From positions 1 through 39,703 of the forward strand of contig QIAJ01000057.1 of the NCBI GenBank assembly GCA_003225495.1: a stretch of 39,703 nt of DNA. Direction: 5' to 3'. The position numbers and the translations under genes were made by a program. This document shows positions 1 to 39,703 of the stretch, in pieces; the stretch's first letter is position 1; every line of letters starts with the position of its first letter. The notes beneath the pieces are model-generated. The model had not been told where the DNA came from. It did no database searches and saw only the letters and a program-made list of their open reading frames with translations. Origin of the DNA: Acidobacteriota bacterium (lineage in GTDB: Bacteria > Acidobacteriota > Terriglobia > Terriglobales > Acidobacteriaceae).

Positions 1-2330
1 AAGCCATCAGTATTCTCGACCTTGACTCGCGCATCATGCGCATCAACGGCGAGTTCACGCGGCTATTCGGCTTCACGGCCGAAGAAGCTTACGAGAAGGT
101 GATTGATTCACTGATCGTGCCGCCGGATCGGTCCGCCGAAACTGTCTGGATTGCGGAAAGCGTCCGCAATGAGAATAAGCTCTCCCTCGAGACCCGGCGC
201 CGGCGCAAGGACGGCAGCCTGGTAGACGTGCTGCTTTCCGTTTCGCCAGTGATGATGGATGGCAAAAGAGCAGCAACTTATGCCTCCTATCGGGACATCA
301 CGGAGCAGAAGCGCGCAGAGGAACTGAACTCGGCGCTTTACGCGATTGCAGCGCGGGCACATTCTGCCGAGGACCCAAAGCAATTTTTTGCTGCCGTTCA
401 CAACATCGTCGGCCAGCTGATGTATGCACGGAACTTCTATATCGCGCTCCTCGAGCCTGAGCTGCAATTGCTGACTTTTCCCTACTTCGTAGACGAAGAA
501 GATCCAGCACCGGCTTCGAAGCGATTGGGCCGCGGCCTCACCGAGTACGTCATCCGGACGGGTGAGCCGCTGCTGGCAACTCCGAAAGTATTCGAAGAGT
601 TGGTGCGGCAGGGGGAGGCCGAGCTTATAGGCGCCGCGTCGCTGGATTGGCTGGGAGTTCCCTTGAAGGGCAGCAGCGGATGTATCGGCGCTCTGGTGGT
701 GCAAAGCTACAACGAAAATGTGCGCTTCGGCGAACGGGACCGCGACATTCTAAAATTCGTCTCTCAGCAGATCGCCACCGCCATCGAGCACAAACGATAC
801 CAGGAGGCGCTGCGGCGCTCGGAGGCGCGTTACCGTTCCCTGATCTTGAGCGCGGCGTATGGCATTTATCGCTGCACAATCGGTGGTCGGTTCCTGGACG
901 TGAATCCCGCATTGATCGCAATGCTGGGCTACGGTTCAGTGCAAGAGGTCCTCAAGCTAGACGCCAGGCGAGACGTCTTCTTCAATCCACAAGAACTCGA
1001 CCGTCTAACGGAAGACTATAGCCGCACAGGAACATTAAACGGCGTGGAAGTGCAGTGGAAGTGCAAAGACGGACATGTGATTGTCGTGCGCTTGAGCGGC
1101 CGCCCTGTCAGCGGAATGGAACAGCCCGCGGAAGAACTGGAGATCATCGCGGAAGACATTACCGACCGGCGCCAACTCGAGGAACAATTTCGTCAGGCGC
1201 AAAAAATGGAGGCCGTCGGGCGTCTTGCGGGCGGCGTCGCGCATGATTTCAACAATCTGCTGATGGTCATCAACGGTTATACCGAAGTGCTGCTCGAAGA
1301 ACTGACATCGAGCAGTGCGATGCATCAGAAAGTACAGTCTATTCAACAGGCAGCGGACCGCGCCGCGACTCTGACCCGGCAGTTGCTAGCTTTCAGCCGC
1401 AAGCAATTGCTCGAACTGAAAGTGGTAGATGTCAACAGCGTCATTAGCGACATGGAGCGGCTGCTGCGTCCACTCATTGGCGAGAACATTGGACTAGTAA
1501 CGCGGCTCTCTCCCGACGCCGGACGTACGCGCGCCGATGCCGGCCAGCTCGAGCAGGTCATCATGAACCTGGTGGTAAATGCCAAGGATGCAATGCCCGA
1601 GGGCGGCAAGATCACAATTCAGAGTTCCGAAGTTACCGTTCGGCCGAACTTCCGCGAACACCGCTTCATCCAGCCGGGGCGATATGTGGTCCTTTCAGTG
1701 AGCGACACCGGGCACGGGATGGATAACGAGACGCAGTCCCGCATCTTCGAGCCGTTCTTCACGACAAAAGAAAAAGGCAAGGGCACGGGCCTCGGACTCT
1801 CCACCGTGTACGGCATCGTGAAGCAAAGCGGCGGTTACGTGTTTCCGCAAAGCGAGCCGGGAACCGGCACCACTTTCTACATCTATCTGCCGAGAGTGGA
1901 TGAGTCGCCCGAGGAGATGACCCCGGCAAAGTCCCAGGAAAATGAAAAAGGCGGCTGCGAAACGGTTCTGCTGGTCGAAGATGAGGAATCAGTTCGCGAA
2001 CTGGTTCGCGAGACTCTTGTCTCGCGGGGCTACAAAGTTCTGGAAGCCGAGAACGGTGAGAACGGCCTGCGGGTGGCCGAAGCCCACGGAGTTGGAATCG
2101 ACATCCTGATCACCGACGTGGTCATGCCCGGCATGGGCGGCCGGGAACTGGCAAAGAAACTACTCCAGATTCGTCCAAGCCTGGGTGTTCTCTTTCTCTC
2201 CGGGTACACCGAAGACACGATCCTTCATCAAGGAGCACTTGGCCCAGGTACGGCGTTCCTGCAGAAGCCGTTTACCTTGCAGAACCTGGCACGCAAAGTC
2301 AGGGAAGTTCTGCGTGCCGGGACGAACTAA
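1..2330 (+). CDS. Hybrid sensor histidine kinase (PAS-GAF-PAS-HisKA-HATPase-REC), 5' partial
   Basis: Reading frame is open from base 3, and PAS-like sequence continues upstream of the first ATG (36), so the true start lies outside the window. Counting from that ATG, I see a PAS domain (about 1-90), a GAF domain (about 105-255), a second PAS (about 265-385), a HisKA dimerisation domain with the phospho-acceptor His in VAHDFNNLL (H403), and an HATPase domain with N box (NLVVNAKDAM), G1 (DTGHGM), F box (FEPFFTTK) and G2 (GKGTGLGLS). A C-terminal receiver has its phospho-Asp in LITDVVMPG (D694) and a KPF lysine. It should autophosphorylate on His and pass phosphate to its own receiver. No transmembrane segment is present in the visible part and there is no output domain after the receiver, so a downstream partner is probably elsewhere. 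The signal is unknown. It ends with TAA, 109 bp before msrP. Confidence 0.93.
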   Translation, partial: AISILDLDSRIMRINGEFTRLFGFTAEEAYEKVIDSLIVPPDRSAETVWIAESVRNENKLSLETRRRRKDGSLVDVLLSVSPVMMDGKRAATYASYRDITEQKRAEELNSALYAIAARAHSAEDPKQFFAAVHNIVGQLMYARNFYIALLEPELQLLTFPYFVDEEDPAPASKRLGRGLTEYVIRTGEPLLATPKVFEELVRQGEAELIGAASLDWLGVPLKGSSGCIGALVVQSYNENVRFGERDRDILKFVSQQIATAIEHKRYQEALRRSEARYRSLILSAAYGIYRCTIGGRFLDVNPALIAMLGYGSVQEVLKLDARRDVFFNPQELDRLTEDYSRTGTLNGVEVQWKCKDGHVIVVRLSGRPVSGMEQPAEELEIIAEDITDRRQLEEQFRQAQKMEAVGRLAGGVAHDFNNLLMVINGYTEVLLEELTSSSAMHQKVQSIQQAADRAATLTRQLLAFSRKQLLELKVVDVNSVISDMERLLRPLIGENIGLVTRLSPDAGRTRADAGQLEQVIMNLVVNAKDAMPEGGKITIQSSEVTVRPNFREHRFIQPGRYVVLSVSDTGHGMDNETQSRIFEPFFTTKEKGKGTGLGLSTVYGIVKQSGGYVFPQSEPGTGTTFYIYLPRVDESPEEMTPAKSQENEKGGCETVLLVEDEESVRELVRETLVSRGYKVLEAENGENGLRVAEAHGVGIDILITDVVMPGMGGRELAKKLLQIRPSLGVLFLSGYTEDTILHQGALGPGTAFLQKPFTLQNLARKVREVLRAGTN

Positions 2331-2352
2331 TCTAAAGTACACCCGCTCTGCA

Positions 2353-2381
2353 TCTTTTTCAGCCTTTCGGAGTCCTATAAT
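2353..2381 (+). promoter_or_regulatory. Putative sigma70-type promoter for msrPQ
   Basis: A perfect -10 hexamer TATAAT lies at 2376-2381, about 58 bp before the msrP start. The -35 is poor (T-rich stretch around 2353-2360, no TTGACA). The position between the kinase stop and msrP suggests that msrPQ has its own promoter. Confidence 0.45.
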
Positions 2382-2439
2382 TCAGATAGGAAACGTCTGA
2401 GTACGCCTGCTTCGCGCATCTTAAAGGAGGATGGGTAAA

Positions 2440-3399
2440 ATGTTCATTAAGAAGTCATCCGATATTCCATCTTCGGAGATCACCTCCAAAAGCCTCTATC
2501 TGAATCGGCGGCAGCTCATCACAGGTGCCGCGATTGTCGGAGCAGCCGCCGTCGCAGGTGTCGGATTGAGCGAGATCGGCTTTCCGTCGCGGGTGGCCGG
2601 GGCGAATGCCAAGATCGATGGCCTGCAGAAGAGTCCGTTCAGCACAAGCGAGAAGCAGACTCCCTACAAAGATGTCACTAACTACAATAATTTCTACGAA
2701 TTCTCCACCGACAAATACGAACCCGCGGGGCTCGCCAAAGATTTCATGACGCGGCCCTGGACGGTCACGATCGATGGCCTGGTCAAGAAAAAGCAGCAAC
2801 TCGATGTGGATGCGATCATGAAAATGTCGGCACCGGAGGAACGCATCTACCGGCACCGCTGCGTCGAGGGATGGTCGATCGTGGTGCCTTGGGTCGGTTT
2901 TTCTCTCAGTGAGTTGATCAAACGCGCCGACCCGCTTCCGAAAGCCAAATTCGTCGAGTTCACCACGCTCCTCGACCCCAAACAAATGCCGGGACAGCGC
3001 GTTTCTGTGCTGAAGTGGCCGTACGTCGAAGGATTGCGTATGGACGAGGCTATGCATCCTCTGGCTCTTCTTTGCTTTGGCATGTATGGCGAAGTGCTGC
3101 CGAATCAGGATGGAGCACCGCTGAGAATTGTCGTTCCATGGAAGTATGGGTTCAAGAGTGCGAAGTCGATCGTGCGCATCCGGTTTACGGAAGAACAACC
3201 GATGAACACATGGCAGCTCTCTGCGCCGAATGAATACGGCTTCTATTCAAACGTCAACCCCAATGTAGATCACCCGCGCTGGAGCCAGGCGAAAGAGCGC
3301 CGGCTGGGTGAACTGACCAAGCGGCCAACCCTGATGTTCAATGGATATGACCAGGTGGCGAGTCTCTATTCAGGAATGGATCTGAAGAAAAATTTCTAG
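2440..3399 (+). CDS. msrP: Protein-methionine-sulfoxide reductase catalytic subunit MsrP (YedY family)
   Basis: Molybdopterin-dependent periplasmic enzyme that reduces methionine sulfoxide in oxidised envelope proteins. The N-terminus has a Tat-type signal ([15 protein letters not shown]). The oxidoreductase molybdopterin-binding fold is clear, and the Mo-ligating cysteine is in HRCVEGW (C141). The start is placed at ATG 2440, not ATG 2431. The Shine-Dalgarno AAAGGAGG (2423-2430) abuts 2431 directly but sits 9 nt from 2440. Length 319 aa matches the family. It is followed after one base by msrQ, the usual operon. Cofactor supply is consistent with moaA at 12.8 kb, although the rest of the Moco pathway is not in the window. 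Confidence 0.95.
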
Positions 3400-3400
3400 A

Positions 3401-4045
3401 ATGAATTCGAAGCAATTGCGGATCCTCAAGATTTTTATCTTTCTCGCCGCGCTCATTCCACTGGGGCGCCTGGTCTGGAAGTTCTATCACGACGCCCTCG
3501 GAGCCAATCCAGTCGAAGTCATTACTCACTCTACGGGCGACTGGACGATGATCCTGATCCTGACCACGCTTTCAATTACTCCGCTGCGCAAACTGACGAA
3601 GCAATACTGGCTGATCGGCATCCGCCGCATGATCGGACTTTTCGCATTCTTCTACGGATGCTTGCACTTCACCACCTACATCTGGCTCGACAAATCATTC
3701 GACGTTCACGAAATGATCAAAGACGTCTACAAGCGCCCGTTCATTACCGCGGGCTTCACGGCTTTCGTGCTGATGATTCCGCTAGCCCTGACTTCTACGA
3801 AAGGTTGGATAAGGCGTCTGGGAAAGAACTGGCAGCGCCTGCATTGGTTGATCTATATCAGTGGAATCGCAGCGGTCATCCACTACATCTGGCTGGTCAA
3901 GGCGGACCTGCGGGAGCCATTGCGATACGGTTCTATTCTAAGCGTTTTGTTGATTTACAGAGTTGTCGTTTGGCTGCGCAATAGCCGCAAGAACCCAACG
4001 CCCGTTGCACTGCGGGGTCGGTCTCCAGAAGTTACCGAAAGCTAA
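3401..4045 (+). CDS. msrQ: Heme-binding membrane subunit MsrQ (YedZ family)
   Basis: Integral membrane cytochrome b-type protein of 214 aa, with several hydrophobic helices and the ferric-reductase-like transmembrane pattern. Histidines suitable for heme ligation are visible in FFYGCLHFTTY and LHWLIYISGIAAVIHY. It passes electrons from the respiratory chain or a flavin reductase to MsrP in the periplasm. Its ATG begins one base after the msrP stop, so the two are very likely co-transcribed and translationally coupled. The tail after the last helix is short and basic. No flavin or NAD domain is present, as expected for MsrQ. Confidence 0.93.
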   Translation: MNSKQLRILKIFIFLAALIPLGRLVWKFYHDALGANPVEVITHSTGDWTMILILTTLSITPLRKLTKQYWLIGIRRMIGLFAFFYGCLHFTTYIWLDKSFDVHEMIKDVYKRPFITAGFTAFVLMIPLALTSTKGWIRRLGKNWQRLHWLIYISGIAAVIHYIWLVKADLREPLRYGSILSVLLIYRVVVWLRNSRKNPTPVALRGRSPEVTES

Positions 4046-4134
4046 CCCCGAACCTTCTTTCCAATCGGATTTGGCAAAACTTTCCTCTAAGATTCGGGTT
4101 TAGGCAGCATCTTACGAAGTACAGGAGTGTAATT

Positions 4135-5673
4135 ATGAGCCCTTTTTTTGGCAGGTCGAAGTGTGCCGCGCGTGCGGTCTTGACTCTGGTTGCAGTGGCA
4201 GGTCTCCTCTTGGCGGCCGGATGTGGCGGAGGCAACGGCAGCAATGGTGGGGGCGGAGGGGGAGGCGGCAACAACGGATTCAGCAATGCCTCTCTCAAAG
4301 GGCAATATGTATTCAGCCAAAAAGGGGTTTCACTGACCCAGGACCTGACTGCGGTAGACTTTTTTTCGGAAGCCGGGGTTTTCACAGCCGACGGTAACGG
4401 CCATCTCACGAATGTTATCGATGAGTTCACCCAAGGTGGGACGTTTTCGACAACCTTCACCACTCCGTTGACCGGCACGTACCGAATTAACAGCGACGGA
4501 ACTGGACAGCTGACTTTCGTTTTCAGTGCGACTTCGACATTGAATTTTGGCATCACCTTCACGGACGCTACCCACTTTTACCTGATCGAGCAGGACCAAT
4601 TCGGCACAGGTGCTGGCTCGGGTGAAAAGCAGCTTGCGACCACATTCACTCCCGCCGCTTCTGACAACTTCATTTTTTCCGGACACGACCTCTTCTTCAG
4701 TAACGCTAGAGTTGGTTCGATGAACTTCAATTCGAGTGTCATTACCGGCGTCGAGGATTTGCTCGTCGGCGGCACCAGCGTCACCAGTCCGACCTTCACC
4801 GGGAACATCACTCAACCTCCCGATGCCAATGGCCGCGGCACGATATCCCTCAGCGACGGAAGCTTCTTGGTCTTCTATGTCGTTAGCCCGGACAAACTCC
4901 GCCTTCTCTCATTTTCCGGTTCTCTAGAGGTAATGGTTGCTGAAAGGCAGACCGGCGGACCTTTTTCCACCGCCTCCCTGGCAGCGGGCAACTCCTACGT
5001 TTTCGGCAGTTCAGGTGAGACTTCCTTGGTGGACGGAATCCATTCCGCCGGTGTTTTTACCCCCGACGGTAATGGTCACGTGACTGCGGGAGCTACGGAT
5101 TTTGTGCAGGAAGGAGCAATATTCGCCAATGTTGCTGTGCAGAATACGAGCGACTATTCACTGGCCTCCAGCGGCAGGGGAGTTTTGAACCTGGACCTTG
5201 CCGGTGTCGGTACGAACCAAGACATTTTCTGGATGGTTAGCGGCACGCGTGCTTATTTTCTCGTGAACAGCTCTTCGACGCTCGAAGATGGAACGTTCGT
5301 TCTGCAACAGGGAGCACCCTTTACGAATGCTGCCTTGAACGCACAGACGGCGATGTTTATGGACGGCTTTGATCTCGCCTTCAAGGACCGCGTCGGCACG
5401 ATTGTTCCGGACGGGAATGGCAACTTTAAGTGGAGTCAGCAGGCCAACAGCTTCGATCCCAATACGGGGATCGGAACGCCGACTTCGTTTTCGACGACCG
5501 GGACCAATCAGGTTGGGACGAACGGACGCGCCACCGTTACCGTCAATTCACTCATCAACGGAGCTAACAGCAATATGGTCTTCTATCTCAGTTCGAACGA
5601 TACGGGATTCATGGTGGAAGAAGATCAGGGCTTCGATGTCGGCGGAGCTTTTACCAAGCAAATCGGGCCTTAG
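4135..5673 (+). CDS. Secreted lipoprotein with Gly-rich linker and four beta-rich repeats
   Basis: The 512-aa product has an N-terminal signal ending in a lipobox (LLLAAGC), followed by a Gly/Asn linker of about 25 residues. The start is supported by AGGAG at 4123-4127. The rest consists of four degenerate repeats of about 110-120 aa, starting near residues 46, 172, 279 and 395. Units typically begin with a (N/T)A(S/A)L then YVF-like motif, carry DGNG in the first third (TADGNGHLT, TPDGNGHVT, VPDGNGNFK), and end in a FYVVS/FYLSS-like strand. The second unit is the most diverged and lacks a clear DGNG. I do not recognise an enzymatic domain. A surface-exposed beta-structured lipoprotein is the best description; function unknown. 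It converges on infB. Confidence 0.85.
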   Translation: MSPFFGRSKCAARAVLTLVAVAGLLLAAGCGGGNGSNGGGGGGGGNNGFSNASLKGQYVFSQKGVSLTQDLTAVDFFSEAGVFTADGNGHLTNVIDEFTQGGTFSTTFTTPLTGTYRINSDGTGQLTFVFSATSTLNFGITFTDATHFYLIEQDQFGTGAGSGEKQLATTFTPAASDNFIFSGHDLFFSNARVGSMNFNSSVITGVEDLLVGGTSVTSPTFTGNITQPPDANGRGTISLSDGSFLVFYVVSPDKLRLLSFSGSLEVMVAERQTGGPFSTASLAAGNSYVFGSSGETSLVDGIHSAGVFTPDGNGHVTAGATDFVQEGAIFANVAVQNTSDYSLASSGRGVLNLDLAGVGTNQDIFWMVSGTRAYFLVNSSSTLEDGTFVLQQGAPFTNAALNAQTAMFMDGFDLAFKDRVGTIVPDGNGNFKWSQQANSFDPNTGIGTPTSFSTTGTNQVGTNGRATVTVNSLINGANSNMVFYLSSNDTGFMVEEDQGFDVGGAFTKQIGP

Positions 5674-5791
5674 GGAGCCGGACTGACACCACAGTTGAGC
5701 GTGAGGCGCTGTCGGGCGACGGCCCTCGATCGCGAAAGTAAAAATACATGCTGAATGCAGCCCTGAAGAGCTACAGGTCTGCCAGTGCGGT

Positions 5792-5826
5792 GACCACCAA
5801 TTACTAATCACCAGCCACTATCCACT
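5792..5826. repeat. Degenerate 7-bp repeat array A
   Basis: Five consecutive heptamers in phase, consensus AAYCACY on the plus strand, fill the space just beyond the infB stop codon. The same consensus recurs at 27991-28025. No inverted partner is seen next to this copy. Confidence 0.7.
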
Positions 5827-5828
5827 GC

Positions 5829-8696
5829 CTAAGCCATTGCCTCGGCCGCGATTTTCTCGGTCACAAACGCCTCAATCACGTCGCCGACTTTTATGTCGCC
5901 GTAGTTGGCGATCGAGATGCCGCATTCCATGCCGTTGCTGACTTGAGAAGCATCGTCTTTGAAGCGGCGCAGTGATGCGATTTTGCCCGTGAACACGACC
6001 GTGTTGTCGCGCAGCAGGCGTACCTGATTGTCGCGCTTGATCAGGCCGTCGCTTACGCGGCAACCTGCGATCATTCCGACCTTCGGGATGCGGAAGGTTT
6101 CGAGCACCGTCGCGCGTCCCTGATAGGTTTCCTTGATCGTCGGTTCCAGAAGGCCAGTCATGGCGCGCTTGATCTCGTCCTGCAGTTCGTAAATGATCGA
6201 GTGCAGGCGGATGTCGTCTTTATCCTGTTCCGCGAGTTCCTGCGCCTTGCGCTGCGGCCGTACGTTGAAGCCGATAATGATGGCATTCGACGCCGACGCC
6301 AGCAGAACGTCGCCTTCCGTGATCGCACCCACACCAGCGCGCAGAACCTTCAGGCGAACCTTGTCGTTCGACAGCTTGCCGAGCAGATCGGTAAGCACTT
6401 CGATGGATCCGCCGACATCGCCTTTGAGAATGATGTTCAGTTCTTTCATCCCCAAAGTCCGCAATTGTTCGGACAGGCCTTCGAGCGAAACGCGCGAACT
6501 CTTGGCGAGCGTGGCTTCGCGGGCTTTCTGTTCGCGGTAGTCGGAGATGTCGCGGGCCTTCTCGCGGTCCGTGACTACGACGAACTGATCGCCCGCTTGC
6601 GGCAGGCCTTCCAGTCCGAGAATTTCGACAGGCGTCGAGGGCGGCGCTTCCTGCAACCCGTGTCCGCGATCGTCGAACATCGCGCGGACTTTGCCGTAAA
6701 CATTGCCGACCACAAAATTGTCGCCAGTCTTGAGCGTGCCGTTCTGTACGAGAATGGTGCCCACGGGCCCGCGTCCGCGATCGAGCTTCGCTTCGAGCAC
6801 CAGGCCGCTGGCTGCGCGCCCGGGAACCGCTTTCAGTTCCTGCAGGTCGGCCGTCAGGCAGATCATTTCCATCAACAGGTTGAGATTGGTTTTCTTCTTC
6901 GCCGACACGTCGACAAATACGGTCGTGCCGCCCCATTCTTCTGGCAGCAAGCCGCGATCGCCGAGCTGTTTCTTGACGCGGTCGGGTAGAGCCTCGGGCT
7001 TATCAATCTTGTTCACTGCGACGATGATGGGAACCTCCGCAGCGTGGGCGTGATCGATGGCTTCGAGCGTCTGCGGCATTACTCCATCATCGGCGGCGAC
7101 CACCAGCACGACGATGTCGGTAGCTTTCGCGCCGCGAGCACGCATACGCGTAAAGGCCTCGTGACCCGGCGTGTCGAGGAAGACGATCTCGCGCCCGTAG
7201 GCAGGAGATGCGGTATCCAGAATGCGAACTTTGTACGCGCCGATGTGCTGCGTGATGCCGCCGGCTTCGCCTTCCGCAACATTCGTGGAGCGGATGGAAT
7301 CGAGCAGCGTGGTCTTGCCATGATCGACGTGGCCCATAATCGTGACCACCGGCGGACGCGGCACTGCTTCGGCACTCTCTTCGCTGCCCTGCACCGTCTC
7401 AGCCATGTCCTTCGAAGCTTGTTCTTCGAAAGTAATGACCTCAGTATCGGCGCCAAAGAAACGCGCCATCTCGCTGGCGAGTTCGGCGTCGAGCGTCTGG
7501 TTGATGGTTGCGAAAACGCCCTTCGCGAGCAAGCGGGCGATAAGATCCTTGGCGCGAATGCCCAGTTTCTCAGCCAGATCCTTGACGGAAATTCCCTCGG
7601 TGATCGTGATATTCCGCGTGATCGGCATCGGCTCGTTCGAAATCGTCACCCGCGGCGGCGGAGTGTAGCCCTTCATCGGGCCTTCTTTTATTCCGCGCGG
7701 AATGTAGCGCTGGCCTGGACGCCGCGAGGGGCCTCCGGGACGAGCTCCGGGACGCGATGGTCCTGGAGGCATGGCGCCAGCTCCCGGCCCTACTCCTAGT
7801 GGACGAGTTCCGGTAGGCGACTGCCGCGTGGGATGCATCGGTCGACGTTCGCCCGGACGCAAAGGCGCACGCGCACCCGGCGCTGATTGCGGCGGGCGGG
7901 GACGCTGAAAGATCGGCTTACCGGGCTCGGGGCGTCCCGGAGCCGGGCGCGAAGCAGCTCCAGCTGACGAGATTGGAGCCTTGTACACCGGGCGTGGCCC
8001 GGTCTGCGGCATGATGACCCGGGGCGGCGCACTCACAGAGGCAGGCGGTTTGGATGCAGTGGCCTGTATCTGTGTGGACGGAGCGGATGGCGGCACGGCA
8101 GCCGATGCAGTCGGGGTCGGAGCAGCAGGCGGTGCTGGCCGCGGCGGAATTGCAACTGCAGCCGGGCTCGAGGGCACCGCAGGCGGAGTGGCGATAGGCT
8201 TCGGAGTAACTACCGGTGCAGGTGGGCGCGCGGCCGCCACGGATGCCGGGGTAACAAACTTGGGTGCCGGAGGTTCAACCGCTGGTTTCGCGGGCGTCCC
8301 AAGTTTCGCCTGAGTCGGCGCTGCTGGCGCTTCGGTCTTGGGTGTCGCCGGCGGGATTGCGGTTGGCTTAGTTACAGGACGAGCCGGTGCTGGCGCGGCG
8401 GCTTCCGTCTTTTGCAGAATCGCCCGCAGAACGTCTCCCGGACGGGAGATATTCGACAAATCGATCTTGGTCTTGATCTCGTCTTCAGTGCGGGCAGCAC
8501 GGGTGGTCTTCGAAGATGCGGAGGCTTCGTCCGCATGCGAGCGGAAATATTTCCGTACCAGCACCGCTTCGTGCTCTTCGATGGAACTGGAGTGCGTCTT
8601 CTTCTCGGTTACTCCGACCTCGGTGAGCGCGTCAAGAATAGCCTTGCTCTTGACTTCCAGCTCCCGTGCCAGATCGTTGATTCGAATCTTGCTCAT
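5829..8696 (-). CDS. infB: Translation initiation factor IF-2
   Basis: GTPase that delivers initiator tRNA to the 30S subunit; 955 aa. The N-terminus has an IF2_N domain ([20 protein letters not shown]). It is followed by a very long Pro/Ala/Arg-rich low-complexity linker (about residues 90-350) and a second IF2_N-like segment ([17 protein letters not shown]). The G domain has G1 GHVDHGKTT (about 454), G3 DTPGHEAF (about 505), G4 NKID (about 560) and G5 SA. The C-terminal beta-barrel and fMet-tRNA-binding domains are complete. The ATG is preceded by a GAGAGGGTGG stretch. It lies downstream of nusA with a 95-bp gap. rbfA, the common next gene, is absent; a convergent lipoprotein gene follows. 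Confidence 0.98.
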
Positions 8697-8791
8697 CCAC
8701 CCTCTCGCCTTCTGATTTTCCGCTAAGCTCTCATATCGACCTCAGGACGCAGCGTGAATTTTGCTGCATTGGACTTCGCCGGCATGTTGCT

Positions 8792-10294
8792 TCAGCTCTT
8801 TTCTTCTTTTTCCGGAGCAGTCACTTCCGCGTTCTCGTCCGGTTCCGCAGTCTCGGAAGCGTCTACAGGTTCCGCAGCGGCTTCAACCTCCGCGGTATGT
8901 TCATCGGCATCGGCGGCGGACTCAGCGACCTCCGCAGAGCCATCTGCGGCCATCACTTCTTCGCCAGGCGCTTCCTCTGAGCCTTCGGATTCGGCGGCCG
9001 CCACGGGCTCCCCACTCTCCAGGCTCGAGAAATAATTATTGACCGCAATGCTGATTTTTTCCACCGTCTTGGGCCCGATGCCTTCGATCGCTTCCAGTTG
9101 CTCGGGCGTCATGTCGGCCAGCGATTCGACCGTAGTCACCCCGGCAGCGTTTAACTTCTCGACAAGGCCCTCACCCAAACCGGGAACGTTCTCGAGCGGG
9201 GTAACGCTCTGCGGAAGCATCGCCGACATTTGCTGCTCGACTTCCTGACGCTTTTCTTCCTCGCTCTTGATATCGATCTTCCAGCCCAGCAGCTTCGCCG
9301 CCAGCCGCACGTTCTGACCCTTCTTGCCGATTGCCAGCGAAAGCTGCGTGTCGTCGACTACAACTTCCAAGTGCTTCTCGCCCGAATCGACAACTGTCAC
9401 GCGGCTGACTTTGGCCGGCTGAAGCGCCTTTTCAGCGAACGTGACCGCGTCTTCGTGATATTCGATGATGTCGATTTTCTCACCGCGCAGCTCGCGGATG
9501 ATCGACTGGACACGCATGCCCTTCATGCCAACGCAAGCGCCCACAGCGTCCACATCCTTGTCCTTGGACATGACCGCAATTTTGGTGCGTTCTCCGGCCT
9601 CGCGGGCGATGGCGCGGATGACGACTGTGCCGTCATAGATTTCGGGAACTTCAGTCTGGAACAGATGCTGTACGAGTTCTGGCGCCGCGCGAGAAACCAC
9701 CACGCCCGGGCCTTTCGAAGCCTTCTCAACGCGAACAATTACGGCGCGCACGCGCTCGCCCACGGCGAACGACTCCAGGCGCGATTGCTCCTTGCGTCCC
9801 ATGCGCGCCTCGGCTTTGCCGATATCGAGAATCACGTCCGGACCCTCGATACGCTTCACGGTCGCGTTCACCACTTCATTCACGTGGCCGATGTACTCGT
9901 TGTAAACGGTGTCGCGTTCTGCCTCGCGTACCTTCTGGAAGATGACCTGCTTGGCCAGCTGCGCCGCAATGCGTCCGAGAATTCCCTCAGTGACCTTGGG
10001 AATGAGCAGTTCTCCGCCGGCTTCCGCGTTGGGATCGAGCTTGCGAGCCTGATCCACCGTCACCTGCAGATTAGGATCTTCAATCTGCTCTGGATTCTCG
10101 ACGATCGCCTTGACCGCATAGGCATTGATCTTGCCGGTATCCTTGTCGAGCACCGCGCGCAGGTTTTCCTGGGACTTGTAGTACTTGCGAGTCGCGACGA
10201 CAATGGCGTCTTCGACCGCGCTCACCACGATCTGCGGGTCGATTCCCTTTTCGCGGCTGACCCCTTCGATGATGTTGTAAAGCTCGCTTGCCAT
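8792..10294 (-). CDS. nusA: Transcription termination/antitermination factor NusA
   Basis: RNA-polymerase-binding elongation factor that modulates pausing, intrinsic termination and antitermination; 500 aa. In order: the N-terminal RNAP-binding domain (starts MASELYNIIEGVSREKG), an S1 domain (about 135-200), two KH domains (AVGACVGMKGMR and LAIGKKGQNVRLA), and one helix-hairpin-helix unit (LADMTPEQLEAIEGIGPKT). It ends in a long acidic Ala/Glu tail of about 75 residues. The start codon lies immediately downstream of heptad array B, and no strong Shine-Dalgarno is visible. It sits between rimP and infB as in most bacteria. Confidence 0.98.
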   Translation of the reverse strand: MASELYNIIEGVSREKGIDPQIVVSAVEDAIVVATRKYYKSQENLRAVLDKDTGKINAYAVKAIVENPEQIEDPNLQVTVDQARKLDPNAEAGGELLIPKVTEGILGRIAAQLAKQVIFQKVREAERDTVYNEYIGHVNEVVNATVKRIEGPDVILDIGKAEARMGRKEQSRLESFAVGERVRAVIVRVEKASKGPGVVVSRAAPELVQHLFQTEVPEIYDGTVVIRAIAREAGERTKIAVMSKDKDVDAVGACVGMKGMRVQSIIRELRGEKIDIIEYHEDAVTFAEKALQPAKVSRVTVVDSGEKHLEVVVDDTQLSLAIGKKGQNVRLAAKLLGWKIDIKSEEEKRQEVEQQMSAMLPQSVTPLENVPGLGEGLVEKLNAAGVTTVESLADMTPEQLEAIEGIGPKTVEKISIAVNNYFSSLESGEPVAAAESEGSEEAPGEEVMAADGSAEVAESAADADEHTAEVEAAAEPVDASETAEPDENAEVTAPEKEEKS

Positions 10295-10297
10295 AAA

Positions 10298-10375
10298 TTA
10301 GGTCTCAGGTGTCAGGTCATAGGTGTCAGGGTCTCAGGATTGTTGCCCTGCCGCCTGACACCTAAGACCTGAAAC
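10298..10375. repeat. Degenerate 7-bp repeat array B, inverted pair between rimP and nusA
   Basis: The spacer between the rimP stop and the nusA start is made almost entirely of heptamers of consensus CCTGACA. They occur as minus-strand units on the left (10298-10339) and plus-strand units on the right (10354-10380). The arms 10300-10316 and 10354-10370 pair over 17 bp with one mismatch. The right array runs through the rimP stop codon (10376-10378). The transcribed spacer could therefore fold into a hairpin just upstream of the nusA start. Confidence 0.75.
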
Positions 10376-10897
10376 CTAGATTTCGGGTACTAAGTTGGCC
10401 TTCTCAACGTTGGCCAATTCAATTTCCACTTTCGGGGCCTGTCCGTCTTTCGGACGCATCTTGCGGCGGGCGACACTCATGTCGAGCACCAGCTTGCCGT
10501 TCTCGAAGCTTTCCAGATTGCCTTCAAAATTCCGGTTGTTATTCACCGGCTGACGCGTCATCAACTTCATCCGATGGCCGCGGAAGCGCTCAAAATCAGT
10601 GGCCCGGGTTAACTTGCGATCGAGGCCCGGAGAAGAAACCTCCAGCAGGTACGATCCGCCCGGCATCACGTCCTCAACATCAAGGATGGTCCCAAACTCA
10701 CGGCTGAAATTCGCGCAATCTTCGTGCGTCACACCATCCGGACGATCTTGCGCTGGAATCGCTCCCGGGCGGTCGATAAAGACCCGCAGCATGCGATGCT
10801 TACCTGCCCCGTGAAATTCGATGTCCGCTATTTCCAGTCCACTCGAACCCGCCACGCGGTCGGCAATGCTCCGCACCTTCTGCTCATCAAAAGCCAT
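10376..10897 (-). CDS. rimP: Ribosome maturation factor RimP
   Basis: Assists 30S subunit assembly; 173 aa. The N-terminal alpha/beta domain is visible (KVRSIADRVAGSSGLEIADIEF) and so is the C-terminal SH3-like domain; the conserved YLLEVSSPGLDRKL motif is present. The frame is open upstream to 11047, but that extension overlaps the promoter and terminator of the leader and looks non-coding. Start ATG 10897 (MAFDEQKV) fits the family length. Its Shine-Dalgarno is weak (GAAAAG). First gene of the rimP-nusA-infB operon. Confidence 0.95.
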   Translation of the reverse strand: MAFDEQKVRSIADRVAGSSGLEIADIEFHGAGKHRMLRVFIDRPGAIPAQDRPDGVTHEDCANFSREFGTILDVEDVMPGGSYLLEVSSPGLDRKLTRATDFERFRGHRMKLMTRQPVNNNRNFEGNLESFENGKLVLDMSVARRKMRPKDGQAPKVEIELANVEKANLVPEI

Positions 10898-10945
10898 CTT
10901 TTCAATAACTTGTGCCGGAATCGCCGCGCTAATCCTGCCCCAACG

Positions 10946-10967
10946 AAAAAGTGGGCTTGCGCCCACT
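10946..10967 (-). terminator. Intrinsic terminator/attenuator in the rimP-nusA-infB leader
   Basis: On the minus strand, a perfect 7-bp stem AGTGGGC/GCCCACT closed by a GCAA tetraloop is followed directly by a run of T. It lies about 50 nt before the rimP ATG and downstream of the promoter at 11019-11047. It therefore sits inside the leader, not at a gene end. Attenuation of the nusA operon is an inference. It could instead end read-through from further upstream. Confidence 0.75.
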
Positions 10968-11018
10968 GGTGTGCTTCGACAATTCCTAAGAACTACGACA
11001 CAACAGTTTTCATTGCCA

Positions 11019-11047
11019 ACTATACGCCTGCGAGTGCGAAAAGACAA
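11019..11047 (-). promoter_or_regulatory. Sigma70-type promoter for rimP-nusA-infB
   Basis: On the minus strand there is a -35 TTGTCT (11042-11047), a 17-bp spacer and a -10 TATAGT (11019-11024). Transcription would begin near 11012, giving a leader of about 115 nt. The rest of the 10898-11244 gap (11048-11244) contains no gene, terminator or repeat that I can support. It must include the start signals for the plus-strand gene at 11245. Confidence 0.65.
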
Positions 11048-11244
11048 ACCGGCGCGGCATATGGAACCGTTGGGTGACTTACGCAGTCGGGCTTTCCCGA
11101 CGGTCGCTACGAGAGAGCATCCGGCAAATCGTGATTCTCTTCCGGCTTGTGATTATCCGCGACTGCAAAGCATCGGAGCACACTGGTTACGCTGGTTTCT
11201 CTCGTAACCTTGCGAAGGGACTGTTCTTAACCGAGACTTTTGAG

Positions 11245-11742
11245 ATGCAGTTTTCCCGCACTCATCTCGGCATTGCTCTCGGCGCGGGAGGCCTATTGGT
11301 CCTTGTATTTCTGGGCTATCTCTGGTGGCTCAGCAACCAACCGCCAGTGCTGGCGCGTTCGGAAGAGCGTGATCCCCTGACGCGCATGCCACTCAGCATC
11401 ACTATGAATCCATTTCGCGATCGCACCATCGAACGCACCGCCGCGAGTTTCATCAAAGAGATGCGCGACGGAAACTGCCGGCAGGCGCTGGCAAAATGGG
11501 AAAAGAAAAAAGACTACCGCAAGAAACGCGCGGATTTCATCTGCGATTCCGAATCGCAGCACCCGTTAATTTCCTGGAACTTGATTGAATGGGAAGACGC
11601 TCCGCCGCTGATCATCCTGCACTACAAGGGCGAACGTTATTCGAGCCCAAGCCAGGATGCCACTTACAAGGACCTTCTATCTGTGACGGAAGAAAATAAG
11701 GACGGCCAGTGGGTGGTCACGAAGTACGACGCGTTCTATTGA
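11245..11742 (+). CDS. Hypothetical single-pass membrane protein
   Basis: The 165-aa product has one N-terminal transmembrane segment or uncleaved signal (LGIALGAGGLLVLVFLGYLWWL), followed by a soluble domain rich in charged residues and containing CRQALAKWEKKKDY. The frame is open back to 11074, but upstream residues are unlike a protein start. ATG 11245 (MQFSRTHLG) puts the hydrophobic segment at the N-terminus. I do not recognise the family. It resembles small NTF2/DUF4878-like envelope proteins in layout only. It is convergent with the DUF1906 gene. Confidence 0.65.
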   Translation: MQFSRTHLGIALGAGGLLVLVFLGYLWWLSNQPPVLARSEERDPLTRMPLSITMNPFRDRTIERTAASFIKEMRDGNCRQALAKWEKKKDYRKKRADFICDSESQHPLISWNLIEWEDAPPLIILHYKGERYSSPSQDATYKDLLSVTEENKDGQWVVTKYDAFY

Positions 11743-11805
11743 GTTTTCTGTTCCGAGCCCTCACTTCCCAGAAAAATCTGCAGGGCTGTCGGCACGCATT
11801 CGCAC

Positions 11806-12753
11806 CTACTCTCGGCTCCTGCCATGCGACGGATCCGCTGACGTCGCCGCGTTCAGATCGACATCAATCCGATGCTCGCCAGAACCCCGCGCATAGCAAT
11901 CCCCGTCCGCGCTGTAACCTGAACATGATCCGGCGACATCCTTTCGTTGAGGAGACTGCGCGTACTGCCAGACATCAGCAAATGTAATTCCGCTCAGGCC
12001 GGGAGATGGTGGCCGGGTAGTTGCGCATCCCGGCGCTGGTGGGCATGCATCGTTCGTCACCCAGTAGGTGATTTGTCGATTTCCTGCATTTTGCCTGATG
12101 TCTTGCGCAGTGATCACCCTGCTGTTATTTCCTTCTTTAGCTGGAATTCCAGAACAATAAATGCCTGCGCGCAAGCCTGACTTGCTAACTCCATCCACCC
12201 ACGCCGAGAGGTACGCCTTCTGTTCGGGCAGCATGCGGCCACCCTGCTCCTGGTCGAGAAAAACAATGGTGCCATCGGGAAACCCTTCGCGCCGCGCGGC
12301 GACAACCGCGGATTGCGCGTCGGCATTACCCAGCTTGGCAGCAGTGCCGATCGTTTTCAGTTCCGAATAAAGGCGGCCATTGAAAAGTGCCAAGAAGCCG
12401 AACCCTGCTCTCTGCAGTCTCGCGCGCTTGCCGATCCACGTGTTCGCGCTTGCCCCGGGAGGACTGTTCAACCAGTAACCCGTGTAATCGAAGGTCTTGC
12501 GGAGTTCGTTGAGGTTCTCGTCGCCGGGATACTCGTTGCGATCGAAGCCAAGATAAGAACGCGGTTGTCCTGAGAATTCCAACATCGCCATGGTCTTCGC
12601 GATCCGTTGAACGTCCGGAGGTGGGGTGTAGCGAAAGCCCAGTTCGGTATCAGACAAAACGCCCTCAACCAGAGTAGGAGGAATGGCACTTTGAGGAAGC
12701 ATGACTACAGAGACACTCAAGAGGAGGAAAGCCACTTTGAGGGAGCCGTTCAT
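11806..12753 (-). CDS. Secreted DUF1906 (Rv2525c-like glycoside-hydrolase-like) protein
   Basis: The 315-aa product has an N-terminal signal peptide (VAFLLLSVSVVMLPQSA). The body matches the DUF1906 TIM-barrel style: LGFDRNEYPGDENLNEL and FDYTGYWLNSP near the start, an AGFGFLALFNGR strand, then GTIVFLDQEQGG with acidic residues at a barrel edge, and YLSAWVDGVSKSGLRAGIYCSG. The C-terminal part has six cysteines that could form disulfides (DACPPAPGC, AGSCSGYSADGDC). It is likely exported and may act on a polysaccharide or peptidoglycan, but the substrate is unknown. It stands alone between a convergent gene and moaA. Confidence 0.75.
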   Translation of the reverse strand: MNGSLKVAFLLLSVSVVMLPQSAIPPTLVEGVLSDTELGFRYTPPPDVQRIAKTMAMLEFSGQPRSYLGFDRNEYPGDENLNELRKTFDYTGYWLNSPPGASANTWIGKRARLQRAGFGFLALFNGRLYSELKTIGTAAKLGNADAQSAVVAARREGFPDGTIVFLDQEQGGRMLPEQKAYLSAWVDGVSKSGLRAGIYCSGIPAKEGNNSRVITAQDIRQNAGNRQITYWVTNDACPPAPGCATTRPPSPGLSGITFADVWQYAQSPQRKDVAGSCSGYSADGDCYARGSGEHRIDVDLNAATSADPSHGRSRE

Positions 12754-12823
12754 GACGGGTCATTTTAGAACAAGCCAGTGAACCAGCAACTTGCTCTACC
12801 AGGTACCCGGAGAAAATCTCACT

Positions 12824-13813
12824 CTAGCCACCGATGTGTACCATCGTCCTTGACGCTGGGACAAATCCCGCTTCGCCGATGTGGTGCCGTTCTTCTTTCT
12901 TTCCCACGACTCCCACGATGAACTCAGCGAGCTTGTCGTCCGACGCGCCCCGCCTCATCAGTTCATGCAAGTCATGATCCCAAACCGAGAACAGGCAGGT
13001 GCGGATCTTGCCGTCCGACGTAATGCGGATGCGGCTGCAATGGCCGCAGAAAGGATGCGATACAGGAGCGATGATGCCGATCTCGCCGACGCCGTCTTCG
13101 AAAACATAGCGGCGGGCTGTCTCGCTGCGCTGATGTGATATTTCCACCAGCGCCTTGTACTCCGACATGCGGGAGACTACCTCGTCGAGAGTGACCACGA
13201 TTTCTGGTGTCCAGACGCGATCCTCTTCGAGCGGCATGAATTCGATGAAGCGCACGACGACGTTTTCTTCGCGCGCGAATTTGCCGAAAGGAACGATCTG
13301 GTCTTCATTGAAACCGCGCAGCAGAACGCAATTAACTTTTACCGGGTCAAGGCCTGCGAGGCGTGAAGCGCGGACGCCGGCGAGCACGCTTTCGTACCCG
13401 TTGGGCACGCGCGTGATTCGTGCGAAAAGGTTGGGATCGACGGCGTCCATGCTTACGGTCACGCGATCCAGGCCCGCTTCTTTCAGCGGCTGAGCAAGCT
13501 CGTCGAGCAGATGGCCATTGGTCGTAATCGCGATGTCGGGCTTCTCGGCCTTGACTGTGCGCAGCTTCGACAGTTCGCGCACAAAATCCACGACTCCCTT
13601 GCGCAGCAGCGGCTCTCCTCCGGTCAACCGGATCTTCGTAATCCCCAAGCCAACCAGAATGCGCGCCATCCGCAGGTAGTCTTCAAACGGAAGCTCGGCA
13701 TAGACCGCGCCGCTCGTTCCCGTACGGCAATACACACACCGATAGTTGCAGCGGTCCGTGATCGAGATACGGAGGTCGTGAATGGAGCGGCCGAATTTGT
13801 CGGTGAGAAGCAC
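12824..13813 (-). CDS. moaA: GTP 3',8-cyclase MoaA (molybdenum cofactor synthesis)
   Basis: Radical-SAM enzyme for the first step of molybdopterin synthesis. With start GTG 13813 it is 329 aa, the usual family length. The radical SAM cluster is CNYRCVYC (C22, C26, C29), followed by the SAM-binding region RLTGGEPLLRKG. The C-terminal second 4Fe-4S site is HPFCGHC plus a later RTCLF. The C-terminal GG signature is present (MVHIGG). The open frame extends to 14095, but the extra 94 codons cover heptad array C and show no homology, so I reject them. No Shine-Dalgarno is evident at GTG 13813. The product serves molybdoenzymes such as MsrP. Confidence 0.93.
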   Translation of the reverse strand: MLLTDKFGRSIHDLRISITDRCNYRCVYCRTGTSGAVYAELPFEDYLRMARILVGLGITKIRLTGGEPLLRKGVVDFVRELSKLRTVKAEKPDIAITTNGHLLDELAQPLKEAGLDRVTVSMDAVDPNLFARITRVPNGYESVLAGVRASRLAGLDPVKVNCVLLRGFNEDQIVPFGKFAREENVVVRFIEFMPLEEDRVWTPEIVVTLDEVVSRMSEYKALVEISHQRSETARRYVFEDGVGEIGIIAPVSHPFCGHCSRIRITSDGKIRTCLFSVWDHDLHELMRRGASDDKLAEFIVGVVGKKEERHHIGEAGFVPASRTMVHIGG

Positions 13814-13903
13814 GTCGTTAGTCGCTAGTCGCTGGAAGTGACGATCGACCGCTTCGCCAGAATAGATCCAACGCAAGCGACGAACGACTAACGACCAACG
13901 ACT
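13814..13903. repeat. Degenerate 7-bp repeat array C, inverted pair upstream of moaA
   Basis: Heptamers of consensus AACGACY occur in plus orientation at 13876-13903 (four units) and in minus orientation at 13814-13835 (three units), separated by 40 bp. The two arms can pair imperfectly. The left arm abuts the moaA start codon. In the rest of the gene-free stretch (13904-14165) I see no gene or terminator, only the unassigned start region of the MDR gene. Confidence 0.7.
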
Positions 13904-14165
13904 GAATACAATCTGGTTCCACAAGAGTGGGAAAAGAAGCACGGGCAGGAATGACCCTGGCGAGCGTTTCCTTTCCAACATGGGAGGCGCTGGCGTTTCC
14001 ACCTGCACCCTCGAGCCTCGCGCAATTTCGCGGCGAAACCCTCGCCCCGGCTGCCAGGGTATTCCCGAGGCTGCCGAGGTCGGAAACTCAATCAAGATTA
14101 TAGATGCTAAAGACTGGACGAGGGCGACAACTTTCCTGGCGCGGTCGGACTGCTAGACTGGCCGC

Positions 14166-15119
14166 ATGAAAGCACTAGTCATCCCTCGTTTCGGCGGTCC
14201 GGAGGTCTTGGAGTTGCAGCAAGTGCCAGACCCGCATCCCGTCCCCGGACAGACTCTCGTGCAAGTACAGGCCGGAGGCCTGAATTTTGCCGACTTGCTG
14301 ACCGCGCGCGGCGGATATCCGGGAACTCCAAAACCGCCGCTGGTCGCCGGTCGGGAGTTTTCCGGTGTAGAAATCGCCAGCGGTCGTCGGGTGATGGGAT
14401 ATACGCAATGGTCAGCCTTCGCAGAGAAAACGGCTGGCTATCGAGCATTGTTGTGGCCGGTCCCCGAAGCATGGAGCGCGGAAGACGCGGCAGCCTTTCC
14501 GGTAACTTTCTTCACCGCATACTTTGCCTACTGGAAAGCCGGCCTGATCGAAAAACCTGCCGGCACTCGTGTCCTGATTCATGCGGTGGCTGGCGGAGTC
14601 GGCACGGCAGCTGTCCAGATCGGGAAGATTCTTGGCATCGAAATGTACGGTACTTCGTCTTCCGATGACAAGCTGGCACGCGTCCGTGAACTCGGCTTGC
14701 AACATGGCATTAACTACAAGCAAAAAGACTATCAGGACGTGATCAAGGATCTAACGCACGGCGAAGGCGTCGATGCCGTTTTCGAAATGCTCGGCGGAGA
14801 ACACGTCGCAAAGAGTGTGAAATGCCTGCGCGACTTCGGACGCGTGATCGTATATGGCGCCGCTACCGGCGAGGCGCCGCAACTCGACACGCGGATCTTG
14901 TACGCCAAAGGAGCCAGCGTCCATGGTTTGTGGCTAAGTTATATAAGTCAGAATCGCACACTCATGGAGATGGCGTGGAATCAGCTGTCGCAGTGGATCT
15001 CCGAAGGCAAACTCCATTCCGTAATCGGGAGGGTGTTCCCACTGGAGGAAGCACGAGCCGCCTACACGTTACTACAGGAAGGCAGGAACTACGGCAAGAT
15101 AGTTCTGAAAATCGCCTGA
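14166..15119 (+). CDS. Quinone-oxidoreductase-like zinc-independent MDR family NAD(P)H oxidoreductase
   Basis: Medium-chain dehydrogenase/reductase of 317 aa. The N-terminal GroES-like catalytic domain includes the QOR hallmark GGLNFADLLTARGGYPG and the segment PPLVAGREFSGV. The nucleotide-binding Rossmann domain has the AGGVGTAAVQIGK motif (about residues 140-152). Zinc-ligand cysteines are missing, so reduction of quinones or enals with NADPH is likely; the substrate is not known. It starts at ATG 14166 with no obvious Shine-Dalgarno. It is a single-gene unit, followed by a palindrome at 15131-15152 that could act as an end signal. Confidence 0.85.
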   Translation: MKALVIPRFGGPEVLELQQVPDPHPVPGQTLVQVQAGGLNFADLLTARGGYPGTPKPPLVAGREFSGVEIASGRRVMGYTQWSAFAEKTAGYRALLWPVPEAWSAEDAAAFPVTFFTAYFAYWKAGLIEKPAGTRVLIHAVAGGVGTAAVQIGKILGIEMYGTSSSDDKLARVRELGLQHGINYKQKDYQDVIKDLTHGEGVDAVFEMLGGEHVAKSVKCLRDFGRVIVYGAATGEAPQLDTRILYAKGASVHGLWLSYISQNRTLMEMAWNQLSQWISEGKLHSVIGRVFPLEEARAAYTLLQEGRNYGKIVLKIA

Positions 15120-15126
15120 CAATATC

Positions 15127-15152
15127 GGTAGAGACGCGGCTTGCCGCGTCTC
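15127..15152. repeat. GTAGAG-led palindrome (REP-like) after the MDR gene
   Basis: Perfect 9-bp inverted repeat GAGACGCGG/CCGCGTCTC around a CTTG loop (15131-15152), preceded by GGTA. It lies 11 bp after the stop codon of the MDR gene. There is no T-run, so it is better called a dispersed palindrome than a terminator. It belongs with similar elements near 21392 and 25992. Confidence 0.65.
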
Positions 15153-15634
15153 CGTCTGCCCCAGCACACTGCATGCGAAGCAAATGGCGGCAAGGCGCTT
15201 CTCTACTTCACCCTTCAGCCGCCGCGAGACTGTCTCACAAAACAAACATCCCATGTTGCGAACCCCGTAAAGTCGCTGATGCTGCTAACGCAGCCCGTCG
15301 CACTTCGTCCAAAACTCAAGTTCAAAAGGAAAACGGAACTTCCCAAACCGGGGATTCGTATCCTGAAGCGAGCAACAACGGGGGGTAGAGGCAGCGTCCT
15401 CACTTACTCAAACAAAAATCAAATGCAGGGTGACGGGACTGACTCACGCTTGGTTTGGCGGCCCAGGTGAGTCGAGTCCAGGCAAAGAGCACGAGTTCGC
15501 GGCCCGCGTCTTTTTGCGTCACCCTGACACGCGCATTGTAGGACTTTCTCAGAAAAAGACAAGTCCTGCGTTTTGAAAACTACAACCAGCCGCCCTTGAT
15601 CCGGCCGGAAGCCGGACAGAAGGGGATCAACTCT
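15153..15634. other. Gene-free stretch
   Basis: About 480 bp without a credible gene: the short open frames here have no start signals or recognisable protein. I can point to two small inverted repeats. One is AGGACTT/AAGTCCT (15540-15546 with 15561-15567, A-rich loop). The other is TCCGGC/GCCGGA (15600-15605 with 15611-15616), which lies in the leader of the next gene. Either could be a leader structure; neither is followed by a T-run. Confidence 0.5.
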
Positions 15635-16021
15635 ATGAAATTCAATCATGTCGCAAAGACTGTCGTGCTGGCTTTGGCCGTGCTCGTGGCAACGAGCGCA
15701 TTCGCGGGCACCAACAAGGGTTCTCTGCATCTGAGCCAGCCGGCTCAGGTCAATGGACAAGCAGTTCCTGCGGGCGATTATCAACTGCGATGGGAAGGCA
15801 CAGGCGCAAATGTCGAAGTCAGCTTCATGCAGGGGAAGAAAGTAGTGACTAAGGCCCCGGCGAAAGTAGTCGAACTCAAGAGCCCATTCGGCAACGACGC
15901 CGCAGTCATCGACCGCGGTTCCAGCACGCCCTCCGTCACCGAAGTGCGTTTTGCCGGCAAGAAGTACGCGCTCGAACTCGGCGGAGCCGAGAACTCAGCG
16001 ATGGGCGAGAGCACCAAATAA
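15635..16021 (+). CDS. Small secreted protein of unknown function
   Basis: The 128-aa product has a clear Sec signal peptide ending AFAG. It is followed by a mature domain starting TNKGSLHLSQPAQVNGQAVPAG, with alternating hydrophobic strands (GDYQLRWEG, EVSFMQGKKVV). The frame is open from 15596, but ATG 15635 is chosen because it puts the signal peptide at the N-terminus and has an AAGGGG purine stretch upstream. It resembles a family of small secreted beta proteins that I associate with Acidobacteriota. No catalytic motif is visible. A strong terminator follows. Confidence 0.8.
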   Translation: MKFNHVAKTVVLALAVLVATSAFAGTNKGSLHLSQPAQVNGQAVPAGDYQLRWEGTGANVEVSFMQGKKVVTKAPAKVVELKSPFGNDAAVIDRGSSTPSVTEVRFAGKKYALELGGAENSAMGESTK

Positions 16022-16045
16022 ATATTTTCCTGAACGAGCGAGGCA

Positions 16046-16085
16046 GACAGGGGAGACGAAATGTACTCCCCTGTCCTTTTTAATT
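16046..16085. terminator. Strong intrinsic terminator between convergent genes
   Basis: A perfect 10-bp stem GACAGGGGAG/CTCCCCTGTC (16046-16055 with 16066-16075) has a 10-nt loop and is followed by CTTTTTAATT. It ends the plus-strand secreted-protein gene. Its right flank overlaps the end of the minus-strand M1 peptidase gene, so it may also work in that direction, although the A-run on that side is poorer. Confidence 0.85.
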
Positions 16086-18533
16086 GGAGGCCAGCACGTC
16101 GTAGTTGTAATTCACCAGCGCCCGCTTGGGAGCGACTTTTACCCCTTGGAGCGGCACCTTCCGATCGATCGAAGAATTTCCAATCAAGTTGGCGCGGCCA
16201 AGGTTGACGGTCCGTCCGTCGGCCAACTCCAGATAGATCGGCACCAGCATCCGGAATCTGTCATCCACACCGGACTGCGTCAGTTTGAACGCGAATACCA
16301 CATCGCCATTCGCATCTTTTTCGAAACTCGAATCCATTTTGTAAGTCGGCAACGCCGTCCCATAAACGTACTCGTTGAAGAACCAATCCATGCGATGGTT
16401 CCCATCGAGGTCCATTTCTTTCGTCATGTGCTTCTCCACCATGGCTTTGAAGTCCTCGGTGGTGGCCGCTTTGCCGGAGTAGGTCTTCGCAAAATCCTGC
16501 ATGGTTGTCTTGAAGTTCTGGTCGCCGGCCTGGCGATCCCACATCATCATGCGCACCATGTGCAGGATGAACGCGCCTTTGGGATAGATCAGATCGCGAG
16601 TGACATTAAAACCGCCGCGGCTGTTATTCAGCCGGTACCCCATTGTCAGCGGACCGACGTCGATCGCTCGAAATCCTTCTCTATTCCGCAGTGTCAGCAA
16701 CTCGCGCTCGTCATTCCAGAATTCCAGAAACTTTTTAGGATTTTTCTCGATCAGCTGGATGAAGAGTGACGCCGACATGTCGGCGAAGCCTTCGCTCATC
16801 CATTGATCGCGATAGGAATTGAATCCCACCATGTGTCCCCACCACTGGTGAGCGACCTCGTGCGGCGCAACAATCTTCCAGTACCCGCGGTCCCCAAGGT
16901 CAAGTCCCAGAGAGTGCCGCACAGTCGAGTCGAAGAATGAACAGATAGGGAGCCACACCAGGGTTGGCCAGGCTTGGCCGAAGGTGCACGCGGTTTGCTG
17001 CGACATCGCCAGCCGTTTGTACGGGAGGGGGCCAAAAAACTCGGAATATAGCTGGACGGAAACCTGTCCTTCCGCGAGCGCATGCTTGATCATGCCGGTG
17101 GTGTTCATGTTGCCGAGTGCGACATCCGTGCCAGCATGAGACCCCTGAGTCGGAAGATCGCCGTCGACCGCCTGCAACAAACTTCGAACCCAATCGGGCG
17201 GCTCTTCGTTCGCATACGATTGCACCAGATATTCCGGCGCGGTGAGCTTTACCTCTTGCACCTTGAACCTGCCGAAATTAAATCCGGCTACTGTCTGCGG
17301 CACTTCGGACTTCCAGACAGTCACGTCCTGACCACCATCATTCGTGTCGCTGACCAGGCTGCCTGTGGCGGCGATCTTCATGCCCTTCGGAATTCGAAAA
17401 GTCATGTCGTAGGGCGTGTACTCCCCCAGCGAAGAACTAGCATTGTTCGGATACCAGTTGTGGCGCGCGATAGGAAAGTAATTTCCATTTCCCTCGTTGG
17501 AAACCGCCTCTTTCCCGCTATAGGTTGTCGTAATCGTAAACTACTCTCCGGCGGCCAGAGCCTTGGGAAGGATGACCGAGAAGTCCGCATCATCATTCTT
17601 GTCTTCCTGGATAAATGACATCGCTTGCCCATCTTCGGCCGTCACGCTTTCCACCCGCAGCCTTCGATACAGATCAAATGGGACGACACGTAGCCCGTTT
17701 ACGCGCGAGACAAACGTGGTAGTGGCTTTGCCGATCAGGTTGGCGTTCTTCTCTATGGTCGTTTGAAGTTGCTGGTGCTCGATGTGGATCACTCCATTGG
17801 TCTGAGAGCCCAGCGCCGTGCCCTGTTTGTATTCATCCGCGAAGTGAAAGGCGGCCCACACACCAAGTTTGTTGTCATTGTAAGTAGCGAATTCAACCTC
17901 TTCCGGATCGACCGGCATCACCAACGGCGGAGCGCCATGCGGGTCGATGGCAAAGATTTCTTTCCCGTCATACTTCTTTCCATGAATGAATGCCAAAAAG
18001 AAGCCACCTGGCTCGGTGCTCAGAACATCCTGCAAAAGCCGCCCTTCGAGGTTCCACTTCAGAATGAGGTTGTGCCGCATTGCAGTCTGGCTGTCGTGAA
18101 GCAATCCCGCGTCGCACGAACCGGAGGAAGTACCGCCTCCCTTTTTGATCTCGTCATAAGTCGAGTCAGTGAACCGGAAGACTGCCTGCGTGAAGGTCTC
18201 ACTAAACTCGCTCTCTCGCGTCAGCATCTTCAGGCTGGCGTTTTCGGAAGGAAGCGCGGGATCGAGTACAAAGTTGCCGTCTCCGACGAAGACCGCCCCC
18301 GTAACCTTGCCCGCCACCGGAACAACAAAACAGACTATGCCCGACCGCAGATGGAAGGTACCGGCATCGCGATGAATTGTAAGGTTACTGACCCCAACCG
18401 TCTCACCTCCCAGCGCGAGGTTGCGCAGCTGCTGATAAGAAGGATCGGAGTTGCGACCGGCTGGAATGTCGGCGGCGAAGAGGGTCATGGAACCTAGGAA
18501 CAAGAAAGCCCAGCGAAGAGATAGAACTAACAT
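16080..18533 (-). pseudogene. M1-like (gluzincin) metallopeptidase interrupted by one in-frame TAG
   Basis: The open frames 18533-17541 and 17540-16080 lie in the same frame and are separated only by TAG at 17543-17541 (codon 331 of 818). Protein-like sequence continues without a gap: ALAAGE, then the stop, then FTITTTYSGKEAVSNEG. The N-terminal part has a signal peptide (WAFLFLGSMTLFAADIP) and a beta-rich region. The C-terminal part has the zinc site HEVAH (H558, H562) with the third ligand E581 in WMSEGFAD, exactly 18 residues later. The usual GAMEN motif is replaced by a TFGQAWPTLVWLP-like segment. The intact protein would be an exported zinc aminopeptidase-like enzyme. The stop could be a real mutation or a sequencing/assembly error. 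Restart at an internal ATG (for example 17405) would give a product without the N-terminal domain. Confidence 0.85.
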
Positions 18534-18711
18534 GGAGGCTCCCAGTCAGGGGAAGAAAGGGAGTATTACACATTTTTTCCGAATCCCGACGCTTGAATGC
18601 AAGAAAGGGTGCATTCAAAGCAACTTGTCAGGGCAGCAATTGGGGGTTAGACTCGCGGAACTTAACAATTGACAGCGTTACGGAACAACAAAACGCAAGT
18701 TCTGGAGGGCT

Positions 18712-19281
18712 ATGTTCAGGAAACAGCCGCCCAAGTCTTTGGTTTTGGCTGCGCTGACTTTAGGTATTGCATGGTATCCACTTGTTGCGAAGTCTCAGGA
18801 AAACAATGCAACCCAAAATCAGAGCCAACCGGACAACACCACAAAGCCCACTTCTGACCCTGTCAAAGGCTCTGCACCCGATCTAAACCAGGCTTCTTCT
18901 GACGAAGGAAAGCTGGCCACCGTCAACAACGCGAAGATTCCCTCGTACGCGAGAGTCTACATAGCGCCGATGGTGGGCGGATTCGAGAACTATGTCATCG
19001 CCGGATTGCGAAACAAGAAAGTGCCTCTGACGGTGGTCATGGATCGCACCAAGGCTGATTACGAGATCAGCGGGGTCTCGGAAAGCGAGAAAGCCGGGTG
19101 GGCGAAAATGCTTTTCATCGGCGCCCAAAACTCCAATGAAGAAGCAAGTATCAAGATCGCGGACGTGAAGACAGGCGCGGTCATCTTCGGATATTCCGTC
19201 CACAAGACCAACTCTGCCCGCGGCAAGCAAAGCGCGGGAGAAGCCTGTGCCAAGCACATTAAGCAAATTGTGATTGAGTAG
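18712..19281 (+). CDS. Secreted protein, paralogue 1 of a tandem pair
   Basis: The 189-aa product has an N-terminal signal-like segment (SLVLAALTLGIAWYPLVAKS). A disordered Asn/Gln/Ser/Pro-rich linker follows (to about residue 65), then a domain of about 120 residues. Landmarks are ARVYIAPMVGGFENYV, NKKVPLTVVMDRTKADYEISG and GEACAKHIKQI. The next gene encodes the same domain. GGAGGG lies only a few bases before the ATG. The ADYEISG strand resembles curli-type CsgG/LpoB-like folds, but I cannot assign a family. Function unknown; export to the envelope is likely. Confidence 0.8.
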   Translation: MFRKQPPKSLVLAALTLGIAWYPLVAKSQENNATQNQSQPDNTTKPTSDPVKGSAPDLNQASSDEGKLATVNNAKIPSYARVYIAPMVGGFENYVIAGLRNKKVPLTVVMDRTKADYEISGVSESEKAGWAKMLFIGAQNSNEEASIKIADVKTGAVIFGYSVHKTNSARGKQSAGEACAKHIKQIVIE

Positions 19282-19313
19282 CCGGACTATCCGGAGAACT
19301 GGAGAGGTGTCTT

Positions 19314-19766
19314 GTGGCCGATAGCAGACGAGTAGCAAGCATGGTTGTCTTCTTAGTCGCGGCCGCCATCACCGCGTCGCAAGCTGGCGACAAGAATGCG
19401 CCGCCCACGCAAAAGATCCCCAAGGGGGCCAAAGTATTCGTGGCACCCATTGCGGAAGGCTTCGATTCTTATCTGAAAGATGCCATCACCAAGAAAAAGG
19501 TCCCAGTGGAAGTAACTACCAGCCGAGATCAGGCGGACTACGAGATGACGGGCGCGGCGGAGACCCAGAAGGCGAGCACCGCCAAGAAAGTGATCATGGG
19601 AAACTGGCATTCGCGCGAAGAAGCGAGCATCACCTTCAGCAACATCAAGAGCGGAGAAGTAGTGTGGGCCTATTCAGTACACGAAGAAGCATCCACACAC
19701 GGCAAGCGGAGTTCCGCGGAATCCTGCGCCAAACATCTCAAGGATGCGATCGAAGGACAGCAGTAA
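19314..19766 (+). CDS. Secreted protein, paralogue 2 of a tandem pair
   Basis: The 150-aa product has a signal peptide (ASMVVFLVAAAITASQA) and the same domain as its upstream neighbour: AKVFVAPIAEGFDSYL, KKKVPVEVTTSRDQADYEMTG and AESCAKHLKDAI. It lacks the long linker. Start GTG 19314 is preferred because GGAGAGG (19301-19307) is well spaced before it. An ATG at 19341 would shorten the signal peptide. The 32-bp gap to the first copy implies co-transcription and an origin by tandem duplication. Function unknown. Confidence 0.78.
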   Translation: MADSRRVASMVVFLVAAAITASQAGDKNAPPTQKIPKGAKVFVAPIAEGFDSYLKDAITKKKVPVEVTTSRDQADYEMTGAAETQKASTAKKVIMGNWHSREEASITFSNIKSGEVVWAYSVHEEASTHGKRSSAESCAKHLKDAIEGQQ

Positions 19767-19781
19767 GGCCGTGCCGTCTTT

Positions 19782-20951
19782 TCAGTACTTCGGCATCCCC
19801 GGATCAATCTTGTCCGCCCACTCCAGAATTCCGCCCGTTAGGTTACGAACTTTCTTGAACCCTGCCTGACGCAGGAACGCAACCGCCTTGCCGCTGCGAA
19901 CGCCTGACCGGCAATGGGCGACAATCTCTCGGCTGGAGTCGAGTTCGTGAACGCGCTTCGGCAAGTCGCCGAGCGGGATGAGATATCCGTTCAGATTACA
20001 GATCTGGTATTCGTGCGGCTCGCGTACATCGAGGATGAAAAGATCTTTCTTCGAATCGAGCTGCTGTTTCAACTCTTGCACCGTTACTGTCGGCACATCC
20101 GTCGCGACGGGTGCTTCCTCCCCGCGGACTCCGCAGAACTCGTTGTAGTCGATGAGCTCTTTCACCGTCGGATTCTTTCCACAGGCAGGGCAGTCCGCGC
20201 TCTTGCGCAGCTTCAGTTCCCGGAACTTCATGCCGAGCGCATCTACCAGCAGAAGCCGGCCGATGAGTGGATCGCCCTGGCCTAGGATCAGCTTGATGGT
20301 TTCCGTCGCCTGGATAACTCCGACTAGTCCTGGGAGAATGCCCAACACTCCTCCTTCGGCGCAGGAGGGAACCAGGCCCGGTGGTGGTGGTTCGGGATAC
20401 AGGCAGCGATAGCAGGGCCCGTTTTCGGTCGCGAACACGCTGGCCTGTCCTTCAAACCGGAAGATCGATCCGTAAACATTAGGCTTTCCGGTAAGCACAC
20501 AGGCGTCATTGACCAGATAGCGGGTAGGAAAGTTGTCGGTGCCATCGGCGATGATGTCGAATTCTCGAAACAGTTCGAGCGCGTTCGCGCTGCTGAGGCG
20601 CGTGTCAAACGTTCGCAGATTGATATAAGGATTGATCGCTTTGAGCTTGTCGGCCGCCGAATCAAGCTTCTTACGCCCAACGTCGGCAGTCGTGTGAATG
20701 ATCTGCCGCTGCAGGTTCGTGTAGTCGACGACGTCAAAGTCCACGATGCCGAGCGTGCCCACGCCCGCCGCCGTCAGATACAAAGCCAGAGGAGATCCCA
20801 GACCTCCCGCGCCGATACAGAGCACCTTCGCAGCCTTGAGCTTCTGCTGACCCTCCATGCCAACCTCGGGCATGATCAGATGGCGCGAGTAGCGCAGAAT
20901 TTCGTCATTACTTAAAACGGCTTCGGGTTTGGCTTCGGTAAGGGTGGCCAT
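19782..20951 (-). CDS. moeZ: E1-like adenylyltransferase/sulfurtransferase (MoeB-ThiF with rhodanese domain, MoeZ type)
   Basis: The 389-aa two-domain protein activates the C-terminal glycine of a ubiquitin-like sulfur carrier with ATP and then transfers sulfur to make the thiocarboxylate. The E1-like domain has the ATP loop GAGGLGSPLALYL (about 47-59), D-loop DFDVVDYTNLQRQ, the conserved Cys in PSCAEGGV (C197), and four zinc cysteines (C180, C183, C254, C257). The rhodanese domain (about 295-389) has its catalytic Cys in VAHCRSGVRSG (C347). The ATG follows GAGGA. It is the last gene of the minus-strand cysM-mec-cysO-moeZ cluster, where it most likely serves CysO. A shared role with MoaD is possible. 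Confidence 0.93.
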   Translation of the reverse strand: MATLTEAKPEAVLSNDEILRYSRHLIMPEVGMEGQQKLKAAKVLCIGAGGLGSPLALYLTAAGVGTLGIVDFDVVDYTNLQRQIIHTTADVGRKKLDSAADKLKAINPYINLRTFDTRLSSANALELFREFDIIADGTDNFPTRYLVNDACVLTGKPNVYGSIFRFEGQASVFATENGPCYRCLYPEPPPPGLVPSCAEGGVLGILPGLVGVIQATETIKLILGQGDPLIGRLLLVDALGMKFRELKLRKSADCPACGKNPTVKELIDYNEFCGVRGEEAPVATDVPTVTVQELKQQLDSKKDLFILDVREPHEYQICNLNGYLIPLGDLPKRVHELDSSREIVAHCRSGVRSGKAVAFLRQAGFKKVRNLTGGILEWADKIDPGMPKY

Positions 20952-21067
20952 AAGATCCTCGGTAAGATTTTAACTGGATTCGGCGCTCGGCGGCGGACTA
21001 CCGACAACAGCGGCAACAACAGTGCGCGGGGCAGGACATTCGATGTGTCAAGGCGCCGGTCATAAAT

Positions 21068-21343
21068 TCAGCAGCCGCCGGCGATGGACGGCACTATCGA
21101 AATCGTATCACCGTCTTTCAGCGCCGTCGCTTCTTTCTGGAGGTAGCGCATGTCTTCATCGTTGACATAGACATTCACGAAAGCCCGCAGCGACCCGTCG
21201 TCGGTGTAGAGGTGACGCCTCAGCTCCGGATGTTGTGTGATGAGACCGTTGAGCGCCTCACCGACATTTTTCGCGGAAACGTCCACAGTCGCCTGTTTGC
21301 CGGCGTATTGACGGAGTGGAGTTGGAATTTGGATCTGCGGCAT
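21068..21343 (-). CDS. cysO: Ubiquitin-like sulfur carrier protein (CysO/MoaD/ThiS family) ending Gly-Gly-Cys
   Basis: Small beta-grasp protein of 91 aa that resembles mycobacterial CysO (IPTPLRQYAG, RAFVNVYVNDEDMRYLQ, LKDGDTISIVPSIAGG). The striking point is the C-terminus: the encoded sequence is AGGC then TGA. One cysteine therefore follows the Gly-Gly that must be free to be adenylated. The last codons (21068-21079) read clearly, with no sign of a frameshift. A neighbouring JAMM protease could remove the cysteine. No Shine-Dalgarno is seen before ATG 21343. Once trimmed, it would be thiocarboxylated by MoeZ and donate sulfide to CysM. Confidence 0.92.
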   Translation of the reverse strand: MPQIQIPTPLRQYAGKQATVDVSAKNVGEALNGLITQHPELRRHLYTDDGSLRAFVNVYVNDEDMRYLQKEATALKDGDTISIVPSIAGGC

Positions 21344-21390
21344 ATTGATATTAGAGATGCTATGGTACAGGTTCAGGATTCAGTTTGCCC

Positions 21391-21477
21391 GTAGGGCGAC
21401 ACTCTTGTCCGCCGCCGTTGATGTGGGTTTTGAAAAACGAAGGCAACGCCAACTCGACGGACAAGAGTGGCCGCCCC
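21391..21477. repeat. GTAGGG-led palindrome with a distal inverted copy
   Basis: In the mec-cysO spacer, GTAGGGCG is followed by an imperfect hairpin (GGCGACA/TGTCCGCC, ending near 21414). A second, inverted copy lies at 21459-21477. The 12-bp arms CACTCTTGTCCG (21401-21412) and CGGACAAGAGTG (21459-21470) are perfectly complementary. The element may stabilise or attenuate the transcript between mec and cysO. It shares its core with the palindrome at 25992. Confidence 0.6.
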
Positions 21478-21490
21478 ATCCATTGGCGTT

Positions 21491-21925
21491 TCAGGCTATC
21501 ACCGCACTTTCATCCACAAATTTCTTGTTGTCCTCGTCGGTGCCGTCGAGTTGAAATGAGTTCGTCACCACCGCCTTCCCCTTTTCCACACTCGTAATCA
21601 CGTACGAGCACCCAAACCAGTGCGCCTCCGCCAGGTCCGTCGTTGACCACCGTGCCGGATGATCGGGATGCGAGTGGTAGAAGCCGACAATGTCTTCGCC
21701 ACGCTCACGCGCCTCCCGCTGGATGCGTATCAGTTCCTTGGGATCGATGTGATAGCGATTGTGCGGCGAGTCGTCTCGAGTATTCTCCGCTCGTGCGTTG
21801 CGGGTCACGGTCTTCGATCCATCATCCGCAAAGTGCCCGAGCAGCACTCCGCAGCACTCATGCGGATAAGTTTCCTCGCCATGCTGGCGAAGGGACTCGT
21901 GGACATCGCGGGGAATTGTAAGCAT
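21491..21925 (-). CDS. mec: JAMM/MPN+ metalloprotease (Mec-like)
   Basis: The 144-aa zinc isopeptidase has a complete JAMM motif: Glu in PHECCGVLLG (E23) and the HxHPx7SxxD array HSHPDHPARWSTTD (H84, H86, S94, D97). In the mycobacterial system Mec cleaves the CysO-cysteine adduct to release cysteine and regenerate CysO. Here it could also remove the encoded C-terminal Cys of CysO. It starts 18 bp after the cysM stop, so the two are probably co-transcribed. Two adjacent cysteines next to the catalytic Glu (ECCG) are also seen in relatives. Confidence 0.92.
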   Translation of the reverse strand: MLTIPRDVHESLRQHGEETYPHECCGVLLGHFADDGSKTVTRNARAENTRDDSPHNRYHIDPKELIRIQREARERGEDIVGFYHSHPDHPARWSTTDLAEAHWFGCSYVITSVEKGKAVVTNSFQLDGTDEDNKKFVDESAVIA

Positions 21926-21943
21926 TGACCTCTGAGCTCAAAC

Positions 21944-22927
21944 CTAGCCTTCACTCCAAAATCTCTCGCTCAAATACTTCTCTCCCGAGTCAGCGAGGAT
22001 CGTAACAATCACCGCCGCCTGCTGCTTCTTCAGATTCCCCGCAACCTGCAAACAGCCCACAACGGCGGCCGCCGCCGACACGCCAAGCAGCAATCCCGAC
22101 TCCCGCGCCAGTCGCCGGGCCATCGCGTGCGCATCCTCTGTACGGACGCCAAGATTCTCGTCCGCGAGCGACGCATCGTAAATGCTGGGGACAAGAGTCG
22201 ATTCCAGATGCTTGGTGCCTTCAATCCCGTGGAACGGCGAATCAGGCTGGAGAGAAATGCAGCGAATCTGCGGATTGAGTTCTTTCAACCGACGCGTCGT
22301 GCCGACGAAGGTTCCAGTCGTCCCCAAAATCGATACAAAATGCGTGACGCGTCCCTCAGTCTGCTTCCAGATCTCGTTCGCGGTAGTCTGATAGTGCGCG
22401 CGCCAATTCGCATCGTTCGAATACTGATCGGCATAAAAATAAAGATCGGGCTGCTTCTGCGCGAACTCATGTGCAACACGGGTCGCCCCGTCCGATCCTT
22501 CTCCCGCATCTGTAAAGATGATATTTGCGCCGTATGCCTGTAGAATCCGCTTTCGCTCAATGGAAACATTCTCGGGAATGCACAGCGTAACCGGAAATCC
22601 GAGAGCGGCGCCAAGCATGGCATAAGCAATTCCGGTATTACCGCTGGTCGAGTCGAGAAGAATTTTTCCCGGCGCCAGCTTCCCGGAACGGCGCGCATCG
22701 GTTACGATGCTGGCGGCTGTACGTCCCTTCACTGAGCCCCCGGGGTTGTACCACTCGGCTTTTCCAAGAAGCTGGACGGCAGGAAGATGGCGCGTGACCG
22801 TGTCGAGACGCAGCAGCGGAGTATTGCCAATCCGCTCCAGCAGACTCTCACCTGCCAAGCGCGCTGCCTTTGCGTCAGCTCCAGCGTCAATTTGACGCGG
22901 CACCGGATTGGGAGTGGCAGTCGTCAA
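21944..22927 (-). CDS. cysM: PLP-dependent cysteine synthase (CysM/CysK fold)
   Basis: The 327-aa fold-type II PLP enzyme has its Schiff-base lysine in GGSVKGRTA (K67), the substrate loop STSGNTG (about 93-99) and the PLP phosphate loop GTTGTF. Its position at the head of mec-cysO-moeZ supports the CysM role: adding an activated serine (O-phosphoserine or O-acetylserine) to CysO thiocarboxylate. From sequence alone I cannot tell which serine ester it prefers, nor exclude free sulfide as a substrate. It starts 166 bp from the divergent gene at 23094, with a palindromic site in between. Confidence 0.92.
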   Translation of the reverse strand: MTTATPNPVPRQIDAGADAKAARLAGESLLERIGNTPLLRLDTVTRHLPAVQLLGKAEWYNPGGSVKGRTAASIVTDARRSGKLAPGKILLDSTSGNTGIAYAMLGAALGFPVTLCIPENVSIERKRILQAYGANIIFTDAGEGSDGATRVAHEFAQKQPDLYFYADQYSNDANWRAHYQTTANEIWKQTEGRVTHFVSILGTTGTFVGTTRRLKELNPQIRCISLQPDSPFHGIEGTKHLESTLVPSIYDASLADENLGVRTEDAHAMARRLARESGLLLGVSAAAAVVGCLQVAGNLKKQQAAVIVTILADSGEKYLSERFWSEG

Positions 22928-22976
22928 GGTGAAAATACCCTAATGACCAGAGTAATGTGCCTGTAGATCGAAAAAG

Positions 22977-22988
22977 GTATATCTATAC
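22977..22988. promoter_or_regulatory. Candidate operator palindrome upstream of the cysM cluster
   Basis: GTATA-TC-TATAC is a perfect palindrome with 5-bp arms in the divergent region between cysM (minus) and the gene at 23094 (plus), about 50 bp upstream of the cysM ATG. It is short and AT-rich, so chance is possible. I recognise no specific regulator consensus and see no SAM, T-box or cobalamin riboswitch in this region. Confidence 0.3.
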
Positions 22989-23093
22989 TACGACCTTAGA
23001 TTCATCAGCGGAACGCTTGGTTCCAGGGAATCCGGGAGCATCCTGAGCGTGATGGTCGCATCTAAGCTGTCAGTTGAGGATTGAAAGATAAAA

Positions 23094-23576
23094 ATGTCCA
23101 CCAAAGTAGAAGAACGAACCTACGAAGACGCAGTCAGCTGGCTGCGCGAACATGGCTTTGATCTCATCGAGGCTCCGGGCACGCAGAACCGCGTGTTCCT
23201 CAGGAAGTACAACGTCTCGGCAGCCATCCAGAAGACCGATGACGGAGGCGCGAAGATCTTCGCCTATCCCGGATATCAGATTGGCGGCGAAATTTCCAAG
23301 CTCGTCAACAAGGGCTACCAGCAGTTCCTCAAGACCTCCAAGGCGGAGGTGCCCGCGAACGCCGATCACCTGAAATCCCTTCATCAGTTCTCGGAAGAGT
23401 TGAAAGAAGCGTTGGGCATTCCCAGCTTGTACAACGAATCGCTCGGAACCGTGAGCGAGTCCTATCAATACGACCGTATCAAAGACCGCGACAAGCCCGA
23501 AGTCGAACGGCCCAAGCGTCCGTGGCAAGCCGTGAAAACGAAAGCCGCAGCGGCAGTCAAAAAGAGCAGAGCGTAA
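23094..23576 (+). CDS. Conserved hypothetical protein
   Basis: The 160-aa soluble protein has no signal or membrane segment. The N-terminal half has a mixed alpha/beta look (EDAVSWLREHGFDLIEAP, RVFLRKYNVSAAIQKTDDGGAKIFAYPGYQIGGEISKL). A helical part follows (LKSLHQFSEELKEALGIPSLYNESLG), then a basic Lys/Ala-rich tail (AVKTKAAAAVKKSRA) that could touch nucleic acid. I do not recognise a family. It overlaps no other gene and is 47 bp before corA. Confidence 0.75.
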   Translation: MSTKVEERTYEDAVSWLREHGFDLIEAPGTQNRVFLRKYNVSAAIQKTDDGGAKIFAYPGYQIGGEISKLVNKGYQQFLKTSKAEVPANADHLKSLHQFSEELKEALGIPSLYNESLGTVSESYQYDRIKDRDKPEVERPKRPWQAVKTKAAAAVKKSRA

Positions 23577-23623
23577 CTCTCTGTATTTCGCAATTCTCCA
23601 GCCCAGCATATACTGACGGTCCC

Positions 23624-24505
23624 ATGACCGGCGTAACCCAGCCTCTGCCGGGCGTAGCCTGGTATGACCTGAACAATCCCGCTTCTCCTGCATTAGATGA
23701 GTTGGCGAAGCAATATCAGTTGCACGAACTTCAAATCGAAGACTGCCGCCACATCCAGCGAGCCAAGACCGAAGATTACGATCACTACATTTTCACGGTA
23801 TTAAAAGCGCTCCAGCCCGGCAAAACCCCCAAATTTTTAGATTTCGACATCTTCCTAGGCAAAGATTTCCTGATCACGGTGCATGCCGGATCGTGCCCCG
23901 CGATTGACAAGGCGGTGCAGCGCGCTCAGCAGCAAAAAATACAGCGCCTCGACAAGCTGTTTTACATACTTGTCGACCATACAGTGGACGAATATTTGCT
24001 CGTGCTCGATGCTCTGGCAGAGCAGATTTCAGACGTCGAGTCGGACGTACTCGAAAAGCCGGAGCCGCCCGTACTGCGCCGTATCTTCAACATGAAACGC
24101 AATCTGATCGACTTCCGCCGCAATGCCGGCGGTATGAGGGAAGTCGTCAACCAGTTGATGCGCCGCGAGCAGGGTTTTCTGGGCGACGATCTCGATCCAT
24201 TCTTCCGCGACGTCTATGACCACATCGTCCGCACCGTCGATTTGATCGAGACCTACCGCGATCTACTCAGCAGTTCGACGGATATTTATTTGTCCGCCGT
24301 CGCCAATCGCACCAACCAGATCGTGAAGGTTTTAACAGTGTGGGGAACAGTCGCGCTGCCGCTGGTAGTCATCACGGGTTTTTTCGGCATGAACCTGCCA
24401 CTCCCATGGCAACACGACCCGCTTGGCGCCGTCTATGCCACCGCGCTTATGGTCGCGATCGGCGGATTGATCCTGTGGTACTTCCGCAAACAAGGCTGGT
24501 TCTGA
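23624..24505 (+). CDS. corA: CorA-family divalent cation transporter
   Basis: The 293-aa protein has the CorA plan: an N-terminal cytoplasmic alpha/beta domain, a long helical stalk (VDEYLLVLDALAEQISDVESDVL onward), and two C-terminal transmembrane helices. The signature GMN follows the first helix (VVITGFFGMN). The C-terminus is short and basic-aromatic (YFRKQGWF). The frame extends back to 23522, overlapping the previous gene, but ATG 23624 (MTGVTQPLPG) gives the usual length. The loop after GMN reads LPLPWQHDP instead of the FEYMPEL-type loop of classical CorA. The transported ion (Mg, Co or Zn) is therefore uncertain. Confidence 0.88.
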   Translation: MTGVTQPLPGVAWYDLNNPASPALDELAKQYQLHELQIEDCRHIQRAKTEDYDHYIFTVLKALQPGKTPKFLDFDIFLGKDFLITVHAGSCPAIDKAVQRAQQQKIQRLDKLFYILVDHTVDEYLLVLDALAEQISDVESDVLEKPEPPVLRRIFNMKRNLIDFRRNAGGMREVVNQLMRREQGFLGDDLDPFFRDVYDHIVRTVDLIETYRDLLSSSTDIYLSAVANRTNQIVKVLTVWGTVALPLVVITGFFGMNLPLPWQHDPLGAVYATALMVAIGGLILWYFRKQGWF

Positions 24506-24516
24506 GGAGAAAATAA

Positions 24517-24957
24517 ATGAAGACCTGTCTTCAAATTCTGGCTGCAATGGTTGTTGGCATTCTGAGCGTCTCCGCTTCGCCGGCTGTTTCCGAAAATGTC
24601 CGTCAGGTGATCGACAAACAGCAGGCTGCCTGGAACCAAGGCGATCTCGAAGCGTTCATGGCTGGATATTGGAATTCGCCCGACCTGACATTTTTCTCCG
24701 GGGCCCGCGAATCGAAGGGTTGGCAGGCCGCCCTTGACCGCTACAAGAAGACCTATCGGGGAGCCGGGAAAGAAATGGGCAAACTGGAATTCGCGAACCT
24801 GCGAATCGAGATGCTAGGCCCCGAGGCCGCATTCGTACGCGGTGAATTCCATCTCACCATGTCAGACGGCAAGACGCCCCACGGCCTCTTCACCCTGATC
24901 TTCAAAAAGTTCCCTGAGGGCTGGAAGATAATCCACGATCAGTCGGCAGGAGAGTAG
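24517..24957 (+). CDS. Secreted NTF2-like protein (DUF4440/SnoaL-like)
   Basis: The 146-aa product has a signal peptide (LQILAAMVVGILSVSASPA). A single cone-shaped alpha+beta domain typical of DUF4440 follows: an initial helix VRQVIDKQQAAWNQGDLEAFMAGY, then strands around GWQAALDRYKKTY, EMLGPEAAFVRGEFHLTM and GLFTLIFKKFPEGWKIIHDQ. AGGAG lies just before the ATG, 11 bp after corA, so the two may be co-transcribed. Such proteins bind small ligands or have no known activity; none is assignable here. Confidence 0.85.
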   Translation: MKTCLQILAAMVVGILSVSASPAVSENVRQVIDKQQAAWNQGDLEAFMAGYWNSPDLTFFSGARESKGWQAALDRYKKTYRGAGKEMGKLEFANLRIEMLGPEAAFVRGEFHLTMSDGKTPHGLFTLIFKKFPEGWKIIHDQSAGE

Positions 24958-24972
24958 AGCGAGTTCAGAGGT

Positions 24973-25419
24973 CTACGGGTGCGGCCACTTCGCCAGAATT
25001 GCTCCCATCGCCATATAGCACACCATCTGATAGCCGGTATTGATCAGAAAAAGTTTCATCGGCTGCTTTGTGAACAGCGCGCCCGTCAATTGCACCGTTG
25101 CGACGAATCCCAGCCAGATGGCAAATCCAACTTTCATCCCGTAAAGCACAGTGACGACACTCGTCAGGTCGATAACTTTCGCCAGCACGACCGCTGAAAC
25201 CAAGGTCGCCACGAATGTGATTCCATACGTCTTGCCGGCGCCTTTTTGTATTTCCGCCAGCTTCGCCTTGTCGTCGGGATCGTAGCCCATCAGTCGCATC
25301 CACGGGCGTGCGAAGAGAATCGGCGAGTACCAGAGGAACCCGACCACCATCGTCGCGATCGCTGCCACCAGCACAGCCCATGGGTTGATCCCAGTGAACG
25401 TGTTCGGCCCGATGATCAT
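24973..25419 (-). CDS. DUF1761 membrane protein
   Basis: The 148-aa product has four hydrophobic helices: INPWAVLVAAIATMVVGFLW, the TFVATLVSAVVLAKV region, GFAIWLGFVATVQLTGALF and the INTGYQMVCYMAMGAIL region. The WYSPILFARPW loop after helix 1 is the DUF1761 signature. AGGAGG is well placed 8 nt before ATG 25419. Function of the family is unknown. It is monocistronic, convergent with the NTF2-like gene. Confidence 0.85.
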   Translation of the reverse strand: MIIGPNTFTGINPWAVLVAAIATMVVGFLWYSPILFARPWMRLMGYDPDDKAKLAEIQKGAGKTYGITFVATLVSAVVLAKVIDLTSVVTVLYGMKVGFAIWLGFVATVQLTGALFTKQPMKLFLINTGYQMVCYMAMGAILAKWPHP

Positions 25420-25507
25420 GATGACAGCCTCCTGATGTTAGGTCTTGGGTCGGATGGTAATCCGCGGATTGAGTCGAAGAAAGGAAAAACGAGTTAACGA
25501 TCCGGGA

Positions 25508-25969
25508 TCAGGTATGCCGCTGCCCGCGATCCATGGCTTCGTTTGCCAGTCGGTCGGCGTCGACATTGTCCTCACGCATGGCATGACGTATCTCGAAGTA
25601 TTCGAGCTTGCGCACCAGGGGCTGCGCTTCCTCATAGAGTTTCCGCAGATCCGGATTTTTCACCTTGTAGATACCCTTCATCTGCCGCACCATGAGCTCA
25701 GAATCGCTTACAACTTTGATCGCCGTGATACCGTGCTCGACCGCGTAGCGAAGCACCGCCAGCAGTCCCTGATACTCGGCATAGTTGTTGGTGTGGTGCC
25801 CAAGATATTCGCTGAGTTCCGCTACCTTCTTGCCGGACGCGTCTTGAATAACCACTCCATACCCCGACGGACCGGGGTTGCCGCGCGCTCCACCATCGAT
25901 GTGAGCGGTATAGGCGGAGGCACTCCTATTGGACGGTGAAGCGAAGAGTCCCTGTGAATTCGCAGTCAT
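25508..25969 (-). CDS. RNase HI-like protein (ribonuclease HI family)
   Basis: The 153-aa RNase H fold has its catalytic residues visible: Asp in HIDGGARGNPGPSG, Glu in NNYAEYQGLL, Asp in VVSDSELMVRQ and Asp in NVDADRLANEA. It lacks the basic protrusion of E. coli RnhA and belongs to the short RnhA-like group with the GGARGNPGP start. It is expected to cut RNA in RNA-DNA hybrids. Residues 1-17 before the fold are variable and rich in Ser/Asn. A palindromic repeat lies just upstream of the gene. Confidence 0.9.
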   Translation of the reverse strand: MTANSQGLFASPSNRSASAYTAHIDGGARGNPGPSGYGVVIQDASGKKVAELSEYLGHHTNNYAEYQGLLAVLRYAVEHGITAIKVVSDSELMVRQMKGIYKVKNPDLRKLYEEAQPLVRKLEYFEIRHAMREDNVDADRLANEAMDRGQRHT

Positions 25970-25991
25970 CGATCGAGTTTACCTTGCCCAT

Positions 25992-26015
25992 GTAGAGCGG
26001 ACACTCCTGTCCGCT
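25992..26015. repeat. GTAGAG-led palindrome (REP-like) upstream of the RNase H gene
   Basis: Perfect 8-bp inverted repeat AGCGGACA/TGTCCGCT with loop CTCC (25996-26015), preceded by TGTAG. It sits between two minus-strand genes. The core CGGACACTCCTGTCCG resembles that at 21397-21412. Confidence 0.6.
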
Positions 26016-26094
26016 TGCTTACACTAGAAGCACCTTTCGCAGGATTTCCCGTGAACACTGCGGTCGGCGAGAATTTTCCCGATGGACACGGCCT

Positions 26095-26850
26095 CTACCG
26101 ACCCGTCGCTAGTCTGGTAGCCAGCCGCTGTGGCAAATTAGCAGCCAGAATTTTTTCCTGCGCGACGCGCAGATTATAAGGAATGCGGTAGAAGCTCACA
26201 GCCCATGCATCGGTATCAAAAGTTGCGAAACTGGCTCGCCAGTCCCCATCGCGGGGCTGGCCGACCGATCCAGGATTAATCAGAAACCGGCGCTCGCGCC
26301 GTAGCGCCCAATCGGAAGACTCCGGCCGCCCGACCGTTCGATAGTTCGGACGGTACGCTTCGCTGATTTCTCCTTGCATCACGAATCCGCCTTGCAGATG
26401 CGTGTGGCCAAAGAACGTCAGGGGGACGGAGTCGGTCATCAGCGGCTCGATCGCATCGCGGACACTCACCAGATATTCGTCTTCGTCCAACGCAGACCCG
26501 TGCACAAATTGCACCCCTGGCAGCTCGTCAATGTGCAACGGCCCCTGCGGAAGCGATCGCAGCCACTCAAGATTTTCTGGCGTGAGTTGGTCGCGAGTCC
26601 ATAGCGTGGCGAGACCGGCAGCCGCATTGAATTCAGCCAGGTCCATCAATCCGCTGACTGCCTTGTCATGATTGCCGCGCACGAAAACTTTGCCGAGGCC
26701 GCGGCAGCGCGCAATCACTTCATTTGGATTCGCTCCATAGCCGACCGTGTCCCCCAGGTTGACCACAACATCGTGGGCAGGCGCCGCAGCGAGGCAGGCC
26801 TCGAGCGCTTCAAGGTTGCTGTGAATGTCGCTGAGGATAAGGATGCGCAC
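26095..26850 (-). CDS. Calcineurin-like metallophosphoesterase
   Basis: With start GTG 26850 the protein is 251 aa and begins VRILILSDIHSNLEAL, which places the first metal motif DxH (D8, H10) at the N-terminus as usual. Further motifs are GDTVGYG, GNHD (in VRGNHDKAVSG) and GHTHLQGG. The open frame runs to 26940, but the extra 30 residues show no homology. It belongs to the YfcE/MJ0936-like phosphodiesterases of unknown physiological substrate. No cofactor or membrane domain is fused. Confidence 0.87.
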   Translation of the reverse strand: MRILILSDIHSNLEALEACLAAAPAHDVVVNLGDTVGYGANPNEVIARCRGLGKVFVRGNHDKAVSGLMDLAEFNAAAGLATLWTRDQLTPENLEWLRSLPQGPLHIDELPGVQFVHGSALDEDEYLVSVRDAIEPLMTDSVPLTFFGHTHLQGGFVMQGEISEAYRPNYRTVGRPESSDWALRRERRFLINPGSVGQPRDGDWRASFATFDTDAWAVSFYRIPYNLRVAQEKILAANLPQRLATRLATGR

Positions 26851-26964
26851 GGGAAAGCGAGGATTATAACGTGATTGCAAAAACAAGGTTGCAGGTCGAA
26901 GGTGTCGGGAACCACCAAAACCAAAGAGAGATTCCTGCAAACTGCTTAGTGCGATCCGCCATCT

Positions 26965-27978
26965 CTACGAATTAATTACCGGGCATCGCGCCCAATGTCC
27001 CGCCGAAACCTCCACCAGCGGCGGCAAGCTCGCTGCGCAGGACGGGATCCGATGGTCGCACCGCGGCTCAAACGCGCACCCCGGAGGCAATGCAGCCATC
27101 GTTGGCACAGTGCCTTCAATGGTCGCGAGCGGTTCAGCGCGATTTGTGGCGAGAGTCGGAATTGCTCGCAACAATCCTTGCGTATACGGGTGAGAGGGTG
27201 CGTCGAAGATGTCCGCCTTGGTACCCAATTCAACGAGGTTACCCGCGTACATCACTGCAACCCGATCGGCCACATGCGATACCACAGCCAGATCATGCGA
27301 GATGAACAGCATCGCCAGGTTGAACTTGCGGCGCAATTCATTGAGCAATTCTAGAATTTGCGCCTGAATCGTGACGTCGAGCGCGGTAGTCGGCTCATCC
27401 GCGATCAGCAGCTGTGGCCGGTTGACGATCGCCATGGCAATCATCACGCGTTGTCGCATGCCTCCCGAAAGCTGATGCGGATAACTGCGCGCGCGGTGTT
27501 CGGGCTCGGGGATTGCAACCTCGCGCATTCCATCCACGGCTCGTTGCCACGCTTCACCCTTAGAAATCCGATTGTGAGCGAGGACCGCCTCGGCAATTTG
27601 ATCGCCGACTCGCATGACGGGATTGAGAGCAGTCATCGGCTCCTGAAAGATCATGGCAATACGGGAGCCACGAAGCTGTCGTAAAGAATCCGGTGGGAGA
27701 GAAAGGATGCTGGAAGAGTTCCCGCTTCCGTTCTGAAAATTGATTTCGCCGCTCACGTTCGCGGAGATGGGAAGCAGACCCATGATCGCCAGCGAAGTAA
27801 CAGATTTCCCGGAGCCCGATTCGCCCACCAGACCAAGCACTTCACCCGGAGCGATCGCAAAGCTGAGGTCCTTGACCGCGTGTAGTGCGGGGACTCCGGC
27901 CCGATCAAATTTAGCGTTGCGCGCAGCCGGTCGCGGGAAACGAATGCTAAGGTTCTGGACATCAAGCAGTGGGGACAC
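26965..27978 (-). CDS. Oligopeptide/dipeptide ABC transporter ATP-binding protein (DppD/OppD type)
   Basis: With start GTG 27978 the protein is 337 aa. The ABC ATPase has Walker A GESGSGKS (52-59), Q loop in MIFQEPMTAL, signature LSGGMRQR, Walker B LLIADEPTTALD and a switch His (ISHD). The C-terminal oligopeptide-transporter extension with CAFEPRC is present, so it should energise peptide or nickel uptake. The frame extends 14 codons further, but those are translated heptad array D, so I reject them. No permease, binding protein or second ATPase gene lies nearby, making it an orphan in this window. Confidence 0.88.
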   Translation of the reverse strand: MSPLLDVQNLSIRFPRPAARNAKFDRAGVPALHAVKDLSFAIAPGEVLGLVGESGSGKSVTSLAIMGLLPISANVSGEINFQNGSGNSSSILSLPPDSLRQLRGSRIAMIFQEPMTALNPVMRVGDQIAEAVLAHNRISKGEAWQRAVDGMREVAIPEPEHRARSYPHQLSGGMRQRVMIAMAIVNRPQLLIADEPTTALDVTIQAQILELLNELRRKFNLAMLFISHDLAVVSHVADRVAVMYAGNLVELGTKADIFDAPSHPYTQGLLRAIPTLATNRAEPLATIEGTVPTMAALPPGCAFEPRCDHRIPSCAASLPPLVEVSAGHWARCPVINS

Positions 27979-27990
27979 GAGAGGTATGGT

Positions 27991-28025
27991 ATCAACTAAC
28001 CACCAATCACAAACCACCAACCACT
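27991..28025. repeat. Degenerate 7-bp repeat array D
   Basis: Five consecutive heptamers of consensus AAYCACY fill the spacer between the SPFH gene stop and the ABC ATPase start. The motif is the same as array A at 5792-5826, 22 kb away. Confidence 0.7.
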
Positions 28026-28029
28026 GGTC

Positions 28030-28872
28030 TTACTGCCCCAAAATCAGAGGCAGCCCATTCTTCCCGCTGCCGATCACCACGACTTTTGCGTTCGGACTCT
28101 TCGCCAGATTTTCGGTCGCCTCGATGCCTTTCCACTCCAACAGTTGTGAGCTGATGCCCTGCGCGACGATCCGCTGGAAGTCACTGATGCCCTGGGCTTC
28201 GATTCTTTTTCTCTCCGCTTCCTGCTTTTCTTTCTGAAGCCGGAAGCTCATGGCCAGCGCTTCCTGCTCCGCCTGTTGCTTCAACTCGATGGACGCGCGG
28301 AGTGTGTTTGGAAGCTGGATATCCCGTAGCAAGATACTTTCAACAATGATTCCACGGTCACCCAGCAAGCCCGACAGCTGCGCCACGATCTGCTTGGCCA
28401 CCATCTCTCGCTCGCCGGAGTAGAGTGCGTTCGCCGAATGCGAAGCCGTTGCCTCCCGTATGGAGGATCGCAGGTTCGGCTCAATCAGCACCTGAACGTA
28501 ATTCGGTCCGATCTTTTGGTAAACCTCAGCCGCCTTTTCCGGGTTCAGGTGGTAGATGAGCGAGGTATCCAGGTTGATTACGAGCCCTTCGCTCGAGGGT
28601 ACGCTCGCCGTTTCTTTTAATTCCTGTGTCCGGATCGAGAGCTCGTGATTGGTCTTGAGCGGATTGATGAGATGGATGCCTTCCGGCAACGCTTCGCCGG
28701 TCACTCGACCGAAGAGAGTAAGAACGCCGACAGCGCCCGAATCCAATCGTGTGACCGCGGAGAAGAGAAGAATCACCAACACGAATCCGACAAACGCCAG
28801 TCCCAGCAATCGCAGCATTCCGCCGCCCTGCACGTCGATCACTTTGCCCCGCGGTGGATCGAAGATCGTCAT
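28030..28872 (-). CDS. SPFH/prohibitin-family membrane protein
   Basis: With start ATG 28872 the protein is 280 aa. The AGGGAG upstream of this ATG is well spaced, while the longer frame (to 28980) has no such signal. It has one N-terminal transmembrane helix (LLGLAFVGFVLVILLFSAV). An SPFH domain follows (DSGAVGVLTLFGRVTGEALPEGIHLINPL through YVQVLIEPNLRSSIREATA), then a charged coiled-coil (about 200-245, rich in EQEALAMSFRLQKEKQEAERKR). It is expected to form ring or cage oligomers that scaffold membrane proteins or proteases. The role here is unknown. It may be co-transcribed with the downstream ABC ATPase. Confidence 0.88.
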   Translation of the reverse strand: MTIFDPPRGKVIDVQGGGMLRLLGLAFVGFVLVILLFSAVTRLDSGAVGVLTLFGRVTGEALPEGIHLINPLKTNHELSIRTQELKETASVPSSEGLVINLDTSLIYHLNPEKAAEVYQKIGPNYVQVLIEPNLRSSIREATASHSANALYSGEREMVAKQIVAQLSGLLGDRGIIVESILLRDIQLPNTLRASIELKQQAEQEALAMSFRLQKEKQEAERKRIEAQGISDFQRIVAQGISSQLLEWKGIEATENLAKSPNAKVVVIGSGKNGLPLILGQ

Positions 28873-29240
28873 GGCACACTCCCTTTGGATGGATTGTAGG
28901 CAACGCCTCCGCGACGGCGTAAGTACCTGAGTGAGAACGCAACCATGCAAGATCAAAGATGAAAGAGCTGTCTTCTTCATTGGTGACGAACAGAAACTCG
29001 CCCTTGCCGTGTCTTCCCTGTCGTTCCCGACTGCACTCTCGGTCTCGAATTACAAGGTCAAGCCGGAGTTTTTCACAGCCAGATTTTGCGTGCGTATCAC
29101 ATCCTGAAGACAATGGACCTGTGCGAAACCATGAATTACCGCATGAACACTGATGATTTACGACTACCAAGGAAACGCGTTGCACAACTTCCGCATCACC
29201 CGCCTGTGGACGACCTGCACCCCCTTGAAACGCAAGCACT
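28873..29240. other. Gene-free stretch upstream of the SPFH gene
   Basis: No credible gene or RNA is seen here; overlapping open frames look like shadows of the SPFH gene. A small inverted repeat ACGCC/GGCGT lies near 28905-28922. The stretch must contain the minus-strand promoter for the SPFH gene, which I cannot place. Confidence 0.4.
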
Positions 29241-29319
29241 TATTTATTCACAAATTTCATTGACCTTAAAAATAGAAATGCTAAAACCATAATCGTTCTT
29301 TGACACGTTCTGAAGTTTT

Positions 29320-29621
29320 CCCGGTTGGTGCAGCGTCCGGGGCTCAAGCGAAGTCACTTCAATAACCGCAAGGTGAGTTGAAGAGGGCAAGCAAGGGTCT
29401 ATAGCTAAGCGCTGGTCGAGGCGAACAGGAACCCATGTTGAAGGCAGGATAGAGTCCCGAGGCGTTGGACTGATTTATCCGGTTGGCGGTGAGCCCGGAG
29501 CCCGAGCAAGATCGGCGGAAAGAAAGCCTGCAAAGGCGCTTTCTGAATAAGGTCAGCAAGGGTCTAAACGCGAGCTACTGGCCGAGACGAATGAATCCAA
29601 CATCACCTCGGGACTCTCTAT
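29320..29621 (+). ncRNA. Candidate structured RNA made of two tandem, diverged copies
   Basis: Two units about 160 bp apart share four blocks in the same order. (1) CCGGTTGG opens a 5-bp hairpin with a 12-nt loop (29320-29341 and 29478-29499). The closing pair is C-G in copy 1 and T-A in copy 2. (2) An inner stem of unrelated sequence still pairs: CTTCAA/TTGAAG (29357-29383) with a nested ACC-GCAA-GGT, versus AGAAAGC/GCTTTCT (29521-29544). (3) The identical 12-mer AGCAAGGGTCTA occurs at 29390 and 29555. (4) CTGGYCGAGRCGAA occurs at 29412 and 29578. A long-range stem (29449-29469 with 29596-29621: 5, 8 and 6 bp) encloses copy 2. The GNRA loop favours the plus strand. An AT-rich start region has TTGACC (29260-29265) and TAAAAC (29282-29287) at 16-bp spacing. 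I do not recognise an Rfam family. Confidence 0.45.
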
Positions 29622-29708
29622 GTTTGGCGGCTGCGATTACCCCGAGCCGCGAGCTGCTCTACCAACAGCGACGCGCGTACTAAGCGGCCGCTTCCCCCGC
29701 CAGCTCCT

Positions 29709-30383
29709 TCAGGGCCCTTGCGTGATGGGTAGAGGCGCAGGGGTTTCCAATAACCTTCTCAGAATTCTATTCCTCGCAGGAATCTCCGCCACCGCATCCG
29801 CATGCACGAGGTACTTCCCATAAGGCAACGTTTGTCCGAAGGGGATCTGAAAGTTTGCTGTGCCTGCTTTGAGGGTGAAGTGCTGATAGCCAAGGGCGGT
29901 CGCCCGTCCGATTTCATTGATCGCCACGATGATGAAAGTGAGATCGAAGTCGTCGGTCGTGCCATTGGATACCCGAACCGCCCCATCAATTAGGTCGCCG
30001 CGAACCTGTGGAGGACGAAGCCATTCCAGCACCAGACTAGCGGACACTACCGTCTGAAGATCCTTGCTGATTCGGTTACGAGGAGTGGCGGAGTCTTCAA
30101 CCGTCACGGTATAGGCGTATCTCCCCGCTCTTGCTGGACGGCCCGCGAGAACTCCTTCGGGGGTAAGGGAAATTCCTTCCGGCAAGGTACCAGCTGTGAC
30201 ACTCCAGTGGTAGGGCGGAACACCGCCACGACCACTCAATGGAAAGCGGACTTCAACCCCTGGATCGAGAGAAGGCAGACTTTCGTCAACAATAACCAGC
30301 GGTGGGGCGGTCTGAGCCGCCGCGAAAGCTCCAAGACACAACACTGCCAGAGCAACCAACCGAAAGATTCCCGCCACATCCAC
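29709..30383 (-). CDS. Secreted protein with putative Ig-like (He_PIG) domain
   Basis: With start GTG 30383 (AAGGA upstream) the product is 224 aa and has a signal peptide (RLVALAVLCLGAFAAAQ). Residues about 25-110 form a He_PIG-type Ig-like repeat: PLSGRGGVPPYHWSVTAG, LPEGISLTPEGVLAGRPARAG and YTVTVEDSATP. The C-terminal half (about 120-224) is a second beta-rich region without a known match (DFDLTFIIVAINEIGRA). The frame continues upstream to 30623, but that part is antisense to the next gene. It is divergent from the DUF3857 gene with a 52-bp shared start region. Probably an envelope protein; function unknown. Confidence 0.75.
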   Translation of the reverse strand: MDVAGIFRLVALAVLCLGAFAAAQTAPPLVIVDESLPSLDPGVEVRFPLSGRGGVPPYHWSVTAGTLPEGISLTPEGVLAGRPARAGRYAYTVTVEDSATPRNRISKDLQTVVSASLVLEWLRPPQVRGDLIDGAVRVSNGTTDDFDLTFIIVAINEIGRATALGYQHFTLKAGTANFQIPFGQTLPYGKYLVHADAVAEIPARNRILRRLLETPAPLPITQGP

Positions 30384-30435
30384 CCCCGTTCCTTGATTTG
30401 ATTTTACGCCGGCCACGGCGTACAAAAATTGCAGT

Positions 30436-33400
30436 ATGTCACTTCGCGCAGTATGCCTCCTGATTGCCTCTTTCGCCTTACTCTCCGCTGCGATTGCGGA
30501 GGCGCAAACGCCTCCCGCTCCCAAGGCGGAAAATGCCGACGAAGCGTCCGTCTTCGACCACATCCTCAATCGTGCGCGCTTCGAGAACGACGGCACCGGA
30601 GTCGAGGAGACCGAAGCTGTCATTCGGATCCAGAGCCAGGCGGGCGTCGAACAATTTGGTCAGCTCGTATTCGGCTATTCCTCCGCCACCGAGCAATTGA
30701 AAGTGGAATATGTCCGGGTTCGCTAACCGAACGGCGACGTCGTCGCAACTCCGGACTCGACCGCGCAGGACTTCGCCCCCGATGTTCTCAGAGAAGCACC
30801 GATGTACAGCGATTACCGGCAACGGCACGTCTCGGTAACCGCCCTGCGCCCCGGAGACACGCTCGAATATAAGACGGTCACCCGCATCGTGACCCCGCTT
30901 GCCGCCGGCCACTTCTGGTACGAGCACCGGTTCCCTAAGGGGGTGGTTGTCAATGAAGACCGCCTGGAGATTGATGTCCCGAAGGCGCGCGAAATAAAAC
31001 TCAAAACTCCTGCCCGAAAGCCCGAAATCCAGGACACCGGCGAACGTCGCATCTACACCTGGGTAGTGAAGGATATCCGGCCTGATCGCGATAAAGATGA
31101 AGATCGCGACGACGATGAAGTCGGTCCCGATGTGCAACTCACCACCTTCGCCGATTGGAAGCAGCTTGCCCAGTGGTACGCAAAGCTCCAGGGCGAGCGC
31201 ATGGCGGTGGAGGAAGGCGTCCAGCACAAAGCCGACGAATTGACCAAGGGCGCCGATACACCCGCCGAGAAGGCCCGTCGCTTGTACGATTTCGTGGCAC
31301 GCAACATCCGTTACGTGAGCCTGTCATTCGGCATCGGCCGGTATCAGCCGCATGCCGCCTCGGACGTCCTGCAAAGCGGTTATGGTGACTGCAAAGACAA
31401 GCACACCTTACTGTCCGCAATGCTGCGGGCGGAGCGAATTCAAAGTTATCCCGTCCTGATCCATAGCGCCCGCAAGCTTGATCCGGACGTGCCATCACCC
31501 GCGCAGTTCGATCATGTGATCACCGCCGCTCGCGTGGGATCAGGTTCGGGTTTAACGTGGCTGGATACCACTACCGAGGTCGCGCCTTACGGTCTGATCC
31601 TCTATCAACTTCGCAACAGGCAGGCAGTGTTGGCGTCGAATGATACCGACGGCGGTTTGCAACGTACGCCCGCCGATTCGCCTGTGAAGAGTTCGGCACA
31701 CTTCACGATCGACGGCAAGTTCACAGACTTTGGAGCCCTCGACGCGACCGTCGAATACACTGCGCAAGGCGACCGCGACTTCCCGATGCGCGCTGGCTTT
31801 CGTCAGGTTCCACAAGCGCGATGGAAAGACTTCGTGCGGGTCCTCTCGACCAGTTGGGGTTTTGCGGGAGACGTAGACCAGGTAGAGCTGGATTCGATCG
31901 AAGACACTGCCAAGCCCTTTCACCTTAAATATCATCTCCATCAGGACCGGTATTTCACAGTTCCCTCGATGAGCGTAAATTTTCGTCCAGTCCCGTCTCT
32001 CGGCGTTCGCGCAGTCACGTCCTCAGCGAAGAGCAAAGAGCCGATCGAAATAGGACCCGCCGGCGACATGGAATACCGGGTGCGCCTGGAATTTCCTGAA
32101 AATTATTCGGTACACACTCCGCTGGCAGTAAAGATGTCGCGCGACTACGGCGAGTATTCTTCCTCTTATTCGCTGACCAAAGGAGTCTTGGAAGGCGAGC
32201 GCAAACTGACCGTCAAACTGAACGAACTGCCAGCCTCCCGCCGCGCAGATTACGATTCCTTTCGCAACGTAACACGCAGCGACGAAAATCAGGTCCTTAC
32301 GGCCTCGATCCTGGCTCCTTCGGGCACAAATCTTGCGAGTGCATCGACGAAGATCGTAGGGACCCCAGCCGAGCTGCACAAAGCCGGAGTCAAAGCGCTA
32401 CAGAGCAAGGATTATCGCAGCGCTGTCGATCTGCTGAAGCGCGCCGTCGATCAGGACTCGAATCTCAAAGAAGGCTGGTACGACCTGGGGCAGGCCTACT
32501 CTGGAATCAACAATCACGCCGATGCGATCCGCGCATTCCGGAAAGAGATCGAACTTGATCCTAACCACAAAAGCGCCAATGGCGACCTTGCCATGGAACT
32601 TCAGCAGTCGGGACACGGCGAGGAGGCGATCGTCGCTTACCGCAAGCAACTTGAAATCGTTCCATTCGAGAAATCCACCCACAAGAATCTTGGAATGCTC
32701 ATGGCCCAGCTGGGACGAGATGCAGACGCCCGTACGGAACTCGAAGTCGCGGCGTCGATCCCACCCGACGACCCGGAAACGAAGTTATCGCTCGCGCAGA
32801 TCTACACGAAGCTGGGCGAGAAGGCGAAGGCCGAGGAATTACTGAAAGGGCTCACTGGCAGCTCTTCCTCGGACTCAAGCACAGATATCTTCGCTGCGGC
32901 TCTGGCCCCCAACATCGACCCCGTCCAGACCGAAAACGATGCGCGCCAGGTGTTGTACGACATTGGAGAACAGTTCGACTCCGGCGACTACGACCGCCTC
33001 GGACCGTCGGCATTTTCTTCGATGCGACTGGTGGCGCTCGCCTGGTCGCGAATTGGATGGTCGAAGTTTCTGCGTGGTGAGACTCTGGATGCGATGCAGT
33101 TCATGAATGCCGCTTGGCTCTTAAGCCAGTCAGGAACAGTCGCCAATCGTCTTGGACAAGTCCTCGAGAAGCAAGGGCAGAGGGAGAAGGCCCGCCAGAT
33201 GTACGCCTTCGCGATAGTAGCTGGTGGTAGCGCAGTCGCCGATTCTCGCGAGCGGCTCGCGAAGGCCAGTGGCGAGTCCGCGACGAAAGATGCTGCTCCG
33301 GCTGCCGCCGATCTCGTTCAGTCACGCACGGTTAAGCTTGTTTCACTCACGGCCAAATCAGCATCGGCGAAGTTCAACCTTGTATTCGACAGCTCCCCGC

Positions 33401-33618
33401 GTCCCGAGCGAGCCGAATTTGTCGAAGGCGATGAAGCTCTCCGTTCAGCCTCTGCGCAACTCCGGGAGAAAGACTTTCCGGTCAAGTTTCCAGACGTATC
33501 TTCCGTAAAGATCGTTCGCCGTGCGCAGCTGACTTGCACCGCCTCCGCATGCACAATTGAACTTTTGCCGATTGAGGCCACACAAGCGGCTGCAGGCCAT
33601 GCCGCCTCAGTTAAGTAG
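30436..33618 (+). pseudogene. DUF3857/transglutaminase/TPR protein interrupted by one in-frame TAA
   Basis: Open frames 30436-30726 and 30727-33618 are in the same frame, separated only by TAA at 30724-30726 (codon 97 of 1061). Sequence continues naturally across it: EYVRVR, then the stop, then PNGDVVATPDS, as in a DUF3857 domain. In order: signal peptide (VCLLIASFALLSAAIAEA); DUF3857 (about 40-240); a transglutaminase-like core with Cys-His-Asp C319 (YGDCKDKH), H360 (FDHVI) and D377 (WLDTT); a beta-rich domain; several TPR units (about 650-810); and a C-terminal helical/beta tail. If intact it would be an exported scaffold or peptidase/transglutaminase-like protein. Restart at ATG 30802 would give 938 aa without a signal peptide. 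A sequencing or assembly error is a real alternative. Confidence 0.85.
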
Positions 33619-33634
33619 TACTGATCTAAGTAGT

Positions 33635-33671
33635 GGCGATCGTTGAATTTCCCGAAGCATCCGCGATCGCC
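33635..33671. repeat. Inverted repeat after the DUF3857 gene
   Basis: Perfect 8-bp arms GGCGATCG (33635-33642) and CGATCGCC (33664-33671) with a 21-nt loop lie 17 bp after the stop codon. There is no T-run, so a terminator role is uncertain. Confidence 0.35.
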
Positions 33672-33740
33672 GCCCGCCCGCCCCTCGACGCCTTCGCGCC
33701 CGCTCCGATAATCTATTGAGTCCTTTGGGAGGTCCTTTCA

Positions 33741-34298
33741 ATGCGAGAGGCCGTCGAGCGTCTGTGGCCGGAAATTCAGTGGATCAGCAATTCCCAGCTT
33801 CGAGAGCAGGTTACGCAGACCTGGATCAAGGCCTTGGAGCGTAGTCCGCTGAAGCCCGACGATCTGAACCAGATTCCCTTCACGCTCCTGGTTCCAAATT
33901 GCCCGATCACCTTCATGGAGCACAAGCGTTGCGTCGTCCACATCGCGCGCGATAGCGCCAAAGCCATGACTGGATTTATGGGCCGAGCATTGCCGATCGA
34001 TGCGGACGTAGTGATCGCCGGAGCCATCCTCGCCGATGTAGGCAAGCTTCTCGAATACGAACTCGGCCCTGACGGTAAGAGCCGTCAAAGTGAACGCGGC
34101 GAGGCGTTGCGTCATCCGTTTACTGGAGTAGCCTTGGCGATGGAGTGCGGCATCCCCGATGAAGTCTGCCACATCATCGCCGCCCACGCCGCGGAAGGTG
34201 ACCTGGTGAAGCGCACCACTGAAGCGTTCATCGTGCACCACGCCGACTTCATGGCGTTCTTGCCCTTCAAGAACCCGAAGAATGTGCGCGTGAAATGA
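33741..34298 (+). CDS. HD-superfamily-like protein with an altered HD doublet
   Basis: The 185-aa protein is organised like an HD phosphohydrolase: first His in MEHKRCVVHIARD, the core doublet region AGAILADVGKLLEYE, then HPFTGVALAMECG, HIIAAHAAEG and a last HHADFM. The central HD pair reads Ala-Asp (GCC GAT), so one metal-binding His is missing while the rest is kept. GGGAGG is well spaced (33727-33732) before the ATG. Catalytic activity is therefore doubtful, or the metal site is unusual. It may be co-transcribed with the PrpD gene 62 bp downstream. Confidence 0.8.
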   Translation: MREAVERLWPEIQWISNSQLREQVTQTWIKALERSPLKPDDLNQIPFTLLVPNCPITFMEHKRCVVHIARDSAKAMTGFMGRALPIDADVVIAGAILADVGKLLEYELGPDGKSRQSERGEALRHPFTGVALAMECGIPDEVCHIIAAHAAEGDLVKRTTEAFIVHHADFMAFLPFKNPKNVRVK

Positions 34299-34360
34299 TG
34301 CGTTGATTCGCCCTACGTTTGGTTCGTGAGTTAATAGAACGCGCTTATTAGGAGAAGCCA

Positions 34361-35827
34361 GTGTCCACCGGGCAACAAACCGCCACCAAAGAAACCATCA
34401 CCGCGAAAATGTCGCGCTGGGCCGCCAGCCTTGAATATGAGCAACTCTCGCAAGAGGCCGTATATCAGGCAAAGCGTTTTCTGCTGGATTCCGTCGGCTG
34501 CGCGCTCGGCGGATATCAGCAGCACGATGTGATCATCGCCCTCCAGGTCCTGGACGAAATTGCCGGCCGCGGGCCTGCGACCGTCATTGGCACCGGGAAG
34601 ATGATTGATGCCGTGTCAGCATCCTTGGCCAATGCTCTGATGATCCGCTGCATGGATTACAACGACATCTATTGGAAGCAGGACCCTTCGCATCCGTCCG
34701 ACATTTTTCCCGCCGCTATGGCCTGCTGCGAACGCGCCAGGAGCGATGGCAAGGAATTGATCGTCGGATTCGTGCTCGGCCACGAATTCGAAATGCGGTT
34801 GTGCGAAGCCGCATTTCCCGGAATCCGCGAGCGTGGATGGCATCACGCCACTCTCACTGCGTTTGCCTCTCCAATCGTAGCGGGCCGCGCTCTGCGCCTG
34901 CCGTGGGAACAGATCCAACACGCCATCGGTATTTCGGCCTCCCGTCATTGCACAATGGGCGCTGTGACTGCTGGAAAACTCACCATGATGAAGAACACCG
35001 TCGATCCCATGGCCACTCAGAGTGGCGTGCTGGCCGCGCTCTTAGCGGAAAGAGGTTACAGCGGACCGGAGCATGTGATTGACGGCAAGGAAGGCCTCGC
35101 TCACTGCTACGGCCCGGAGTGGAAGCTCAATCTCCTAACCGATGGCCTCGGCGATTCCTGGCGCATCACCCAGTGCGGCATGAAATTCTTTCCTACTGAG
35201 GCGCTGACCCACGCTCCCATCTCAGCGGTACTCGACCTGGTAAAAAGCAATGACCTGCTCCCGGAGAACGTGGAGAAGATCCAGATCCGCTCGCTGGCGC
35301 GCGCCGCCGACATCCTGTCCGATCCCAGCAAGTACGATCCGCACACCAAGGAGACCGCCGACCATTCTCTGCCCTACGTCATCGCCGCCGCGCTCGCGGA
35401 CCGCCAGGTTACGCCTGCTCAGTTCGAGATGAAGAAGATCATGGATCCGACGATCCGGGCGCAACTGAAAAAAGTCGAAGTTGTCGCCGATCCTGAAATC
35501 GAAAAAGTCTTCCCAGCGCTGCAGCGCGTGATCGTAAACATAACAAGCACCGATGGGCGCAGGTTCTCGAAACAACTGGACTACCCGAAAGGAGATCCGC
35601 GCAATCCGCTCAGCGATGCCGAGATCGAAGAGAAGTTTTCAGCGCTGGCCGAAGGGGTACTGTCCACGGGCGCGCAGAAAAAGCTGGTTGACGCAATCTG
35701 GAACCTGGAGAAGATAGGCTCGGTATCGAAGCTGATGGCGATGATGAAGGCGGATGTAAGGAAGAAAGCGACGCACCGCACAGCGAAAAAGTCGAAACTG
35801 AAGGTGACACGCAAGAAACGTCGTTGA
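34361..35827 (+). CDS. MmgE/PrpD family protein (2-methylcitrate dehydratase-like)
   Basis: The 488-aa product starts with GTG 34361, preceded by AGGAG (34350-34354). The N-terminal helical MmgE/PrpD domain shows FLLDSVGCALGGYQQHD, the NALMIRCMDYNDIYWKQDPSHPSD region and the HHATLTAFASPIVAGR region. The C-terminal domain includes QCGMKFFPTEALTHAPISAVLDL. Family members dehydrate 2-methylcitrate or isomerise related tricarboxylic acids. The C-terminus has an extra basic Lys/Arg tail. The nearby aconitase-fold gene and isocitrate-type dehydrogenase suggest a tricarboxylic-acid theme. No methylcitrate synthase or lyase is in the window, so the substrate is open. Confidence 0.87.
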   Translation: MSTGQQTATKETITAKMSRWAASLEYEQLSQEAVYQAKRFLLDSVGCALGGYQQHDVIIALQVLDEIAGRGPATVIGTGKMIDAVSASLANALMIRCMDYNDIYWKQDPSHPSDIFPAAMACCERARSDGKELIVGFVLGHEFEMRLCEAAFPGIRERGWHHATLTAFASPIVAGRALRLPWEQIQHAIGISASRHCTMGAVTAGKLTMMKNTVDPMATQSGVLAALLAERGYSGPEHVIDGKEGLAHCYGPEWKLNLLTDGLGDSWRITQCGMKFFPTEALTHAPISAVLDLVKSNDLLPENVEKIQIRSLARAADILSDPSKYDPHTKETADHSLPYVIAAALADRQVTPAQFEMKKIMDPTIRAQLKKVEVVADPEIEKVFPALQRVIVNITSTDGRRFSKQLDYPKGDPRNPLSDAEIEEKFSALAEGVLSTGAQKKLVDAIWNLEKIGSVSKLMAMMKADVRKKATHRTAKKSKLKVTRKKRR

Positions 35828-35858
35828 GTGCAATGCAACATTAGAGAAGGAATAAGAA

Positions 35859-36323
35859 ATGGCTGATCTTAACGACACGATGGGTGCGGGCTTCGAGGGA
35901 CGCTACAAGAAACTTGCCGGTAGAGTCCGAGAGTTGGCGGCGTCACTCAGCGATGAACAGTTCTGGACCAAACCGTTCCCGTTCGGGAACAGCTTTGGCC
36001 ACCTGGTGCTGCACCTCACCGGCAATTTGAGCTATTACATCGGAGCGCAGATTGCTCAGACGGGATACGTTCGCGACCGTCCCCGCGAATTTGCCGAGAC
36101 GGCGCGGCCTCCCAAGGCGGAAACGCTCAAGAAATTCGCCGATACGATCGAAATCGTTTTGCGCACGATCCGCAGTCAGTCGCCAGACGACTGGTCGAAG
36201 CCATACACCGGTGCGGGTTCGGATGCCCGCGACCGCTTCGATATGGTTTTGCAATGTGCGACCCATCTCGACCACCACATCGGCCAGATGATTTACTTGG
36301 CATTCGAGTTAAAACGTGGCTGA
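35859..36323 (+). CDS. DinB-like four-helix protein
   Basis: The 154-aa product has four predicted helices and histidines placed as in DinB/YfiT-type metal sites: SFGHLVLHLTGN (helix 2) and THLDHHIGQM (last helix). Members of this superfamily include thiol transferases and proteins of unknown function. The ATG follows GAAGGA. It starts 31 bp after the PrpD gene and its stop overlaps the open frame that leads into the aconitase-family gene, so these genes look like one operon. Confidence 0.83.
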   Translation: MADLNDTMGAGFEGRYKKLAGRVRELAASLSDEQFWTKPFPFGNSFGHLVLHLTGNLSYYIGAQIAQTGYVRDRPREFAETARPPKAETLKKFADTIEIVLRTIRSQSPDDWSKPYTGAGSDARDRFDMVLQCATHLDHHIGQMIYLAFELKRG

Positions 36324-36672
36324 ACCTTCGCCTGGAAACCAATCACGGCGAGTATTTAGGATGCCAACGCGAAAAAGCGTCTGGCTCTACGACTATGATC
36401 ACGTAAAGTATCGGACTGGGTTGCAGTGGGCATTGTCGTTTGTGGCGGGGCTCGCACTGGCGGGTCTTGGTTGCATGGGTATTTGGTCCGTCGTAATAGG
36501 TTTCCGGTCCGGAGTCGGCGTCGATACCGGGCTGCTGGCAATAAGTGCAATGTGCTTGGCAATGGCTGTAATCGAATTGCCCGCTGCGCTCATTTACTTT
36601 TATCGGCGCATGCGTGGCGAGATGACGGGGTATTTCGCGACGATAGCCACAAGGACAGCCAGGGAGTTCATC
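36316..36672 (+). other. In-frame two-helix membrane segment directly upstream of the homoaconitase start
   Basis: This stretch of 119 codons has no stop and reads straight into the aconitase-family gene. From GTG 36316 or ATG 36361 it encodes two strong hydrophobic helices (WALSFVAGLALAGLGCMGIWSVV and LLAISAMCLAMAVIELPAALIYF), followed by basic YFYRRMRG. This looks like a genuine small membrane protein that lost its stop, or an N-terminal extension. There is no strong Shine-Dalgarno at either start. The good ribosome-binding site before 36673 suggests that the enzyme also initiates on its own. Confidence 0.45.
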
Positions 36673-38616
36673 ATGGGCCAGACCATCGCTGAGAAAATCG
36701 CGCAGACCCACATGTCGGAAGGACCGCAGCGTCCGTTGCGTGCAGGGGACTTTCTATCGATCCGTCCGCATCGCTGCATGACGCATGACAATACCTCCGC
36801 CGTGATGAGCAAATTCAAAGGAATCGGTGCGAAGAAAATCAAGGATCCCCATCAGTTGGTGTTCGCCCTCGACCACGACATCCAGAACATAGATGAATCG
36901 AATCAGAAGAAATATCGCGCGATTGAAGCATTCGCGAAAGAGCACGGCGTCGACTTCTATCCCGCCGGCTCGGGCATCGGACACCAGATCATGGTGGAGC
37001 GCGGTTACGTGGTTCCGGGTTCGTTCGTAGTTGCCTCCGACTCGCACTCCAACATGTACGGCGCGCTGGGCGCAGTGGGAACCCCGATCGTGCGGACTGA
37101 CGCGGCAGCCGTTTGGGCCACCGGTGAGTTCTGGTGGCAGATCCCGCGCTCGGTCCAGGTAGTCCTCGAAGGCTCGCTGCCCACAGGCGCAACCGGCAAA
37201 GACGTCATCATCACTCTGTGCGGACTTTACAACCATGACGAGTGTCTGAACGCAGCCGTCGAATTTACCGGCCCCGGGGTTTTGTCACTCACCATGGACG
37301 AGCGGTTTTCCATCTCCAACATGACCACCGAGTGGGGCCCGCTGGTCGGATGGTTCCCGGCCGACGCAGTCACCATCAAATATCTGCGCGCCGTTCATAA
37401 GCGCCTCAAGTCGATGGGCATCAAGCGCTTTTCAGAAGTAGAAATCGAAGCCTGGGAGAAGAATCCGCCAGCGCCGGACCGCGACGCCGTTTACGCCGCG
37501 CGCATCGTGCTTGACCTAAGTTCCATCACGCCCCACGTCTCCGGACCAGACACTGTGCAAGTCATGCAATCTTTGGCGGAAATTGAAAAGAACAAGGTAG
37601 CCATTCATAAGGCGTACCTCATTTCCTGCGTGAACTCGCGAGTGGAAGACTTGGACGCGGCAGCGAACGTCTTGAACGGCAAGAGAGTGGCTGCCGGCGT
37701 GAAGTTTTATCTCTCAGCCGCCAGCAAGTGGGTTCAGGAAGAATCGGAGCGGCGCGGAACCTGGCAAACATTGATCGACGCGGGCGCGACTCCGCTGCCG
37801 TCAGGATGTGGTCCGTGCATCGGTCTCGGTATCGGGTTGCTCGAGCCGGGCGAAGTCGGAATCTCCGCGACCAATCGGAACTTCAAGGGTCGCATGGGAT
37901 CGCGAGATGCCAAGTGTTATCTGGCGAGTCCCGAAGTCGTGGCGGCGTCGGCGGTCGCGGGCTACATCCGCGGACCCCACCATTTCCCCGCGAGTGCGCC
38001 TCAGCGCCACTACACCGAACTTTCAGCCGCGTCCGGCGGCGCAGAAAAAGTCGAGATCCTCCCCGGCTTTCCTCAGCGACTACAGGGCCGGCTCATTTTC
38101 ATGCCTCACGATAACGTCAACACCGACGCGATCTACGGCAAAGACTATACCTATCGCGACGACATGACGCCGGAAATGATGGCGAAAGTCGTGATGGAAA
38201 ACTACGATCCCCAGTTTGCGACGCGCGCGCACGCGGGCGACGTCATTGTCAGTCAGTTCAACTTCGGCACCGGATCCAGTCGTGAACAGGCCGTCACGTG
38301 CCTGAAGGCAAAGGGCATTCCGCTGGTGATTGCGGCCAGTTTTTCGCAGACTTACCTTCGCAACGCATTCAACAACGGATTTCTCTGCATAGAAGTTCCA
38401 GAGTTCGTGGCGCGCCTGCGCGAGCAGTTTGCAGGTCAAATTTCCGCGAAAGAAAAGACGATCATTCCCGGAGACGACATCGAAATCGGCTTCACCGCCA
38501 GCACTATCACGTGGCGTGGGAAGAAATTTACCTTCCCGGCACTGGGAAGCGTCCCACAGTCGCTGGTGATTGCCGGCGGAGTGGAGAATTTAGTTGCAAA
38601 ACGTTTGGCAGTTTAG
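36673..38616 (+). CDS. Aconitase-family hydro-lyase resembling fungal homoaconitase (Lys4 type)
   Basis: The 647-aa product (from ATG 36673, AGGGAG at 36661-36666) has both aconitase halves. The 4Fe-4S ligands are C319 (SCVNSR) and C379/C382 (GCGPC). The N-terminal landmarks match what I recall of yeast Lys4 closely: IRPHRCMTHDN, ALDHDIQN, DFYPAGSGIGHQIM, VASDSHSNMYGALGA, RTDAAAVWATG and NMTTEWG. The swivel domain contains FNFGTGSSREQA. It could hydrate homoaconitate, aconitate or methylaconitate; sequence alone does not settle it. The isocitrate/homoisocitrate-type dehydrogenase 117 bp downstream fits a two-step hydratase-dehydrogenase module. Confidence 0.85.
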   Translation: MGQTIAEKIAQTHMSEGPQRPLRAGDFLSIRPHRCMTHDNTSAVMSKFKGIGAKKIKDPHQLVFALDHDIQNIDESNQKKYRAIEAFAKEHGVDFYPAGSGIGHQIMVERGYVVPGSFVVASDSHSNMYGALGAVGTPIVRTDAAAVWATGEFWWQIPRSVQVVLEGSLPTGATGKDVIITLCGLYNHDECLNAAVEFTGPGVLSLTMDERFSISNMTTEWGPLVGWFPADAVTIKYLRAVHKRLKSMGIKRFSEVEIEAWEKNPPAPDRDAVYAARIVLDLSSITPHVSGPDTVQVMQSLAEIEKNKVAIHKAYLISCVNSRVEDLDAAANVLNGKRVAAGVKFYLSAASKWVQEESERRGTWQTLIDAGATPLPSGCGPCIGLGIGLLEPGEVGISATNRNFKGRMGSRDAKCYLASPEVVAASAVAGYIRGPHHFPASAPQRHYTELSAASGGAEKVEILPGFPQRLQGRLIFMPHDNVNTDAIYGKDYTYRDDMTPEMMAKVVMENYDPQFATRAHAGDVIVSQFNFGTGSSREQAVTCLKAKGIPLVIAASFSQTYLRNAFNNGFLCIEVPEFVARLREQFAGQISAKEKTIIPGDDIEIGFTASTITWRGKKFTFPALGSVPQSLVIAGGVENLVAKRLAV

Positions 38617-38662
38617 TCATCGCGTCAGACTGACTGCAAAAACGTAGAACACTTTTAGAAAC

Positions 38663-38694
38663 TGTCATGCTGAGCGAGGCGAAGGCACCTGCTG
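38663..38694 (+). repeat. Copy of a widespread TGAGCGARGCGAAG-type intergenic motif
   Basis: The stretch TGTCATGCTGAGCGAGGCG followed by AAGGCACCTGCTG matches an intergenic element I recognise from many bacterial genomes, typically TCATSCTGAGCGAAGCGAAGG. It sits in the spacer before the dehydrogenase gene. Only one copy is in this window. Confidence 0.5.
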
Positions 38695-38733
38695 ATTCTC
38701 GGCGATCGATTCTAGTTTTTGGAGCATTCATTC

Positions 38734-39703
38734 ATGGCGAAGCACACAGTCATCACCATGCCCGGCGACGGCATCGGTAACCAGGTTTTACCCGAATCCC
38801 TGCGCGTCCTGAAAGCAGTCGGCTTCGACGCCGAGTACATCCATGCCGACATTGGCTGGGACTCCTGGTGCGATAAGGGCAATGCGCTTCCCGATCGCAC
38901 CATCGACCTGCTCACGAAACACAAGCTGGGTCTGTTCGGCGCTATCACGTCAAAGCCGAATAAAGCCGCGCAAGCCGAACTCAAGCCCGAACTGCGAGGC
39001 AAGGGCTACGTCTACTATTCGCCGATCGTTACCATGCGGCAAAAGTTCAATCTGGATATCTGCATGCGCCCATGCGTCGGCTTCACGGGCAACCCGTTGA
39101 ACTACATTCGCAAGCGCGCCGACAGCGGATTCGACGAGCCCCTCATCGATACCACCGTATTCCGCCAGGGAACCGAAGGTATGTATGCCGGCGTCGAGTG
39201 GACAAATCCTCCCGACAACGTGCGCGCCGCCCTGAACAGTCATCCCAGGTTCAAGGCATTCGCGAATGTACCCGGCCCGGAACTGGCAGTAAGCTGCCGC
39301 ATCATCACCCGCAACGCGGCCACCCGCATCGTCACCGCTGCCTTCGAATATGCCAAAAAACGCGGTTTCAAAGGCGTAACCATCTGCGAGAAGCCAAATG
39401 TTGTCCGCGAAACCTCGGGCATGATGGAAGAAGTGGCCAAAGAAGTGGCAAGCAAGTTTCCCGGCATCGCGCTCTGGTCCACGAACATTGACGCTCAGCT
39501 GATGTGGTTAAACAAGAATCCTGAAGAATACAACGTAGTCGTAGCCTCGAATCTGTTCGGCGATATTCTCTCTGACGCCTTCGCCGGACTGGTCGGCGGA
39601 CTCGGCTTTGCTGCTTCCGGCAACATCGGCGACGATGTCGCCGTTTTCGAGCCGACACATGGCTCGGCGCCCAAGTACGCCGAACTGAATCCTCCAATCG
39701 TGA
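38734..39703 (+). CDS. Isocitrate/isopropylmalate/homoisocitrate dehydrogenase family protein, 3' partial
   Basis: The frame is open from ATG 38734 (GGAG 10 nt before) to the window end, giving 323 complete codons. Landmarks of the beta-decarboxylating dehydrogenase family are ITMPGDGIGNQVLPESL at the start, the substrate-arginine region TMRQKFNLDICMRP, the metal-binding region NLFGDILSDAFAGLVGGLG and the NAD-loop start THGSAPKYA. Whether it oxidises isocitrate, homoisocitrate or isopropylmalate cannot be read from the visible part. Its place just after a homoaconitase-like hydro-lyase suggests isocitrate or homoisocitrate. The C-terminal residues that help decide cofactor (NAD or NADP) are outside the window. 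Confidence 0.88.
   Translation, partial: MAKHTVITMPGDGIGNQVLPESLRVLKAVGFDAEYIHADIGWDSWCDKGNALPDRTIDLLTKHKLGLFGAITSKPNKAAQAELKPELRGKGYVYYSPIVTMRQKFNLDICMRPCVGFTGNPLNYIRKRADSGFDEPLIDTTVFRQGTEGMYAGVEWTNPPDNVRAALNSHPRFKAFANVPGPELAVSCRIITRNAATRIVTAAFEYAKKRGFKGVTICEKPNVVRETSGMMEEVAKEVASKFPGIALWSTNIDAQLMWLNKNPEEYNVVVASNLFGDILSDAFAGLVGGLGFAASGNIGDDVAVFEPTHGSAPKYAELNPPIV

Follow-up and report, generated by a model that had tools for sequence, protein, structure and literature searches.

Residues encoded beyond the Gly-Gly (GG) pair are the constant feature of the CysO-type sulfur carriers studied here; a cysteine at that place is not. The Cys that ends CysO in the window (the whole stretch of 39,703 nucleotides that was analysed, from a soil bacterium) is just one among many disposable tails. 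The sequences, the variability of the tails and their association with JAMM protease genes were observed directly. They make it highly probable that a Mec-type JAMM protease matures the tailed carriers, which would leave the residues after GG, the Cys of the window included, free to vary; both the cleavage by Mec and its site are what we infer. JAMM-dependent maturation of carriers as such is already known, and the elements not found in the literature covered are a candidate rule that extends across carriers and the switching of CysO and MoeZ between fused and free forms.

The cluster lies on the minus strand in the order cysM (22927–21944), mec (21925–21491), cysO (21343–21068) and moeZ (20951–19782). 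Domains and motifs agreed with the earlier note, which had described a complete JAMM protease, a PLP cysteine synthase and a MoeZ-type activator. The cysM-type PLP enzyme gave a PALP match of 6.2e-64 and carried SVKGR and SGNTG motifs; its best NCBIfam match was cysM, below the cut-off of that model. Mec matched Prok-JAB (2.6e-26) and contained the segment HSHPDHPARWSTTD at 21635–21676, an intact JAMM motif of the form HxHx7SxxD, as given in the accessible part of PMC8832034. MoeZ combined an E1-like ThiF domain (2.9e-83) with a rhodanese domain (2.7e-16, loop HCRSGVR), and it was preceded by GAGGA (20956–20960, minus strand), which on the basis of its letters is a probable Shine-Dalgarno site. 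The moeZ gene lies just beyond the segment 21068–22927 that the earlier note had covered.

The 91-residue CysO belongs to the beta-grasp ThiS/MoaD family (Pfam ThiS, 2.1e-15). The nearest solved structure was chain 3dwg_C (1.4e-15), which we take to be M. tuberculosis CysO and whose 93 residues end at GG. The protein of the window is encoded in a cluster with CysM, Mec and MoeZ, and it would be thiocarboxylated and used by CysM. Its translated C-terminus does not end at Gly-Gly. The protein closes with SIVPSIAGGC, encoded by GGC GGC TGC TGA on the coding strand, just as had been claimed. The TGC codon after the Gly-Gly pair (21071–21073, minus strand) forms a one-residue tail; in L496, a relative from the same genus, the codon at this place is CGC (Arg).

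What follows GG in relatives was read in 80 CysO loci from genome contigs and 32 from whole-genome searches, in 30 further loci of Chloroflexota, in 40 regions mostly from the family of the window and in 20 new regions of that family. Seven of the last set had no CysO and were dropped, among them L513, which has cysM, mec and moeZ. A search aimed at Actinobacteria through L051, whose record title reads Acidimicrobiia, gave only matches already in the set. Of the 105 distinct free CysOs that have moeZ downstream, 104 continue past GG, L207 being the sole exception. Tails of 1, 2 and 3 residues were about equally frequent (16, 16 and 18 of the 105), and at least 11 residues were found in 24. The first tail residue of the 104 tails was A in 18, R in 16, T in 15, S in 12, C in 11 and G in 10, others making up the rest; the expectation that GGC would be fixed among homologues was thus not borne out. 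The closest relatives ended in CAGCDGSLRG (88% identity), CCPG followed by further residues (87%) and RCAAI (87%). The converse expectation, homologues ending at GG and a Cys codon arising as a local error, failed as well. GG-Cys-stop was found again in L013, L017 and L508 (the last a copy interrupted by an in-frame stop and dropped from the counts), and its presence in other genomes rules out a simple local sequencing error. Tails also begin with Cys in L033 and L034. On a FastTree tree of 143 E1 domains, Cys at P1' occupied 7 rows and needed 7 changes, a scattered distribution; together with the varied ends of relatives, the tree rules out a fixed functional P1' residue. In other arrangements, free CysOs may stop at GG; examples are L204 and L206, Chloroflexota proteins without moeZ downstream (L206 has mec nearby), and L003, from the genome of the window.

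Other carriers of this genome are extended too. Its ThiS has 21 residues after GGG, its MoaD forms a fusion with a MoaE-like domain, and a threonine synthase-like ORF is followed by a second CysO-like carrier, which ends in GGSR (the MoaE-like and threonine synthase-like assignments were made by eye). A tail as a CysO-only feature was ruled out by these cases, and carriers were therefore compared by JAMM status. A Prok-JAB profile search over 297 Acidobacteriota genomes left 57 without a match at 0.001. Twenty of the 57 were used, 19 of which had any carrier, and tails were absent from all 40 carriers; every one ends at GG (39/39, plus one contig-edge case). Tails were likewise absent (0/35; 29/29 and 6 more) in 22 hand-picked genomes with weak JAB matches, of which 19 have carriers and some may pass a curated cut-off (best E 9.4e-7 to 7.8e-4). 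Acidobacteriota with a weak JAMM match or none thus showed tails in 0/75 carriers, compared with tails or fusions in 91 of 135 carriers from 37 JAMM-bearing genomes (strong JAB, or Mec in the CysO locus; relatedness ignored).

The association persisted with CysO-like carriers excluded (53/87 tailed) and with the removal of five genomes that their record titles place in other phyla (82/120 carriers, 32/32 JAMM-bearing Acidobacteriota genomes). At least one tailed carrier was present in 36 of the 37 genomes; the remaining one, G409, has a fused CysO (L103) that lies outside the 135. Seventeen of the 37 had been chosen for having CysO, and that choice favours tails; the 20 genomes selected by a strong JAB match, for the most part one from each family, gave 45 tailed carriers out of 75, in 20/20 genomes. 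Within the JAMM-bearing set, 44 of 135 carriers end at GG, including 10 of 48 CysO-like ones. Before counting, PF02597 matches that stop short of profile position 76 were discarded, as were G407:C73 and G406:C128, which reach it. The CysO rows L051, L092, L103 and L109, all with tails or fusions, were left out of the 135. Fourteen genomes showed no Mec in the CysO locus that was fetched, and 13 of them encode one elsewhere. The exception, G403, gave no Mec match, and its CysO is a fused one; this genome is a draft of 2.9 Mb in 650 contigs, 91% complete, and stands outside the survey. In the window, encoded residues after GG and a JAMM gene with an intact motif occur together. The proposal that the linked JAMM removes residues after GG is supported by the survey, where tails occur only with a JAMM gene. 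A literature search, which covered few subscription journals, found no printed JAMM-tail rule across carriers.

At many loci, the tail after GG is an entire MoeZ enzyme. CysO-GG-linker-MoeZ was a single ORF in 56 of the 143 rows of the E1-domain tree, and at least 19 switches between fused and free CysO/MoeZ were needed on it. E1-type activation requires a C-terminal glycine, so a fused carrier must be cut to present one. Fused/free switching of CysO-MoeZ was not found in print in the same literature coverage, with few subscription journals.

Mycobacterial Mec releases cysteine from CysO-Cys. In the explanation that we propose, CysO would first be made as a precursor that extends beyond Gly-Gly, and the linked Mec-type JAMM would clip the tail and expose GG. 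MoeZ would then adenylate and thiocarboxylate the exposed end, CysM would make the CysO-Cys adduct, and the same Mec protease would free cysteine from it. The JAMM protease may thus serve as a general maturase of CysO, tailed ThiS, MoaD-MoaE fusions and CysO-MoeZ fusions, where a cut after GG would let MoeZ or ThiF/MoeB-type enzymes act. Under general maturation of this kind, the sequence after GG would be free to vary. The accessible parts of two papers are consistent with this scheme. A Deinococcus radiodurans JAMM cleaves MoaD-MoaE, and the mutant accumulates cPMP, which is left unused (PMC8832034); MoaX works only once cut after GG, by a protease that the accessible part of PMC4326299 does not identify.

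The four protein kinds are those of the CysM-CysO-Mec-MoeZ pathway of M. tuberculosis, whose CysO is also the nearest solved relative. The M. tuberculosis carrier ends at GG, whereas here GG is followed by further residues or by a complete enzyme. The M. tuberculosis carrier also lies next to Mec, and a tail is therefore not obligatory with Mec. QbsE/QbsD and HcyS/HcyD are carrier systems with JAMM-matured encoded residues after GG. They resemble the present loci in having these residues encoded beside a JAMM gene; here, however, the tail is variable and extends up to a whole MoeZ, and ThiS and MoaD have tails too. The gene set of the window matches class 4c among the operons of Iyer et al. 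2006 (ThiS/MoaD-like, E1-rhodanese, JAB and cysteine synthase), for which an acidobacterium is listed (PMC1779556). The authors predicted JAB release of fused carriers, whereas variable tails, CysO-MoeZ fusions and JAMM dependence were not found in the accessible part of that paper. With DR0402 (DRJAMM, PMC8832034), too, a JAMM cuts a linear fusion and sets the carrier free, and the genome of the window has a MoaD-MoaE-like fusion; as far as the available text goes, that work concerns one carrier, whereas the association here runs across the carriers of a genome. Ubl-E1 fusions in archaea, shared with bacteria, are described in the available part of Makarova and Koonin 2010 (PMC2948915).

Through these results, scattered pairs of JAMM and carrier become a rule that is open to testing: in bacteria, a sulfur carrier may be encoded with a blocked end only if a JAMM protease is present. 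Such blocked ends resemble ubiquitin-like proteins made as precursors. The rule predicts that one protease gates the supply of cysteine, thiamine and molybdopterin together in these bacteria.

Cysteine made up 12.9% of the residues of free tails (89/690) and 2.6% of translated gap sequence. The linkers of fused proteins, taken as the first 30 residues in each of 59 fused tails, contained no Cys among 1770 residues. Tails containing Cys were found at 38 of 51 loci with cysO-moeZ gaps of 30–400 nt and at 4 of 41 with gaps of up to 30 nt (Fisher 2e-10, relatedness ignored; gap lengths are tblastn estimates, and two loci with gaps of about 900 nt are excluded). Within tails, Cys was most concentrated in the second-, third- and fourth-last codons (17/53, 20/48 and 14/38), with 9/61 at P1'. 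The peak away from P1' and the link with long gaps suggest a role of the codon rather than of the residue. Tail Cys codons were TGT in 64 cases and TGC in 18; the 23 long ORFs of the window use TGC 64 and TGT 23 times.

Between cysO and moeZ, a short ORF, MTGALTHRMSCPAHCCCRCCR (20998–21063, minus strand), starts with an ATG 4 nt past the cysO stop. It has 6 Cys within 10 residues, a density reached by 0/100 shuffles. L496, whose CysO is 83% identical, has the short ORF MSVAFMNRRMTRPARCCRPCCC at the matching place, and some relatives have the poly-Cys stretch within CysO itself, as its tail. We think it quite possible, at a little under an even chance, that the Cys-rich tails and the poly-Cys ORF form one cis-regulatory device, in which ribosomes would stall at scarce Cys-tRNA and adjust moeZ, and which would sometimes be absorbed into the CysO frame, harmlessly by virtue of JAMM clipping. 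The enrichment in free tails, its absence from fused linkers and its dependence on the gap all argue for such a device. So do the dense runs: a 10-residue stretch with at least 4 Cys was present in 10 of 51 tail-plus-gap regions, where shuffles gave an expectation of 0.36 and the antisense strand 0/51 (relatedness ignored), and in 5 of 10 loci fetched later (antisense 0/10). No strong run was seen in the other 41 of the 51, however; many tails hold one Cys codon, and at lower thresholds sense barely exceeded antisense (13 vs 10 for at least 3 Cys, 32 vs 30 for at least 2).

Control regions and other cysteine genes gave a similarly divided answer. Upstream of cysM, runs of at least 5 Cys were present at 4 of 61 loci (L091, L093, L096 and L109), and at least 4 Cys were reached in 0/75 downstream control regions, but also in 1 of 33 mec-cysO regions. 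In the genome of the window, the poly-Cys ORF MPMFPASPDRSLAFRQAPCACCCCCCR lies 37 nt before a cysK-like ORF, and a same-genus genome keeps a poly-Cys ORF there. Across the family, the cysK leader appears local, since at least 4 Cys in 10 were found upstream of cysK in 4/29 regions in sense and 3/29 in antisense. The cysK-like ORF behind MPMFPASPDRSLAFRQAPCACCCCCCR shows a frame break. A poly-Cys pattern scan of this genome returned 41 matches, compared with 27 for the reversed pattern; among the 20 regions examined (23 matches; one further match was that of the window itself), only the cysK ORF was clearly sensible. A short ORF that precedes a cysteine-supply gene, has its Cys run close to the stop codon and persists in a relative is thus present twice, at 20998–21063 with its L496 counterpart and before cysK, in the leaders L420 and L437.

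Folding of 60 gap regions did not favour the device. The 15 with strong poly-Cys had a mean z of +0.4 (window +2.0, L496 +3.6), which is no unusual RNA structure, and 1 of the 15 fell below -2. Among the other 45, 14 fell below -2, many of them with a single-Cys tail such as TSCRL; strong runs and RNA structure do not coincide, because low z lies mostly in these other regions. Stable RNA structure in the gap was thus not seen at the strong poly-Cys loci. In another set of folded gap pieces, only those of the window and L043 reached the ribosome site. Rfam gave no match in the window, and nothing relevant came from NCBIfam.

Polycysteine short ORFs act as cysteine-responsive attenuators in mycobacteria (Canestrari 2020, as reported in the available parts of PMC9094748 and PMC13236596). 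Those are likewise short Cys-rich ORFs ahead of cysteine genes, as far as these sources describe them; here, in contrast, the element stands ahead of moeZ inside an operon, starts just past the cysO stop and is sometimes the CysO tail. No acidobacterial cysteine leader was found in the literature, of which few subscription journals were covered. Attenuation at the cysO-moeZ gap is a good lead as a candidate mechanism. The poly-Cys short ORF that follows cysO may be a cysteine-sensing leader for moeZ, a reading less certain than maturation of the carriers by JAMM. The element would be a candidate cysteine sensor outside Actinobacteria. A broader view joins the two lines of evidence, tentatively: by making post-GG sequence disposable, JAMM would turn the 3' end of the carrier gene into free coding space, which in Acidobacteriota may hold cysteine-sensing Cys codons, either in a clipped tail or in a short ORF entered right after the carrier stop.

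The tails might instead act as proteins, their cysteines binding metal or carrying persulfide before or after cleavage. CxC and CC motifs do recur (RCICR, CCSCC); a protein role, however, predicts neither the dependence on gap length nor the absence of Cys from fused proteins, and the same-genus locus has its Cys run outside the CysO frame, so we regard this role as unlikely.

GG-Cys is chemically equal to the CysO-Cys adduct. The earlier note had seen in the translated protein a likeness to this product and suggested that one recognition by Mec could serve both maturation and release, the encoded cysteine priming the cycle; on this reading the terminal Cys would be retained for that purpose. 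The dual role of Mec is supported by inference, in a wider form than proposed; priming by the encoded Cys is not supported. The recurrence of GG-Cys-stop and of tails beginning with Cys speaks for it, but Cys at P1' (11/104) is no more frequent than elsewhere in free tails, its few rows are scattered over the tree, the same-genus relative has GG-R, the fused linkers contain no Cys, and at many loci MoeZ itself follows GG. Priming by the encoded Cys is therefore very improbable.

That tails are tolerated uncut, with MoeZ or other E1 enzymes using an internal GG, could draw on the fused CysO of G403 if its lack of Mec is real, but is scarcely credible given that all 75 carriers of genomes without a strong JAMM are tail-free and that MoaX, according to the accessible part of PMC4326299, needs cleavage for activity.

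Among the free CysOs (encoded as a separate ORF and not fused to MoeZ) with moeZ downstream, an exact Gly-Gly end was found in only 1 of 105, although tails of 1–3 residues after the Gly-Gly were common. If the tail were neutral, its absence would be expected more often than this. A CysO copy with a GGC end (L508:3432-3704) carries an in-frame stop close to its start and was excluded from the counts. Locus L513 has cysM, mec, and moeZ, but the stretch separating mec from moeZ yielded no CysO. The tail at locus L382 is SPSIAGGCCCNL, in which the PSIAGG end recurs; the final CysO codons look as if they had been duplicated.

The regions between cysO and moeZ at loci L359, L360, L365, L371, and L380 fold more stably than shuffled sequences (z = -2.0 to -3.0), and the tails preceding them are TSCRL, KSC, or TNCRP. 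By eye, a GTAACCGTC...GACGGTTTTAC-like stem was common to these gaps, with a T run some distance after it.

The genome of the window encodes further carriers. A second CysO-like carrier, with a GGSR C-terminus, begins at the very next base after the stop of a threonine synthase-like ORF named by eye (L352:4112-5680). The third (L353:5122-5403) ends exactly in GG, and its neighbors are a kinase-like and an aldo/keto reductase-like ORF, both named by eye. For ThiS (L354, contig G000:C97), the reading frame extends 21 residues beyond GGG (about 24700 to 24766), overlapping an opposite-strand tRNA-Arg gene (24735-24810). MoaD (L148/L355, contig G000:C170) is fused after SGG to a MoaE-like domain, named by eye; a MoaD–MoaE fusion is likewise found in D. 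radiodurans.

In the window's genome, the cysK-like ORF downstream of the poly-Cys leader, a short Cys-rich ORF (L420:2217-3200 for the cysK-like ORF), shows a frame break about 184 residues in, the genome being a draft. Its best matches in relatives sit within longer open frames.
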